Made by a program: the position numbers and the translations under genes. A stretch of DNA of 64,000 nt. Origin: an uncultured Candidatus Melainabacteria bacterium. GTDB lineage: Bacteria > Cyanobacteriota > Vampirovibrionia > Gastranaerophilales > Gastranaerophilaceae. Shown piece by piece: positions 1 to 64,000 of this stretch. The notes beneath the pieces were generated by a model, which saw only the letters and a list, made by a program, of their open reading frames with translations, had not been told where the DNA came from and made no database searches. Positions within the stretch are counted from its first letter, which is position 1; the number at the start of each line of letters is the position of its first letter. The stretch spans positions 1 through 64,000 of the forward strand of contig CATNBA010000002.1 in NCBI GenBank assembly GCA_950096985.1, written 5' to 3'.

Positions 1-35
1 GATACAATAAATTTTTTAAATTGGAAAAGTGTTTA

Positions 36-326
36 TTATTTCTTTATTAATTTTTTCAAAAAGGGGAGTAGCGTAGCAAGCGATGCTATGCCTAAAAATA
101 CAAAAACTGATTTTGGTGTTTTCTTTTCGTTTAATTTTTTAGCTTTTTTCTTGCCTTCGTATATATCTTTATTCAATATCTGAAAATCTTTTGAAGCTTT
201 TGCGTCAGAGTATAAAACCGGTTTGTAAAACTTATCCGGCGGTACAATTGTACCGACATTAAAGCCTGTATTTTTCATATGTTGATTTACACTTACACTT
301 TCCATATTTTTTTTAAAACAAAACAA
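36..326 (-). CDS. hypothetical small protein with C-terminal hydrophobic segment (start probably MESVSVNQ, about 303)
   Basis: ORF track; C-terminal FVFLGIASLATLLPFLKKLIKK looks like a TM anchor. Confidence 0.5.
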   Translation of the reverse strand: MFCFKKNMESVSVNQHMKNTGFNVGTIVPPDKFYKPVLYSDAKASKDFQILNKDIYEGKKKAKKLNEKKTPKSVFVFLGIASLATLLPFLKKLIKK

Positions 327-362
327 GTTTTAAAATTGCTTTAATTTATAGATATATTAAGC

Positions 363-391
363 TTGACAAATCTTTTTTAATTTTATAAAAT
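363..391 (+). promoter_or_regulatory. putative sigma70-like promoter, TTGACA-17-TAAAAT, upstream of PerR-like gene
   Basis: TTGACA 363-368, TAAAAT 386-391. Confidence 0.5.
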
Positions 392-416
392 GAGAATTGT
401 TACTACTTTTGAAATT

Positions 417-800
417 ATGAACTATTCCAGACAAAGAGATATAATACTAGAAACCTTAAAAGAAAATGTTGTCCATCCGACAGCAGAATACTTATATGGA
501 ATTTTAAAAGAGAAAGAAACTGGTATAAGCCTTGCAACTTTATACAGAAATTTAAACCAGCTTGCAGGTAAAGGTATAATAAAAAAGATAGACGGACTTG
601 AAACTTCATCACATTTTGATCATAATACACATGAACATTATCATTTTATATGTGATAAATGTAAGAAAGTTTTTGATATTCCTGTCAGTGTTGCTCCAGA
701 TGTTGTGCAAAAAACAGAACAGGAAACCGGCTTTTTGGTAAAAGGTTATGATATTGCAATTCATGGGATTTGCAATTTATGTAAAGAAAAGGAGAATTAG
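417..800 (+). CDS. perR: Fur/PerR family transcriptional regulator
   Basis: [51 protein letters not shown]; promoter position favours ATG at 417 over the track start at 390. Confidence 0.85.
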
Positions 801-802
801 AA

Positions 803-940
803 ATGGAAAAATACATTTGTACAGTATGTCAGTATGTTTACGACCCTGAAGAAAATGATGGTGTAAAATTCGAGGATTTACCTGATGATTACACTTGTCC
901 GCTTTGCAATGTAGGCAAAGATATGTTTGAAAAGGAATAA
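803..940 (+). CDS. rubredoxin
   Basis: [45 protein letters not shown], two CxxC motifs; too short for the track. Confidence 0.9.
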
Positions 941-942
941 AT

Positions 943-1107
943 ATGACTGATTCCAAAGAAATGCACATGTGGGAATGTTCAGTATGCGAATGCCTGATAG
1001 AGGATTTTGAAGCTCCTGATTTTTGTCCTTTGTGCGCTAATGAAAATGTTTTTTTTATAAAACAACAGAAAGAGGAAAAAAATGAAATTCCAAGAAATAA
1101 AGAATAA
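943..1107 (+). CDS. rubredoxin-like / rubrerythrin C-terminal-like small protein
   Basis: MTDSKEMHMWECSVCECLIEDFEAPDFCPLCANENVFFIKQQKEEKNEIPRNKE; overlaps next start. Confidence 0.65.
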   Translation: MTDSKEMHMWECSVCECLIEDFEAPDFCPLCANENVFFIKQQKEEKNEIPRNKE

Positions 1108-2266
1108 TATTTTCTATTGCGGTTTGAACGATTGCGACAGAAGAATTTTTGATGAACTTATACCGCTTGAACATGGTACCAGTTATAATTCATATCTGGT
1201 TAAAGGTTCAGAAAAGACAGCTATAATTGATACTATGTATCCGCCAAAAACAAAAGAATACTTAAAAAGACTTTGTGAAAACAATATAGGAAAAGTTGAT
1301 TATATTGTAGCTAATCACGGAGAACAAGACCATTCAGGCTCAATTCCTGCACTTTTAGAAAAATATCCGAATGCAATTGTTTTGACTAATCCTAAAGTTG
1401 CAGAAAATATTAAATCAATGCTTCTTGTTCCTGAAGAAAAAATCAGAGTAATTGCTGATGGAGAAGAAGTTTCATTGGGAGACAAAACGCTGAAATTTAT
1501 CTTTGCTCCCGGTGTTCACTGGCCTGATACAATGTTCACATATATTAAAGAAGATAATGTACTTTGTACTTGTGACTTTTTAGGCGCACATTATACTTTC
1601 TCTGATGTATTGGCACAGGAAAGCAAAGAACTTGAAAATAGTGCTAAACGATATTATGCAGAGATTATGATGCCGTTTAGAATGATGAGCAAAAAATATA
1701 CTCAAATGATTAAAGATATGAATGTTGATATGATTTTACCAAGTCATGGACCGGTTCATACAAGACCTGATTATATTTTGGATTTGTACGCTGATTGGAC
1801 ATCTGATGCACCGAAAAATCTTGTCGTATTACCTTATGTTTCAATGTATGAGAGCACTAAGGAAATGATTGATTACTTGAGTGCTAAATTAGACGAAAAA
1901 GGTATAAAGACTTTCAAGTTTGATATAGTAGATGACGATTTGGGTGATTTGGCAATGTCATTAGTTGATGCTGCAACCATTGTTATGGGCACATCAATGG
2001 TTCTTGCAGGACCTCATCCAATGGCTGTTAATGTTGCATATCTTGCATCAGTTTTAAGACCAAAAGCTAAATTTGCATCATTGGTTGGTTCTTACGGCTG
2101 GGGCGGCAAGTTGTTTGATTTGATTGCACAGTTGCTCGCACCATTGAAACTTGATTTGGTTGAGCCTTTACAAGTTAAGGGTAAGCCAAAAGAAGAAGAT
2201 TTCAAAAAGCTTGACGAAATGGCTGAAAGCATTTACGAAAAACATAAATCAATCGGTCTTGTATAA
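1082..2266 (+). CDS. A-type flavoprotein / flavodiiron oxygen (or NO) reductase
   Basis: MBL-fold HGEQDHSGS and C-terminal flavodoxin domain; 394 aa. Confidence 0.9.
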   Translation: MKFQEIKNNIFYCGLNDCDRRIFDELIPLEHGTSYNSYLVKGSEKTAIIDTMYPPKTKEYLKRLCENNIGKVDYIVANHGEQDHSGSIPALLEKYPNAIVLTNPKVAENIKSMLLVPEEKIRVIADGEEVSLGDKTLKFIFAPGVHWPDTMFTYIKEDNVLCTCDFLGAHYTFSDVLAQESKELENSAKRYYAEIMMPFRMMSKKYTQMIKDMNVDMILPSHGPVHTRPDYILDLYADWTSDAPKNLVVLPYVSMYESTKEMIDYLSAKLDEKGIKTFKFDIVDDDLGDLAMSLVDAATIVMGTSMVLAGPHPMAVNVAYLASVLRPKAKFASLVGSYGWGGKLFDLIAQLLAPLKLDLVEPLQVKGKPKEEDFKKLDEMAESIYEKHKSIGLV

Positions 2267-2279
2267 GACCGATTTTTTT
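2252..2279 (+). terminator. Rho-independent terminator overlapping the stop of the flavodiiron gene
   Basis: ATCGGTCTT-GTAT-AAGACCGAT followed by T-run. Confidence 0.8.
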
Positions 2280-2355
2280 ATTAATATTTGTAACATTAAC
2301 GGTTTGCTTTGGCAATTATTAAATTTGTCAGAGCTTAAATATTTGGCAGGGAATT

Positions 2356-3093
2356 ATGAAAATTAATTGTATCAATCAAAGTTTAATGAATTATAAATAT
2401 GAAAGTCAAAAGTCGTCTAATCCGGTTTTTGAAAATAATATTCAAACATCTATTTATAATCAAAAAGGAGTAAACTTGCCGTTTTGCGGATTATTTAAAG
2501 CCACAAATATGTTTGAACAAAATTGTGCAGTTTTACTGAGAAAACAAAAAGACGGCAGATGCCGAAAGTTTACAGAATTTGATATTAACGATATAATAAC
2601 ATCTCTGCGTAATGCAAATAACCCCAATAATATGGAAAAGTTTTTGAATGATATTTTGTATGCTTTGGAAGAAAGTCAATGTGATAAACAGTCTTTTAAG
2701 CGTATTATTAAACTTATTGCAGGGAAAAGTGATGATGAGCTTTATACAGTTTTAGCATTTGCAGACCACGAACTGAAAAATGCGGCTGAACCACTAAAGG
2801 CTTTTTTAGAACTTTCTACAGAAAAAAGAGAAAAACTCATGCCTTTGCTTGAAAGAATTTCTGCAGTTGATACCTCAGAAGAAACATCATCTGCTTTATA
2901 TGATACATTCAGAACGTTGGTATATGCTTATGATGATATGCCAAAACTTAATGGTAATTCATTAAATAAATATAAAATTGATACTTGTCATATGCTTAAA
3001 GATAATGTTGGGTACTTTGAAAGTAAATCTGATGAAAAATCGATAACAATAGCAAAAGATATTTATAGATATTTTACGGATAATATGATTTAA
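2356..3093 (+). CDS. hypothetical protein, 245 aa
   Basis: ORF track; RBS-like GGCAGGGAA before ATG. Confidence 0.6.
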   Translation: MKINCINQSLMNYKYESQKSSNPVFENNIQTSIYNQKGVNLPFCGLFKATNMFEQNCAVLLRKQKDGRCRKFTEFDINDIITSLRNANNPNNMEKFLNDILYALEESQCDKQSFKRIIKLIAGKSDDELYTVLAFADHELKNAAEPLKAFLELSTEKREKLMPLLERISAVDTSEETSSALYDTFRTLVYAYDDMPKLNGNSLNKYKIDTCHMLKDNVGYFESKSDEKSITIAKDIYRYFTDNMI

Positions 3094-3118
3094 AAAAGGC
3101 TCCAATCGGAGCCTTTTT
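3092..3118. terminator. bidirectional terminator between convergent genes
   Basis: AAAAAA-GGCTCC-AATC-GGAGCC-TTTTT. Confidence 0.85.
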
Positions 3119-3119
3119 G

Positions 3120-4913
3120 CTATGCTTTAAATGAACTTTCAGAACTTCTTGATTTTATCTCTTGTTCAACTTTTGAAATAAATTCATCTATGTTCAGAGT
3201 TCCTACCTGCCCGATACCGCGTGCACGAACTGCTACAGAATTTGCCTCAATCTCTTTGTCGCCGATTACGCATACATAAGGAATTTTTTTATCTTGCAAG
3301 CTTTCGCGGATTTTGTAATTCATACTTTCGGAACGGTCATCAAGATTTACTCTTATTCCTGCATCGCGCATTTTTTTGTAAACCTGTTCGGCAAAATCAA
3401 TGTGTTTTTCGTTGCTGATAGGTACAATAGCAACCTGTGTAGGAGCAAGCCATGTCGGGAATGCGCCTGCATAGTGTTCGATTAAGATACCATGGAAACG
3501 TTCCATAGAACCGAATATTACGCGGTGCAACATAAGAGGAGTTTTCAACTGACCGTCTTTATCCTGGTATTTAATATCAAATCTTGCAGGCAAATTAAAG
3601 TCAAGCTGAATTGTTGCGCATTGCCATGTTCTGCCGATTGCATCTTTAATTTTAAAGTCAATTTTCGGACCGTAGAATGCGCCGTCGCCTTCATTTATAT
3701 CATATTTCATACCGCGGCGTTCCATAGCCTCTTTTAAACCGGCCTCAGCTTTATCCCAGTTTTCAATTTCGCCTACAAAGCTTTCCGGACGTGTTGAAAG
3801 CTCAACTTCAAATTCCATGTTAAAGATTTTCATTGTATCAGCTACAAAGTCGATAACAGCGTTGATTTCATCAACAAGTTGTTCAGGTGTACAGAAAATG
3901 TGCGCATCATCTTGAGTGAAGCCTTGAACACGTGTTAAGCCTGATAATGCTCCTGATTTTTCTTTTCTGTAAACAGTTCCGAGTTCAGCCATTCTTAAAG
4001 GCAGTGAACGGTAAGAATATCTGTTTGCCTGATAAATCAAAATATGGAATGGACAGTTCATCGGTTTTACCACGAATTGATCATCTGAATCTTCGTCTTT
4101 TTGAACAAAGAACATGTTTTCTTTGTAGTGATCCATGTGACCTGAAATTTCCCATAATTTAGATTTTGCGATTTGCGGAGTGTTAACTATTACATAACCG
4201 CGTTTTCTGTGTTCAGTTCTCCAGTAATTTTCAATTTCTTCTCTTACAACACCAAGATTTGGATGCCATAATACAAGTCCGCCGCCCATTTCTTCTCTTG
4301 TTGAGAACAAATCAAGTTTTGCGCCGATTTTTCTATGATCGCGTTTTTCCGCTTCTTCAATAAAGTGAAGATAATCTGCTAAATCTTCTTTTGTCCAAAA
4401 TGCTGTTGCATAAATTCTCTGTAGCATTTTATTTTTAGCATTACCGCGCCAGTATGCGCCTGCAACTTTCAGGAGTTTAAACGCGTTTGCTTTAATATAT
4501 GAAGTGTTAGGAAGATGAGGTCCTGCACAAAGGTCGTTAAATAGTGCATTACCGTCTTTGTCTTTAGTTATAAACAAAGTAGGATTGTCGTTTTTGTGTT
4601 CTTCCAATAATTCAGCTTTGTAAATTTCGCCCTGTTCTTTAAATTCAGCGATTTGTTTGTCTACATCAGGAATTACGTATTTTTCAAATGAAAGATTTTG
4701 TTTTACAATATTTTTCATTTCTTCTTCGATTTTAACAAGGTCTTCTTCAGTGAAGGCATGTCCGTCTGTTAAGTCAAAATCGTAATAAAAACCGTTTTCA
4801 ACAGCCGGTCCTATAGCTAACTTTGCTGATGGGAACAACTTTTGAACGGCTTGTGCCATAACGTGTGATGTTGAGTGTCTTAAGATACTCAAAGTTTCTT
4901 GATTTTTTTCCAT
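3120..4913 (-). CDS. thrS: threonyl-tRNA synthetase (no N-terminal TGS domain)
   Basis: LRHSTSHVMAQAVQKLFPSAKLAIGPAVENGFYYDFD; class II core; RBS GAAAGGATAGATATG. Confidence 0.95.
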   Translation of the reverse strand: MEKNQETLSILRHSTSHVMAQAVQKLFPSAKLAIGPAVENGFYYDFDLTDGHAFTEEDLVKIEEEMKNIVKQNLSFEKYVIPDVDKQIAEFKEQGEIYKAELLEEHKNDNPTLFITKDKDGNALFNDLCAGPHLPNTSYIKANAFKLLKVAGAYWRGNAKNKMLQRIYATAFWTKEDLADYLHFIEEAEKRDHRKIGAKLDLFSTREEMGGGLVLWHPNLGVVREEIENYWRTEHRKRGYVIVNTPQIAKSKLWEISGHMDHYKENMFFVQKDEDSDDQFVVKPMNCPFHILIYQANRYSYRSLPLRMAELGTVYRKEKSGALSGLTRVQGFTQDDAHIFCTPEQLVDEINAVIDFVADTMKIFNMEFEVELSTRPESFVGEIENWDKAEAGLKEAMERRGMKYDINEGDGAFYGPKIDFKIKDAIGRTWQCATIQLDFNLPARFDIKYQDKDGQLKTPLMLHRVIFGSMERFHGILIEHYAGAFPTWLAPTQVAIVPISNEKHIDFAEQVYKKMRDAGIRVNLDDRSESMNYKIRESLQDKKIPYVCVIGDKEIEANSVAVRARGIGQVGTLNIDEFISKVEQEIKSRSSESSFKA

Positions 4914-5003
4914 ATCTATCCTTTCTTGGTCAACGATAACATTCGAAAGACCTCTTTTGGGGTGGATCCCCCATACTACAATACAGATTGTAGCACAAAG
5001 ATA

Positions 5004-5734
5004 TTATATTTTGAAAGGATAATTATCCGGAATTTCCCAGCTGTTTTCCATAATCAATTTTGTACATTTACTAATTGCATTATTATCTTCAGGAGTTAAG
5101 GTTCCGTTTTCTCTTTTGAATGGAAAAACATCGGAACAATACTTATTTGGTCCTTTTGTTCCGTTAATATCAATTAAAACCTGATTAGTGTACCATATTT
5201 CTCCTGTAGCACTATATGTATTTTTGGGGTAAAAAACAACGGTTCCATCTGCCAACTGAAACAATAATTCATCCTTTCCTGTATAAACATGCCATTGTGC
5301 ACCACTCCATTGTTGTCTGAAATTGCCGTTAGTAGTTGGATATCCGCAATCCAGCATATCTTTGCATACCCTAGAACCTCTAAAATAAGGATGTACATAA
5401 ACTTCCTAAAAAACATTCAAATCAAGTGCAGCATTATTAGGCCAATCCTTTTGAGGACCGTTATCAAGTTCAGATAATCGAAAACCATTGTTGATAGTTG
5501 AATAAGCTTTTTTTAATCTTACAACAAGTTCTTGCTTCTTATGATTTTGAATAAGCGTTGGTATAGTTAAAGCTGCAACGACACCAATAATTCCTAAAGT
5601 AATTAATACCTCTGCAAGAGTAAATCCCAAGTGTGCCGCGTGACCTGTAACACGGCTGTTGCGTGAAATGTCGAAATTAATTTTTACACGAGCATCCTGT
5701 CGGGGGGGGGGCACTCAATGATGAATCTTAACAT
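5004..5734 (-). pseudogene. type IV prepilin-like (GFTLAEVLITLGIIGVVAAL) gene with C10 tract out of frame and an internal in-frame TAG
   Basis: RBS AAGGAG + ATG at 5734; C10 at 5702-5711 puts the ATG frame off by one; pilin frame 5714-5406 continues after TAG (5408-5406) as 5357-5004. Confidence 0.7.
5702..5711 (-). repeat. 10-nt homopolymer (C10 on coding strand)
   Basis: GTCGGGGGGGGGGCACTC on + strand. Confidence 0.98.
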
Positions 5735-5868
5735 AATTCAAACTCCTTTTTTATAATTATAGCATGTATTAGTAAAAAATTCAATGTTACAAAAAGTTAC
5801 AGAAATTTTGGTGAATAAAGATTGTTTGTTGTAAAATGTTTTTTATAATTATAATAATCGTCAGAAAG

Positions 5869-5906
5869 GGTAAAAACGGGAGCGCGCCAAAGGCAAGCGA
5901 CTGACC
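5869..5906 (+). promoter_or_regulatory. leader motif shared with secD 5'UTR
   Basis: GGTAAAAACGGGAGCGCGCCAAAGGCAAGCGACTGACC, 44 nt before ssb ATG. Confidence 0.55.
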
Positions 5907-5950
5907 ATATTAAAAAAAGTCCGACCAATGTCGGTAGAGAGGATATAAAA

Positions 5951-6286
5951 ATGAATACAGCTGTATTAGTGGGAAGAGTCGGCAGAGATGCTGAAATCAG
6001 ATATTTTGAATCAGGCAAGGTAAGAGCTAATTTTTCTATAGCGGTCAATCGTTGGGATAGTAAAACAAAATCTGAAGTTACTGATTGGTTTAATATTGAT
6101 GTTTGGGATAAACTTGCAGAATTTGCAGGCGAATATGTAAAAAAAGGTGTTCAAGTTGTTGTTGACGGCAGAATTGCCCAAAACAAATGGACAGATAAGG
6201 CTACTGGCAACGAAAGAGAAAATTTTCTTGTTGTTGCAACAAGCATAAGATTGCTTGGTTCAAAAAGAGATTTAGAGCAGATATGA
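5951..6286 (+). CDS. ssb: single-stranded DNA-binding protein, short form without acidic C-terminal tip
   Basis: MNTAVLVGRVGRDAEIRYFESGKVRANFSIAVNRW...; OB-fold SSB. Confidence 0.9.
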   Translation: MNTAVLVGRVGRDAEIRYFESGKVRANFSIAVNRWDSKTKSEVTDWFNIDVWDKLAEFAGEYVKKGVQVVVDGRIAQNKWTDKATGNERENFLVVATSIRLLGSKRDLEQI

Positions 6287-7605
6287 TAATTAATTCAAAC
6301 ATAGTCGGCATTATTGCTGATGATTTAACAGGTGCTAATGACACTGCATTGCAGTTTCATCTCAAGGGGGCTAATACCCAAATTTTACTTTCAGATGAGA
6401 TTGAACTTTTAAATGTTAAAGGAACGCAAACTTGGGCGATTGCAACAGAAAGTAGAAATGTCGAACCTGAAATTGCTTATGAAAAAGTTACGAAAACTGC
6501 AAGGATGTTTGCTGATAAACTTAATCCCGACTTTGTTTATAAAAAAATTGATTCTACAATAAGGGGAAATATTGCGCTTGAAGTACTTGCTATAGTATCA
6601 GTGTTTGATTTCGATGCGTCTGTTATAGTACCTGCTTTTCCTGCTGAAATGAGGACAACAGTAGGCGGATATCATTTATTGCGAGGTGTACCTATTGAAA
6701 GAACTGAAATGGCGCGAGATCCTCACTCTCCTATTTCAGAATCTCATGTGCCGACTTTGTTAAAATCTCAATTGGCTCCGGAGTATCAAAATTTAGTAGG
6801 TCATATTGAGTTAAAGACCGTTATGAAAGGGGCAGGTCCTGTATTACAAAGAATTAACGAATTGGTTAATGAGGGAAAGAAACTTATTGTTGCGGATGCT
6901 GTTTCAACGGTTGATATTGAACAGATTGCACTTGCAATAAAGAAGTCTGAAAATAAAGTTTTACCCACAGGGACAGCTGCTTTTGCGCAAGCTTTAAGCG
7001 AATTTTGGTTTGCGGATTTGGAATGCGAACATATTATGAAAACTTTTCCGAGACTGCCAAAATTTATTGTATCCGGCAGTGCCACTCAGATTACGGCAAA
7101 TCAAATTGAAAAACTTGAAAACAGCGACGAGTTTGAAAATGTTCTAACTATAAGCTTTGATTTGAAAACTGTTTTAGCCGGTGTTACTGATGAGCTTGTT
7201 GATAGGATTGTTTCTAATCTGAATTTTGACAATACTGTTGTTGTTCACACTTCAAAGTTAATAAAAGATTTTGACGGATTTTCTGATGACAGTTTGAAAG
7301 CAGAATTGACTAAAGCTAATCTTGCATCAGTGATTACTGATTTTCTTGCTGAGTTAACAAGACGGGTTCTTGATAAAAAAGAGGCGATATTAATCACTCT
7401 TGGCGGTGAAACATCTTACAAATGTTGTAGTGCTGTCGGAGCTTTTCAATTGCAGCTGATTGATGAAGTTGCACCGGCTATTGCCTTATCGCTTGATCAT
7501 AATGCACAATGGATTGTTACTAAATCTGGCAACCTTGGCGGAGCAAATACTTTGATTGATATATTAAAATATTTTGAAACGCATGGCGGTTTGGTGAATG
7601 AATAA
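6283..7605 (+). CDS. four-carbon acid sugar kinase family protein (DUF1537)
   Basis: VGIIADDLTGANDTALQF..; overlaps ssb by ATGA and is followed by pdxA. Confidence 0.85.
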   Translation: MIINSNIVGIIADDLTGANDTALQFHLKGANTQILLSDEIELLNVKGTQTWAIATESRNVEPEIAYEKVTKTARMFADKLNPDFVYKKIDSTIRGNIALEVLAIVSVFDFDASVIVPAFPAEMRTTVGGYHLLRGVPIERTEMARDPHSPISESHVPTLLKSQLAPEYQNLVGHIELKTVMKGAGPVLQRINELVNEGKKLIVADAVSTVDIEQIALAIKKSENKVLPTGTAAFAQALSEFWFADLECEHIMKTFPRLPKFIVSGSATQITANQIEKLENSDEFENVLTISFDLKTVLAGVTDELVDRIVSNLNFDNTVVVHTSKLIKDFDGFSDDSLKAELTKANLASVITDFLAELTRRVLDKKEAILITLGGETSYKCCSAVGAFQLQLIDEVAPAIALSLDHNAQWIVTKSGNLGGANTLIDILKYFETHGGLVNE

Positions 7606-8479
7606 AATTGCTATTACGACAGGTGATCCGAACGGAATAGGAGCAGAAATTACAATAAAAGCTTTAAATAAGCTTAATCCGGATAATGTTGTTCTTATAT
7701 CTAATCGCAGGATTTTGGATTTTTACGGTAAATTATCGCAGGATTATGAGATAATTGAAATTCCTTATGATGCTGAAATTGAACCAGGAAAAATTACTGC
7801 TGAGGCAGGTGAGTTTTCATTTCAATCTGTAAAATTTGCTTGTGAAATCGGAGCAAAAGCTATTGTTACCGCGCCTGTTGCCAAGAATGCACTTTACCTT
7901 GCAGGTCATAAATATAACGGACAGACTGAAATTCTGCAAAAATATCTAGCACATGACAGACAACTCGCAGAAATGCTGTTTGTTGCAGGCGGATTTCGAG
8001 TGTTGCTTTTAACTCGACATGTTGCACTGAAAGAAATTTCTTTGACATGTGAAATGGTTGTTGAAAAAATTTCTAACCTAAAAGATTTTTTTGTATCGCA
8101 TCTCGGTATAAGAAATCCAAAATTTGCTCTTTGCGCGTTTAATCCGCATGCGGGAGAAGACGGGATTTTGGGCAGAGAAGAAATTGAGATTTTACAGCCT
8201 GCGGTTAACGAGTTGCGAGAAAAAGGGATAAATATTACAAATCCATTACCTGCAGATACTTTATTTGTAAAAGCTTTGGATTATGATTGTTGTATTGCAA
8301 ACTATCACGATCAGGGATTAATTCCGATTAAAACAGTCGCAGGCGATAAAACCGTTAATATGACTATCGGACTGGATATAATAAGAACTTCACCCGGGCA
8401 TGGTACCGCTTTTGATATTGCAGGCAAAAATATTGCTGATGAAACAGGAATGCTTGAAGCAATTAAAGCAGTTTTTTAA
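7598..8479 (+). CDS. pdxA: 4-hydroxythreonine-4-phosphate dehydrogenase (PdxA/PdxA2 family)
   Basis: ITTGDPNGIGAEI..ANYHDQGLIPIKT..GLDIIRTSPGHGTAFDIAGK. Confidence 0.9.
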   Translation: MNKIAITTGDPNGIGAEITIKALNKLNPDNVVLISNRRILDFYGKLSQDYEIIEIPYDAEIEPGKITAEAGEFSFQSVKFACEIGAKAIVTAPVAKNALYLAGHKYNGQTEILQKYLAHDRQLAEMLFVAGGFRVLLLTRHVALKEISLTCEMVVEKISNLKDFFVSHLGIRNPKFALCAFNPHAGEDGILGREEIEILQPAVNELREKGINITNPLPADTLFVKALDYDCCIANYHDQGLIPIKTVAGDKTVNMTIGLDIIRTSPGHGTAFDIAGKNIADETGMLEAIKAVF

Positions 8480-8481
8480 AT

Positions 8482-8513
8482 AAAAAAAGACCTCTTTATG
8501 AGGTCTTTTTTTT
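8482..8513. terminator. bidirectional terminator
   Basis: AAAAAAAGACCTC-TTTAT-GAGGTCTTTTTTTT. Confidence 0.85.
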
Positions 8514-8530
8514 GCTTGTTTTTACGAAAC

Positions 8531-9508
8531 CTAATGAGCTGGTGAAGCGTCACGCTTCTCGTTCCAGAAGTCTACTAACATACTGCAGAAGAATATACTT
8601 GAATAAGTTCCTATTGCAATACCTAGTATCATACAAAGTACAAAATCTCGTGTTGTTACACCGCCCCATAAATACAATGCAAGCAATGTAATCAAGGTTG
8701 TTAATGATGTATTAATACTTCTTGTTAAAGTTTGGTTTACTGATGCGTCAACAATTTCACCAAATGACATTTTTTTAGAATAATATCTTAAATTTTCTCT
8801 AATTCTGTCAAATACAACAATTGTATCGTGAACAGAGAAGCCGATTACCGTTAAAATTGCAGTAATGAATAAGCCGTCAATTTGTACGTTATAAACAAGT
8901 CCGAGAATTGAGAATACACCGACAACAAACACAACGTCGTGTAATACACCTAATATTGCCGCCAAAGCATAATCAAATCTAAATCTGAATGAAAGATATG
9001 CTACAATTCCCAAAAATGCAAGAGTAACAGCAATCAATGAATTTTTGAATAACTCTTTACCCATAGTAGGTCCTACAGAACTTACAGAAATCAATTCTGG
9101 GTTAGTGTAATTTTTTGTCAAACATTCGGTGATTTTATCTGCATCATCAGAACCTTCATCAATAAATTTTGTTCTGATAGAAATTATTGAATTAATGTTT
9201 GATTTTGTGTTTTCTTGTTGGGTATTGTTAACATTAAGGATTTGAATGTATGGATTTTCTACCCCTATACTTTCTAATGCCTCTCTCGTTTTTGTTACGT
9301 CATTGTTTTCAAGTTTTTGTTCTAAACCATATTGTAAAATAGTACCGCCGGTATAATCAATACCCACTTTTAATGGTGCATGGTTTGAGTATGTTACAGC
9401 AGAATAAATCATTGCAATGATACCCGGCACTAAAAGCAAGGTTGTTAAAAGCATCCACCACCATCTGTATTTTACGACTTTTACTTTATGTGTTGTTAAA
9501 TTTATCAT
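8531..9508 (-). CDS. secF: protein translocase subunit SecF
   Basis: GIDYTGGTILQ..TILTVIGFSVHDTIVVFDRIREN. Confidence 0.95.
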   Translation of the reverse strand: MINLTTHKVKVVKYRWWWMLLTTLLLVPGIIAMIYSAVTYSNHAPLKVGIDYTGGTILQYGLEQKLENNDVTKTREALESIGVENPYIQILNVNNTQQENTKSNINSIISIRTKFIDEGSDDADKITECLTKNYTNPELISVSSVGPTMGKELFKNSLIAVTLAFLGIVAYLSFRFRFDYALAAILGVLHDVVFVVGVFSILGLVYNVQIDGLFITAILTVIGFSVHDTIVVFDRIRENLRYYSKKMSFGEIVDASVNQTLTRSINTSLTTLITLLALYLWGGVTTRDFVLCMILGIAIGTYSSIFFCSMLVDFWNEKRDASPAH

Positions 9509-9517
9509 TTTGGTCTC

Positions 9518-10825
9518 CTAATCTAGTATCCCGAAACGAGCTTTTTCTCGTTTGGTTTCTGTAGCCTCATAACTTTGTCCGATTTCGTCTTTTCTAAGTC
9601 CGAACAGTGCAGGATGTTTTAACTCTCCTGTACCGAAGATTAAGTGCATGAAGTTTTTAGTAACTGTAATTGCCGTAAACATTGACACCATAACCCCGAT
9701 TGCAAGCGTTAGTGCAAAACCTTTTACAACACTTGTTCCCAAAAGATAAAGTATTGTACAAGTAATGATTGTTGTCATGTTTGAATCGAAAATACTTGTG
9801 AAAGCTCTGTCAAAACCTGAATTAATAGCTGTAAATAGGTTTCTGCCGGCTCTTAATTCTTCTTTTGTTCTCTCGAAAATAAGGATATTAGCATCAACTG
9901 CCATACCGATTGAAAGAATAAAGCCTGCAATACCTGCTAATGTAAGTGTTACAGGAATAGTTTTGAACAATGCAAACAGGATTAAGCTGTAAATAACTAA
10001 TGCTATGTCTGCGATTACGCCCGGAACGTGATAGAACAAAATCATAAATATCATAACCGCAGATAGTCCGATTATACCTGCTTTTCTTGATTTTGCAATA
10101 CTGTCAGCACCCAGTGTAGGTCCTACTGTATTTTCTTCAACGATTTTAGCAGGTACAGGCAGTGCTCCTGCATTCAATAGGTTAACCATTCTTTCTGCCT
10201 CTTCGTAAGCAAAACCGCTTTCTCCGCCGGAAATTTGAGCTTTACCGCCATAAATTGCCTCATTAACACGCGGTGCAGATTGAAGTTCTCCGTCAAAAAA
10301 GATTGCCATTTGCTGTCCTACAAGTGCTTTTGTTAAATCCGCGAATTTTTTAGCACCTTCTGCGTTAAATTCTAATGATACAACCCATTGACCTGTTGCG
10401 TCAGTGCTCAAAATTGATTTAGAAAGGTCTTGACCTGTCAAACCTGTTGAAACCCAAATTGGGGAACCGTCTGTCGCTTTACCTTCTTTTTTGAATTCTA
10501 ATTGTGCAGTTTCACCGATAAAAGCTTTTGCCTCTTTTAAGTCGGTAACATTTGGGATTTCGACAAGCAGTCTTTTGTCACCAACCTGTTGTACAACAGT
10601 TTCCGCAACACCGAGTTTATTAACACGTTGTTCAATTGCAAATTGAAGTCTGTTCATAACTTCAGGTGTAATTTTTGCAATACTTTCTGTGGTTTCGGCT
10701 TCAAGAAGCAATCTTGAACCGCCGACCAAGTCAAGTCCCAATTTTGTCGGTTTAACGAAAATCAGTATTGACGATATAATCACTACTGCTACGATAAACC
10801 AAAACATTAAAATTTTGTTCTTCAT
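9518..10825 (-). CDS. secD: protein translocase subunit SecD
   Basis: KLGLDLVGGSRLLLE..GMAVDANILIFERTKEELRAGR. Confidence 0.95.
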   Translation of the reverse strand: MKNKILMFWFIVAVVIISSILIFVKPTKLGLDLVGGSRLLLEAETTESIAKITPEVMNRLQFAIEQRVNKLGVAETVVQQVGDKRLLVEIPNVTDLKEAKAFIGETAQLEFKKEGKATDGSPIWVSTGLTGQDLSKSILSTDATGQWVVSLEFNAEGAKKFADLTKALVGQQMAIFFDGELQSAPRVNEAIYGGKAQISGGESGFAYEEAERMVNLLNAGALPVPAKIVEENTVGPTLGADSIAKSRKAGIIGLSAVMIFMILFYHVPGVIADIALVIYSLILFALFKTIPVTLTLAGIAGFILSIGMAVDANILIFERTKEELRAGRNLFTAINSGFDRAFTSIFDSNMTTIITCTILYLLGTSVVKGFALTLAIGVMVSMFTAITVTKNFMHLIFGTGELKHPALFGLRKDEIGQSYEATETKREKARFGILD

Positions 10826-10870
10826 TTTTTTGTCCTTTTTTATATATTCTCTTGTTATTTTGTCAATTTT

Positions 10871-10907
10871 GGTCAGTCTCTCACTTACGTGCGTTCCCGT
10901 TTTTGCC
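10871..10907 (-). promoter_or_regulatory. leader motif shared with ssb 5'UTR
   Basis: GGCAAAAACGGGAACGCACGTAAGTGAGAGACTGACC on minus strand, 45 nt before secD ATG. Confidence 0.55.
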
Positions 10908-10972
10908 TTTTTTATTCTCTTTTACTCTTATATTTTAATAAAAATTTGATATTTTATTATAGTCTGACTTGG

Positions 10973-11866
10973 CTAATCCTCGTTAATTTTGTCAAGAACA
11001 GCAAACAAGTCTTGTTTTTCAGTATCTGAAAGTTCTACAAGAGGTCGTCTTACGTAGTCTTCAATTATACCCAGATGTGCAAGCGCAGCTTTGACAGGTA
11101 CAGGATTTGGAGCCATAAATAATTTTCTGAAAGCAGGATATAATTTCTTGTGCATATTAACAGCAGGCAGATATTCTCCTGTTTTATAGTTTCGTATCAT
11201 TGATTTAATCTGTGCTCCAAAAATATGAGATGCAACAGAAACAACTCCTCTTGCTCCCAATGACATCATAGGCAAAGTCAAACTGTCATCGCCTGAAAGG
11301 ATTGAAAAATCTTCAGGACAGGCAAGTTTCATTTCGGTTACCATATCCATATCACCGAAGCTTTGTTTGATGGCAACAATATTATTGTATTTTTCGGCAA
11401 GTGCTGCAACTGTTTCAGGCTGCATATTTACACCGGTTCTTCCGGGGATGTTGTAAATAATAACAGGAAGATTTGTGCTTTCTGCTACTGCCGAGAAATG
11501 TTCAATCATTCCTTTTTGAGATGGTTTATTGTAGTAAGGAACTACTGATAAAATTGCATCAACTTCTTCTTTTTGAGCCCATTTAGCTGCCATAACCGCG
11601 GTATCAGTAGAGTTTGAACCTGCATTCATAATGACTTTTGCTTTATTTGCAACAGCTCTTTTGACTGTACTTAAAAGTTCAAATTCTTCTTCGTGTGTTA
11701 AAGTTGGACCTTCACCTGTTGTACCGGCAACAAGAACTGCATCCGTACCATGTGTTATTAAATATTTAGCAAGTTCTTCAGCTTTGTTATAATCAATTTC
11801 ACGTTTAGAATTAAACGGAGTAACCATTGCCGTAATAACTTCACCTGCATCGTATCTTAAAGCCAT
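10973..11866 (-). CDS. dapA: 4-hydroxy-tetrahydrodipicolinate synthase
   Basis: MVTPFNSKREIDYNKA..VAGTTGEGPTLTHEE..YNIPGRTGVNM. Confidence 0.95.
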   Translation of the reverse strand: MALRYDAGEVITAMVTPFNSKREIDYNKAEELAKYLITHGTDAVLVAGTTGEGPTLTHEEEFELLSTVKRAVANKAKVIMNAGSNSTDTAVMAAKWAQKEEVDAILSVVPYYNKPSQKGMIEHFSAVAESTNLPVIIYNIPGRTGVNMQPETVAALAEKYNNIVAIKQSFGDMDMVTEMKLACPEDFSILSGDDSLTLPMMSLGARGVVSVASHIFGAQIKSMIRNYKTGEYLPAVNMHKKLYPAFRKLFMAPNPVPVKAALAHLGIIEDYVRRPLVELSDTEKQDLFAVLDKINED

Positions 11867-11994
11867 ATTAAATACCTCATTTTACTCTATCCCTGCGTTA
11901 ATTATAAAACAAAATAATAAAAATGTGTAAAATATTAAGTTATTTATTGTTAATCTTTTTATTTCATGTTTTTTTCGTGTTAGTATTTATATAT

Positions 11995-12597
11995 ATGGAC
12001 TTGAAGAGCAGATTACAAAATTTGAGTAAGAAACAGAAGGCTTATATAGGTGCTTTCGCGGTCATAGTATCGCTTTTGATGTGGGCATTTATATCAGCAG
12101 GTATTATTACGCATAATTTTAACAGAAGTCAGCTTCAAACCGATCAAAACAGGCAGGAAGCTTTAATTCAGGGTATTATTCTTACAGAAACTAAAGATGA
12201 TAAGAAATACTGGGAGATTTACGGTGAAACCGGAAACTATGACAGTAAAAACGGGGTAGCCATGCTTAATAATCTCGTTGGAAATTTTTATAATGACAAT
12301 AATGAAGTTTCTATGAGTTTTGAATCTTCAAAAGGTACATATAATGAGGCAAAATCTCAGATTATATTATATGAAGATACTTTTATAGTATTAAAAGATT
12401 TGACTACTCTGCGAGCAAATAAACTTGTATGGTCGGGTAGTGATATGCCTATTATCGCAGAAGGAAATGTGAGAATTACAAGAAATACTGATTTTATTGC
12501 AACCGCATCAAAGGTTGAAATAAGTCCTGAATATGACAGGTTTAAAATTGTTGGAAATGCTGTTTCAAAAGTATACAGCGATAAGGAGATAAAGTGA
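11995..12597 (+). CDS. LptC-like LPS-export periplasmic protein (ORF extends back to 11923)
   Basis: N-terminal TM then EIYGETGNYDSKNGVAMLNNLVGNFY...; immediately precedes OstA-like gene. Confidence 0.7.
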   Translation: MDLKSRLQNLSKKQKAYIGAFAVIVSLLMWAFISAGIITHNFNRSQLQTDQNRQEALIQGIILTETKDDKKYWEIYGETGNYDSKNGVAMLNNLVGNFYNDNNEVSMSFESSKGTYNEAKSQIILYEDTFIVLKDLTTLRANKLVWSGSDMPIIAEGNVRITRNTDFIATASKVEISPEYDRFKIVGNAVSKVYSDKEIK

Positions 12598-13577
12598 GAA
12601 AGATATTTTTAGCGCTTATTATTACTTTGTTTGCTATGGGTTTGATTGTTCAGGCATCTGATTTGGTAATCGAATCTAAAACTCAAAGTTATGAAGAAAA
12701 AGAAAATAAAATAAAATTTGACGGTGATGTAAAAGTTACGATTGATGATTTAAAAGTTGTGGGTGATTATGCGGATGTAAGTATAGATGAAAACCAAAAA
12801 CCTGACACCGCGACTTTTTATGACAAACCGTATGCTTACGAAATTAAGAAAAACAAAAAGCGTGAAGTTAAAGCAAATATATTGAAACTTTCTTTAATAA
12901 CAAAAGTCGTAAAAGCTCAGGGCGATACGCAATCAATTGTTTTTGAAGGGAAAACTCCTATAGTAGTTATTAATGCCGATGAACAGGAATATGATACCAA
13001 AACAGGGATTATGACTGCAAACGGTGCTGTTACAATATTATATAAAGAACTTGAAACTTTTTCAGATAAAGCAAAAGTTAAAACGGATAAAAACGGTGAT
13101 TTGAAAGATATTGAACTTATCGGCAATGCAAGAATTAAGCAGCAGGGCGGAAATGAATCTTTTGCAGATAAATTTTTATATAATGCCGGCACAAAAGTTT
13201 TGACTGCAGTAGGAAATACAACGTCTAATGCGTTGATGGATGATGGAACTAAACTTATTTTGAAATCTTCACGTCAGGAGCTTATTCAAGATAAAAATAT
13301 TTTTAATGCGTCGGGAAATGTAAGAGTTTGGTATCAGGATTATTATGCAGTAGGACCTAAAATTACTGTTTATCCGAATAAAGAAGGTAAGCCGAACGAA
13401 ATTTATTTTTCAGGTCGTTCAAGTATTACTCAGGGAGTAAGAACTATCTATGCTGATAAAATAAGAATGACTATGAAACCGAAAGATTTCCATGCAGATG
13501 GTAATACCAGAACTGTTATTAAAAATATTGGTTCGGGCGATAACAGTGGTGACAGCGGGATAGGATTGGGATTATAA
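12594..13577 (+). CDS. LptA/OstA-like organic solvent tolerance/LPS transport protein
   Basis: signal peptide; repeated OstA-type strands (IKFDGDVKVTIDDLKVVGDYADVS; FNASGNVRVWYQDYYAVGPKI). Confidence 0.75.
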   Translation: MRKIFLALIITLFAMGLIVQASDLVIESKTQSYEEKENKIKFDGDVKVTIDDLKVVGDYADVSIDENQKPDTATFYDKPYAYEIKKNKKREVKANILKLSLITKVVKAQGDTQSIVFEGKTPIVVINADEQEYDTKTGIMTANGAVTILYKELETFSDKAKVKTDKNGDLKDIELIGNARIKQQGGNESFADKFLYNAGTKVLTAVGNTTSNALMDDGTKLILKSSRQELIQDKNIFNASGNVRVWYQDYYAVGPKITVYPNKEGKPNEIYFSGRSSITQGVRTIYADKIRMTMKPKDFHADGNTRTVIKNIGSGDNSGDSGIGLGL

Positions 13578-14347
13578 TGAGCAGTGTAGATAAAGCGATA
13601 GAATATTATAACAAGGGTGAATTTCAAAGTGCTATAGATGCATTCAGTGTTGTTTTGGAAGAATGTCCGGAGAATGCAGAACTTTATAACAATATAGCTT
13701 TATGTTATGCAAATTTAGGCGATTATGAAAAAGCTGAAAAAAATTATTTGAAGGCACAGGAATTAAATCCTAAGCTGCCTCAGGTATATATAAATCTTGC
13801 AGATATTTATTACCGTAATAAAGATATGGCAAACGGTATAGGACTTATTACAACGGGAATTTGCGAAATACCAGATAATATGGTTTTGCGTCACTATCTT
13901 GCCAGATTTTATATGGAAGATGCCAAACTTGATTTGGCTATCGACGAACTTGAAACTATATTAGAAGTTCAGCCTGATAATTATGATGTTTATTATGATT
14001 TAGCGAAAGTTCATTTTGAATTAGGCAATTATGCTTGTGCCATTGAAAATTTTGAAAACGTGCTTGAGTACAAAAGTGAAAATCCGTGGATATATTATTA
14101 TTTAGGTGAAGCATACGAAGCAAATGATGAGATTGATAAGGCTCTATCAAACTTCTTAAAAGCTATTGCACGTAACGATGCATTTGCTCCCGCATACAAA
14201 AAAGCTGCTATATTATTTCTTGCGCGTGGAGATTATGAAGATGCAATGGAATATTTTGAGGATTATACAAAATTAGATATTCCTGAAGAAGAAGCGGGTA
14301 AAATCAGAGAGTTGATGGAAAGAATTAAGAAAAAGCAAAATGGATAA
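13577..14347 (+). CDS. TPR repeat protein
   Basis: repeated A-LY-NIALCYANLGDYEKAEKNYLKAQELNP motifs. Confidence 0.85.
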   Translation: MSSVDKAIEYYNKGEFQSAIDAFSVVLEECPENAELYNNIALCYANLGDYEKAEKNYLKAQELNPKLPQVYINLADIYYRNKDMANGIGLITTGICEIPDNMVLRHYLARFYMEDAKLDLAIDELETILEVQPDNYDVYYDLAKVHFELGNYACAIENFENVLEYKSENPWIYYYLGEAYEANDEIDKALSNFLKAIARNDAFAPAYKKAAILFLARGDYEDAMEYFEDYTKLDIPEEEAGKIRELMERIKKKQNG

Positions 14348-15416
14348 ATACTGGATAGCTTTATCATCAATAGAGGAGTTGAGCAGTTCTTTTATTCAAA
14401 GACTGTATAATTATTTTGGTAATATTGAAAAAGCATACAATGCAAATGATTTATCATGTATTGACGGATTAAGTATTAAAAAATCCGAAAAATTTTTGCG
14501 CCTGCGTGATAAAACAGACCCTGATAAAACCATACAGGAACTTTTAAAGCGCGGAGTAAAATATTTGACATTTGAGGATGAAAACTATCCCTATATGTTG
14601 AAAAATATTAATAATCCGCCTTCTGTCCTTTATTATAAAGGAGATTTATTTGATTGTAATTTAGACCGAACTCTTGCGGTTGTCGGGTCACGGCGTGCCA
14701 CAAGTTATGCAAAAGATGCTTTGGCAAAGATTATTTCTGAGTTAAACGGAACTGATATTTGTATAGTTTCAGGACTTGCGTCAGGTATTGATACTACAGC
14801 ACACGTCACCGCGCTTGATAATAATTTAAAAACAATCGGTGTTATTGCAAGCGGTTTTGATTATACTTATCCTGCTTCAAACAAAGAGTTGTATAAAAGA
14901 ATTGAGGATGGAAACGGGGCAGTTGTGAGCGAATATTACCCGACATTTGAACCTTTAAAATTCCGTTTTCCTCAAAGAAACAGAATAGTATCAGGTTTAA
15001 GTTACGGTACGCTAGTTGCTGAGGCATCATTAAAAAGCGGAGCTCTTATAACTGCAAACCTAACTCTTGAACAGGGCAGAGAATTAATGTGTATACCAGG
15101 ATTGATTACAAATCCTAATACTGAGGGAATATATAAATTGCTGAAAAATGGCGCTGCACTTGTTACTTGTGCTGATGACGTTTTGGAAACTCTTGACTGG
15201 GAAGTCAAATTAGAACAGCAAAATTTGTTTAATCTTCCTGAATTGAGTGAAAATGAGCAAAGAATATATGAGGCTCTTAAAATTGAAGATAAATGCGTTG
15301 ATGAATTACAGGCATTTACAAGGTTGAGTATAGATGATTTATTGACCTACTTGACAACAATGGAGCTTAAAGGCATAATTAAACAGGTTGACGGGGATAG
15401 ATACAGGAAAATATAA
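14340..15416 (+). CDS. dprA: DNA processing protein DprA
   Basis: VVGSRRATSYAKDAL..SGLASGIDTTAH..GFDYTYPASNKELY. Confidence 0.93.
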   Translation: MDKYWIALSSIEELSSSFIQRLYNYFGNIEKAYNANDLSCIDGLSIKKSEKFLRLRDKTDPDKTIQELLKRGVKYLTFEDENYPYMLKNINNPPSVLYYKGDLFDCNLDRTLAVVGSRRATSYAKDALAKIISELNGTDICIVSGLASGIDTTAHVTALDNNLKTIGVIASGFDYTYPASNKELYKRIEDGNGAVVSEYYPTFEPLKFRFPQRNRIVSGLSYGTLVAEASLKSGALITANLTLEQGRELMCIPGLITNPNTEGIYKLLKNGAALVTCADDVLETLDWEVKLEQQNLFNLPELSENEQRIYEALKIEDKCVDELQAFTRLSIDDLLTYLTTMELKGIIKQVDGDRYRKI

Positions 15417-17710
15417 TGGCAGAGAAAAAAGAGAAATCATTGGTTATAGTTGAGTCTCCTGCAAAATCTAAAACTATCAGAAAGATTTTGGGTGACAGCT
15501 TTCAAATTGAGGCAAGTTTCGGGCATGTCAGAAACTTGCTGACAAAAGACCCTTCTACACAAAATTTGGGATTTGAAATAGAAAACCATTTTATGCCCAA
15601 GTTTGAGGTTATCCCGGGAAAACAGCAGGTAGTTAAAAAACTTAATGATATGGCAAAAAAAGTTGATAAAATTTACCTTGCATCCGACCCTGACCGTGAG
15701 GGAGAGGCTATTGCCTGGCATGTTCGCCAGATTTTGAAAGTGCCTGATGAAAAGATTTTACGAATTGTGTTTAACGAAATTACGCCTAAAGCTGTAAAAA
15801 CATCCGTTGCAAATCCTCGTTTGATTGATATGGATATGGTTCAGGCACAGCAGACAAGACAAATTTTGGATAAACTTGTAGGTTACAAATTATCACCGGT
15901 TCTGTGGAAACAAATAGGAAACAGAAATCTTTCGGCAGGACGTGTTCAATCCGTTGCACTCCGCATGATTTGCGAGAGAGAAGAAGAAATTGAAGCATTC
16001 ATACCTCAGGAATACTGGTCAATTCACACCAGTTTGGAAAAAGAAGGAAAGGTATTTGAGGCTGAGCTTTCTAAAATTAAAGATAAACCTGTTGAAAAAA
16101 CACTTAAAAATCAAGAAGAAGCTCAAAAAATTGTAGATTATCTGCAAGAGCCGTCACGTGAGTTTGAAGTCGCAAAAGTTACTAAAAAGACAATGAAACG
16201 TAAGCCGACTGCTCCTTTTATTACCTCTACTCTTCAAAGGGCTGCATCTTCAAAACTCGGTTTTGGCGTTCAAAAAACAATGCAGGTTGCGCAAAAACTA
16301 TATGAAGGTATGGAAATTGACGGTACTCCGGTCGGTTTGATTACCTATATGAGAACAGACAGTGTCCGTGTATCTGATGATGCGCAAGCCATGGCAAAAG
16401 ATTTTATTCTGGGAAATTTTGGAGAAAAATATTATCCCGAAACTCCTAATATTTACACAAAAGGCAAGCAAAACGTTCAAGATGCGCACGAGGCAATTCG
16501 TCCGTCTTATCCTGAAAGAACCCCGGAAAGTATTAAACAGTACCTTGATAATGACCAATATCGTCTGTATAAACTTATCTGGGATAAATTTATGTCATCA
16601 CAGATGTCAAATGCTGAAGTTGCAAACAAATCCCTGGAAATTAAAGCAGGTGATTGCACTTTAAAAGCTGGTACAAGCAAAGTTATTTTTGACGGTTTCT
16701 TAAAACTATATAACGATGCCGATGAACAAGAAAAAGATGCTGATGCAAAAATTCCTGATTTGGAAAAAGGTGATAAGGTTAACTGCAAAAAAGTTACGCC
16801 AAAACAGCACTTCACTCAGCCACCGCCAAGATACAATGAAGCTTCACTTGTTAAAGCTCTGGAAGAACACGGTATCGGACGACCTTCTACTTATGCAACA
16901 ATTATTACGGTTATTCAGACCCGTAAATACGTAGAAAAGAAAGAAAAGGCTCTGCATCCGACACTTTTGGGCAGAACTGTTTCAAAACAGCTTGTAGCGC
17001 AGTTTGCGGATATTATGGACTATAAATTTACGGCAGGTATGGAAACAAAACTCGACCAGATTGCTGAAAAAAAACTAATCTGGAATGATGTTTTGCAGGA
17101 ATTTTACGATCCGTTTATTGTTGAGGTTAATAAGGCTTTGCAAAACGGTGAACGCGTTAAAATTGAAAGTAAAATAAAGTGTCCTAATTGTGGAAAACCA
17201 ATGGTTTTGAGAACAAGTAAATTTGGAACACAATTCTTGGGTTGTTCTGGTTATCCCGAATGTAAAACAATGATGTCTTTAAACGCTTTATCAGAAGAAA
17301 CAGATGAGGAAAACAAAGAATCAGAAGTTTGTGAGGAAAAGTGCGAAAAATGTGGGTCTGATATGGTGTTTAAAACAGGACCTTACGGCAAATATATGGA
17401 ATGCACAAATGAAGATTGCAAACACAGAAAACCGTTTAGAAAATCAACAGGTGTTAAATGCCCGAAATGCGGTCAGGGAATGATTGTGGAAAGAAAATCA
17501 AAACGCGGTACTGTTTTTTACGGTTGTGACAAATATCCTGATTGTGACTTTACATTATGGAATGAACCGACAGGTGAGGAATGTCCCGAATGCAAATCAT
17601 TACTCGTTAAAAAAGTTTTGAAAAAAGGTACTGTAATTGCCTGCTCAAATATGAAATGCGGTTATAAAAAAGAGGTTGAGGAAAGCGCTGAAACCTCTAT
17701 GGAGGGCTAA
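15416..17710 (+). CDS. topA: DNA topoisomerase I with C-terminal zinc-finger repeats
   Basis: LVIVESPAKSKTIRKIL..DPDREGEAIAWH..; several CPxCG C-terminal modules. Confidence 0.95.
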   Translation: MAEKKEKSLVIVESPAKSKTIRKILGDSFQIEASFGHVRNLLTKDPSTQNLGFEIENHFMPKFEVIPGKQQVVKKLNDMAKKVDKIYLASDPDREGEAIAWHVRQILKVPDEKILRIVFNEITPKAVKTSVANPRLIDMDMVQAQQTRQILDKLVGYKLSPVLWKQIGNRNLSAGRVQSVALRMICEREEEIEAFIPQEYWSIHTSLEKEGKVFEAELSKIKDKPVEKTLKNQEEAQKIVDYLQEPSREFEVAKVTKKTMKRKPTAPFITSTLQRAASSKLGFGVQKTMQVAQKLYEGMEIDGTPVGLITYMRTDSVRVSDDAQAMAKDFILGNFGEKYYPETPNIYTKGKQNVQDAHEAIRPSYPERTPESIKQYLDNDQYRLYKLIWDKFMSSQMSNAEVANKSLEIKAGDCTLKAGTSKVIFDGFLKLYNDADEQEKDADAKIPDLEKGDKVNCKKVTPKQHFTQPPPRYNEASLVKALEEHGIGRPSTYATIITVIQTRKYVEKKEKALHPTLLGRTVSKQLVAQFADIMDYKFTAGMETKLDQIAEKKLIWNDVLQEFYDPFIVEVNKALQNGERVKIESKIKCPNCGKPMVLRTSKFGTQFLGCSGYPECKTMMSLNALSEETDEENKESEVCEEKCEKCGSDMVFKTGPYGKYMECTNEDCKHRKPFRKSTGVKCPKCGQGMIVERKSKRGTVFYGCDKYPDCDFTLWNEPTGEECPECKSLLVKKVLKKGTVIACSNMKCGYKKEVEESAETSMEG

Positions 17711-18823
17711 ATGAACCCTGAATTGATGGAACGCTTTCTTGCAAAGAAAGCTAAAAAATTAGGAATAACAGTTGAAGAATTAAAGGCGCAAAATAACACT
17801 TCACCTGTTGCAGAACCAGAACCCCAGTATTTTCAGCAGACAATTCAACAGCAGATTGAGCAGACTTATGAACCGTTGCCGGCACAGCCTGAAAGGGTTG
17901 AAGTTCCATCGTATGTCTTCGGACCTGCAAAATCTGAGGAAGTTAAACCTGTTGAAACTCCCGTTGAAATTAAAGACACACGCGAAAATAAATTTGCACT
18001 TATCGGTTATCCTCTGGGACATTCTCTGTCAAAAGTTATTCATGAAGCAGGATTTAAGAGTCTTGGTATCGAAGCATCTTATGATATCTTGGAAACTCCG
18101 CCCGATGAACTTGTCGATAGAATTAAATTTTTAAAAACAAACGGATACAAGGGGTTTAATGTTACTATTCCGCTGAAACTTCCTATTTCACTTTTTGTTA
18201 ATGAAGTTGATAGTTATGCAGACTTGGCGCGTGCGGTTAATACGGTTTATATTGAGGCTGATAAGTCATTGAAAGCTTATAATACTGATGTTATAGGGTT
18301 TAAACGTGCAATCCCTTCTGATATTGATTTAAGAGGTAAAAAGGTGGCAATTTTAGGTACAGGCGGTGCTGCGCATGCAGCGTGTGTTGCATTGACTGAA
18401 TGCGGTGTAAAAGAGATTGCATTTTTTACTCGGAATATACCTAATTCAATAGACCTAATGAACTATGTAAGACGTAAATTCCCGTCAATTGATTTCAACG
18501 TTTATCAGATAGAAAATATCAAAAGTTTGGATGAGTTTTCACTACTTGTCAATACAACTCCTATAGGTATGCTTGGAAAAGCAGGTGATATGTCTCCGAT
18601 TGATATGCGGACATTGGAAACATTGAAATCTGATGCTGTTGTTTATGATGTTATTTACAACCCTAAAAAAACTGTTTTGATAAAAGATGCACAAAAGTTG
18701 GGTTTGAAAACAATAACAGGACTTGATATGTTAATTTTTCAAGCAGTTGCTGCTCAGGAAAAATGGACGGGACACATACCAGATTGGAAAGATATGAAAA
18801 TCGCAGCTCTTGAAGAATTATAA
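17711..18823 (+). CDS. aroE: shikimate dehydrogenase with about 90-aa N-terminal extension
   Basis: FALIGYPLGHSLSKVIHEAGF..FNVTIPLKLPI..GTGGAAHAA; P/Q/E-rich N-terminus. Confidence 0.9.
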   Translation: MNPELMERFLAKKAKKLGITVEELKAQNNTSPVAEPEPQYFQQTIQQQIEQTYEPLPAQPERVEVPSYVFGPAKSEEVKPVETPVEIKDTRENKFALIGYPLGHSLSKVIHEAGFKSLGIEASYDILETPPDELVDRIKFLKTNGYKGFNVTIPLKLPISLFVNEVDSYADLARAVNTVYIEADKSLKAYNTDVIGFKRAIPSDIDLRGKKVAILGTGGAAHAACVALTECGVKEIAFFTRNIPNSIDLMNYVRRKFPSIDFNVYQIENIKSLDEFSLLVNTTPIGMLGKAGDMSPIDMRTLETLKSDAVVYDVIYNPKKTVLIKDAQKLGLKTITGLDMLIFQAVAAQEKWTGHIPDWKDMKIAALEEL

Positions 18824-18826
18824 TGC

Positions 18827-18855
18827 TTGAAATATTCATGAAAATGTTTTATAAT
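18827..18855 (+). promoter_or_regulatory. putative promoter TTGAAA-17-TATAAT for prepilin locus 2
   Basis: TTGAAA 18827-18832; TATAAT 18850-18855. Confidence 0.6.
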
Positions 18856-18875
18856 AATTAAAAAGGAGTTGTATT

Positions 18876-19582
18876 ATGAATTTACAAGAAAAACTAAATA
18901 CCTTCGGGGGGGGGGCGCTTATCCGCTTGTAGGATTTACTCTTGCAGAAGTTTTGATTACTTTAGGAATTATAGGTGTAGTTGCGGCATTAACTTTGCCA
19001 AGTTTGATCCAAAATTATAGAAAACAACAGACTATTACAGGATTAAAAAAGGCTTATTCTGTTATAAATCAGGCAATGAAACTTTCTGAAATTGAAAATG
19101 GTCCGTATGAAACGTGGGAATCAGGTGCAAATATTACACCAAGGGCGTACATTCAAAAATATTTTTTACCTTATTTTAAAGGTGCACATTTATGCGATAC
19201 TTATCAAACCTGCGGATTCAAAAGTAATGCCCCTTATAAAACTGTTATAGGAACGCAGTCAACTGCGACCTTAACATATGAACATTATAGAATTCCATTT
19301 ATTACAGAAGACGGAATAATGTATAGTATTTCTGTTAAGGCAGATAATCGTAATGATGAAGGTATTATGATTGATGTAAACGGCTCTAAAGGTCCGAATA
19401 AAGTAGGAGTAGATTTCTTTAATTTTTATAGAACTAACAATGGAATTGTTCCTTATGGTGTTGGTTTAAGTATTGACGAGATTGATGCAAGTGTAGCCAA
19501 TGATATAAATTGCTATGCATGTGCGGCTAAAATAATTAAGGATGGCTGGCAAATAAAAGATAATTATCCGGTAAGGTTTTAA
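18876..19582 (+). CDS. type IV prepilin-like protein; out of frame as assembled (G10) from its RBS-supported ATG
   Basis: AAAAAGGAGTTGTATT-ATG; ATG frame reads MNLQEKLNTFGGGALIRL*; G11 or G8 would give MNLQEKLNTFGGG(G)AYPLVGFTLAEV...; track ORF uses an implausible TTG at 18869. Confidence 0.8.
18906..18915 (+). repeat. G10 homopolymer in prepilin leader
   Basis: CCTTCGGGGGGGGGGCGCTTATCC. Confidence 0.98.
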
Positions 19583-19583
19583 A

Positions 19584-20819
19584 TTATTCGTATCTGAGAG
19601 CATCAATCGGGTTTAATAGTGATGCTTTGTAAGCGGGATAGTAGCCAAAAAGCACCCCTATTGCGCCCGAAAATCCCAGTGACAGGAATATTGAAAAACT
19701 TGATATTGATATATTCATTCCGCCCAGAATTTCCATAAGTTTTGCACCGACAACACCTATTAATACACCGATTAGTCCACCGATGATTGATAAAAGGAAT
19801 GATTCTATCAAAAATTGGATACGGATATCTGACGCTTTTGCGCCTATTGCCATACGGATGCCTATTTCTTTTGTGCGTTCGGTGACGGATACAAGCATTA
19901 TGTTCATAATCCCGATACCGCCGACAAGTAAAGATACAGACGCAATTGCTCCAAGTAATAGCGACATAGTTTTTGCTGAAGATTTTATTGTTTCCTGCAT
20001 TTCTGCTAAATTTCGTATTTGAAAATCATCTTCTTGATTTTTACCGATATGATGGCGTTTTCTAAGAATTTCATTTATATCGTTTTCAAGCTGTGTCATT
20101 ACTTCTGCATTCTGCGCTTGGACGTTAATCATACTGACAGTTCCGGGGAATGCTGTTCCGAAAACTTTTTTCTGCGCGGTTGTGATAGGGATAAATACCA
20201 AATCATCCTGATCCATTCCCATACCGCTTTGACCTTTAACCTTTAGTGTTCCTATAACTTTGAATGGGATATTTCCAATTCGGATAGTTTTTCCTAAAGG
20301 ATCCATATCACCAAACAGCTCCGAAGCTACGGTGTTTCCGATAATCGTTACTTTTGTAGTGTTCTTAATGTCTTCGGGGATAAAGTTTCTGCCGTCAGCA
20401 ATTTCGTAATTTCTTATTCCTAAATATGATGCGGTTGTGCCTGCGACTGATGTTGCCCAGTTCTGGTTGCCGAAAGTAAGCTGTTTGGCCTCTGATGAAT
20501 ATGGAGCGACAGCCAGAACTCCCTGTGCATAAGTGTCAATTGCTTCCGCATCTTTGATTGTTAAGGTCGGGCGTGTTCCCTGTCCCATTCTGACACCACC
20601 CGAGGTTACCGACCCCGAACGTATCATAAGCAGGTTACTGCCCATGGATTCCATATCTTTGGCAATTTTTTGGCTTGCTCCCGTTCCGACTGCAAGCATT
20701 ATTATAACTGCGCTTACACCGATTATTATGCCAAGGCTTGTAAGCATTGAGCGCATTTTGTTTATTTTAAGCGATACTACCGCCATTTTTAGTGTTGATT
20801 TGAAGTCTATCATGAGCAA
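19584..20819 (-). CDS. MacB-like ABC transporter permease (FtsX domain)
   Basis: MRSMLTSLGIIIGVSAVIIMLAVGTGA..GGIGIMNIMLVSVTERTKEIGIRMAIGA. Confidence 0.9.
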   Translation of the reverse strand: MLMIDFKSTLKMAVVSLKINKMRSMLTSLGIIIGVSAVIIMLAVGTGASQKIAKDMESMGSNLLMIRSGSVTSGGVRMGQGTRPTLTIKDAEAIDTYAQGVLAVAPYSSEAKQLTFGNQNWATSVAGTTASYLGIRNYEIADGRNFIPEDIKNTTKVTIIGNTVASELFGDMDPLGKTIRIGNIPFKVIGTLKVKGQSGMGMDQDDLVFIPITTAQKKVFGTAFPGTVSMINVQAQNAEVMTQLENDINEILRKRHHIGKNQEDDFQIRNLAEMQETIKSSAKTMSLLLGAIASVSLLVGGIGIMNIMLVSVTERTKEIGIRMAIGAKASDIRIQFLIESFLLSIIGGLIGVLIGVVGAKLMEILGGMNISISSFSIFLSLGFSGAIGVLFGYYPAYKASLLNPIDALRYE

Positions 20820-21502
20820 ATTTTTACCTCGTCTGATATAATGTTGCCATCCTTAAATCTTACAACGCGTTTGCAGTATTCTGCAATGTCGGGTTCGTGG
20901 GTTACTAGAACTATTGTTTTGCCTGTTTCTTTGTTAAGGTTTACAAAAAATTCCATAACCTCAATACTTGTTTTTGTATCAAGATTTCCGGTGGGCTCAT
21001 CGGCAAGGATTAGAGGCGGATCATTTACGATTGCGCGTGCGATTGCAACCCTTTGCTGCTGACCGCCTGACATCTGGTTTGGCATATGGTCTTCACGTTT
21101 TGAAAGTCCAACAATCTCAAGTGCTTTTTTGGCGCGAATAATTCGTTCTTCTTGCGGAATTCCTTTATAAATCATAGGTAGTTCGACATTTTCAAGTGCT
21201 GTTGTTCTTGAGATTAGGTTAAAACCCTGAAAAACAAACCCCATTTTTTCGTTTCGAACTTGCGCTAAACTGTTTGCATCAAGTGAAAGCATATCAATAC
21301 CGTCAAGAAAGTATGACCCTGAATTAGGCTTATCAAGAGTTCCGAGCATATTCATAAAAGTTGATTTTCCTGAGCCTGATGCGCCCATAATCGCAACAAA
21401 TTCACCCTTTTCGATAGAAAGAGAAACGCAGTTTAAAGCGTTGAAACAATCTTCGCCAGTTTGATATGTTTTTATCGCATCTTTTACCTCAATTAGTGCC
21501 AT
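20810..21502 (-). CDS. MacB/LolD-type ABC transporter ATP-binding protein
   Basis: GASGSGKST, MSGGQQQRVAIARA, LADEPTGNLD. Confidence 0.95.
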   Translation of the reverse strand: MALIEVKDAIKTYQTGEDCFNALNCVSLSIEKGEFVAIMGASGSGKSTFMNMLGTLDKPNSGSYFLDGIDMLSLDANSLAQVRNEKMGFVFQGFNLISRTTALENVELPMIYKGIPQEERIIRAKKALEIVGLSKREDHMPNQMSGGQQQRVAIARAIVNDPPLILADEPTGNLDTKTSIEVMEFFVNLNKETGKTIVLVTHEPDIAEYCKRVVRFKDGNIISDEVKICS

Positions 21503-21554
21503 TTTTCACCCTCTGCGCAAATTTTAGTTGTTTTTTTCTGCTTTGGTTGTGCAT

Positions 21555-22715
21555 CTAGAACATCCTCGGTCCGCGGCGCATATTGTTTTTGCCTTTTGCG
21601 TTTTTACCTAAAAATCCTGTTATTACTTTGTCGCCTTCGGCGATTTCGTTTGTCTTAATTTCTGTTGAGCTGTCATCGCTCGCGCCTGTTTTTATATCAA
21701 TACGTTTAGGTTTATTCTTGTCTAAAATCCATATGCCTTGATTTTTATATTTTTGTCCGTCTGTGTTTGGAGTGAATTTCAATGCAATATTAGGAACGCA
21801 GATTACATCTACGCTTTCATTTGTGATTATTGAAACATTTGCGGTCATTCCCGGTTTAAGTTTTAAATCCTCGTTTGCAACATCGACAATTACCGTATAG
21901 GTTACAACGTTTGAAACTGTTGTAGGTGAAAGTCTTACCTGTGTGACTTTTCCAAAGAAATCCGTGTCGGGATAGCCGTCAAGGGTGTATTTTACTTCCT
22001 GACCCTCTTTAACTTTGCCGATATCAGCCTCTGAGACACTTACTTCGATTTGCATTTTGGTTAAGTCCTGGGCGATTGTGAAAAGTTCGGGAGCCTGAAA
22101 GCTTGCAGCAACCGGCTGTCCAAGGTCAATCTCTCTTGAGATAACCGTACCATCAACAGGTGCAATAATTTTTGTATAGCTTAAATTTGTCATTGCAGTT
22201 TTTAGCGATGCTTGATATTGATTAATCTGTGCTCTTGCAGCATTTATTTGAGCCAAATCAGATTTATATGTACTGTATTTTTCATCAAGCTCACTTTTTG
22301 CAACAAAGTTTTTTGCATAAAGATTTTTATATCTTTCATATTGTTTTTTATCAAAGTCTGCAATTGCTTGTAGTTTAGTAAGATTTGCCGACGCGTTGTT
22401 GATTTGAGCCTGATTTTGTTGAACTTGCGCTTCAAAGTTTGCGGGGTCAATTTGCGCTAATAATTGACCTTTTTTAACTTCTGAATTGAAATCTACATAA
22501 ATTTCTTTTATCAGACCTGATACTGTAGAACCGACAGACACAGTGTTTACGGGATTAATAGTTCCTGATGCCTCAACAAATTCAGTTATTGTACAACGGT
22601 CAATTTTTTCGGTTTTATAATGAACTTTTTTGTTTTGTGCAACAGCGATTGCACCTGCAACTAAAATTACGATAATTATTAACGCTATAAAAATATATCT
22701 TTTTTTTATTTTCAT
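21555..22715 (-). CDS. MacA-like periplasmic adaptor (HlyD/RND MFP family)
   Basis: GTINPVNTVSVGSTVSGLIKEIYVDFNSEVKKGQLLAQIDP. Confidence 0.9.
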   Translation of the reverse strand: MKIKKRYIFIALIIIVILVAGAIAVAQNKKVHYKTEKIDRCTITEFVEASGTINPVNTVSVGSTVSGLIKEIYVDFNSEVKKGQLLAQIDPANFEAQVQQNQAQINNASANLTKLQAIADFDKKQYERYKNLYAKNFVAKSELDEKYSTYKSDLAQINAARAQINQYQASLKTAMTNLSYTKIIAPVDGTVISREIDLGQPVAASFQAPELFTIAQDLTKMQIEVSVSEADIGKVKEGQEVKYTLDGYPDTDFFGKVTQVRLSPTTVSNVVTYTVIVDVANEDLKLKPGMTANVSIITNESVDVICVPNIALKFTPNTDGQKYKNQGIWILDKNKPKRIDIKTGASDDSSTEIKTNEIAEGDKVITGFLGKNAKGKNNMRRGPRMF

Positions 22716-22717
22716 TA

Positions 22718-24148
22718 TTAATCCTCAATTGTTATTGTTGTACTTTGCGGCAGTGCAATTGCTTTTTCAAGGTTTGCGCGTGCCACATTGTAGTTATAAA
22801 CTGTTTGTACATAATTTACCTGTGCATTATTATAATTTACTTTTGCATCTTGCAGTTCAATATAGTCACCTAAGCCGACAGCATAACGTCCGTCTGCAAG
22901 TTCAAAGTTTTCCAATGTCTGTTTAACTTTTACGGCAAGAAGCGGAATTTGTTTTTCAAGCTGAACCATATTTATATATAGGTCCTGAACTTCAAAATAA
23001 ATATCCTGTTTTGCAAGTTCAATATCGTTTTCAGCCATTTGTACCTGAATTTTTGCATTGTCGATTTTATGTTTTTGTCCTTTTATGTTAAATGAACTTG
23101 AAAAATTTAAACCTACATTATAAGAATTTGCGTTATATTTATCACGGTAACCGTAGCCTGCTGATGCGGAAAGTTCCGGTAAATATTCGCGTTTTGTGTA
23201 TTTCAAAGCCTCTTTAACAGCATTTAACGATGCATCTAATGACATTAAGTCAGGTCTGTTTTTATATGCCAGATTTACAGCTTCTTCAAAAGTATAGGGA
23301 AATGGTTCAAATTTGTAATTTTCCAGTACATTAATTTTTTCGACTTGTGAAGTTAAAAATGCATCTCCGACACTTTCCGGTGGAATGCTTAAATCCGGTT
23401 TGTCGTTAATTTTTTCTAAATTAACAGGTGCATTATTATTTGTAAAATTGAATGTTTCAGTATTTTCGATTTCATATTCGGGTGCAAATGCGACGTACAT
23501 TGAATTATTGAGTTTGACGAGTGCATTTTGGTAAAGTTTTTCGGAATTTACAAGAGTAACTTTAGAATCGCTCAAATACACTTCTGCGTTAACAAGGTCG
23601 ATTTTAGATTTAATCCCTTCATCAAAGTAAGCTTTGGTGCGCTGATAGTTTCGTTCGTTAATCTGTACATTTGCACGGTTTACATCCATTGTAGCTTTTG
23701 CCGCTAAGACACCGTAGTAATTAGTTTTTACCGTGAAAATCGTATCAAGAACAATGTCGTTAAAATTATATAATGCAGAAATTCTGTCAAAATTGTACAT
23801 TCTGATATTTGCATTAGTTTTGCCAAAGTTCCAGATAAGCTGTTTAATGTTTGCTTCTGCAGAATAAATATTAGAGTTTGTATTCATTCTGTCAGTGCGG
23901 CTTTCGTTAATATTATAACCGGTTCCTATACCTAAAGTTGGGAAATAACCTGATTTTGCTATTCCTAAGTTTCCTTTTGAAAGTCCGTAATTATATCTGG
24001 CTTTTTTTATCTGCGGGCTATTTTGGAGTGCAAGAGATATACAATCTTTAATCCCTAGTACTGTATTTTTTTCTACAGTCATCTTCTCAACAGCAAAACA
24101 GGTGTTGAGTGTAAGACACATTCCAATTATCAGTGCTAAGTTTTTCAT
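22718..24148 (-). CDS. TolC family outer membrane efflux protein
   Basis: signal peptide, two repeats with LALQNSPQIKKARYN and AYKNRPDLMSLDASL; adjacent to MacAB-like genes. Confidence 0.9.
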   Translation of the reverse strand: MKNLALIIGMCLTLNTCFAVEKMTVEKNTVLGIKDCISLALQNSPQIKKARYNYGLSKGNLGIAKSGYFPTLGIGTGYNINESRTDRMNTNSNIYSAEANIKQLIWNFGKTNANIRMYNFDRISALYNFNDIVLDTIFTVKTNYYGVLAAKATMDVNRANVQINERNYQRTKAYFDEGIKSKIDLVNAEVYLSDSKVTLVNSEKLYQNALVKLNNSMYVAFAPEYEIENTETFNFTNNNAPVNLEKINDKPDLSIPPESVGDAFLTSQVEKINVLENYKFEPFPYTFEEAVNLAYKNRPDLMSLDASLNAVKEALKYTKREYLPELSASAGYGYRDKYNANSYNVGLNFSSSFNIKGQKHKIDNAKIQVQMAENDIELAKQDIYFEVQDLYINMVQLEKQIPLLAVKVKQTLENFELADGRYAVGLGDYIELQDAKVNYNNAQVNYVQTVYNYNVARANLEKAIALPQSTTITIED

Positions 24149-24202
24149 CTTATATTACTATAACGATTATATGCTGATTTTTGTTCATTTCAATAGATGA
24201 AA

Positions 24203-25642
24203 TTAATCTTTAACAGTCCAAAAGTCTTTTTGAAGTAATACTAAAAATGGGATTAATTCAAGACGACCTACAAGCATATTTACTATAAAAATCAGTTTTG
24301 ATATAGTATGCATACTATCAAAATTACCCATCGGACCTGTGGAAACCGCAACACCCGGACCAATATTACCGAGTGATGAAATTGCACCCGTTAAACCGAC
24401 TGCCGTATTTTGTTCAAGGATTGACATCAAAACTGCTGAAACTCCGAAAATTAAGAAGTAAAAGAATACAAATACAATTATCTGTCTTGCAACTTCGGGA
24501 ACTATTGTTTTATTGTCAATTTTAATATTTACAACTGCATTGGGGTGTAATATTCTGACAATTTCACTTTTCATTGATTTAAATACAACAAGCCATCTTG
24601 CAATTTTAATACCGCCGCCCGCTGAACTCGCACAAGAGCCCATAAACATTACTATAAAAAGGATTAATTTTGATGTGTAATCCCATTTTTCAAAATCAAC
24701 ACTGGCAAAACCTGATGATGTTGTTATACTTATTACTTGAAACAGTGCATCTCTGAAATTATGTGAGTGTAATGATGCGGTAATCAATAATGCCATAAAG
24801 ATTACAAGCAGAAAATATGTTCTGAATTCTTCATTTTTAAATAAAACTAACGGATTTTTCTGCATAACAACTTTATATTGCAAATTGAAACTCGCTCCGG
24901 CTAGAAACATAAAGATAAGAACAATCCAGGTGATATGATTGGAATTATAGCCCATAATACTGTATTCATGGGGTGAAAATCCTCCGGCAGAAAGCGTTGA
25001 AAGTGAGTTGCATACTGCATCAAATGCTGGCATTCCTGCCCAAACAAGTAATAGGATTTCAAATATTGTTAATATAGCATAAATTTTCCATAAAGCAGAT
25101 GCAGTATTTCTTATTCGTGGTGTAAATTTATCTTCAGTAGGGCCCGGGGCTTCCGCAAAAAACATTTGTCGTCCCGCAACCGCAAATTGAGGCAAAATTG
25201 CAATAAATAAGACGATAATTCCCAAACCGCCCAGCCACTGGGTAAATGAACGCCAAAAGAAAAATGCATGCGGATATTCATAATGTGTTAATATTGTAGC
25301 ACCTGTTGTTGTTATACCTGAAATTGCCTCAAATAAAGAGTTAATCGGAGTTATGCCATAAAAAAGATACGGAATTGATGACACTAAACCGAATATAACC
25401 CATGATACCGCCACAATAAATAATCCTTCGCCTTTTTTAATATCATTTAAGTTATCTAGAGAAGGCGGTACACTTTTTCTTAAAATTGCTCCAATTATCA
25501 TAGAAATAATTGATGCTGTTAGAAATGGTAAAATTGAATTGTATTCGCCGTAAATAACTGCTACAATTACAGGGATAAGGATTACCAATCCGATATAAAC
25601 TAATGTTAAACCTATTGCATAAGCCAGATAATTTAAGCGCAT
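24203..25642 (-). CDS. trkH: TrkH family potassium uptake protein
   Basis: SGITTTGATIL..SAGGFSPHEYS..ISSLGNIGPG. Confidence 0.92.
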   Translation of the reverse strand: MRLNYLAYAIGLTLVYIGLVILIPVIVAVIYGEYNSILPFLTASIISMIIGAILRKSVPPSLDNLNDIKKGEGLFIVAVSWVIFGLVSSIPYLFYGITPINSLFEAISGITTTGATILTHYEYPHAFFFWRSFTQWLGGLGIIVLFIAILPQFAVAGRQMFFAEAPGPTEDKFTPRIRNTASALWKIYAILTIFEILLLVWAGMPAFDAVCNSLSTLSAGGFSPHEYSIMGYNSNHITWIVLIFMFLAGASFNLQYKVVMQKNPLVLFKNEEFRTYFLLVIFMALLITASLHSHNFRDALFQVISITTSSGFASVDFEKWDYTSKLILFIVMFMGSCASSAGGGIKIARWLVVFKSMKSEIVRILHPNAVVNIKIDNKTIVPEVARQIIVFVFFYFLIFGVSAVLMSILEQNTAVGLTGAISSLGNIGPGVAVSTGPMGNFDSMHTISKLIFIVNMLVGRLELIPFLVLLQKDFWTVKD

Positions 25643-25643
25643 A

Positions 25644-26984
25644 CTAATTTACCTTAAAAAATTCCTTAATTGCGGCAGCACTTTGAGCAGTTGTGAAGAT
25701 AATTAAAATATCGCCCGTTGTTATTAATGTGTCGCCTTTTGGAATTATGATTTTATTTCTTCTTTGGATTACTCCGATAATTGCGCGAGCCGGAAATTTT
25801 AAATCCATAACTTTTTTGCCGTTAAACTCAGGCAGTACGTTGATTTCCAAAACTTCGCCCTGTCCCTGTTCTACAGTTGCAAGTATATCAACATCGTTTT
25901 CCTGTAAATCATTTCTAACTTCATTTATCGCAGAATTTTTCGGTGAAATTGCAATATCTATACCTACTTTTTCGAATAGCGGTATATTTAAAACTTTAGA
26001 AACTCGTGCAATAACACGTTTTACACCTAACTGTTTTGCAAGAAGAGAACATAAGAGATTTCTCTCATCATTGTTTGTAACACTTATAACAACATCAGCC
26101 GAACCTATTTCTTCTTCATCAAGAAGTTTTAGATTTGTTCCGTCACCGTTTATTACCAGAGTATTGCTAAGTTCTTCCGCCAAATATTGACATCTGTCAT
26201 AATCTTTTTCAATGATTTTTGTTTTAATTTTCATTGTTTCAAGGGTTTTTGCAAGCATTAAACCAACATTGCCGCCGCCAATAATTGCAGTTGACTTTAC
26301 TATTTCTTTTTCATGGAAAAAAGTTCCTGCTAAAATATCAAGCGAATGAGATGTTCCCATAAAAATAAGTTTGTCGCCTTCTTGAATTTCGGTTTCGCCG
26401 TTCGGTATAAATAAACAGCATTCACGTGTTAAACCTACCATTAAAGTGTCTTTTGTAAATCCGCAATCTTTGACTTTTTTGCCAATAATAGGAAGATTTG
26501 GTTGAACTTTATATTCTAAAAGTCTTGCTCTGCCGTCCGCAAAATTTTCAACGTCCAGCGCATGTGCAACTGTAACTATTCTGAAAATTTCCTGTGTCAA
26601 AAGTTCTTCCGGCCAAATTATATAATCAATAAAGAAGTCGCAGAAATGTTCATTATTTTTTTCAAAGCTTAAAGTTTTTTTATATTCTTCTTTGCTGACA
26701 AAACATATCGTTCTCACACCGCCGAATTTTTTAGCAGAAAGGCAAGCTACGATATTTGCTTCATCAATGTTTGTGCAGGCGATAAAAATGTCTGCATTTT
26801 TGATATCTGCACTTTTTAAAACTTCAATATTAGATGCATTACCTTGAACAAAACTTATATCAAGTTTATTGAATTCATCAGTTCGATTTTCTTCTTTATC
26901 AATAATTGTTATATCGTGGTCTTCAAAAAATTCTGTTGCAAGCAGGCAGCCGATTTCTGTAGCACCGTAAATTACTATTTTCAT
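25644..26984 (-). CDS. trkA: Trk system potassium transport protein TrkA
   Basis: two RCK/TrkA-N and TrkA-C repeats (MKIVIYGATEIGCLLA; AIIGGGNVGLMLAKTLE). Confidence 0.92.
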   Translation of the reverse strand: MKIVIYGATEIGCLLATEFFEDHDITIIDKEENRTDEFNKLDISFVQGNASNIEVLKSADIKNADIFIACTNIDEANIVACLSAKKFGGVRTICFVSKEEYKKTLSFEKNNEHFCDFFIDYIIWPEELLTQEIFRIVTVAHALDVENFADGRARLLEYKVQPNLPIIGKKVKDCGFTKDTLMVGLTRECCLFIPNGETEIQEGDKLIFMGTSHSLDILAGTFFHEKEIVKSTAIIGGGNVGLMLAKTLETMKIKTKIIEKDYDRCQYLAEELSNTLVINGDGTNLKLLDEEEIGSADVVISVTNNDERNLLCSLLAKQLGVKRVIARVSKVLNIPLFEKVGIDIAISPKNSAINEVRNDLQENDVDILATVEQGQGEVLEINVLPEFNGKKVMDLKFPARAIIGVIQRRNKIIIPKGDTLITTGDILIIFTTAQSAAAIKEFFKVN

Positions 26985-27009
26985 AAAACAGATTATATAA
27001 TAAGTTAAT

Positions 27010-27276
27010 TTATTTTACAAGTAACAGCCCGTAAATAACGAGATATTGTATTACTTGCAATACAATAATTGCTATGATAGGTGAAAAATCAAGCCCGTTA
27101 ATTGGAGGTACAATCTTTCTGAATAAATTCAAATATACATCCGTAACGTCTTTAATAAAAGCAAAAGGTTGTTTGTACCAATCAATTGAGGGTACAAAAC
27201 TTAAAAGACATCTTACAAGAATTATCCAAAAATATATCTCAAAAAGATTATTAATACCGTATATTAATTTTTCCAT
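27010..27276 (-). CDS. YggT family membrane protein
   Basis: ILVRCLLSFVPSIDWYKQPFAFIKDVTDVYLNLFRKIVPPINGLDFSPIIAI. Confidence 0.85.
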   Translation of the reverse strand: MEKLIYGINNLFEIYFWIILVRCLLSFVPSIDWYKQPFAFIKDVTDVYLNLFRKIVPPINGLDFSPIIAIIVLQVIQYLVIYGLLLVK

Positions 27277-27288
27277 AAGTGATACACC

Positions 27289-28086
27289 CTATAATTGAGA
27301 ATTTTTCTTAGTGTTTGCACATTCACAATTATTTCTTGAAACAGGAATGCTTTCAATCATCTTAAAGAGTAAGTTTTTAAGATTAGCAACATTCGAATTG
27401 AATACCTGAATTACTTCGTGGTGTGAAACAGGTGGTACATCGCCAACTAAGCCTGCATCATAATCTGTAATTAATGAAATGTTTAACGGACACATATCCA
27501 TTTCTTTCACAAGGTACGCTTCAGGAAATGCTGTCATATTGATAACTTCCCAACCTTGATTTGTAAAGAATTTAGACTCTGATTTTGTTGAAAAACGAGG
27601 ACCGTTGATAACTACAACAGTTCCGGTTTCGTGAACGGTAATTCCTAAATCTTTACCGGTTTTTATTGCTAATTCACGAAGTTCGGGACAGTAAGTTTCA
27701 GCAGCAGACGGGTGAGTAACAATTGGTCCTTCAAAGAAAGTTGTTTTTCTGCCGTCTGTCCAGTCAACAAATTGGTCACATATTACAAAATCGCCCGGTT
27801 TAACGTGTTTTTGCAAACTGCCTGCTGCGCAAGGTGAGATAACTCTTTCGCAACCGATATGTTTCATCGCCCAAACGTTCGCTCTAAAATTTATTAAGTG
27901 AGGTAAAATAGTATGGTTTCTGCCATGTCTTGGCATAAATGCAACTTTATGTTCTCCGACTTTTCCGACAAATAAGCTGTCGCTTGGCATCCCATATGGA
28001 GTTTCTACTCTTACTTCTTCAATATCTTCCAAAAATTTGTAAAAACCTGAACCGCCAAATACGCCAATGTCTGCTATTTTTTCCAT
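27289..28086 (-). CDS. mtnP: S-methyl-5'-thioadenosine phosphorylase
   Basis: GVFGGSGFY..TPYGMPSD..PRHGRNHTILPHLINFRAN..NMTAFPEAYLVKE. Confidence 0.9.
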   Translation of the reverse strand: MEKIADIGVFGGSGFYKFLEDIEEVRVETPYGMPSDSLFVGKVGEHKVAFMPRHGRNHTILPHLINFRANVWAMKHIGCERVISPCAAGSLQKHVKPGDFVICDQFVDWTDGRKTTFFEGPIVTHPSAAETYCPELRELAIKTGKDLGITVHETGTVVVINGPRFSTKSESKFFTNQGWEVINMTAFPEAYLVKEMDMCPLNISLITDYDAGLVGDVPPVSHHEVIQVFNSNVANLKNLLFKMIESIPVSRNNCECANTKKNSQL

Positions 28087-28288
28087 AAAATTTTTCCTCT
28101 CATATTTATTAATTTATCTGTTTAAATCTTAGCATAAAAATAACAAAAAAGTGTTGCGACTTGAAATTTATTTTTTTTGTAATAATATGTAAGTATAAAT
28201 CATTCTTAAAAGTTTTTGACCGTAGTTGAAGAAACGGGTCGTTAGGGAATTTTTAAGGATTTCAATTTACAACATAGAGGATTACATT

Positions 28289-28918
28289 TTGAAAAAATTA
28301 TTACTGTTAACTTTTACACTTATGTGTATATTGTTTACACATGCATCTGCACAAGCAGCTGATGTTAACTCTGTAAAAGCAACAATAGTAAAACATGCTA
28401 TTGAAATGGGAGTAGATCCTGCAATTGCGCTTAGTATTGCGCGTACAGAATCAGGATTCAGACATGAGGCAAGAAGTTCTCATGGTGCTGTAGGGGTATT
28501 CCAATTGATGCCTTCAACAGCAAGAAGAATGGGCTTAAATCCGTATTCTTTAAATGACAACATTAAGGGCGGAATTATGTATTACAAGAAAATGTATAAT
28601 ATGTTCGGTTCTGTGGAATTAGCATTAGCGGCATACAATGCAGGTCCAGGTAATGTAAAAAAATACAATGCTATACCACCCTTTGGAGAAACAAGACGTT
28701 TTGTCAGTAAAATTATGACTGATGTGAACAGACAAAGAGTTACACCAGATCCGATTGTTGCAAAGGTTAAGCAGGGAACATATTCTGCACAAAAACCCGC
28801 CGGAGTGATAAAACCAGCTTCCGCTCCAAAGCTGATAGATGCAAAAGACCTTCAAGTTGAGGTTTTAGAAGAAAAGCCAATTGAATTAAAACTTGAAACA
28901 TTAACAATTTCTATTTAA
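28289..28918 (+). CDS. lytic transglycosylase (SLT domain), secreted
   Basis: IALSIARTESGFRHEARSSHGAVGVFQLMPSTARRMG..AYNAGPGNVKKY; TTG start with AGAGG RBS and signal peptide. Confidence 0.85.
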   Translation: MKKLLLLTFTLMCILFTHASAQAADVNSVKATIVKHAIEMGVDPAIALSIARTESGFRHEARSSHGAVGVFQLMPSTARRMGLNPYSLNDNIKGGIMYYKKMYNMFGSVELALAAYNAGPGNVKKYNAIPPFGETRRFVSKIMTDVNRQRVTPDPIVAKVKQGTYSAQKPAGVIKPASAPKLIDAKDLQVEVLEEKPIELKLETLTISI

Positions 28919-28920
28919 TA

Positions 28921-28944
28921 AAAGACCCTTTTGGGTCTTTTATT
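28921..28944 (+). terminator. Rho-independent terminator
   Basis: AAAGACCC-TTTT-GGGTCTTTTATT. Confidence 0.8.
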
Positions 28945-29034
28945 ATTTTGTAACTTTTTGTTACATTGTTGCGTATTTGTTAAAGTATTTATGCATATTT
29001 TCCGTATAGAGATGTAGAAAGGAATTATGCATTT

Positions 29035-30681
29035 ATGGGAATGTCAGCATCACAAGCGAGATTATTGAGCATTACCAGTCGTTTGACTAATAATGAATTT
29101 CGTTCGCAGACAATTACTAATTCAAAATTGAGACTTGCAGAAAAATCAGAAGAAGCAAGTGCTGAATATATGGATGCATTAAATTCCCAGCAATTAGTTT
29201 TTGGTGTATATGGAGATGATGGGGGATATTCTACAGAGAAATTAACGCCTGCATTAATTTATGATTATGCGCCTTTGAAAAACCAATACGCGCTTGTAAA
29301 CCCTGCTGGTAAACTGCTTGTTTCAGCAGTTGATGCTAAAAACTTTGAAGCTACAATTGATAAACCTAACCCTCTGGCGGAATTTTTAAAGTGTTACGGT
29401 CTTATTAAAGATATTGGTTATATGCAAAAAGTCGAAAAGCCAAATCCCGCCTGGACAGACTGGTATAATAAACAACAAGAAAATAAAACGGATTTATATG
29501 CACTATTTAGTGGAATTGTTGGAACTAGTGATATTGCTCAAACAGATGGCTCAGGCGCAAAGTATTGTTATAATAGTGCGTTAAACGGGGGGGCTACTTG
29601 CTATTTGCATTTGCTAAATTATTTACTTGATTATAACGGTACATCTCCTGAAGGTCACAATTATTCAACAACAAATGGAAAAGCCTTAACAACAAATGGT
29701 AATACGGGTGGTATGACATCTCATTTGACACCTGAAAATCATCAAACATTTAAAGAGATATCTGAGTTGCTTGATAAACGTTATTGTGATGGAGATGATG
29801 ATTTTAAAACTGAAGGAGAACAAAACATTTTACAAGCGGCAAGAACTGCAGGACGAGTGCCAAATGAACTTGAAATCTTAAGAAGTGATTTTAAAGAAGT
29901 TGTCAATGATGACGGAACTTATTCTTATGAAAAGAAAACTCTAAAACAAAAAGCTATTGATATGTATTATATTATACAAAACAGTTCTGCATTTAGTATT
30001 GATCGTTCTATCATGAACGAAATGCTTATGAATTTTACTGACGGTGATATGAAAAAAATTGACCAGGAGCCAGAACCGCCGACAACTATAATTGAATTTG
30101 AACAACAAAATGAAACAACTGTCAATGATAAGGATAAAGCACAATGGTATACAAACCTTTGGTATATGATGAACGGTTCTGATACTGTTAATAAAATTAA
30201 ACAAGAAGAAATATTTGATGATGAAAAAAATGAATCATACAGCGTATTCATTGTAGATTCTGCTCAAAAATCCGGTAAAGGCGGAACTTATGAAGTCTTT
30301 GAAGATTTAAATCTGTTTAAAAGTTCTGATTGGCTTCAATTTGCACTTGAGCATGGTATGGTTACAATGGTACAGGCACAATATGATAACCCTGCCGCAG
30401 ATAGCGGAAAAGTCCCTCAACTTACCTCAGAAGGTATTACTTGGAAGTCTATAATTTATACTAATGCTTCTGATATTCGTTCACAGGAAGATGAGGTGAA
30501 AATCGCTATTGCAGAAGTTAAGTATAAAAATGCAATTCGAGATATTGAAAATAAAGACAAAAAGTTTGATCAGGATTTGAAGAAACTTGATACAGAGCAC
30601 ACTGCACTTCAAACCGAATATGATTCTATAAAAGAAGTAATCAGCAAGAACGTAGAACGGTCATTCAAAGCATTTTCATAA
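29035..30681 (+). CDS. hypothetical protein, 548 aa, with N-terminal MGMSASQARLLSITSRLTNNEFRSQ motif
   Basis: ORF track; flanked by terminators; coiled-coil-like C-terminus. Confidence 0.75.
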   Translation: MGMSASQARLLSITSRLTNNEFRSQTITNSKLRLAEKSEEASAEYMDALNSQQLVFGVYGDDGGYSTEKLTPALIYDYAPLKNQYALVNPAGKLLVSAVDAKNFEATIDKPNPLAEFLKCYGLIKDIGYMQKVEKPNPAWTDWYNKQQENKTDLYALFSGIVGTSDIAQTDGSGAKYCYNSALNGGATCYLHLLNYLLDYNGTSPEGHNYSTTNGKALTTNGNTGGMTSHLTPENHQTFKEISELLDKRYCDGDDDFKTEGEQNILQAARTAGRVPNELEILRSDFKEVVNDDGTYSYEKKTLKQKAIDMYYIIQNSSAFSIDRSIMNEMLMNFTDGDMKKIDQEPEPPTTIIEFEQQNETTVNDKDKAQWYTNLWYMMNGSDTVNKIKQEEIFDDEKNESYSVFIVDSAQKSGKGGTYEVFEDLNLFKSSDWLQFALEHGMVTMVQAQYDNPAADSGKVPQLTSEGITWKSIIYTNASDIRSQEDEVKIAIAEVKYKNAIRDIENKDKKFDQDLKKLDTEHTALQTEYDSIKEVISKNVERSFKAFS

Positions 30682-30687
30682 GCGTAA

Positions 30688-30716
30688 TAAAAAAGCCCCT
30701 TTATGGGGCTTTTTTA
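30688..30716. terminator. bidirectional terminator
   Basis: AAAAGCCCC-TTTAT-GGGGCTTTT. Confidence 0.85.
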
Positions 30717-31877
30717 TGCGTTATATGCTTTGAAGATTTCTGTTAAAAGTTCGTGACCTTTCAGAATTGATTTGTAGTCCAAATATTCATCTTTGGTATG
30801 CATATTGCATACTGTTGCAAGTCCAACAAGATACGGGATAAATTTTTCACCTTTTGCGTTTGTTTCATTTGCATAAATATGAGTTTCAGCTCCTGCATGG
30901 AAGGTCGTAATATCAGGTTCTACACCGACTTTTTTCGCACAGGTTTCGAAAAGTAATGGTATATATTGATCATCAACTTTTTCAAATGGCGGAAGGTGTT
31001 CTTCAAATTCGATTGAAACTGCTGCCAAATCAGAATGAGTTTTTCCGAATTCTTCAACAGTTGATGTAAATTGAGCTTTTAACTCATCTTCTTTTTGACG
31101 GCTTGAACTTCTTATTGAATAGCTTACAGCGGCTTCAGGGTTAATAATATTTGTTACATTAATATTTCCCGCATCAATGCCGCCGAGATTGCAAGAGGTT
31201 ACTACCTTGCCATCTTCTTCATAGTATGCGCCCTGAGGAAGTTTTGCAATCAGGTCTGCTATAAGTTTTGCAGCGTTTGCACGGTTTTTGTCGCCGATAT
31301 CAATGCCGGAATGACCTGCTTTGTGGCTTTTTACGTTAATTTTAACTAAGGTATAGCTTGCGCCTGCTGTTTCAAGTTGTCCTAATGTATCGCTGTCGCA
31401 GACAAGAATATATTTTGATTTAATATCTTTAAAGTTTGTGTGGCGAATACCTGACATTCCTGATTCTTCGTCACGTGTGAAGTTACATTCAAGTCCGCCG
31501 TGTTTTATATCGGAATTTGCAATTTCTTTTGCTAAAAGAAGTGCGTTTGCAACGCCCGCTTTATCATCAGCTCCTAAGGTTCTGCCTTCTGCGTGAATAT
31601 TACCGTTGTCATCAAGGTAAGTTTTTACAGGGCTATTGTCACCTATAACGTCCATGTGAGCGGATAACAATAAAGGCTCTTTGGTGCTGTCGGTTGCGGG
31701 AATATCAATCCTTACGTTTCCGTAATCGTCAAATTTGCAGTTCATATTATTTTGTTCGCAATATGCTTTAATCCATTTTGCTACATTTTCTTCGTGAAGT
31801 GATGGTGACGGTATTTCTGCCAGATTGCAGAAAAGGTCAATAAGCTCGTGTTCTTTTCGTAAATTCTCTATTGTCAT
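30714..31877 (-). CDS. M20 family peptidase, PepT-like
   Basis: LLLSAHMDVIGD..GRTLGADDKAGVANAL..TRDEESGMSG. Confidence 0.88.
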   Translation of the reverse strand: MTIENLRKEHELIDLFCNLAEIPSPSLHEENVAKWIKAYCEQNNMNCKFDDYGNVRIDIPATDSTKEPLLLSAHMDVIGDNSPVKTYLDDNGNIHAEGRTLGADDKAGVANALLLAKEIANSDIKHGGLECNFTRDEESGMSGIRHTNFKDIKSKYILVCDSDTLGQLETAGASYTLVKINVKSHKAGHSGIDIGDKNRANAAKLIADLIAKLPQGAYYEEDGKVVTSCNLGGIDAGNINVTNIINPEAAVSYSIRSSSRQKEDELKAQFTSTVEEFGKTHSDLAAVSIEFEEHLPPFEKVDDQYIPLLFETCAKKVGVEPDITTFHAGAETHIYANETNAKGEKFIPYLVGLATVCNMHTKDEYLDYKSILKGHELLTEIFKAYNA

Positions 31878-31936
31878 GTTGTATCCTTTCTAAAATTATA
31901 CCAATATTTTTCGGCAGGGCTACGTGCGTAGCACTC

Positions 31937-34279
31937 CTAATTAATGTCGATTACACTTACGCCGTCGCCGCCTTCGGCATCTTCTCCGGGACGGAATTTT
32001 GCAACGTAAGGTGATGTGGATAAAAATTCTCTTACCGCCGATTTCAATGCACCTGTGCCGTGACCGTGTATTACCGTGACACAGGCGAGATTTGCAAGAC
32101 TTGCTTTATCAAGATAGTTTTCCAAATCATCAAGCGCATCCTCAACTTTTAGCCCGCGCAAATCAAGTGTATTTGAAATGTTTACGCGTCGAAGTTCAAA
32201 ACTGTCGAATGAACTTGGTTTGTAAACATTTTGTTTTTTCTCATAAGATGCATCGTACGGAGCGAGTTTATTGCATTTGATTTTTGTTTTAATATTGCCC
32301 ATTTGAACCGTTACATATTTGTTTTTGTCAGGAAGGCTCAAAAGTGTTACGGGCTGGTTAAGTTCTTTCAAAATAAGCTTGTCATTTTCTTTGACAGATG
32401 TCCAATCGATTTCGTCATAATGCTGTTTCTCATCAAACTCTGAGAGTTTTCCGCGGAATTTTTGTTCCATTTGAGCAAGACGGGCGTATGAACGGCGTGC
32501 AATCTTTTCGGATTTTTCACGGCGCAGTTCATCCAGAATATCCTTAATTTCGGCTTTTACAGATAATAGTTCGCGATCAAATTTATCTTTAATGTTTTTT
32601 ACTGTCTTTTTCTTATCTTTTTTGACTGCTTGAAGCGAGGTTTCGTATTCCTGTTTAAGATTTTCGGAAGTTTCTTTTAAACTCTCTGCCTCTTCAAGGT
32701 TTTGGGTAAGCTTTGCCTGTGTTTCCTGTAACTTTTCAACAACTGCAATTGAAGGGTCTTTTGATGAAAGAACAATATCTTTTGCTTTCTGTGCTAATTG
32801 AGCGTCAAGTCCGAGGTTTTGTGCGATAGAAATTGCGTTGCTTAAACCCGGTATACCGATTAAAAGCTTATAAGTCGGTTTTAAGGTTTCTGTATTAAAT
32901 TCAACAGATGCGTTTTTGAAATACGGGTTTGTATATTCAAGGGTTTTTAATTCTCCGTAATGAGTTGTGGTAGTTGATGTAACTTCTTTTTGCGCCAGTT
33001 TTTCCAAAATTACCTGTGCAAGAACTGCCCCCTCTACAGGGTCTGTTCCCGCGCAAATTTCATCCAGGATAACAAAAGTTTTATCATTGCTTTGTTTAAG
33101 AATTTCTATAATGTTTGTCATGTGAGATGAAAAAGTTGACAAGTTTTGTTGAATGCTCTGGTCATCGCCGATATCTGCAAAAACTTTTTCAAACGGGTAA
33201 ACTTTTGCATTTGTACAGGGTAAAAACATTCCTGATTTTGCCATCAAAATAAAAAGCCCTATAGTTTTTATAGTAACCGTTTTTCCGCCTGTGTTTGAAC
33301 CTGTAATTAAAACGGATTTGTAATCTTTTCCGATTTCAAAATTGTTTGTCACAATGTTTTCAACATTGAGGAGCGGATGTTTCATATTCTCAAACTCAAT
33401 TATTTTCTGAGTTAACATTTCGGGTTCGACTGCCTGTAATTTTACCGCATAACGTGCTTTTGCAAAATGAAAATCAATTTCTGCCAGAATTTTTTCACTT
33501 AATGCAAGAGGTTTAAAATTAGCTTTTACAAGGTTTGTAAGTCCTGTCAGAATTTTAATCATCTCAGAGTGAATTTGGGATTTTATCTCGCGAATTTTGT
33601 TATTTAAAGGAACAATTTGGGCAGGTTCAATATAAAAGGTTTTGTTTGTAGCAGAAACGTCGTGAACAATCCCCGGGACTTTGCTTTTTGAAGATGCCAT
33701 TACCTGAAAAACAATCCTGTCATCACGGGTTGTATAAATATTTTCCTGTAAATGTTTTGAAAAATCAGGCGAATTTAAAAGTGCTGAAACAGTAGTTCGC
33801 AGATTTTTTTCGTTGTCGCGTAATGCGCTATATAACCCTTTTAATTCCGGAGTTGCATCAGGTCTTATATTTAAGTTTTCGTCAAACGTATTAAAAATTT
33901 TTTCTTCAAGTTCTCTGTCTGTGATTAAATTTTGCGCCATATCTTTTAAAATAGCGTTTTCAAGATTGTCTGACAGGAATTTTTTAACCAGACGTGATGT
34001 TCTCAGTGTTTTTGCCGTGTCGATTAATTCTTCTTCAGAATAATATGACTCGGGCGGATTAATTTTAGCCACAAATTCAATCGGAATATCGTTCGGCATA
34101 TCAAGAATAAATTTTGCTTCGCGGGTGCATTGCAGTTCGTGTTTTATTTTATTAATGTCATTGAATGGTTCTAAATTTAGACATAATTCGCGGCTTTGCT
34201 GTATTTTGGCAAAGTTTGAAAGTTTGTTGAGAATTTTATCAAATTCAAGTGCGTTTCTGCTTTTGAGTGCGATTTCCAT
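31937..34279 (-). CDS. mutS2: endonuclease MutS2
   Basis: TGSNTGGKTVTIKTIGL..DIGDDQSIQQNLSTFSSHM..; C-terminal Smr domain LDLRGLKVEDAL..VIHGHGTGALK. Confidence 0.95.
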   Translation of the reverse strand: MEIALKSRNALEFDKILNKLSNFAKIQQSRELCLNLEPFNDINKIKHELQCTREAKFILDMPNDIPIEFVAKINPPESYYSEEELIDTAKTLRTSRLVKKFLSDNLENAILKDMAQNLITDRELEEKIFNTFDENLNIRPDATPELKGLYSALRDNEKNLRTTVSALLNSPDFSKHLQENIYTTRDDRIVFQVMASSKSKVPGIVHDVSATNKTFYIEPAQIVPLNNKIREIKSQIHSEMIKILTGLTNLVKANFKPLALSEKILAEIDFHFAKARYAVKLQAVEPEMLTQKIIEFENMKHPLLNVENIVTNNFEIGKDYKSVLITGSNTGGKTVTIKTIGLFILMAKSGMFLPCTNAKVYPFEKVFADIGDDQSIQQNLSTFSSHMTNIIEILKQSNDKTFVILDEICAGTDPVEGAVLAQVILEKLAQKEVTSTTTTHYGELKTLEYTNPYFKNASVEFNTETLKPTYKLLIGIPGLSNAISIAQNLGLDAQLAQKAKDIVLSSKDPSIAVVEKLQETQAKLTQNLEEAESLKETSENLKQEYETSLQAVKKDKKKTVKNIKDKFDRELLSVKAEIKDILDELRREKSEKIARRSYARLAQMEQKFRGKLSEFDEKQHYDEIDWTSVKENDKLILKELNQPVTLLSLPDKNKYVTVQMGNIKTKIKCNKLAPYDASYEKKQNVYKPSSFDSFELRRVNISNTLDLRGLKVEDALDDLENYLDKASLANLACVTVIHGHGTGALKSAVREFLSTSPYVAKFRPGEDAEGGDGVSVIDIN

Positions 34280-34360
34280 AACTTTATTTTACATGCACAA
34301 AATACATTTGCAATTTGTGATTATTTCTACTAAAATATGTTTTAAGGGAGAGGTTAAAAA

Positions 34361-35725
34361 ATGGAAAGACAACGTGTAAAAGAACAAGATAAAATTCAGC
34401 GCCGTTCAAATTTTGAACCTGTTGAAAGTAATTTGACGGAAGAACAGGTAAAGCTTGAGGCATCAAGATGTTTGAATTGTAAAAACCCGAGATGTGTTCA
34501 GGGGTGTCCGGTTAATATTCAAATCCCACAGTTTATTCAAGCAATAAAAGAAGGAGATTTGAATAAGGCAGGAGAAATTATCCGCCAAACAAGCATGTTG
34601 CCTTCTGTATGCGGCCGCGTTTGCCCTCAGGAAAGGCAGTGCGAAGGCAACTGTGTTTTAGGTATTAAAGGTGAAGCAGTTGCAATCGGAGCATTGGAAA
34701 GATATGTCGGCGACAATACAAAAGCCGAAATGCCTGAAATTAAACCTTCAGGTAAAAAGGTTGCGGTTGTTGGTTCAGGTTGTGCCGGCATGACAGCGGC
34801 TTGCGATTTGAGAAAAGAAGGTCACGAAGTTGAGGTTTTTGAAGCATTGCACGAACTTGGAGGTGTTTTGAGATACGGTATTCCGCCGTTCAGATTGCCG
34901 CGTGTTGTTTTAGACCGCGAAATCGAAAATCTTAAAGCGATGGGTGTGAAATTCCACACAAATGTTATTGTCGGAAAATCAATTACTCTTAAACAACTGA
35001 AAGAAGACGGATTTGATGCAGTATTCATCTGCTCGGGTGCCGGATTGCCCAAGATGTTGAATATTAAAGGTGAAAACCTTAACGGAGTATTCTCTGCAAA
35101 CGAATTTTTAACCCGTGTAAATCTTATGCACGCAGGGCAACCTGACAGTCCTACCCCTTTGAGGGTTGGTAAAAAAGCCGCAATATTTGGCGGCGGAAAT
35201 GTTGCTATGGATGCTGCAAGAACAGCAGTTCGCGTCGGGTTTGAAGAAGTTTATATTATTTACAGACGTACGGAAAAAGAACTTCCCGCTCGATTAGAAG
35301 AAATTCGTCATGCAAAAGAAGAAGGCATTATATTCAAGTTCCTTTATGCGCCGAAAGAAATTCTTGGAGAGGATGGATATGTAAAAGCTGTTGAACTTGA
35401 AGTTATGGAACTTGGTGAACCTGATGAAAGCGGTCGCCAAAGACCTGTTTCGACCGGTAAAATCGAAACAATGGAACTTGATACCGTAATTGTAGCATTA
35501 GGAACAGGACCGAACCCGATTATTCAGCGTTCTGCAGTTGAAGAAGGTTTGGAAATTATTGCCGACAAACGCGGATATATTACGGTTGATGCTGATACAA
35601 GATGTACAAATCTTGATTGTGTATATGCAGGCGGCGATGTTGCTCCCGTTGGTGAATCAAACGCGATTAATGCAATGGGTGCAGGTAAAAAAGCCGCTAA
35701 AGCGATTAACGAAAAATTGTTATGA
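34361..35725 (+). CDS. glutamate synthase small subunit-like NAD(P)H oxidoreductase
   Basis: EASRCLNCKNPRCVQGCPVNIQIPQFIQ..VCGRVCPQERQCEGNCV..VVGSGCAGMTAACDLRKEGHEV. Confidence 0.92.
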   Translation: MERQRVKEQDKIQRRSNFEPVESNLTEEQVKLEASRCLNCKNPRCVQGCPVNIQIPQFIQAIKEGDLNKAGEIIRQTSMLPSVCGRVCPQERQCEGNCVLGIKGEAVAIGALERYVGDNTKAEMPEIKPSGKKVAVVGSGCAGMTAACDLRKEGHEVEVFEALHELGGVLRYGIPPFRLPRVVLDREIENLKAMGVKFHTNVIVGKSITLKQLKEDGFDAVFICSGAGLPKMLNIKGENLNGVFSANEFLTRVNLMHAGQPDSPTPLRVGKKAAIFGGGNVAMDAARTAVRVGFEEVYIIYRRTEKELPARLEEIRHAKEEGIIFKFLYAPKEILGEDGYVKAVELEVMELGEPDESGRQRPVSTGKIETMELDTVIVALGTGPNPIIQRSAVEEGLEIIADKRGYITVDADTRCTNLDCVYAGGDVAPVGESNAINAMGAGKKAAKAINEKLL

Positions 35726-36570
35726 AAAAGATAATTTTTTTAATTACATTTATGATGTTTTGCAATTGTACGGCATTTGAGCTTGATACATCTGTTGACG
35801 ATGAAATTCGGAGAAACTACAACCCGTCAGCTATAGAGCAATCTTTGCCTTCATTACCAAAAGTTTCGCCATCACAACCGCCTGCCAAGACGACAACTCA
35901 AGCTCCGCCCAAAACCCAGCCTGTTGCACAACCTTCAAAACCGCAAATCGGAGTTAAAAAACTTCCGACATCACAGATTGATAAATCAACAGCTATCAGA
36001 ATTCCAAAAGGTACAAAATTTAAAGTTCGTTCAAATGCTTTTTTATCTGATACAACAAGAACTGGTGCAAGGTTTAGTTTTACTACATTGCAGCCGGTGA
36101 CTAAACGTTATGTCACAATTCCTGCAGGTACTGTTTTTAATGCTGTTGTTATAAATTCCCATCCACCGCAGGCAGCAGGAAACGGCGGACTTTTGCAAAT
36201 TGCAATTGATGGTATGAACTATAACGGAAGAAATTTTTATTCTCAGGGAAAAGTTACAAAAGCTAATCACAAAAAAGTTTTTATTAATAATATAAAAGGC
36301 AAACGTCAATATTGGAAAGGTGTTGGAAATCAAATCAGTAAAGGACAGCAATTTTACAAAAAAACACGACGAATTTCTAATAATTTGACTGATAATCCTA
36401 TTACTTTAATAGTTGCGCCTGTGCCTACTATTGTCGGATTAGGGGTTTATGCGGTAAATTTTGTCGGCTCACCTTTATTTTCAATAGGTACAAAGGGTGG
36501 CAAACTTTCTATTCCTGCCGGTTCAGAATTTGAAATCAAACTTCTTGAAGATATTTATCTGGAATACTAG
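35722..36570 (+). CDS. hypothetical secreted protein, P/Q-rich N-terminal linker
   Basis: signal peptide MKKIIFLITFMMFCNCTAFE; PSQPPAKTTTQAPPKTQPVAQP. Confidence 0.65.
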   Translation: MKKIIFLITFMMFCNCTAFELDTSVDDEIRRNYNPSAIEQSLPSLPKVSPSQPPAKTTTQAPPKTQPVAQPSKPQIGVKKLPTSQIDKSTAIRIPKGTKFKVRSNAFLSDTTRTGARFSFTTLQPVTKRYVTIPAGTVFNAVVINSHPPQAAGNGGLLQIAIDGMNYNGRNFYSQGKVTKANHKKVFINNIKGKRQYWKGVGNQISKGQQFYKKTRRISNNLTDNPITLIVAPVPTIVGLGVYAVNFVGSPLFSIGTKGGKLSIPAGSEFEIKLLEDIYLEY

Positions 36571-36662
36571 TATACCTGTATGATTTATTGTAAAAATATT
36601 GTTTAAAATCCGAATTCAGGTTATAATATTTGCCGTAGAATTTTTAGTGAAAGGGAGAAACT

Positions 36663-39059
36663 ATGATTAGAAAAATTTATGCTTCTCTGCTTGCTGCTCT
36701 AGGGCTTGTTGCTCCTGCATTTGCAAGTGAGGCAGATTTAGTTGTTCCGAGTATCAAGGATGCTAATCCTGATTTCTATACTTATTTGCTTATAGGTATT
36801 GGAATTTCGGTTATTGGTCTGGTGTTCGGATTTGTTGAATTTTTTAGAATTAAAAAATTAGATGTCCACAGCAAAATGGCTGAGGTAGGTAATACAATTT
36901 TTGAAACCTGCAAAACTTATCTTGTTCAACAGGGTAAATTCTTATTTGTATTGGAAGTTTTAATCGGACTTTGTATCGCATTTTACTTCGGATACTTACA
37001 GCATATGCCGCTTAATCACGTTTTAATAATTTTAGCGTGGTCAGTAATCGGTATTTTAGGATCTTATGCGGTTGCTTGGTTTGGTATTAGAATGAACACT
37101 CTTGCAAACGCAAGAACTGCCTTTGTATCATTAAAAGGTAACCCTTTAAATATTTTAAACATTCCTTTAAAAGCAGGTATGTCAATCGGTGTTTGTCTTG
37201 TATCTGTTGAATTAATACTTATGTTGACAATTTTATTGTTTGTACCTGGTGAAATTGCAGGTGCTTGCTTTATCGGATTTGCAATCGGTGAATCTTTAGG
37301 GGCATCAGCACTTCGTGTAGCAGGCGGTATCTTTACAAAAATCGCGGATATCGGATCTGACTTGATGAAAATTCAATTCGGGATTAAAGAAGACGACCCG
37401 AGAAACCCCGGTGTTATTGCTGACTGTACCGGTGATAATGCAGGTGACTCTGTAGGACCTACTGCCGACGGGTTTGAAACTTACGGTGTAACGGGTGTTG
37501 CGCTTGTTTCATTTATCTTGCTTGCTGTTGCAGGTGAAGGTAATCAGGTTCAATTATTAACCTGGATTTTTGTAATGAGATTTTTAATGATTGTAACATC
37601 TGTTGTTGCATACTGGATTAACGGTGTTGCAGATAGAATTTATGCAGCAAAAACTTCAAAATTTGATTTTGAAAAACCGTTGACTAACCTTGTTTGGTTA
37701 ACATCAATTTTATCAATTGTAATGACATTTGGCGTAAGCAAATGGTTATTGTCAGATATGGGCGGAAACTTGTGGTTAATCCTTTCTGCAATTATTTCTT
37801 GCGGAACTTTGGGTGCTGCATTAATCCCCGAATTTACAAAAATATTTACATCACCAAAAGCAAAACATACAGAAGAAGTTGTTACAGCATCTCGCGAAGG
37901 CGGTTCTTCTTTAACAATTCTTTCAGGTATTGTTGCAGGTAACTTCTCTGCTTTCTGGATTGGTATGGTAATCGTTCTTTTAATGGGACTTGCTTACTAT
38001 GCATCAACATTTATTCCTGAAAACGTTATGATTTACAGTTCAGTATTTGCGTTTGGTCTTGTAGCTTTCGGTTTCCTTGGAATGGGACCTGTTACAATCG
38101 CCGTTGACAGCTACGGTCCTGTAACCGATAACGCTCAATCAGTTTATGAATTGTCTTTAATTGAAGATGTTTCTGCTGATGAAATCGAAAAAGAATACGG
38201 TTTCAAACCTGATTTTGAAAATGCTAAAAAATACTTGGAAGAAAATGATGGTGCAGGAAATACTTTTAAGGCAACTTCAAAACCTGTATTGATTGGTACG
38301 GCTGTTGTTGGTGCTACAACAATGATTTTCTCACTTATTTTAGTTATCAAATCAACTTTAGGTATTGAACCTGAAATGATTTTGAATATGTTAAATCCGT
38401 ATACATTGCTTGGTTTATTATCAGGCGGTGCGGTAATTTACTGGTTCTCTGGCGCATCTATGCAGGCCGTTACAACAGGTGCTTACCGTGCAACAGAATA
38501 TATTAAAGATAATATTAAACTTGATGATGAAGGTTGTAAATCAGCTAATGTTGCAAATTCAAAAGAAGTTGTAAAAATCTGTACTCAATATGCTCAAAAA
38601 GGTATGGTAAATATCTTTATTGCATTATTTGCATTTGCACTTGCTTTTGCGTGTTTGTCTGCACCTGTAGGTTCAAGCTCGCCTGTTGCTTTCTTTGTCA
38701 GTTATCTTGTTGCAATTGCAGTATTTGGCTTGTTCCAAGCTGTATTTATGGCAAATGCCGGCGGATGCTGGGATAACGCTAAGAAAATCGTAGAAGTTGA
38801 TTTGGCTGAAAAAGGAACTCCTCTTCACGAAGCTACAGTTGTAGGCGACACAGTCGGTGATCCTTTCAAAGACACATCATCAGTTGCGATGAATCCGATT
38901 ATCAAATTTACAACATTATTCGGACTTCTTGCAATGGAAATCGCTATTTCTGAAAACTTCAGAAACATTGCTCCTATTGCAGGCTGGGTGTTCCTTGTCA
39001 TATCGTTGATATTTGTAATCCGCTCATTCTATGCGATGAGAATACCTAACAAAAAATAG
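36663..39059 (+). CDS. hppA: membrane-bound proton/sodium-translocating pyrophosphatase
   Basis: GGGIFTKIADIGSDL..DDPRNPGVIADCTGDNAGDSVGPTADGFETYG..GDTVGDPFKDTSSVAMNPIIK. Confidence 0.95.
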   Translation: MIRKIYASLLAALGLVAPAFASEADLVVPSIKDANPDFYTYLLIGIGISVIGLVFGFVEFFRIKKLDVHSKMAEVGNTIFETCKTYLVQQGKFLFVLEVLIGLCIAFYFGYLQHMPLNHVLIILAWSVIGILGSYAVAWFGIRMNTLANARTAFVSLKGNPLNILNIPLKAGMSIGVCLVSVELILMLTILLFVPGEIAGACFIGFAIGESLGASALRVAGGIFTKIADIGSDLMKIQFGIKEDDPRNPGVIADCTGDNAGDSVGPTADGFETYGVTGVALVSFILLAVAGEGNQVQLLTWIFVMRFLMIVTSVVAYWINGVADRIYAAKTSKFDFEKPLTNLVWLTSILSIVMTFGVSKWLLSDMGGNLWLILSAIISCGTLGAALIPEFTKIFTSPKAKHTEEVVTASREGGSSLTILSGIVAGNFSAFWIGMVIVLLMGLAYYASTFIPENVMIYSSVFAFGLVAFGFLGMGPVTIAVDSYGPVTDNAQSVYELSLIEDVSADEIEKEYGFKPDFENAKKYLEENDGAGNTFKATSKPVLIGTAVVGATTMIFSLILVIKSTLGIEPEMILNMLNPYTLLGLLSGGAVIYWFSGASMQAVTTGAYRATEYIKDNIKLDDEGCKSANVANSKEVVKICTQYAQKGMVNIFIALFAFALAFACLSAPVGSSSPVAFFVSYLVAIAVFGLFQAVFMANAGGCWDNAKKIVEVDLAEKGTPLHEATVVGDTVGDPFKDTSSVAMNPIIKFTTLFGLLAMEIAISENFRNIAPIAGWVFLVISLIFVIRSFYAMRIPNKK

Positions 39060-39075
39060 TGTTATGCACATAAAC

Positions 39076-39105
39076 AAAAAAGCACCTCGAAAGAGGTGCT
39101 TTTTA
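39076..39105 (+). terminator. Rho-independent terminator
   Basis: AGCACCTC-GAAA-GAGGTGCTTTTTATTTT. Confidence 0.85.
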
Positions 39106-39146
39106 TTTTGTTTGTGATACCATGTCTTTAGAATTGAGGAAATGAT

Positions 39147-40151
39147 ATGGGATTAACAGTATACTTAGGAATAGATGTCGGCTCGGTTACGACAAAATTA
39201 GCTTTAGTTGATGAAAACGGTAAATATATTGACAGTTATATGCTCAAAACTGCCGGAAAACCTGTAATGGCTGTTCAAAACGGCTTAACTGAGTTGTTTA
39301 AAAAAAGAATTACCGACTACGATGTAAAAGGTGTAGGAACGACAGGTTCAGGTAGAAACCTTGCAGGCGCATTGGTTGGGGCGGATGTTGTTAAAAACGA
39401 GATTACAGCTCACGCGGTTGCAGCAAGCATCAATGTGCCCGGGGTGCAGACAATTCTTGAAATCGGCGGTCAGGACAGTAAAATTATTATTCTTCGTGAC
39501 GGTATTGTGACGGATTTTGCTATGAATACTGTTTGTGCAGCAGGTACAGGCTCATTTCTGGACCATCAGGCGCAAAGACTGAATGTTCCTATTGAACTTT
39601 TTGGTGAAACTGCGTTGAAGTCACAAAACCCTGCGCGTATTGCAGGTCGCTGCGGTGTATTTGCAGAAAGTGATTTAATTCACAAACAACAATTGGGTTA
39701 TCCTGTAGAAGATTTGCTGTACGGACTTTGTCAGGCTCTGGTAAGAAACTATCTTGCAAACCTTGCATTGGGTAAAGAATTACTCCCCGTATTTTCGTTC
39801 CAAGGCGGTGTTGCTACAAATACAGGTATGGTAAAAGCTTTCGAAGAGGCTTTGGGGCATAAGGTTATAGTTCCCGAAAACCACCAGACAATGGGTGCTA
39901 TAGGCGCGGCATTGTTAGCAATGGAAAATCACCAGTACACAGAGGCTGAAACTAAATTTAAAGGCTGGGAAGTGGCTGATATGTCTTTCCATTCAATTAC
40001 ATGCGATTGTACAGGCTGTTCAAATAATTGTGAAGTTATTACAATTGTTGAGGGCGGAGATGATATAAACCATGTTGATAATATCAAAGATATAAAAGGC
40101 AATATTATCGCTCGTTGGGGCGGAACTTGCGGAAGATGGGATATAGGGTAG
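39147..40151 (+). CDS. BadF/BadG/BcrA/BcrD-type ATPase (2-hydroxyacyl-CoA dehydratase activator-like) with Cys-rich C-terminus
   Basis: LGIDVGSVTTKLALVDENG..EIGGQDSKII..NTVCAAGTGSFLDHQAQRL; tail CDCTGCSNNCEV..GGTCG. Confidence 0.85.
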   Translation: MGLTVYLGIDVGSVTTKLALVDENGKYIDSYMLKTAGKPVMAVQNGLTELFKKRITDYDVKGVGTTGSGRNLAGALVGADVVKNEITAHAVAASINVPGVQTILEIGGQDSKIIILRDGIVTDFAMNTVCAAGTGSFLDHQAQRLNVPIELFGETALKSQNPARIAGRCGVFAESDLIHKQQLGYPVEDLLYGLCQALVRNYLANLALGKELLPVFSFQGGVATNTGMVKAFEEALGHKVIVPENHQTMGAIGAALLAMENHQYTEAETKFKGWEVADMSFHSITCDCTGCSNNCEVITIVEGGDDINHVDNIKDIKGNIIARWGGTCGRWDIG

Positions 40152-40822
40152 TGGCGGATTTAAATTCCAAAATAAATTCCATGAAGCAAAAGTACCGCGA
40201 GATTTTTTTAACCTCTGTGGATGCTATTAAAGCACGTATAGATGAAATTAAACCCGCGGGCTTTGAGGGTGATATTTTTGACATATATGAAAGGGACAGT
40301 GTCGGTGCGCAATGGCAAGATGCTGTTCTTGAAATGTTTGAAAAAGATATTTCGCATGAAATATACCGCAAATGGAGAGAAATTCTTGATTATAGAGAGA
40401 ATTTTCACTGCAAAGGGTGTGCAACCTGTTGTAATTTAGCTTGCTCTGAATTTTCTCCTGAACAGTTAAAAGAAAAAGCTCAAAATGGTGATAAATTTGC
40501 AACGCAGTTTACAAGTATTTTTGTGCCTTACGAAACCCGTGAAGATGCAGAAAAAGTCTATCCCGAATATTTAAAATTATTGAGTGATACCATTGATGAA
40601 GATGTTTATTTCTACCATTGTCCGAAACTTACTACCTGTAAGCGTTGTTCGGATTATGAAAACAGGCCGGAAATATGCAGAGTTTTTCCTGACAATCCTT
40701 TAAGTATTTTACCTGAAAGCTGCGGTTTTTATCAATGGCGTCAAGAGGTTGAACCTGTAGCTTTAATGCTTCATTCAATGGTGGGAATTATTGATTACTA
40801 TAAAGAGAGTATCAAACGATGA
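40151..40822 (+). CDS. YkgJ family Cys-cluster (zinc/iron-chelating) protein
   Basis: FHCKGCATCCNLAC..YFYHCPKLTTCKRCSDYENRPEICRVFP; GTG start overlapping upstream TAG. Confidence 0.75.
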   Translation: MADLNSKINSMKQKYREIFLTSVDAIKARIDEIKPAGFEGDIFDIYERDSVGAQWQDAVLEMFEKDISHEIYRKWREILDYRENFHCKGCATCCNLACSEFSPEQLKEKAQNGDKFATQFTSIFVPYETREDAEKVYPEYLKLLSDTIDEDVYFYHCPKLTTCKRCSDYENRPEICRVFPDNPLSILPESCGFYQWRQEVEPVALMLHSMVGIIDYYKESIKR

Positions 40823-41838
40823 AAATACTATCAGGATTAAATTTACAAGAAATAGAACAAATAACGAATGAACTTGGAGCATCAAAGTTTAGAGCACGTC
40901 AAATTCATAATTGGATTTATTTAAAATCGGTTAACACAATTGATGAAATGACTGATTTGTCGGTTAAATTTAGAGATGAATTGAAAAAAGTTGCGACTGT
41001 CTCTGATACAAAGATTAAGGTGAAACAAGAAAGTTCGGACGGTACTTTGAAATATTTATTGGAATTCCCTGACGGGGAGTGCGTTGAAACTGTTTTAATG
41101 CGTTTTGACAACCGTGCTAATTTGACAGCCTGCGTAAGCTCTCAGGTTGGCTGTGCCGTAAATTGTTCTTTTTGTGCAACAGGCAAGCGTGGTTTTATAC
41201 GTAATCTATCATATAAAGAAATTATAGAACAGGTTTTGACAATCCAACGCGACACAGGACTAAAGGTTACAAATATTGTCTTTATGGGACAGGGTGAACC
41301 GCTTTTAAATTTAGATAACGTATTGAAAGCAATGGAAATTTTTAACGAAAACTTCCAAATTGGGGCACGTCGTATAACAGTTTCCACATCAGGTATAGTT
41401 CCAGGGATTAAAAGACTTGCAGATAATGATATGCAGTCAACTTTGGCAATTTCTCTTCACGCGCCAAATCATGATATAAGAGCGCAATTGATGCAGATAG
41501 AGAATAAATACCCTATGCCCGAATTAAAAAAAGCATTGAAAAATTATATCGAAAAAACTGGCAGAAGAATTACAATTGAATATCTTTTGATAAAGGACTT
41601 AAATGATACTTTGGAAAGCGCAAAACAGCTTGTGAATTATTTGCATGATTTAAAGTGCAATATAAATTTAATTCCTTATAATCCTACAGAAAAGAATGAT
41701 TATCAGAAGCCGTCCGGTAATTCAATTATGCGCTTTAAATCTTTGCTGGAACAATCGGGTAAAAAAGTTACGGTTCGTTTGGAACGCGGTGCTGATATTG
41801 ATGCGGCGTGCGGTCAACTTCGGGGTAAAGTTAAATGA
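40819..41838 (+). CDS. rlmN: dual-specificity RNA methyltransferase RlmN
   Basis: QVGCAVNCSFCATGKRGFIRNLSYKEIIEQV..VFMGQGEPLLNLDNV. Confidence 0.95.
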   Translation: MKILSGLNLQEIEQITNELGASKFRARQIHNWIYLKSVNTIDEMTDLSVKFRDELKKVATVSDTKIKVKQESSDGTLKYLLEFPDGECVETVLMRFDNRANLTACVSSQVGCAVNCSFCATGKRGFIRNLSYKEIIEQVLTIQRDTGLKVTNIVFMGQGEPLLNLDNVLKAMEIFNENFQIGARRITVSTSGIVPGIKRLADNDMQSTLAISLHAPNHDIRAQLMQIENKYPMPELKKALKNYIEKTGRRITIEYLLIKDLNDTLESAKQLVNYLHDLKCNINLIPYNPTEKNDYQKPSGNSIMRFKSLLEQSGKKVTVRLERGADIDAACGQLRGKVK

Positions 41839-42272
41839 AAGCTTTAATTCAAAGAGTTAAACAAGCATCGGTAACAATTAACAGTGAATTGTATTCATCA
41901 ATCGGAAAAGGATTACTTGTGTTTGTTGGTGTTGAAAAAGCTGACGAAAAAATTAATGCGGAAAAACTTGCTGAAAAAATTCTGAAATTGCGTGTTTTTG
42001 AAGATGAAAATGAAAAGATGAATTTATCAGTTAGCGATGTTCAGGGAGAAATTCTTGTTGTTTCACAATTTACTTTATGCGGTGATTGTAAAAAGGGTAC
42101 TCGTCCATCATTTGATAATTCAGCCCCGTTGGATAAGGCTATTGAATTATATGAGTATTTTGTACATTGCATAACAAACAGCGGATTGAATGTTAAAACG
42201 GGTCAATTCAGAGCAATGATGGATGTCGGGTTAATAAATGACGGTCCTGTAACGTTTTGGCTTGAGAAATAA
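41835..42272 (+). CDS. dtd: D-aminoacyl-tRNA deacylase
   Basis: MKALIQRVKQASVTIN..GLLVFVGVEKAD..VVSQFTLCGDCKKGTRPSFDNSA. Confidence 0.95.
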   Translation: MKALIQRVKQASVTINSELYSSIGKGLLVFVGVEKADEKINAEKLAEKILKLRVFEDENEKMNLSVSDVQGEILVVSQFTLCGDCKKGTRPSFDNSAPLDKAIELYEYFVHCITNSGLNVKTGQFRAMMDVGLINDGPVTFWLEK

Positions 42273-42280
42273 GCATGGTA

Positions 42281-42309
42281 TTGCAAAAATTTTAAAAGCA
42301 TGCTATAAT
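42281..42309 (+). promoter_or_regulatory. putative promoter TTGCAA-17-TATAAT
   Basis: TTGCAA 42281-42286, TATAAT 42304-42309. Confidence 0.6.
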
Positions 42310-42398
42310 AAAGTTGCTCTATAGAGAAATCGATTTTTATTTTTTGAGGAGAAATTTTTTTAACCCGGAATTACGTTATTAATTAAGAGGCTTTCATT

Positions 42399-43427
42399 AT
42401 GTATGTAAACAAGTGTATCAAGTGTGGTCGTGAGTTTGAAACAAAAAACCCCAAAAGAGTTATTTGTCCGGATTGTTTGTATCCTGATAAAAATATGATG
42501 GTGTCATCAACTTCGACAGATGCTCCTAAATCTGAAACACCTGCTCAAGAACCTTTGAAAGGATACAGTGCCGGCGGAAATGATGAAGCTCCCCGCTATT
42601 ACAGCGCAGGTGGTGATAACGAACCGCAACAAAGATATAACAGACCTCAAAGACCTTATAACAATAATTATAATAATCGCGGCGGATATAATAACAATCG
42701 TCAGGGCGGTTATCAACAAAATCGTCCTCAACAAGGCGGATACAATAGAGGCGGTTATAATAATCGTTCAAATGGCGGGTATAATAACAACCGTCAAGGC
42801 GGTTATCAGCAGAATCGTCCTCAACAAGGCGGTTTTAATCGTAACAACAACTTTAATAACAGACGTCCTCAAGGCGGTGGTTTTAATCGTGGCGGGTTTA
42901 ATAATAACAGACGCCCAATGATGAAAAAAGCGCCTAAACAATTGCTGGTAAGCAAGGAACAGTTAGAACAAATTGAACTGTTATATAAATTGATGCTTCC
43001 TCTTCCAAACCCGGATTGCCATGAAGTTATTGGCGAAAAAATCGGGTTGGAGCCAAGAAAAGTATTCTTTGGTATCAATCTTGTAAGACAAAAAATGATG
43101 CTTCCGAAATTGCCATTCCCTAAACGAAAACTTGCAATTTCTCCGGATCAGCTTTTCGCTATTAAAAATTTATATGAACCATTGCTGCCATTACCGCCAA
43201 TCGGATGCCATAAGATAATTGCAGCACAATTAAAAATGGACGAATGGAGAGTTCACGTTGGTATTGGTTTAATTCGTTCTCAAATGGGATTGGATCGTTG
43301 GAATGAAGACAGACCGGACAAACCTGCGGATTTCCAAAAAAAGGAAGAACCAAAAGTTGAAACTCCACAAGAAGAAGTTAAACCTAAAAGAGGCAGAAAA
43401 AAGAAAACGGAAGAACCTGCTGAGTAG
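42399..43427 (+). CDS. zinc-ribbon + RGG/YGG-like low-complexity protein with duplicated C-terminal module (putative nucleic-acid binding)
   Basis: CIKCGREFETKNPKRVICPDC; GGYNNNRQGGYQQNRPQQGGYNRGGY repeats; two related ~60-aa modules. Confidence 0.8.
   Translation: MYVNKCIKCGREFETKNPKRVICPDCLYPDKNMMVSSTSTDAPKSETPAQEPLKGYSAGGNDEAPRYYSAGGDNEPQQRYNRPQRPYNNNYNNRGGYNNNRQGGYQQNRPQQGGYNRGGYNNRSNGGYNNNRQGGYQQNRPQQGGFNRNNNFNNRRPQGGGFNRGGFNNNRRPMMKKAPKQLLVSKEQLEQIELLYKLMLPLPNPDCHEVIGEKIGLEPRKVFFGINLVRQKMMLPKLPFPKRKLAISPDQLFAIKNLYEPLLPLPPIGCHKIIAAQLKMDEWRVHVGIGLIRSQMGLDRWNEDRPDKPADFQKKEEPKVETPQEEVKPKRGRKKKTEEPAE
42681..42851 (+). repeat. about 1.8 copies of a 93-bp (31 aa) in-frame tandem repeat
   Basis: GGCGGATATAATAACAATCGTCAGGGCGG at 42681 recurs as GGCGGGTATAATAACAACCGTCAAGGCGG at 42774. 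Confidence 0.85.
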
Positions 43428-43429
43428 TT

Positions 43430-43942
43430 ATGACAAAATATATTTCTGTCGGCAAGATTTTGAATTTTCATGGAATTAAAGGTGAGGCAAAAGTCGGTTT
43501 TACCAAAAATCAGGAAGAATTTTTTTGCTCACTGGAAGAAGTTTTTATTAAAAAAGAACTTGAATATATACCTTTGAAAATTGATAGTTCAAGACTTCAT
43601 AAGAACTTTGCTCTTGTTAAATTCAATGGAATAAACTCTATTGATGAACTTTTACCTTATAAAGGTGCGTTTTTATATGTGCAGGAAAATACAATAAGAG
43701 AAAATCTTGAAGAAGATGAATTTTTGATTGACGAGCTTGTCGGATTGGAAATTTTTGACCAAACAGATAAAAAACAAGGGTTTGTTATAGGGGTATCAAA
43801 TAACGGAGCACATGATATGTTATCTGTCAAAACAAATTCTAAAAAAATAGTTTTAATCCCGTTTGTAAAGGCTATTGTGACAGGTGTCAGCATAAAAGAC
43901 AAAAAAATATTTATTCATAATATTGAGGGTTTGCTTGAATGA
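43430..43942 (+). CDS. rimM: 16S rRNA processing protein RimM
   Basis: ISVGKILNFHGIKGEAKV..; directly followed by trmD. Confidence 0.92.
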   Translation: MTKYISVGKILNFHGIKGEAKVGFTKNQEEFFCSLEEVFIKKELEYIPLKIDSSRLHKNFALVKFNGINSIDELLPYKGAFLYVQENTIRENLEEDEFLIDELVGLEIFDQTDKKQGFVIGVSNNGAHDMLSVKTNSKKIVLIPFVKAIVTGVSIKDKKIFIHNIEGLLE

Positions 43943-44628
43943 TTTTTGATGTATTAACCCTTTTCCCTGAAATGATTGAAGAACATTGCAGGTACAGTAT
44001 TTTGAAACGAGCTATTGAAAAAGAAGTTTTTTCTGTTAATACGATTAATCCACGTGATTTTACTTTGGATAAGCATAAAAAAGTTGATGATACACCCTAT
44101 GGCGGTGGAGCGGGAATGGTTTTGATGGCACAGCCTTATGTTGATGCTTATGAAAGTGTTGAACGATGCGAAAATTCGATTACTATTATGCTTTCTCCAC
44201 AGGGTGAACCGCTGAATGATAAAATTGTTAATGAGCTTGCTCAATTTGACCAAATAGTAATGCTTTGCGGACATTATGAAGGATTTGATGAGCGTATAAG
44301 AGAAATAATTAAACCACGAGAAATTTCAATTGGAGATTTTGTTTTAACAGGCGGAGAATTGCCTGCATTGTGCCTTATAGATGCAGTAAGCCGTAAAATT
44401 GAAGGGACTTTAGGCAAAATGGAATCTGCTGATGAGGACAGTTTTTCAAACGGATTAATTGAATATCCGCATTATACAAAGCCGCGCGAATATAGAGGCT
44501 TAAAGGTTCCTGAAGTGTTATTGAATGGTAATCATAAAGAAATTAACGAGTTCAGATTGCAACAAAGCATAGAAAGAACTAAGAGAAAACGACCAGATTT
44601 ATATAAAAAATTTAATACTTACGATTAA
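43939..44628 (+). CDS. trmD: tRNA (guanine-N1)-methyltransferase
   Basis: FDVLTLFPEMIEE..DDTPYGGGAGMVLMAQP..LTGGELPALCLIDAVSR. Confidence 0.95.
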   Translation: MIFDVLTLFPEMIEEHCRYSILKRAIEKEVFSVNTINPRDFTLDKHKKVDDTPYGGGAGMVLMAQPYVDAYESVERCENSITIMLSPQGEPLNDKIVNELAQFDQIVMLCGHYEGFDERIREIIKPREISIGDFVLTGGELPALCLIDAVSRKIEGTLGKMESADEDSFSNGLIEYPHYTKPREYRGLKVPEVLLNGNHKEINEFRLQQSIERTKRKRPDLYKKFNTYD

Positions 44629-45079
44629 GATCGTTGTAATGTCCAAATCCCATTACGTCTTTGAAGAATTTGAAACCTGCATAAATTCCCAGCCCTATAG
44701 TTGATGCTTTTGCTATTGATCCTTTACCTAACAGTGCACCCATACCTAACCCTAAAGGTACAACGCTGTCTATGAGCATTGAGCCAAAACCTTTAAAATA
44801 TCCTATAGCAGAATTTACAAAGTGACGTGCATTGCTTTCCATTTCAAATCTGTGAATACCATCTTTAAGTTTTGATGTTGTCATACTCGGACTTGAAAGA
44901 TATTGAGTATTGCTGAAGGTTTCAGCGCAGGCATCTGCATCTTTTGATTTTGAATAAACATCAGATTGGAGTTTTCCAACTATATGAGAATCGTATGCAA
45001 CAACTCCAAGTGCTCCTAAACCTATAGCTTTAGGAAGATATTTTACAAAATTAGTTTTTGCTGTTCTGATAATACTCAT
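44612..45079 (-). CDS. hypothetical protein with Gly-rich hydrophobic segments
   Basis: ORF track; coupled to upstream 45079-45861 gene; 17-nt convergent overlap with trmD. Confidence 0.55.
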   Translation of the reverse strand: MSIIRTAKTNFVKYLPKAIGLGALGVVAYDSHIVGKLQSDVYSKSKDADACAETFSNTQYLSSPSMTTSKLKDGIHRFEMESNARHFVNSAIGYFKGFGSMLIDSVVPLGLGMGALLGKGSIAKASTIGLGIYAGFKFFKDVMGFGHYNDLNRKY

Positions 45080-45861
45080 TATTTACCTGACTTTGTTTCT
45101 GTTTTTTTAGTATCGTTTTTTACTTCAAATTCTTTTTCTACTGTTTGACCAGACATCTTTAATAAGACATTGCTTGCTTGAAGTGCATCTTGACCGTATC
45201 CTGATTGAGAGTTTTGCATTTGTTGTAAAACTCCAACAGTAAAGTCATCGCCTGTTACAATTCTTGAATCAAGAGCGCTTAGAGCAAGTACTCTTACCGC
45301 TGTTGAAGGGTCTTGGAGCATTTTGTTAATCAAAGCATTTAATGCTTTGTCATCTTTTCTTGAATGGTCTTCTTCAAGTCTTGCTACGACTTCTTTTGCG
45401 CCCATTAACCTTACTTCTTTGTCTTGACTGTTTAAATAATTTTCAAGATTTCTGATATAATCATCGGTTAATTGAACAATTTCACGTTTTTCTGTTTTTT
45501 TATCTGTTGTTTTATTTTCGGTTGTGTTTGTTGTCGTATTTGTTGTATTATTCTGTCCGTTTTGACCGAATTGTTTTGTGTAATAATCAGGCGGATAACA
45601 TCCTGATGCGGATGTAGAACCGTAATTTGGGGCATTAACATTGTAAACGGGAGCTGTTGCACCGGGTGGAGTTACAGACGGGTTAAATATTTGAATATTT
45701 ACACCTGAATAGTTTGGTACTTGAACATTTTGGTTTTGAGACTGAGAGTATTGCTGTTGAGCCGGCGGTGTCTGATATTGTTGTGTATTATTTTGTACAC
45801 CTTGAGGCGGACAATTGCACTGTGATATCGGTATATTTTGCTGACCTACTGAATTTTGCAT
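45079..45861 (-). CDS. Q/N/P-rich protein with HEAT-like repeat domain
   Basis: N-terminal QNTQQYQTPPAQQQYSQSQNQN; LNSQDKEVRLMGAKEVVARLEED..LQDPSTAVRVLALSALDSRI. Confidence 0.7.
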   Translation of the reverse strand: MQNSVGQQNIPISQCNCPPQGVQNNTQQYQTPPAQQQYSQSQNQNVQVPNYSGVNIQIFNPSVTPPGATAPVYNVNAPNYGSTSASGCYPPDYYTKQFGQNGQNNTTNTTTNTTENKTTDKKTEKREIVQLTDDYIRNLENYLNSQDKEVRLMGAKEVVARLEEDHSRKDDKALNALINKMLQDPSTAVRVLALSALDSRIVTGDDFTVGVLQQMQNSQSGYGQDALQASNVLLKMSGQTVEKEFEVKNDTKKTETKSGK

Positions 45862-45980
45862 GAAAACTACCCTTTACTACTACTTGTATATATAAAGTAT
45901 TTTTTTTGTAATTTATTGCGTTTTCTTTAAGAAATATTACAGAATTTTTGAAATTTTTGCATGACACATATAATTTATTT

Positions 45981-46562
45981 ATGGGCAGTTATGAAGAAAA
46001 TTATTTAGATAAGCGGCCGCAGTCTCTTTGTAAAATGTGCGGTAAATGTTGTCGTGTGGTTACTACATCAATTCCATACAGTAAATTAAGACTTATGGCA
46101 CGTGAGGGTGATGAAGGAGCTGTTGATTTTTTGTCATTGTTTGTGCCTTATAAATCGATTGATGCTGCAAGACAAATAGATGATGAAATCGTAGAAAATA
46201 TTATTAACAGATTGTCTGAGGACGGAAATTATAATGAAAAGGATACAACCTTTTATTACTGTAAATATTTACAGGATAATAATCTGTGTTCAAATTACGA
46301 TAATCGTCCTGCGCTATGCCGTCATTGTCCATCTACTCCCTGGGCAATTGTGCCTCCCGGATGTGGTTTTGAAGGTTGGCTTTTTTGGAAACGGGAGGAA
46401 GATAAACAAAAAGTACGTAAGGCAAAAGAAGAACTTATGGAACTTCAATTACTACGCAAACGCACAACAAATGAAGAAACTTTAAAGAAAATTTCCATAG
46501 TTGAGCAAAAGATTCAAAGAAATATTGATATGTACAAAAAATATGGCGCAGATAACTGGTAA
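45981..46562 (+). CDS. YkgJ family Cys-cluster protein (second copy)
   Basis: LCKMCGKCCRVV..FYYCKYLQDNNLCSNYDNRPALCRHCPSTPW. Confidence 0.78.
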   Translation: MGSYEENYLDKRPQSLCKMCGKCCRVVTTSIPYSKLRLMAREGDEGAVDFLSLFVPYKSIDAARQIDDEIVENIINRLSEDGNYNEKDTTFYYCKYLQDNNLCSNYDNRPALCRHCPSTPWAIVPPGCGFEGWLFWKREEDKQKVRKAKEELMELQLLRKRTTNEETLKKISIVEQKIQRNIDMYKKYGADNW

Positions 46563-46565
46563 CTT

Positions 46566-49064
46566 TTATTTTTGCAATATAAGTTTATCAAGTTTTCTTC
46601 TGTAAAATTCTGTATTAATATTCAATTTATCGCCTATATCAAGAAGCATTTCAATAAATTTTCTATCTGTATTTCTTTTAACTCCATTTTCTAAAATGTC
46701 GTTTATCCTATGATAAATTTTAGTAAAGTAAATATTTTGTGCTTCAGCTATGTCGACTTCAAGCTCCAATTTTTCTACAGTATGGAATATGTCAAGAATT
46801 GCATCTGCCTGTTGGATTTCAAAACTATGTACCAGCCTGCTGATATTTTGCTGAATTTTTCTGCCAAATATTGTGTTTGACTGAGTTTTATCAAGTTTAA
46901 TGTCAATTTTTTTAGCTTCATAATTAACATCAACAGCTTGTTGAATTAAATCATCTTCAATAAATCCGCCTGAATGTACTACAATATCATTAAATTTTCT
47001 GCTTAAAGCATAACCTGCTGAAAGTTTAAATTCATCCGGTATTTTAAGCCCCAGACCCTGTAAGTGATATATTGAGCCTTTACCTTCGTCATACATTCCC
47101 TGATAAATTTGAGAGAACTTTTCAAGTTTGCTTTTTAGCAAAATTTGAAGAATTTTTCTTCTTTCTTCAATGAATATGTCCTTGAGTGTGAAATATTCTT
47201 TGCCGAAATTTTCATCCATAGAACGTATAATTTCTGTTAACGGGTTCATAAGGAATGATTTTATCAGATTAGTTTTAAGTTTGCTGTATTCATCCGAATA
47301 TTCTTTTATTGCACAGTGGAAATCTCCCCCGGAATACTGCATCAATGCAAACATAAGGCTGGATTTTTGCAGTGTTATTTTTGATTGAATTTCAATATGA
47401 CCGACAACAAAAGTTGAAGAACCTTTTTGAACTTTTTTGTAGTCGTGTTTTTTTATTGTGTAGCAATACACACTTTCTTCATCTTCAAAATCCTGGTAAA
47501 GAGATGATAATGCCCAAAGGCTAGCAATTTGTTTAGGGGTTACAACAGAAGGTCTGACAAATCGTTCAAAGATTTCCTTGCCTGTTCCGTGATCAGGAAT
47601 ATTACTTTTTGCATTTGAAAGAATATTCAAGAAGTTTGTTTCCATATCTTTATTAGTAAATTTTACGGCTAATTGCATGGCTCTTGCTGCATATTTCATA
47701 ATCTGAACAGTTTCTATCCCTGAAATTTCAGAGAAAAACCAACCGCAGCTGGTATACATCAATAAAGCCTGACGTTGAATTTCCAATAATTCCATTGCTC
47801 GAACTTTATCTTCATCCGACAAATCGGCTTTAAAGTTTGCTTGTTGGAATTTTTTTACATTCATTTCATTTCTGTCAAGAATAACTTCAATATAATTATT
47901 TCTTACGTTCCAAATATTATCTGTAAAATATTTTGGACCTTCTTTTTCAAAAATTTTAACTAATTCATCTCTTAAATAATCAAGAGCATCTCTTAACGGT
48001 TTTCTCCATTTTTGATTCCAGCCGGGGTGACCTCCGGTAGAGCATCCGCAATCTTCTTTCCATCTTCCGACACCATGAAAACAACTCCAGCTTGATGCCT
48101 GTTTAATCTCAACTTCACAGTCACTTCTGTATTTTTCAAGATATTCAGCATAATTTGTTATTGTAAAGCCTTCATCTTTAGCTTTTATTTTTAATACATA
48201 AGCTAATGCCATGTCACCAAATTTTGTGTGGTGACCGTAGCTTTCGCCATCAGTTGCGATGTTGATTAATTGAGGGAAGTTTCTGCATTCTGAGACACCT
48301 TCTTTTAATCTTCTTATGAATTTATTTCCATCTTTTAAAAGTTCATCAAAAGCAACTGAGCGGGAAATTGCTCCGTCATAGAAGAATAAATCAATAGATT
48401 TTCCGGGAGCGGATTTTATATTATATTTGTATGAGCGTGCAGGATCAATATTTCCCCAGCTTACATCAGTCCATTCTTTGTCGCCTTTTTGTTTAAATTT
48501 ATCAGCCTGATACGGTGAAAGTACCGTGAATTTAATCCCGTTTTCTTCAAGTATTCTCAAAGTATCGTCATCAACAGCAGTTTCTGCAAGCCACATACCT
48601 TCCGGTTTTCTGCCGAAACGATATTCAAAATCTCTTATCCCCCATTTTATTTGAGTTCTTTTATCATTTTCGTTCGCAAGAGGCATAATAATATGGTTAT
48701 AAACCTGTGCCATAGCGTTACCGTGCCCGTTATGCTCTGCAATACTTTCAATATCCGCCTTAATAATTCTTTCATAAGTTAAAGGCGCAAAATGCTCCAT
48801 CCAGGATAAAAGAGTAGGACCAAAGTTGTAGCTCATATACTCATAGTTATTCACGACATCAAGAATTCGATTTCTGCTGTCAACAATTTTTGATACTGAG
48901 TTTGGATTATAACATTCTTTATTAATTCTTTCATTCCAATCGTGGAAAGGTAATGCACTGTCTTGCAGTTCAATAGCTTCCAGCCATGGGTTTTCACGCG
49001 GGGGTTGATAAAAGTGCCCGTGAATTGTCAAAAATACTTCGTTTTTGCTCATCATTAACTCCAA
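46566..49064 (-). CDS. glycoside hydrolase family 57 / DUF3536 protein
   Basis: FLTIHGHFYQPPRENPWLEAIELQDSALPFHDWNERINKECYNPN..PEGMWLAETAVDDDTLRILEENGIKFTVLSPYQA. Confidence 0.9.
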   Translation of the reverse strand: MELMMSKNEVFLTIHGHFYQPPRENPWLEAIELQDSALPFHDWNERINKECYNPNSVSKIVDSRNRILDVVNNYEYMSYNFGPTLLSWMEHFAPLTYERIIKADIESIAEHNGHGNAMAQVYNHIIMPLANENDKRTQIKWGIRDFEYRFGRKPEGMWLAETAVDDDTLRILEENGIKFTVLSPYQADKFKQKGDKEWTDVSWGNIDPARSYKYNIKSAPGKSIDLFFYDGAISRSVAFDELLKDGNKFIRRLKEGVSECRNFPQLINIATDGESYGHHTKFGDMALAYVLKIKAKDEGFTITNYAEYLEKYRSDCEVEIKQASSWSCFHGVGRWKEDCGCSTGGHPGWNQKWRKPLRDALDYLRDELVKIFEKEGPKYFTDNIWNVRNNYIEVILDRNEMNVKKFQQANFKADLSDEDKVRAMELLEIQRQALLMYTSCGWFFSEISGIETVQIMKYAARAMQLAVKFTNKDMETNFLNILSNAKSNIPDHGTGKEIFERFVRPSVVTPKQIASLWALSSLYQDFEDEESVYCYTIKKHDYKKVQKGSSTFVVGHIEIQSKITLQKSSLMFALMQYSGGDFHCAIKEYSDEYSKLKTNLIKSFLMNPLTEIIRSMDENFGKEYFTLKDIFIEERRKILQILLKSKLEKFSQIYQGMYDEGKGSIYHLQGLGLKIPDEFKLSAGYALSRKFNDIVVHSGGFIEDDLIQQAVDVNYEAKKIDIKLDKTQSNTIFGRKIQQNISRLVHSFEIQQADAILDIFHTVEKLELEVDIAEAQNIYFTKIYHRINDILENGVKRNTDRKFIEMLLDIGDKLNINTEFYRRKLDKLILQK

Positions 49065-49073
49065 AATTTATAT

Positions 49074-49568
49074 TTATTTTGTTTCAGTTTTTGGTTTTGT
49101 ACTTATTACATTGAAATTTGTAACTTCCATCCAGGGGTCACCAAGTGCAGTTGAAAATACTTTTCCTGAAAATTCAACAACATCGCCCGAATTAAGTTCG
49201 ATATATTTTTCAGCCTCTGTTCTGTCTAAAAACAGTTTTAATTCTGAAAGAGGAATATTGTGATCGGTTACATCAGGTCTTTGGATTAGAAATGAAATAT
49301 ATTTTTCAGAACTTTTCATTGCCGGTTTGTAATCCAAGCCGAGTGTAGAAAACTTATCAAATTTAGCTTTAATTTTTACGTTTTTGTTTAAGTAGAAATT
49401 TGGTCTTGCAACTAAATCAAGCGGATTTACAAGTGCACAGTTTTGCTGTACCGGAATTTGTTGAACTCCTGCTGCACTAACTATTGTGCGTGAAGGTATT
49501 TGTTGTGCATATACACTTAACCCTGTAATAACTGCTAACATTAATATTAAACTTTTTATTTTATTCAT
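49074..49568 (-). CDS. hypothetical secreted protein
   Basis: signal peptide MNKIKSLILMLAVITGLSVYAQQ. Confidence 0.6.
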   Translation of the reverse strand: MNKIKSLILMLAVITGLSVYAQQIPSRTIVSAAGVQQIPVQQNCALVNPLDLVARPNFYLNKNVKIKAKFDKFSTLGLDYKPAMKSSEKYISFLIQRPDVTDHNIPLSELKLFLDRTEAEKYIELNSGDVVEFSGKVFSTALGDPWMEVTNFNVISTKPKTETK

Positions 49569-49680
49569 TTATTATCCCCTTTTCTACAATAATATTCTAT
49601 CACAACTTTTATATTTTGTAACTACCCGAATAATTAAACATTTAGATTTTTATGATATAATTTTTTCGAAAGAGGTTTAT

Positions 49681-50052
49681 ATGAATAAAAAATCTGCAAT
49701 GTCAGCTATGGGTTATGCGATTATTTCGATTATTATTCTTGGTGTTGGGATGATAATCAGTGCGCCTATGCTTGTAAATAACGTTAAAGAAGATAAATCT
49801 CAATCTGATTCTAAATCTTTTGAAAGAGAAGAAATTTCAAACGACAATGCTGAAGTAAGAGAACTTGAGAACAGATTGACAGCGAGAATTGATGATTTGG
49901 AACGGCGTCAGGCTAATGCCCAACGTGATAATCTTAGAGATAAATATGTATGTACAATTGAAGGCAATTTAGATGAAAACGGAAATATAGTACCGATTGA
50001 CAGTCCGTATAAAACCGAAAAATTTGTTTTTGTATGCGAATACAGACGATAA
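49681..50052 (+). CDS. hypothetical single-TM protein with coiled-coil segment
   Basis: ATG with GAAAGAGG RBS; AIISIIILGVGMIISAPMLV. Confidence 0.6.
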   Translation: MNKKSAMSAMGYAIISIIILGVGMIISAPMLVNNVKEDKSQSDSKSFEREEISNDNAEVRELENRLTARIDDLERRQANAQRDNLRDKYVCTIEGNLDENGNIVPIDSPYKTEKFVFVCEYRR

Positions 50053-50082
50053 AAAAAGACCCTTTAAAAGGGCCTTTTTTTT
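50051..50082. terminator. terminator
   Basis: AAAAAAAGACCCTTTAAAAGGGCCTTTTTTTT. Confidence 0.75.
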
Positions 50083-50099
50083 GAATATTTAATAAAAAA

Positions 50100-50276
50100 C
50101 TATTCAACTTCGATTGCTGATACAGGGCAAGCATCTGCTGCTTCTTTAACGCAATCCATATTATCTGCTACAGCTGATTCATCAACTTGAGCAATACCAT
50201 CTACTGAAAATACTGCGTCGCAAATTGATTCGCAAGCGCCGCATCCGATACAAGAATCGTTTACTTTTACTGTCAT
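50100..50276 (-). CDS. ferredoxin, 4Fe-4S type
   Basis: MTVKVNDSCIGCGACESICDAVFSVDGIAQVDESAVADNMDCVKEAADACPVSAIEVE; not in ORF track. Confidence 0.92.
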   Translation of the reverse strand: MTVKVNDSCIGCGACESICDAVFSVDGIAQVDESAVADNMDCVKEAADACPVSAIEVE

Positions 50277-50347
50277 TTCTACATTCTCCTTATATTTATA
50301 TACATTGCGGAACGCATCCGCAAATATATTTTACTATAGAAAAATTT

Positions 50348-51472
50348 TTATTGCAAATAATCTTTTACAAGTTTTGCAACATAATCAAAACCGATGATTG
50401 TACCGAGATTTCCGCCTTGATTTGTTTTTGAATACATAAGGACAGGTACTTTTTCTCTGGTGTGGTCTGTACCTTCTACAGTGGGGTCGCAGCCATGGTC
50501 AGCGGTGATGATAAGCAAATCTTCTTCCTGCATTGCATTAATTATGTCATTAATGTATGTGTCTATTTCTTCAATTGCTTTGCCATAACCTTTTGCATCA
50601 TTTCTATGACCGTAAAGCATGTCTGTATCTACAAGATTTGTAAAGATAAATGATTTATCCAGTTCTTGTTTTATAGCATCAAGCGTTAGCTCAAGTCCCT
50701 CTTTGTTTGAACCAGTATGAACTGCATGGGTAATTCCTGACTTTGAGAAAATATCTTCAATTTTACCTATTCCAAGAATTTTTAAACCGGCTTTTTCCAA
50801 ATCATTTAATACTGTATGTGACGGTATCATTGAATAATCACGTCTGTCTTTAGAAATTCTTGTCGGTTTGCCGTCAATAATTTTGTAAGGTCTTGCAATC
50901 ACGCGTGAAACATTATATTCATCAAGGATTTTTCTTGCTGTTTCGCACCATTTATAAAGAGTTTCGAGCGGGATAAAATCCGTATCAACAGCAATTTGAA
51001 ATACGCTGTCGGCACTTGTATAAACAATAGGAAATCCGGTTTTATGGTGTTCTTCGTGAAGTTCTTCAATAATTGCCGTACCGCTTGCAGGACGGTTTGC
51101 AAGAATACCTTTGCAGTTTGTTTCATTAATAAATTTATCAACAATTTCTGCATGGAAACCGTTTGGGAAAGTTGCAAAAGGTTTTTCTGACACAAGTCCC
51201 ATCATTTCCCAGTGACCAGTTGTTGTATCTTTACCTTTTGATTTTTCAAGCATAGTTCCGTATTGTGCAATAGGGTTTTCGCATTTTGCAATGCCTTTAA
51301 AATCTTGAATATTGCCAAGTCCCATTTTCTCAAAGTTTGGAACGTGCAAGCCGCCGTTAAATTCGCAAACATTTTTTAAAGTATTGCATTCGGGAACATC
51401 CTTAAATTCTGTGCAATCATCCATTGCGCCAATTCCCATTGAATCTATAACAATTACTATCGCTCTTTTCAT
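50348..51472 (-). CDS. deoB: phosphopentomutase
   Basis: VIVIDSMGIGAMDD..KGKDTTTGHWEMMG..ADHGCDPTVEGTDHTREKVPVL. Confidence 0.95.
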   Translation of the reverse strand: MKRAIVIVIDSMGIGAMDDCTEFKDVPECNTLKNVCEFNGGLHVPNFEKMGLGNIQDFKGIAKCENPIAQYGTMLEKSKGKDTTTGHWEMMGLVSEKPFATFPNGFHAEIVDKFINETNCKGILANRPASGTAIIEELHEEHHKTGFPIVYTSADSVFQIAVDTDFIPLETLYKWCETARKILDEYNVSRVIARPYKIIDGKPTRISKDRRDYSMIPSHTVLNDLEKAGLKILGIGKIEDIFSKSGITHAVHTGSNKEGLELTLDAIKQELDKSFIFTNLVDTDMLYGHRNDAKGYGKAIEEIDTYINDIINAMQEEDLLIITADHGCDPTVEGTDHTREKVPVLMYSKTNQGGNLGTIIGFDYVAKLVKDYLQ

Positions 51473-51481
51473 TTTTTTATC

Positions 51482-51991
51482 CTATTCTATATCTACAATT
51501 GAATACGCGTTAAAATCAACTCCGCCATATATAATTTCAACATGATAATCTCCGTGCGGCAACAATTTCACAAAATTTATTGTTTCTGAGCCGAAATCAT
51601 CATCTGTTTCTTCGGCGGGAAGTTTTGCGATTACATCATGCGCCTGATAAAGTTTTATAAAAACTTCCCCGTTTTCCTTAATCCCTTCAACTTGATAGTG
51701 ACCGATTGGTATTGATTTTAAATTTAAAGGAACAAGCAGAACAGGAAGCTCTTTTGAGTTTTTAAGCATTTCTGTTTCATTGCTCTGTGAAAAATTTTCT
51801 CCTTTTGGAATATTTTTATCGCGTTTTTTCTTTTTTTGCTTACTTTGCAGAGCTTTGTCAAATTCCTGATCGCTTACAGCTTGCTGTCCGTATGTATTAG
51901 TGTCGCCGTAATTGTCCCATAAGTCGCCTTCAGCGTACACTTTACTGCAAGAAATAAAAATTATGCTTAAAATTGTTATAATCTTTTTCAT
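51482..51991 (-). CDS. hypothetical secreted protein
   Basis: signal peptide MKKIITILSIIFISCSKVYAE. Confidence 0.6.
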   Translation of the reverse strand: MKKIITILSIIFISCSKVYAEGDLWDNYGDTNTYGQQAVSDQEFDKALQSKQKKKKRDKNIPKGENFSQSNETEMLKNSKELPVLLVPLNLKSIPIGHYQVEGIKENGEVFIKLYQAHDVIAKLPAEETDDDFGSETINFVKLLPHGDYHVEIIYGGVDFNAYSIVDIE

Positions 51992-52041
51992 ACTTTTATA
52001 ATAATAATGTTTTGTAAAAAATCATACATCTGTTTATATGA

Positions 52042-52512
52042 TTACTTGTGATAAGTTTCGCCTTTAATTATTTTAAAGGCGCGGTAAACCTGTTCTACAA
52101 GTAAAAGTCGTGCAAATTGATGCAGAAATGTCATTTTTGACATACTTAACTTGAAGTTTGCACGTGAGGATACTATAGGGGAAATCCCGCAGGAAGAACC
52201 GATTACAAAAATGATTTCTGTAGTACCGTCATTTGTAAGTTCTTCAATCTTTTGTGCAAGTTCTTCAGAAGAAAGCATTTTGCCTTTTATTTCCATGGTG
52301 ATTACATAGGATTGTGGCTTGATGTGTGAAAGAATTTTTTCGCCTTCCTGTTCTAAAATTTTTTGTGTAAGATTTTCATCTTTTATTTCCAACGCGGGAA
52401 GTTCAATAATTTCAACGGATGCGTAAGGTGTAAGACGTTTTAGAAATTCATCAATACCGTCTTTCAAGAATTTTTCTTTAATTTTTCCAAGTGCAATTAT
52501 TTTTATGTTCAC
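52042..52512 (-). CDS. rlmH: 23S rRNA pseudouridine1915 N3-methyltransferase RlmH (GTG start)
   Basis: VNIKIIALGKIKEKFLKDGIDEFLKRL..FVIGSSCGIS..SMSKMTFLHQFARLLLVEQVYRAFKIIKGETYHK. Confidence 0.93.
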   Translation of the reverse strand: MNIKIIALGKIKEKFLKDGIDEFLKRLTPYASVEIIELPALEIKDENLTQKILEQEGEKILSHIKPQSYVITMEIKGKMLSSEELAQKIEELTNDGTTEIIFVIGSSCGISPIVSSRANFKLSMSKMTFLHQFARLLLVEQVYRAFKIIKGETYHK

Positions 52513-52554
52513 TGTTGTGCAGATAGTCCTTTCCATCGATTTTTTATAAATTAT

Positions 52555-53415
52555 CTATATGTTTTTGTTCTCTGCCATATAAATCGTAGTTGACGGGAAT
52601 GCAAACTCAATATCCTCTGTGCGGAAACGTTTTACTGCCTCAAGATAAATTCCGCTCCTTATTTGAGCAAATACATCAAAAGATTTTGTTTTTGCATATC
52701 CTAAAAGTCTTATATTAATTGAGCTGCTGTCCAGGGCTTCTATAAATACCGTATAATCTTTATGGATATCTTGTCGTTCTGATGCGATTTGCTTAATTAT
52801 TTCAATTGCTCTGTTTAATTTTTCATCAGAAGTGTCATATGTAACTCCAAAAATTAAATCAATTCTTCGTTTGTTTGCCATGGTAACGTTTGTGACAACA
52901 CTATTTGCCATTTTGTCATTAGGTATTGTTACTAAATGGTTGTCCAATGTTCTTATTTTTGTCGAACGAAGGTTTATATTTTCGACAGTTCCTTCTGTAT
53001 TATCGATTTTTATATAGTCGCCTGTTTTGTAGACTTTATCTGTTAGTATTCCTAATGTACCGAACATTGAGGCAATTGTCTGTTGTGCCGCAAATCCGAC
53101 TGCCAAACCTGTAATTCCAAAACCTGCAATAAGAGATGTCAGAGAATAGCCGTGGCTTTGTAAAAATGATGCTGCTATTACAAAAATAATAATAGTTTTT
53201 ATGATTTTTTCAAGTATAGGAATGATTTGACTTATCGGAAGTGCATTTTCATTATGGCTGAATTTATTTTTAAGCTTGCCTGTGAAAATATCAGTTAACT
53301 TAAATAAAATTACAATGATTATAAAGTTTACAATAACCCCTAAAATAATACTTATTTTGAATGTATCAAAAAGTTTATCTATTTTGTCCCCGTAAGCTAA
53401 AATCTGGTCTAACAT
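52555..53415 (-). CDS. MscS family mechanosensitive channel
   Basis: IAGFGITGLAVGFAAQQTIASMFGTLGIL..VTIPNDKMANSVVTN. Confidence 0.92.
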   Translation of the reverse strand: MLDQILAYGDKIDKLFDTFKISIILGVIVNFIIIVILFKLTDIFTGKLKNKFSHNENALPISQIIPILEKIIKTIIIFVIAASFLQSHGYSLTSLIAGFGITGLAVGFAAQQTIASMFGTLGILTDKVYKTGDYIKIDNTEGTVENINLRSTKIRTLDNHLVTIPNDKMANSVVTNVTMANKRRIDLIFGVTYDTSDEKLNRAIEIIKQIASERQDIHKDYTVFIEALDSSSINIRLLGYAKTKSFDVFAQIRSGIYLEAVKRFRTEDIEFAFPSTTIYMAENKNI

Positions 53416-53501
53416 ATTTCTCCTTTTTTGTTTGAATTATACAATGATAAAATTACCTGTGCAATAGTGTTAAAAACTTATTTTTATTTTACAATAGTTA
53501 T

Positions 53502-54194
53502 ATGTCAAATCAATTTATAAGGACTGAAATGTTAATAGGCAAAGATGCTTTGGAAAAGCTTGCAAATTCTCGTGTTGCGGTATTCGGGATAGGCGGTGTC
53601 GGCGGTTATGTGGCAGAAGCTCTTGTTCGGAGCGGGTTAGGCACTATTGATGTTATCGATAATGATACGGTTGCGGAGAGTAATCTTAATCGTCAAATAT
53701 ATGCTCTGCATAGTACAATAGGTAAATATAAAGTTGATGTTGCAAAAGAAAGAATGCTTGATATTAATCCGAATATTACTGTTAATATTTATAAGGTTTT
53801 TTATACTCCCGAAACATCTGCTGAATTTGATTTTAGTCAATATGATTATATAGTTGATGCTATTGATACAGTTTCAGGCAAGCTTGAACTTGTTATGCAA
53901 GCTCAAAAAGCGAATGTGCCTGTTATTTCATCAATGGGAGCTGGAAATAAAATGAATCCTGCGTTATTTGAGGTTTCTGATATTTATAAAACTTCTGTTT
54001 GTCCGCTTGCAAAAGTAATGCGGCATGAGCTTAAAAAGCGCGGGGTAAAAAATTTGAAGGTTGTTTTTTCTAAAGAAATTCCAATAAAAACGGGTGAAAA
54101 ACGAGTTCCGGCGAGCAATGCTTTTGTGCCTTCAGTTGTTGGCTTAATCATTGTATCGGAAGTTATAAAAAAGTTAATAAATTATTGCGAATAA
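53502..54194 (+). CDS. tcdA: tRNA threonylcarbamoyladenosine dehydratase (ThiF/E1-like)
   Basis: RTEMLIGKDALEKLANSRVAVFGIGGVGGYVAEALVRSGLGTIDVIDNDTVAESNLNRQ. Confidence 0.9.
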   Translation: MSNQFIRTEMLIGKDALEKLANSRVAVFGIGGVGGYVAEALVRSGLGTIDVIDNDTVAESNLNRQIYALHSTIGKYKVDVAKERMLDINPNITVNIYKVFYTPETSAEFDFSQYDYIVDAIDTVSGKLELVMQAQKANVPVISSMGAGNKMNPALFEVSDIYKTSVCPLAKVMRHELKKRGVKNLKVVFSKEIPIKTGEKRVPASNAFVPSVVGLIIVSEVIKKLINYCE

Positions 54195-54253
54195 TTCTTG
54201 TTTATGCTAGAATTCATCATAGGAATAAGAACTTAATAATTTGGAGTATTGGA

Positions 54254-57200
54254 ATGTTTAAGAAAACCCTTATAGTTGCCGGGCTGCTTTCTGTAATATC
54301 CGTTACTGCGCAGGCTGCAAATACAATAATAACTAATGATACAATAATATCTAATGCAATAAATGGTGTTGTTACGTCTAATAGTGGCAGCGGCGGTGCT
54401 ATTGTAAATAACGGTCATAATCTTACCATAAATGCAAATATTACTGATAATACGCTCGAAAATGGTATAGGGCAAGCGGTATTTGGCGGTGCTATTTATC
54501 AATCGGGCGGTACTTTGACTATAAATAACGGAGTTAAATTTGACGGCAATACTGTATCAAGTAAAAGTCAATCTTATCCTAACTGGGATGGTGTAGATGG
54601 TGCATCGGGCGGTGCTATATATATAACAGGTGACTTTGATTTAACTGCAAACGGAAATGTTATTTTTTCAAATAATAAAGCACTTGCTGTAGCTGCTAAT
54701 GATGAATCAAACGGCGGGGCTATATTTGCTCAGGGTGCTTCAGGTAGTACTATGAGTTTTAATAATGTAAAATTCGAAAACAATTCCTCTAAAAACAGAG
54801 GCGGTGCTATATATAATGGAGATACTGCAATTGTTGTTAACGGAAAAGGCGAGTTTATCGGCAATACTTCTATGACAGGCGGTGCTATATATAATTTGGA
54901 TGTCACTTCCAATACTTCATTTGCTACAGGTACAAATTCTACATTTATCAACAATAAAGCTACAGGAAACGGTGGAGCGATTGCAAACTTTGACGGTGTT
55001 GTAAATGTTGGTCAAGGAAACAGCTTCTCCGGTAATAATGCGGCAAGTAATGGTGGTGCGATTTATAATGCCAACTGGCAAAAAACTTCTGTAACAAATA
55101 TTTCAGGCGGTACTTCATTTACAAATAACTCAGCAGGTGATAAAGGCGGTGCTATCTATAATACCGGCAATGTTAAGCTTGATACAACGGCAGGTAATAT
55201 TACATTCTCAGGCAATACTGCAGCTAAAGGCGCGGATGTGTATCTTGATGGTGCAAAATCTTCTCTTGTGGTTTCAGGAACAAATGCATCTAATAAAGTT
55301 TCGTTCGGTTCAACCGGCTCTATTGCAGGAAATGGAAGCATAAAACATGAAAGCGCAGGTACTTTTGAACTTGTTAATAATCAGGATACAAGTGCATTTA
55401 CAGGAAAGTACACGCAAACAAGCGGAAAAACATCTTTAAATAATTCTGCAATGTTTGATAAGTTTGAAATTAATTCAGGTGAACTTGAGTTATTAAATGG
55501 TTCAACGGCAGTAATTAATAAAACAGATAAAATTTTTAAAGGGTCTGTTCTTACTGTTGATGACAGTACTTTAAATCTTAAGGCTGCTATTGGCAAAGAC
55601 GTTGCAGTTAATCTGCAATCAGACGGTAATATTAATTTATCAGAAGGAGCATCTCTTGTATTAAATAACGGTGATAAGTGGCAAGGAGCTATTAACACTA
55701 CAACAGGTACAAGTCTTACTCTTGATAACTTTACAGGTTCTGAAGGTATTTATACGCAAAGCGGCGGAAGTTTATCATTAACAAACGGTTCAAATTTGAC
55801 ATTATCGAATTCAGGTACTTTAATTTCTGGCGGTACTGTATCAATTGCCAATGGGAATACTTTAAGTATTGGAAACGGTGCTGTTATAGGTGGTAATACA
55901 AATACTACAGTTGCGGGAACTTTGAATGTTGATAAAGGCGGTTCAATTGGCGGCGGAGTTTCTGCTATTAATAAAGACGGTTCGGCAGGTCCTGATACTA
56001 CAGTTGAAAGTGGTGGTAACCTTAATGTAAGCGGTAGTATTGAAGGTAATGCAAATACTACAATTCAATCCGGCGGAACTGTTAATGTAAACGGCGGTAC
56101 AATTGATACTGCCGGTAAAACAGATATTCAAGATGGTGCAAATCTTAATATAAATGATGGCGGTAATGTTACTCTGCATGAGGGTGATAGCTGGGAAGGT
56201 ACAATTACTAATAATAACAGTACTCTTACTCTTGATAATATTACACATACAGCAGATAATTCCAACGGAAATTATATTCAGACAGAAGGAACTTTAAATC
56301 TTAATAATGGTTCAAATCTTACAATTGGAGAAGGAAGTTCAATATCAAACGGTAATATTAACATTGATAATTCTCAGTTGAATGTTGATAATAAAGGACA
56401 GGTTTCTGGCGGGAACATAAATGTCGATAATAATTCGCAGTTTAATGTTAATGATGGCGGTATTGTTTCTGATGGCACAATAAATATTGGAAACGGGTCA
56501 TCATTTAATATTGCAGAAGGCGGACAGGTAACAGGCGGTCATTTAAACTTTGAGGGTAACAATTCAATTGGCGTTGAAGGTACTATACTTGGAGATGCAA
56601 TATTTGATGTAACTAACGGTAATACAGTAAATATTACAAATAATGGTAATGTTACAATAAATTCGAATGACATATGGGCTGACGGTACTATTCATCTTAA
56701 CGGTGGAACATTAAACTATGAAGGTGTAAAAAACGGCTCTAATGGTGCTTTTCATGGCGATAAAGGTAACCTGAATATATCTGATAATTTCATTGTAGAT
56801 GCGGACAGTTATATTAAGGATGCGGTTAATACCACAATCAATGAAGGTTCAACATTGCAAGTTGCAGGCGGAGAAGTTACTCTTGGCGGTGCAAACGACA
56901 AAATAAGCGGAAATATTTCTATTTCTGATGGAAAACTTAACCTTGATAATGCAGTTAAAGAGCAAACAGGTCAATTTACTCAAACAGGCGGAACTACAAC
57001 AGTTTCAGGAAGTTTTGACTTAAATAATGCTAATGATAATATATCCGGCGGACAATTTGATATAAATGGTACTGTAAATCAAACACAGGGTACTATATCA
57101 GATGCAGCTAATGTAAATCTTAAAGGTACTTTGAATATTAAGGGCGGCGAAACTTCATTGAATGATAATGACAATTGGGAAGGAAATATTCAATTGTCCG

Positions 57201-59599
57201 AAAACGGTACGCTTAACCTTAAAGACATTACTTCTAATGGAGCATTAGTTGCAAACGGCGGTAATCTTAATCTTAAAAACAGCATAATAAATCTTGTAAA
57301 AGGCGACAGCATTAGTAAAGATACAAATGTAAGTTTTGATGATACAAATTCTATTAATATTGATGGCGGAAGTGCAGCATTTGACGGAAACGAATGGGGT
57401 GGAACAATTACACTAAAAGATGGTAATCTTGACTTCAGCGGAACTTCAAATGGTGCATTGAAAGCTGATGGCGGCAATCTTAATGTAGCTGATGGCAGCA
57501 ATCTTGTAATAAACAGCGGCAGTTATATAGAAGATGCAGTTAATGCTGATATTCAAGGCAGTCTTTCAATTTCCGGTGCTGATGCTTATGTAACATTAGG
57601 AAATGGTGACACCATTATGGGTGACATTGCAATAGATGCACAGGGTACATTAAATATGGGCGACCATGTGACTATGGCTGAAAGCGGACAGACAATTGCA
57701 ATTAATAATGCTGTACTTAACCTTATCGGTAATGACAATTTAGATTTAAAAGCTGATTTAGTAGGTACTAACGGCGATATCAATAAAAATGGTTCGGGTA
57801 ACGTTATTTTTAACGGAGAAACCAATAATTATAAAGGCGACTTAACTATTAACAATTCAGGTAATCTTACATTTACTGATGCTGATGGTTTTGGCGGCAA
57901 TCTAATTTTTGGAGATATTGACGGTAAAAGTATTGGTATTATTGCTGACACAATTATCGGATCAACTACATTAGATCGAGATGCTACTATTACATATTCT
58001 ACATACAGAGATGTTGATTTGAGATTTGGTAATACTGTTTCTGTGTCAAAAGGTACTATTAACGCTGAGGCTAAACCTGGACAAAATGTTTCTTTTGATA
58101 ATCAGGTAATAGTTAATGATAAAGGAACTTTAACTGCTTCAGGTAATAACGTTAATTTTGAAAATGGTATTACCGCAGAGAACGGAACTATTATAACTTC
58201 TGCAATATCAACTGATTTGAAAAATCTAGACCTTACTAATTCAAATATATTTATTAATCAAAACGGCTTTACTGCAAAAGATGTAATAATGAATGGTTCA
58301 AGTTCTTTGAATGTTATGAACGGTACAATTACAGATAACAGTATAGGTAATCTTGAGATAAGTGAAGGTAGTACAGGCAATTTCAGTATTGATATTTCTG
58401 CAAGAGACTGGGAATCCGATTCATTTATAACTTCAAGTATTTCCAATACAGGTACAGTAAATATTAGTGATTTTCAATTTGTAAATAAATGTCCGATTGA
58501 TAGATATATCTCATTAAAAGTGTTTGACAGCTTTGGTTCTCTTGATGATGTTGACTTTACCGCAACTGATAAAGAGGTATTTACACCAATAGGATATTAC
58601 AAATTATTATCCCAAGGCGGCGGTGAATATAAAGCTGCACTTACAAGATATAATCCTCAGGTATTTAGAGGTCAGGTTGCTACTGTTGCAAATTATCAAA
58701 ACCAACTTGTAGTTAATAACTTGTTATTTGATCATACACAAGAAGTTAATATGCAGTATCTTGCTGAAAAAAATTCAAACAAATACGCAGCAGCATATCC
58801 GTTATTTGCTCCTTATCAGTATGATAAAAAAGATGGCAGTTTATGGTTTAAGACATTTGGTACATTCGAACGTCTTAGTATGACACATGATTTGAATGTA
58901 AATAATAATTTCTACGGTACATTAATCGGTGCAGATTTCCCTGCTATTGAATTGAAAAAAGGTTGGACATTATTACCGACTGCTTATATCGGTTATTTAG
59001 GCGCACATCAGACATTCTCTCATGTTGGAATGTATCAAAACGGCGGTCAAGGCGGTGCAATGGCAACCTTTATGAAAGATGACTTTATAGGTTCAATTCT
59101 TGCTTACGGCGGTGGTTATGGTAATGAAATGAATGTTGCCGGATATACTGATAAAACTGGAAACTGGTATGCGGGAACTGCTGCAAAAGCTGCATATAAC
59201 TTCCATCCGTCAAAACATTTTATAATTCAGCCAACATTACTTGCATCATATAACTTGTTTGGTGAACAGAAATGGCACACTGATTTTGGCGATATGCACA
59301 TGTATTCAAAAATGCTTAACGGTGTAAATGCAGCTCCGGGTATTAACTTCATATATGGCAGAGAAAGCTGGAGTATTTACGCAACGGTTCAGTACTTCTA
59401 TAATATCTTAGGATATTCTGACGGCAGAGCCGGACATGTTAATCTTTCAGGTATTCGTATGCGACACGGTTTCCTTGAATATGGCTTTGGCTTTACAAAA
59501 TCTTGGAAAGACAGATTTAGCGGTTATCTTCAATTTGTAATCAGAAACGGCGGCAGAACCGGTGTAGGTTTCCAAGGCGGCTTGATGTATAAATTATAA
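54254..59599 (+). CDS. large autotransporter-like adhesin (Pmp-like GGAI repeats, C-terminal beta-barrel)
   Basis: signal peptide MFKKTLIVAGLLSVISVTAQA; nine GGAI motifs with FxxN; C-terminal barrel-like 260 aa. Confidence 0.85.
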   Translation: MFKKTLIVAGLLSVISVTAQAANTIITNDTIISNAINGVVTSNSGSGGAIVNNGHNLTINANITDNTLENGIGQAVFGGAIYQSGGTLTINNGVKFDGNTVSSKSQSYPNWDGVDGASGGAIYITGDFDLTANGNVIFSNNKALAVAANDESNGGAIFAQGASGSTMSFNNVKFENNSSKNRGGAIYNGDTAIVVNGKGEFIGNTSMTGGAIYNLDVTSNTSFATGTNSTFINNKATGNGGAIANFDGVVNVGQGNSFSGNNAASNGGAIYNANWQKTSVTNISGGTSFTNNSAGDKGGAIYNTGNVKLDTTAGNITFSGNTAAKGADVYLDGAKSSLVVSGTNASNKVSFGSTGSIAGNGSIKHESAGTFELVNNQDTSAFTGKYTQTSGKTSLNNSAMFDKFEINSGELELLNGSTAVINKTDKIFKGSVLTVDDSTLNLKAAIGKDVAVNLQSDGNINLSEGASLVLNNGDKWQGAINTTTGTSLTLDNFTGSEGIYTQSGGSLSLTNGSNLTLSNSGTLISGGTVSIANGNTLSIGNGAVIGGNTNTTVAGTLNVDKGGSIGGGVSAINKDGSAGPDTTVESGGNLNVSGSIEGNANTTIQSGGTVNVNGGTIDTAGKTDIQDGANLNINDGGNVTLHEGDSWEGTITNNNSTLTLDNITHTADNSNGNYIQTEGTLNLNNGSNLTIGEGSSISNGNINIDNSQLNVDNKGQVSGGNINVDNNSQFNVNDGGIVSDGTINIGNGSSFNIAEGGQVTGGHLNFEGNNSIGVEGTILGDAIFDVTNGNTVNITNNGNVTINSNDIWADGTIHLNGGTLNYEGVKNGSNGAFHGDKGNLNISDNFIVDADSYIKDAVNTTINEGSTLQVAGGEVTLGGANDKISGNISISDGKLNLDNAVKEQTGQFTQTGGTTTVSGSFDLNNANDNISGGQFDINGTVNQTQGTISDAANVNLKGTLNIKGGETSLNDNDNWEGNIQLSENGTLNLKDITSNGALVANGGNLNLKNSIINLVKGDSISKDTNVSFDDTNSINIDGGSAAFDGNEWGGTITLKDGNLDFSGTSNGALKADGGNLNVADGSNLVINSGSYIEDAVNADIQGSLSISGADAYVTLGNGDTIMGDIAIDAQGTLNMGDHVTMAESGQTIAINNAVLNLIGNDNLDLKADLVGTNGDINKNGSGNVIFNGETNNYKGDLTINNSGNLTFTDADGFGGNLIFGDIDGKSIGIIADTIIGSTTLDRDATITYSTYRDVDLRFGNTVSVSKGTINAEAKPGQNVSFDNQVIVNDKGTLTASGNNVNFENGITAENGTIITSAISTDLKNLDLTNSNIFINQNGFTAKDVIMNGSSSLNVMNGTITDNSIGNLEISEGSTGNFSIDISARDWESDSFITSSISNTGTVNISDFQFVNKCPIDRYISLKVFDSFGSLDDVDFTATDKEVFTPIGYYKLLSQGGGEYKAALTRYNPQVFRGQVATVANYQNQLVVNNLLFDHTQEVNMQYLAEKNSNKYAAAYPLFAPYQYDKKDGSLWFKTFGTFERLSMTHDLNVNNNFYGTLIGADFPAIELKKGWTLLPTAYIGYLGAHQTFSHVGMYQNGGQGGAMATFMKDDFIGSILAYGGGYGNEMNVAGYTDKTGNWYAGTAAKAAYNFHPSKHFIIQPTLLASYNLFGEQKWHTDFGDMHMYSKMLNGVNAAPGINFIYGRESWSIYATVQYFYNILGYSDGRAGHVNLSGIRMRHGFLEYGFGFTKSWKDRFSGYLQFVIRNGGRTGVGFQGGLMYKL

Positions 59600-59607
59600 G
59601 GTAATAT

Positions 59608-60420
59608 ATGAGAAAACAGTTAACAAAATTCATTGAAAATAAATATACACAAAAGTTTATACTTTTTGTTATTATATTCAATTCGATACTTCTCGGAATG
59701 ATGACTAACAATGCGTTAATGAGCAGATATTCAAATATATTAAATCTTCTCTGTAATGTATGTGTCTGGATATTCACGGTTGAAATTGCAATAAAATTGT
59801 ATGCTTATAAAAAGCAGTTTTTTAAAGATGGATGGAATATATTTGATTTTATAATTGTACTTATTTCATGGGTTCCTACAGGCGGTGTGTTCTCATCATT
59901 CAGGGTATTTAGAATTTTAAGAACATTGCGAGCATTAAGACTAATTACACAACTGGAAAAGTTGCGTGTTATTGTTCAGGCAATTATTGATTCTATACCG
60001 AATGTTGGGTGGGCATCTGTTTTATTGCTTGTTATATTTTATATTTTTGCAATAATGGGTACAACTTTATACGGTCAGGATTATTCAGTTGAATTTGGCT
60101 CACTTGGCAAAAGCATGTTTACATTATTTCAGATAATGACACTTGAGGCGTGGGCAGATATTGCACGTGATATTATGGCTAAATATCCGCTTTCGTGGAT
60201 ATATTTTATATCTTTTATACTTGTTTCTTCATTTATTGTAATGAATGTTATTGTTGGTGTTGTTGTTAACGCAATAAGTGAAATAAGTGAGGATGTAAAA
60301 CGCGAAAAAGAAAAGAAAATACTTAAAGATCAAAAAACAGAACTTGAAGTGGAACTTTATAATTTAAAACAACAGATTAAAAAAGTTGAACAAATGATAG
60401 AACTTAAACAAAATGATTAA
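59608..60420 (+). CDS. voltage-gated sodium channel, BacNav/NaChBac-like
   Basis: single 6-TM domain; S4 FRVFRILRTLRALRLI; filter TLEAWAD; C-terminal coiled coil. Confidence 0.88.
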   Translation: MRKQLTKFIENKYTQKFILFVIIFNSILLGMMTNNALMSRYSNILNLLCNVCVWIFTVEIAIKLYAYKKQFFKDGWNIFDFIIVLISWVPTGGVFSSFRVFRILRTLRALRLITQLEKLRVIVQAIIDSIPNVGWASVLLLVIFYIFAIMGTTLYGQDYSVEFGSLGKSMFTLFQIMTLEAWADIARDIMAKYPLSWIYFISFILVSSFIVMNVIVGVVVNAISEISEDVKREKEKKILKDQKTELEVELYNLKQQIKKVEQMIELKQND

Positions 60421-60430
60421 TAAAAAGAAT

Positions 60431-60458
60431 AAAAAGGGGAAATAATCCCCTTTTTTTA
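60431..60458. terminator. terminator
   Basis: AAAAAGGGGA-AATAA-TCCCCTTTTTTT. Confidence 0.8.
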
Positions 60459-61460
60459 TTTTAAATATTCCTTAAAGAAACTTTCTATTTTTTCAAAAGG
60501 TATTTTATCAAGGTTATCGTATAAATCAACATGGTTTGCATTTTTGATGATTAAAAGTTCTTTATTATTGCCTTTAAGTTTTTTGAAAGCATCCTCAGAA
60601 AAATATCTGCTGTGAGCTTTTTCACCATGTATCATTAAAACGGCATTTTGAATTTCTGAACTATAAGAAAGTATGGGCATTGTCATAAATGAAAGTGGTG
60701 TCGTCATGTTCCAATTACCGTTAGAATTTATTGCACGTTGATGAAATCCGCGCGGAGTTTTGTAATATTTCCAGTATTCTTTCACAAACAGTGGTTCATC
60801 TCCGGTTAATTTAATGGGGAGACCTGTGCCTTTTGCGTATGTGCCGTTTTTAAAATCTTCGGTCCTTTGTTTATTTAGTGTTTGTCTAAGTTCATAACGA
60901 GCTTTTTCATCTGTTGCATCAAAATATCCGTTAGCATTAACTCTTGACATATCGTACATTGTTGAAGTTACAGTTGCTTTAATTCTTGTATCCATTGATG
61001 CTGCATTTAAACCCATTCCGCCAAATCCGCATATACCTAAAATGCCGATTTTTTCTGCATCTGCATCATCTCGATTACTTAAAAAATCCACAGCCGCGCT
61101 AAAGTCTTCGGTATTAATATCAGGTGATGCAACATCACGAGGTTGCCCTTCGCTTTCGCCCGTAAATGAGGGATCGAAGGCAAGTGTTATAAATCCTCTT
61201 TCTGCAAGAGTTTGAGCATATAAACCCGAAGCCTGTTCTTTAACTGCCCCGAACGGTCCGGAAATAGCTATTGCAGGTAGTTTTTCTTTTGCATTTTTCG
61301 GTTTGTATAAGTCGCCTGCAAGCTTTATACCATACCTGTTTTTGAAATATACTTTTTCTACATTGACTTTGTCACTTTTGGGAAAAGTCTTGTCCCATTC
61401 ATTAGCCATTGTTGTTCCTCCTATCATTAAAACAATTGCAAGAATTAATAAGTGTTTCAT
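60456..61460 (-). CDS. alpha/beta hydrolase (YcjY/dienelactone-hydrolase-like, Cys at nucleophile elbow); start may be internal at MANEWDKTF
   Basis: ISGPFGAVKEQASGLYAQTLAERGFITLAFDPSFTGES..GILGICGFGGMG. Confidence 0.78.
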   Translation of the reverse strand: MKHLLILAIVLMIGGTTMANEWDKTFPKSDKVNVEKVYFKNRYGIKLAGDLYKPKNAKEKLPAIAISGPFGAVKEQASGLYAQTLAERGFITLAFDPSFTGESEGQPRDVASPDINTEDFSAAVDFLSNRDDADAEKIGILGICGFGGMGLNAASMDTRIKATVTSTMYDMSRVNANGYFDATDEKARYELRQTLNKQRTEDFKNGTYAKGTGLPIKLTGDEPLFVKEYWKYYKTPRGFHQRAINSNGNWNMTTPLSFMTMPILSYSSEIQNAVLMIHGEKAHSRYFSEDAFKKLKGNNKELLIIKNANHVDLYDNLDKIPFEKIESFFKEYLK

Positions 61461-62316
61461 TGTACCTCCTTACTATGCTTAAAAGAGTTTGAGCATATTC
61501 TTCATGTTTGCCGTAAAAAATATGTGATGCGTCATCTATTACTGTTATTTGATTATCTTGCGGTTTCTGACAGTATGAATTGATTTTGTGTATAAATCCT
61601 TCTGAATCTCCGTTAGTAAGGCTGTCATTACTTCCAATTACAAAAGCTCCCTTAATTTTAATATTTGAAAGTGAATTTGTTTCACCGTCATTTGTGATAA
61701 CAGGGCAATTTTTTAGGTTAAATGCATTGTTAAATTTAAGAGCTGTATTGGCTGTCATTGGGGAAAATCCGCCGAAAAGGTACGGTAAAATCTCATCACC
61801 TCTGCCATCTGCAACAAATTCTTTTGCCAATTCAATACATTTTTTAATGTTTGGCATAACATTAAACCAGTGAGCCAAATCCACAGGTGCAGTCACGATA
61901 AAATAATCAATAAAATTATCATATGTATTTCCAAGATAATTGATTATTTTATTTGAGCCGAGTGAATGTCCTGCAAGGATTATATTTTTAAACCCCATTT
62001 GAAGTGCATATTTTACGTAGCTTTCAACATCTTCGTAAACTACGCTGAAATCATCATTAAATACACCTGTTGTTTTTTGTTTGCCGGTTTTTAAATCAGA
62101 ATATGAAAAGCATGAAAAAGCATCCATTGAATGCCCTATAATGCAGGCAATATTATTTTTGCTCAACAGGTTTCCAGTTGTATGCAAGAGCTCATTTTGA
62201 AATAAATTTGAGCATATACCGCTCATAATTATGACGACAGTTTCCATTTTATTATCGCCAAATATTGCGCCTTTTAATTCTAAGCCGCGTTCTGTATTAA
62301 CTTTTATAATTTCCAT
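61402..62316 (-). CDS. alpha/beta hydrolase
   Basis: IILAGHSLGSNKIINYLG elbow motif; C-terminal DDASHIFYGKHEEY. Confidence 0.75.
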   Translation of the reverse strand: MEIIKVNTERGLELKGAIFGDNKMETVVIIMSGICSNLFQNELLHTTGNLLSKNNIACIIGHSMDAFSCFSYSDLKTGKQKTTGVFNDDFSVVYEDVESYVKYALQMGFKNIILAGHSLGSNKIINYLGNTYDNFIDYFIVTAPVDLAHWFNVMPNIKKCIELAKEFVADGRGDEILPYLFGGFSPMTANTALKFNNAFNLKNCPVITNDGETNSLSNIKIKGAFVIGSNDSLTNGDSEGFIHKINSYCQKPQDNQITVIDDASHIFYGKHEEYAQTLLSIVRRYNETLINSCNCFNDRRNNNG

Positions 62317-62392
62317 AATATTCTCCTTTATAGTTTATTATTTATGATTTCTGTATAAATAGCAAATACTTATATTACATTTTTAAAAATGC

Positions 62393-62420
62393 TTGACAGG
62401 CATAGATAAAAATATATAAT
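62393..62420 (+). promoter_or_regulatory. promoter TTGACA-16-TATAAT for LysR gene
   Basis: TTGACA 62393-62398; TATAAT 62415-62420. Confidence 0.65.
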
Positions 62421-62426
62421 TATAAT

Positions 62427-63317
62427 ATGGAAATTAGAGTTTTAAAGTATTTTCTTGCAGTTGTGCGTGAAGGTTCTATTACAGGAGCGGCAAATTCTCT
62501 GCATTTAACACAACCTACTTTGACCAGACAATTACAGGATTTGGAACGTGAACTGAAACAAAAACTTTTTATCAGGGGTAAGCATAAGGTATCACTCACG
62601 CCAGAGGGTTTGATTTTAAGAAAACGTGCGGAAGAAATTTTAGAAATGGTAGAAAAAACTCAAGCAGAGTTTCAATCAATTTCTGATACAATTTGCGGAG
62701 ATATTTATATCGGATGTGGTGAAACCGAGTCTATGACATATATTGCACAGATTTTTAAAGAAATACAACAAAATTATCCTGAAGTAAAATTTCATATTCA
62801 ATCAGGTGATGCTGATGATGTAACAGAAAAACTTGATAAAGGACTGCTTGATTTTTGTCTTTTAATTCAGCCTATTAATATCGATAAGTATGATCATATT
62901 ACACTTTCCGCAAAAGACGTATGGGGTGTTATTATGAGAAAAGACAGTGATTTGGCAAAAAAGGAGTTTATCCAACTTGAAGATTTAAAAAGATTACCTT
63001 TGATTAATTCTAGGCAGGTTATAAAAAAAATATCCTCAAAAAATCAGTTTATGGATTGGTTTCAAGGTGAGTTTGAAAATTTACATACGGTTGGGACATC
63101 AAATCTTGTTTATAATGCTGCAATAATGGTCAAAAGCGGATTGGGATATGCAATAACTCTCGACAAATTAGTTAATACGTCCGTTGAAAGTGAACTTTGT
63201 TTCAGACCCTTAAAACCTAAACTAGAATCAGCACTGGATATTGTATGGAAAAAAAATCAGATATTTTCGCCGGCTGCAAAATTATTTTTAGAGAAATTAC
63301 ATGAAAATTTAGATTAA
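62427..63317 (+). CDS. LysR family transcriptional regulator
   Basis: MEIRVLKYFLAVVREGSITGAANSLHLTQPTLTRQLQDLERELKQKLFIRGK. Confidence 0.93.
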   Translation: MEIRVLKYFLAVVREGSITGAANSLHLTQPTLTRQLQDLERELKQKLFIRGKHKVSLTPEGLILRKRAEEILEMVEKTQAEFQSISDTICGDIYIGCGETESMTYIAQIFKEIQQNYPEVKFHIQSGDADDVTEKLDKGLLDFCLLIQPINIDKYDHITLSAKDVWGVIMRKDSDLAKKEFIQLEDLKRLPLINSRQVIKKISSKNQFMDWFQGEFENLHTVGTSNLVYNAAIMVKSGLGYAITLDKLVNTSVESELCFRPLKPKLESALDIVWKKNQIFSPAAKLFLEKLHENLD

Positions 63318-63344
63318 TAATGTATAATAATTTCAGCTAGATAA

Positions 63345-63373
63345 TTGAAATTGTGGGGTAAATGTGTTATACT
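63345..63373 (+). promoter_or_regulatory. putative promoter TTGAAA-17-TATACT for prepilin locus 3
   Basis: TTGAAA 63345-63350; TATACT 63368-63373. Confidence 0.6.
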
Positions 63374-63398
63374 CTAAATATCAGAAAGGAGTTAAGAG

Positions 63399-64000
63399 AT
63401 GATTAAGTATTACAAAAACAAACTCCTCTCAAACCTTCGGGGGGGGGGCACTTATCCGCTTATGGGATTTACTCTTTCAGAAGTGTTAATTACACTTGGC
63501 ATAATTGGTGTTGTTGCAGCTTTAACTATGCCAACTCTTATTGCTAAGCAGAAAGAGAAAGAAACTGTAGCAAAATTAAAAAAAGTTTATTCTACATTAA
63601 GTCAAGCATTATTATCTGCAATTGCGGATTATGGAACAGTTGATGAATGGGGTTTAGTGTCATCAAATACTGGTGAAATTAATGATGATGGGCTGAAAGT
63701 ATTGGAACACGCAGGTATGAATGCGCTTGCCGATAGATTGCATAAATATATAAAAAGTGATATTCTTACAACCGGCTGGGATAAAGATGTTGTTCTTGTA
63801 AATATGCATGGAACACCTCTTGATCAGTGGTATGACAAGGGAGAACCAAATGCTCTCAGGTTACCTGATGGGACCATATTTATAATGGGACAAATTACTA
63901 CAAATTCATTATGCTCTAATCCTGATTTAAAGTCAGGCGGATATTGCTCTACTATTGTAGTGTGGTTTCCTCCCAAAAACAAGCAAAGGGTTGAAGGGAA
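63399..64000 (+). CDS. type IV prepilin-like protein, in frame at G10; truncated by window end
   Basis: AAAGGAG + ATG; MIKYYKNKLLSNLRGGGTYPLMGFTLSEVLITLGIIGVVAALTMPTLIAKQKEKETVAKLKK...; not in ORF track because it runs off the window. Confidence 0.85.
   Translation, partial: MIKYYKNKLLSNLRGGGTYPLMGFTLSEVLITLGIIGVVAALTMPTLIAKQKEKETVAKLKKVYSTLSQALLSAIADYGTVDEWGLVSSNTGEINDDGLKVLEHAGMNALADRLHKYIKSDILTTGWDKDVVLVNMHGTPLDQWYDKGEPNALRLPDGTIFIMGQITTNSLCSNPDLKSGGYCSTIVVWFPPKNKQRVEG
63439..63448 (+). repeat. G10 homopolymer in prepilin leader
   Basis: CCTTCGGGGGGGGGGCACTTATCC. Confidence 0.98.

Follow-up and report, generated by a model that had tools for sequence, protein, structure and literature searches.

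Here we report a putative type IV prepilin gene from a member of the Gastranaerophilales, uncultured gut members of the cyanobacterial phylum, whose expression is probably controlled by slipped-strand phase variation, with a tract of ten Gs in the leader (G10) as the default OFF state; switching within its own population has not been shown. The gene lies in a stretch of 64,000 nucleotides (the window) that belongs to a metagenome-assembled genome (MAG) of 1.65 Mb in 48 contigs. Together, the about forty pilin tracts of the same type in this genome, which are usually off at ten Gs and on at eleven, look like a large, random on/off switchboard of the cell surface.

According to the proposed mechanism, the ribosome would start at the ATG at 18876 and pass the poly-G tract in the cleavable leader. 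With ten Gs, the usual length, translation would stop a few codons past the tract, and replication slippage that adds one G, or a shortening to eight, would join the leader to the pilin frame and yield the full prepilin, which would then be cut by prepilin peptidase and assembled. With about forty switches mutating independently, the population would be a mosaic in which different small sets of pilins are ON in each cell. Replication slippage as the source of the length differences and a role in surface diversification are inferred.

Layout of the window gene

The features of the locus and of two sister prepilins in the window are listed in Table 1. The original prediction held that ten Gs place the pilin one base off from the RBS-supported ATG and that frame 0 runs from there into an early stop, and both points follow from a direct reading of the sequence. 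The tract begins thirty bases past the first base of the ATG, frame 0 comprises 18 codons before the TAG at 18930, and the prepilin motif (G before FTLAEV) is found in the -1 frame from 18932. The pilin frame is uninterrupted from 5' of the tract through to the stop codon, which bears out the claim that it has no other disruption. The intact product had been given as about 237 aa, which is the length of the ORF that starts at the TTG; eleven Gs yield a product of 235 aa. One hallmark of phase-variable genes is a slippage-prone tract inside the coding region that determines the reading frame by its length, and the window gene has such a tract.

Table 1. Features of the window prepilin and of its sisters, in positions of the window.
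Feature	Position	Strand	Remarks
Promoter-like TTGAAA-17-TATAAT	18827-18855	+	11/12 consensus; directly 3' of aroE-like gene
RBS AAGGAG	18863-18868	+	7-nt spacer to ATG; direct sequence reading
TTG, start of the ORF caller	18869-18871	+	abuts GGAG; unlikely start
ATG start, RBS-backed	18876-18878	+	direct sequence reading
Frame-0 product at G10 (OFF), MNLQEKLNTFGGGALIRL, then TAG 18930-18932	18876-18932	+	direct sequence reading
G10 tract in prepilin leader	18906-18915	+	direct reading and tract counts
Pilin in -1 frame, G followed by FTLAEVLITLGIIGV...	18932-19582	+	215-aa mature part; TAA 19580-19582
Sister prepilin, G10 at 63439-63448, in frame (ON)	63399-64000	+	continues beyond window
Sister prepilin, C10 in coding strand at 5702-5711, OFF	5408-5734	-	body about 72 aa; out of frame and probably also truncated

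The promoter-like element named in the original prediction is present, begins just past the stop codon of the aroE-like gene and is the top promoter-like match of the region; the DNA is AT-rich, and chance matches are to be expected (6 found, 4.4 expected). Judged by the N-terminus of its translation, the window gene is a type IV prepilin. It possesses the cleavage-methylation motif (G or A before FTLxE) followed by a hydrophobic helix (GFTLAEVLITLGIIGVVAALT from 18932), and its N-terminus was matched by TIGR02532 of NCBIfam (18.5 bits, cut-off 16.3); the Pfam N_methyl model remained below its cut-off for the same protein. Assembly into pili is inferred, in the absence of protein or imaging data. 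In the window, runs of eight or more Gs gave 9 matches, which overlap and represent 3 tracts, compared with an expectation of 0.15. Reinitiation 3' of the tract was rejected for the window gene, which has no start codon between tract and pilin; it may matter for the 12 of 70 comparable G10 genes that have an ATG in this interval.

Tract prepilins and their common frame offset

The genome contains 51 runs of at least seven Gs, among them 48 of G9 or longer and 38 of exactly ten. Forty poly-G/C tracts are located in prepilin leaders (the coding strand has G in 27 of them and C in 13), compared with about 56 N-methyl prepilin matches genome-wide. Their lengths are mostly G10 (31 tracts), with six G11, two G12 and one G9, and the genes comprise 9 that are ON and 30 that are OFF. 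The pattern ATG-tract-FTLAE was matched 19 times in this genome, in contrast to no match for the reversed pattern, either here or in any of 35 genomes.

The remaining tracts of this genome lie mostly in non-pilin genes (seven loci), several of which are in frame at G10. Two of them look like an acyltransferase and a glycosyltransferase gene, as read from the sequence without a family search. Three places (C64:12014-12098, C54:10056-10094 and C70:15737-15773 of G001) have a pair of G tracts separated by less than 30 bp, and a tract with about 12 flanking bases (roughly TCG10CANTYTNAGCT) occurs in both orientations relative to the gene at five loci and others, as if it were invertible or inserted either way.

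The genome encodes a prepilin peptidase (PF06750, E 6e-36) and PilB/PilT-type ATPases (PF00437, four matches over the cut-off), so that a prepilin, once made, could be used. MutS is also encoded, and loss of mismatch repair was therefore rejected as the source of instability (MutL was not covered); given MutS, the switching rate may be modest, and slippage need not be fast.

For each gene, we computed the tract length that joins the RBS-supported start to the pilin. This ON length is 11 or 8 in 30 of the 39 genes of this genome, 10 in eight and 9 or 12 in one; the corresponding numbers are 18, 8 and 2 in one relative and 19, 4 and 0 in another. Pooled over these three closely examined genomes, 67 of 90 genes are ON at 11 or 8; the 90 differ in where start and pilin stand relative to the tract. 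A further sample, taken from among the pattern matches listed, comprised 112 tract prepilins with short leaders from 11 species, of which 109 need 11 or 8 Gs, via three combinations of start and pilin phase. Almost all of the 112 genes carry G10 and are off by the same one base (103 genes); two have G9, and four have G11 and are ON.

Stops in the pilin frame between tract and pilin were absent from all 109 short leaders and occurred in only 1 of 90 genes in the three-genome set, in which some leaders reach about 300 nt. Leaders of 100-300 nt with GC-rich palindromic stretches (GGCTCCGCCGGAGGC type) and a pilin frame that is still open were noted at five loci in one genome and at three in another. 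The frame arithmetic is the strongest evidence for the switch system; the gene counts overstate independence, since paralogues share 5' modules.

Across the 35 species of the genus, a genome has between 0 and 176 tracts of G9 or longer, and at least one such run is present in 131 of 150 genomes of the family. Relatives that bear a name are listed as Candidatus Gastranaerophilales MAGs or as 'Fusobacterium sp. CAG:439'. In the family sample outside the genus, a prepilin motif follows the tract in only 4 of 30 tract loci, and the link to prepilins is therefore not claimed family-wide. In the relatives, contig ends frequently fall on a G tract or no more than about 100 bases away from one (four contigs of one MAG and the end of one further locus); tract genes are thus probably under-assembled, and the counts are lower bounds.

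Selection, alleles and rival explanations

The closest pairs of G10 genes that are both OFF have dN/dS values of 0.12-0.16, and one further G10 pair, with the start of one copy unresolved, has 0.07. Pairs at greater distance mostly have values of 0.1-0.3; a value of 0.43 was obtained for one close paralogue pair, and values of 0.60-0.75 for two that are among the most diverged of the pairs listed. The range for aroE in comparable species pairs is 0.04-0.09. By these estimates, the pilin bodies behind OFF tracts are mostly under strong purifying selection, which speaks against decay.

Different tract lengths in near-identical copies, a second hallmark of phase-variable genes, were observed among the relatives and not for the window gene in its own species. 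Two species have in common a block of roughly 1.37 kb, with 6 substitutions and in the same chromosomal slot as the window gene, in which the tract is G10 in one and G9 in the other, and one relative's genome has G11 (ON) and G10 (OFF) behind identical leaders with 65/65 flank identity. A search of viral contigs for further alleles found none. In a tract-poor species (four tracts), the same slot is occupied by a tract-free pilin with an ordinary short leader (MKKSA before FTLSEV). The pilins occupying the slot share about 33% identity outside the N-terminus and, at this level of similarity, are best described as positional equivalents, not close orthologues.

Paralogues with unrelated bodies and upstream DNA have in common an almost identical module, about 150 bp long, that starts with the RBS, includes the tract and reaches into the pilin helix. 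Such modules suggest gene conversion of the leader-tract module, a process that may hold the offset and the length of ten in common. Five pairs that share a module were seen within one genome.

The claim that the gene is OFF rather than decaying is supported. The offset shared by dozens of paralogues and by other species, the purifying selection and the length differences between near-identical copies together give good support to a gene that is kept while OFF; reversibility at this locus remains an inference.

The main rival to phase variation is programmed recoding at G10, in which the ribosome slips by -1 or RNA polymerase adds a G, so that each such prepilin is made at some level and the frame-0 stop frees the ribosomes that do not shift. 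The offset at G10 is nearly always what a -1 shift would correct, and this relation is conserved. In 107 of the 109 short-leader genes, frame 0 meets a stop no more than 8 nt past the tract (in the window genome, within 9 nt in 9 of 19 G-type genes and within 30 nt in all). Purifying selection on OFF genes, moreover, is not far from that on aroE. However, seven Gs would suffice for a -1 slippery heptamer, and none of the 35 genomes contains a G7 version of this prepilin layout, as expected if a slippage-prone length is needed; the G9 and G12 alleles would not be served by a -1 shift. No RNA structure was detected downstream of the tract (53 genes, mean z 0.08, one below -2), and stem-loop-stimulated frameshifting was rejected on this ground. 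To our knowledge, efficient transcriptional slippage on G runs has not been described in bacteria. Bacterial transcriptional slippage has been surveyed for runs of A and T (PMC1088944). We regard recoding as unlikely but not negligible.

Two observations count against phase variation. Tract lengths are almost uniform in some species (45 of 46 are G10 in the G012 sample), a narrower distribution than a highly mutable tract would suggest, and purifying selection on genes that are OFF in nearly all genomes sampled would be more readily explained by some expression at G10. G10 may be fully OFF or may leak via ribosomal or transcriptional slippage. A two-level switch, in which recoding at G10 gives a low basal level of tens of prepilins per genome and DNA slippage to G11 the full expression of single pilins, can be entertained only as a doubtful variant.

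It is improbable that the tract was under-called during sequencing or assembly, with eleven Gs in reality and a gene that is simply on. Most genes are exactly one G short of being in frame, databases may give incorrect lengths for G-tracts, and Illumina sequencing has difficulty past them (PMC9187656). Nevertheless, the related MAGs were produced by several groups and have assembly names of the kind used for SPAdes and MEGAHIT assemblies. Other genes that are in frame at ten and would break at eleven (three non-pilin genes and three pilins), together with tracts called as 9, 11 and 12 in this same assembly, make a miscalled tract unlikely.

Decay, by which the gene would be a pseudogene caught by an indel, is very improbable: the gene is out of frame in the assembly and some sister pilins look truncated (such as that at 5408-5734), but the same offset recurs across species, leaders and bodies are open, and the dN/dS of OFF pairs is well below 1, so that this reading was rejected by the latter and by the shared offset. 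That the TTG at 18869 is the real start of an ordinary, in-frame gene is scarcely credible and, as anticipated by the original prediction, was rejected by spacing and paralogues: its frame stays open across the tract as far as the pilin, yet there is no spacer between GGAG and TTG, not one of 70 comparable G10 genes offers a start upstream in the pilin frame at a proper distance from an RBS, and of the 5 genes in which a TTG precedes the ATG by 7 nt, 3 have an in-frame stop.

Implications and comparison with known systems

If phase variation is confirmed, about 40 switchable prepilins in a genome of 1.6 Mb, OFF at the modal length, would constitute a large switchable surface repertoire, with possible effects on adhesion, phage entry and immune recognition. 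In this genus, gene callers will assign wrong starts to tract genes or split them. Among open-licence papers, no relevant publication was found that links Gastranaerophilales or Melainabacteria to phase variation.

Many poly-G tracts of about 8-12 per genome switch surface genes by frame in Campylobacter jejuni and Neisseria. Those contingency loci are mostly glycan, adhesin and transferase genes, whereas the tract genes described here are overwhelmingly prepilins, are OFF at the modal length and occur in a genome that encodes MutS. The pilE/pilS system of Neisseria is similar in that it generates pilin diversity, and recombination between pilin genes is suggested here by the shared 5' modules; in contrast to pilE/pilS, there are no silent cassettes feeding one expression locus, and each tract gene comes with an RBS, a start and a tract of its own. 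Genes with programmed -1 frameshifting, such as dnaX, resemble the present layout in their slippery run, the frame-0 stop soon after and a product in the -1 frame, but here no stimulatory stem-loop was detected, the run comprises ten bases instead of seven, and length variants occur.

The sortase-dependent pili of Bifidobacterium breve (bbr_0113 and bbr_1889) offer a parallel in another gut commensal, in which replication slippage in an intragenic G-tract of the first pilus gene (10-12 Gs) sets the frame; in-frame alleles give pili, and the in-frame length is enriched in mice (PMC9187656). The G10 locus was far less heterogeneous in culture than the G11 locus (PMC9187656). B. breve differs in having two loci and sortase pili, compared with about forty type IV prepilin-like genes here, in which the tract is located in a cleavable leader and the frame offset is shared. 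By analogy, the mechanism proposed for the window gene would be close in principle to the pilus switch of B. breve.

Follow-up and report, generated by a model that had tools for sequence, protein, structure and literature searches.

Does the uninterrupted run of 10 G residues in the leader of a type IV pilin-like gene act as an ON/OFF switch, and does the gene stand alone in this respect? The gene (here, the focal pilin) starts near the end of the 64,000-nucleotide stretch of DNA that was analyzed (the window), from contig CATNBA010000002.1 of an uncultured gut bacterium. Here, we describe the focal gene and its counterparts in the genome and across the order Gastranaerophilales, which, judged from sequence, probably form a genome-wide, phase-variable pilin repertoire with OFF as the default state.

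Tract-bearing pilin genes of the window

The first-pass annotation had placed the G tract between an ATG with a ribosome-binding site and a prepilin motif, and direct reading of the window confirmed this layout (Table 1). The tract lies 40 nt past the ATG and 19 nt ahead of the TTT in G^FTLSEV. Read from the ATG at G10, the gene gives MIKYYKNKLLSNLRGGGTYPLMG^FTLSEVLITLGIIGVVAAL, with the cleavage site at GGA^TTT (63465-63470) starting the motif. It is ON at 10 G, as had been claimed, with the frame open to the end of its 270 codons. That 9 or 11 G would break the frame also held by eye: at G9 a TAA follows shortly past the motif, and at G11 a TAA comes about 30 codons on.

The type IV prepilin hallmarks (G^F-T-L-x-E and a hydrophobic N-terminal helix) were present in the focal gene. 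In profile searches it scored above the cut-off for TIGR02532 (18.6 versus 16.3) and just below that for Pfam N_methyl (PF07963). Residue 1 of the mature protein aligned with solved PilA/GspG pilins, over the N-terminal helix only and with weak E-values (best, 0.004). The variable part had homologues in most species of the genus (30 to 43% identity across the full length), among whose readable leaders some carried the tract and most lacked it. The best match in a genus-wide search for an orthologue was, from end to end, about 43% identical, and the focal tract itself was untraceable across species. Upstream lies a LysR-like regulator (named by eye; 62427-63317). Tail to tail with the focal pilin, just outside the window, stands a large repetitive protein (L077, 1271-4000, minus strand), whose C-terminus by eye resembles an autotransporter-type beta-barrel.

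Two further prepilin genes of the window had been said to carry such a tract; both tracts are real, and it had gone unnoted that both genes are out of frame at present. The second pilin matched ComGE/GspG-type models over its N-terminal region, with TIGR02532 above the cut-off. The third has an extra in-frame stop (5406-5408, minus strand) after 102 open codons, beyond which this frame goes on to encode the pilin C-terminus as far as 5004, and looks like a gene in early decay. At a GC content of 35.3%, 0.02 matches to nine consecutive G residues were expected in the window versus 6 overlapping matches found (three tracts of exactly 10), and none of the shuffled windows attained 6. A chance origin of these tracts is excluded, and the remark that a G10 run is highly unexpected in AT-rich DNA was justified.

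Table 1. Positions of the tract-bearing pilin genes of the window and their elements
Feature	Position	Strand	Remarks
Third switchable pilin	5004..5734	-	ATG 5734-5732 out of frame at C10, open at C11
C10 tract of third pilin	5702..5711	-	G10 on + strand
Second switchable pilin	18876..19582	+	ATG 18876 out of frame at G10, open at G11
G10 tract of second pilin	18906..18915	+	
Putative -10 box TATACT	63368-63373	+	Direct reading
Shine-Dalgarno AAAGGAG of focal pilin	63385-63391	+	Direct reading
Focal type IV pilin-like gene	63399..64000 in window, to 64211 on contig	+	In frame (ON) at G10; ORF of 270 aa
G10 tract in focal prepilin leader	63439..63448	+	Candidate slippage site
Prepilin cleavage/methylation motif G^FTLSEVLITLGIIGVVAAL	63465..63527	+	PF07963 match just below cut-off

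The genome-wide set and its distribution

The assembly surveyed (1.648 Mb, 98.8% complete, Gastranaerophilales) contained 49 runs of at least 8 G or C and 58 prepilin-motif matches. In 40 of the 49, a start codon lay upstream of the run and a prepilin motif within about 80 nt downstream, which places them in prepilin leaders. This count strongly bears out the multi-locus arrangement suspected from the window and answers, with enrichment, the genome-wide check for G/C tracts at prepilin leaders that had been proposed alongside it. All 40 loci had their own start codon, nearly always with a good Shine-Dalgarno (SD) sequence, and in this genome an exact TATAAT was found upstream of 17/39 starts versus 1/39 in a control stretch. 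The leader runs consisted of G (27) or C (13) and were mostly 10 bases long (31 loci), with 6 of length 11, 2 of length 12, and 1 of length 9. Exactly one frame class was open in 40/40 genes, a one-unit change toggling the intact frame; 10 loci are in frame now, 25 need one more base, and 5 need one fewer. Two of the 40, with a nearly identical 5' part, are at contig ends.

Matches to ATPases of the type IV pilus/type II secretion type (PF00437, over the cut-off at C6:46737 and three more places) and to a prepilin peptidase (PF06750, at C2:77540) make the processing and filament assembly of these pilins plausible. The genome also has a MutS_I match, so loss of mismatch repair as a driver finds no support as far as MutS goes.

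The remaining nine runs were in or near other genes, including those for a GT1-type glycosyltransferase, an acyltransferase-3, and an AAA ATPase, a list typical of contingency genes. G/C10 runs were located at L049 935-1861, L048 3242-5785, and L071 558-2132 (acyltransferase-3, GT1-type glycosyltransferase, and AAA ATPase). Elsewhere (G000:C1:54058), a G9 run parts open frames of 239 and 275 aa (L031 2567-3283 and 1734-2558), the latter with a PRTase-CE match; one more G would fuse both, which makes this a candidate non-pilin switch.

When 84,980 species genomes were scanned for the tract-prepilin pattern, at least 115 stretches matched; the matches listed included Candidatus Gastranaerophilales, Melainabacteria, Candidatus Scatousia, "Cyanobacteria bacterium SIG30," and, under what appears to be a wrong name, "Fusobacterium sp. 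CAG:439." In whole-genome searches, the G-type pattern was present in 20/33 species of the genus, one of which had 67 loci, and in 35/192 genomes and 11/45 genera of the order; the sampled Cyanobacteriota outside the order had none. A reversed-pattern control gave zero in all whole-genome searches, and the viral contigs scanned gave no match to the tract-prepilin pattern. Four species without the G-type pattern still had 24 to 103 prepilin matches, so the tract is a feature added to a large pilin family.

Frame states across the order

Frame states were counted at the 227 loci, in 44 genomes of the order, where SD and start were unambiguous. Only 28/227 were in frame and 199/227 were out of frame, with lengths of 8 to 12. 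A naive binomial comparison with one third in frame gave 3e-13; because the loci are related to each other, we place the emphasis on the per-genome mean (12% ON) and on the recurrence of the OFF excess in several genera. The anatomy and the multi-locus nature of the phase-variable pilins proposed from the window stood, and what had not been foreseen is that most copies are OFF (30/40 in this genome and 199/227 in the order). Among these loci the ON state of the focal gene is atypical.

Usual tract lengths were genus specific (8, 9, 10, or 11), strikingly constant within a genus, and nearly always missed the frame. In genus g1 the usual length was 10 and the frame opened at 11 (124 loci versus 12 that were ON at length 11); g16 had length 11 and opened at 10 (7/7), g19 had length 8 and opened at 9 (7/7), and g18 had mostly length 9 and opened at 10. 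Start codons that might bypass the tract were scarce: in 162/199 OFF loci the pilin frame held no upstream start codon at all, just 1/199 had an SD-supported one there, and downstream of the tract none of 151 OFF loci had an SD-supported start and 139 had no start at all. The OFF genes were nonetheless intact. An open reading frame of at least 120 aa was found in 148/151 complete OFF loci (median, 223), and dN/dS was below 0.5 in 51/51 OFF-OFF pairs (median, 0.14).

These data bear on the reading that the genes are decaying pseudogenes or assembly errors, the runs being functionless relics or miscounted homopolymers. A few genes do have extra lesions (the gene with the tract at 5702 and that at C4:55617), and homopolymer length in assemblies is uncertain, a caution that has been raised for annotated G-tract lengths (PMC9187656). 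But the same architecture recurs in dozens of independent assemblies with empty reversed-pattern controls, the OFF genes are intact and constrained, and miscounting would not spare the in-frame length in several genera. This reading is already largely refuted, and we give it very little credence.

The intactness of the OFF genes, their purifying selection, and the TATAAT upstream suggest that they are expressed often enough to be selected. Purifying selection on genes whose consensus is OFF could also mean that they are decoded despite the frame, and an out-of-frame majority of 30/40 and 199/227 leaves room for such recoding. The DNA length would then be fixed out of frame, and RNA polymerase slippage or ribosomal frameshifting would supply a low level of pilin in every cell. 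The lineage-fixed lengths (8, 9, 10, and 11) one base off at 199 of the 227 loci and the strong conservation of out-of-frame genes fit this, as does the stop that 187/206 loci have within 30 nt past the tract when read in the frame that a tract one base too short would set. However, the shift needed differs by lineage (+1 in g1, g18, and g19; -1 in g16), 28 loci are plainly in frame, G runs and C runs are both in use, like runs occur in unrelated genes, and RNA structure downstream is absent (mean folding z-score of +0.23 over 90 loci, with 1/90 below -2). Structured programmed ribosomal frameshifting was set aside, since +1, -1, and in-frame loci all occur, the direction differs by genus, and there is no downstream stimulatory structure.

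The explanation we favor is replication slippage at an array of OFF-biased ON/OFF switches, one per pilin and about 40 in the genome. A G or C gained or lost during DNA replication would shift the frame between the ATG with its ribosome-binding site and the prepilin cleavage site, and for each pilin the cell would make either the full protein or a short aborted peptide. As the leader would be cut away by prepilin peptidase, the mature pilin should be identical at any permissive length. With the usual length of the lineage out of frame, most cells would keep most pilins OFF and a small subset, whose members change, ON; the focal gene belongs to the minority that this length leaves in frame. We infer heritable ON/OFF differences between cells, with variation of the pilus surface in the gut as their role.

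In favor of slippage, lengths differ between loci, the runs are of G and of C and lie in unrelated gene families, and the direction needed varies by lineage. In one genome, two 5' modules that are 97% identical differ in state, one being G11/ON and the other G10/OFF. Against it stand seven close orthologue pairs between species (88 to 97% amino acid identity) with G10 in both members (7/7), the constancy within genera, and the MutS_I match, with no obvious case of mismatch-repair loss. Weighing the narrow length peak, the OFF majority, and the mixed states against the equal lengths in close pairs and MutS, we hold slippage to be likely and recoding unlikely; somewhat more doubtful again is the specific claim that dozens of pilins per genome are held one base off at lineage-specific lengths and recoded at a low level, with no mutational switch.

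Known systems and probable exchange of 5' modules

The best-known cases of poly-G switching are in pathogens; for gut commensals, they are two pilus loci of Bifidobacterium breve. In Campylobacter jejuni the poly-G targets are mostly surface modification genes and not one pilin family. Unlike there, 40/49 runs here serve prepilins, and MutS is present. Shared with C. jejuni are many intragenic G8 to G12 runs in surface-related genes and a narrow length peak (PMC8355987); an insertion bias at G8 and a deletion bias at G11 hold the tracts of that species at G9 to G10 (reviewed in PMC8355987).

In B. breve UCC2003, G tracts in sortase-pilus genes (bbr_0113 and bbr_1889) have been proven by deep sequencing, and bbr_1889 in culture was 93.4% G10 (OFF) and 6.5% G9 (ON) (PMC9187656). 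Both systems belong to gut commensals, and in both a run of about G10 to G12 early in the pilin coding region joins two frames, no usable start lies downstream, and the usual length leaves the gene OFF, ON being the minority state (PMC9187656). They differ in that B. breve (Actinomycetota) has two sortase-dependent pilus loci, whereas here there are about 40 type IV pilin-like genes with the tract, a candidate slippage site, in the prepilin leader. In its logic, the B. breve switch is the nearest to the present set, which is about 20-fold larger.

A gut lineage of non-photosynthetic Cyanobacteriota seems to possess a very large set of switchable genes from one family (40 loci here and at least 67 in a sister species), almost all of which are OFF at rest, and our literature search found no paper joining Gastranaerophilales with phase variation. 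If the system works as proposed, each population would be a mosaic of pilus types, with a bearing on colonization of the gut, immune recognition, and phage attachment. Misannotation of these pilin genes is to be expected because the start is out of frame. The default-OFF rule persists across genera despite their different usual lengths and, as a regularity, can be put to the test.

Neisseria offers two further comparisons. Its opa genes carry pentamer repeats where the signal peptide is encoded, a portion absent from the mature protein, and many loci switch independently; pilC encodes a pilus-tip protein, not a pilin. A repeat in a coding part removed from the mature protein is common to opa/pilC and the present genes, with about a dozen loci there versus about 40 here. 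The pilE/pilS system works by gene conversion from promoterless cassettes and has a G-rich element near the pilin gene. It shares with the present set a large pilin repertoire, most copies of which are unexpressed at one time, and a G-rich element by the pilin gene, but each copy here is a full gene with a start site of its own, and this is not a pilE/pilS-type system.

Exchange between copies is a separate matter. Some genes of one genome have a common 5' module (SD, ATG, leader, tract, and N-terminal helix; from about -40 or beyond to +150) and differ past it; tract-bearing leaders therefore seem to move among pilin bodies, which suggests an exchange of switch modules between pilin genes. 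Nearly identical 5' modules with different pilin bodies were seen in L257 484-683 versus L258 515-713 and in a CALUVV pair in L239. The tract itself is set in constant flanks: C precedes the G runs in 27/27 (63438 in the window), though C takes up only 11% of the third codon positions of these pilins, and C follows the G runs in 24/27 (63449 in the window), the element mostly reading C-G(n)-C; for C runs, the base ahead is G in 12/13 and the base behind is A or G.

Near-identical 5' modules that then diverge, which indicate that modules recombine, and constant C residues flanking the tract in both orientations would also suit a set of silent cassettes, in which out-of-frame copies are mainly donors to expressed pilin loci, as with Neisseria pilE/pilS, with the tract as a bystander or as a signal for recombination. 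We regard this as improbable, since the copies are whole genes, equipped with an SD-ATG and promoter-like boxes of their own, and at all 40 loci the tract falls precisely at the frame-critical position. Promoterless cassettes of the pilE/pilS type were set aside, given an SD-ATG in nearly all 40 loci and the enrichment of TATAAT.

Three leaders, L036 (G000:C4, about 2328-2466), L320, and L347, have tandem prepilin motifs (FTLAEVFLPHCTDCRKNAFTLAEV; TLAEG...AAFTLAEV) and are likely recombination products. In L033 (G000:C3, just after 34370), the interval between tract and motif has a copy, in inverted orientation, of a segment (TGGCGGGTCAAGCGGCA...GCTTG) that runs forward in other leaders.
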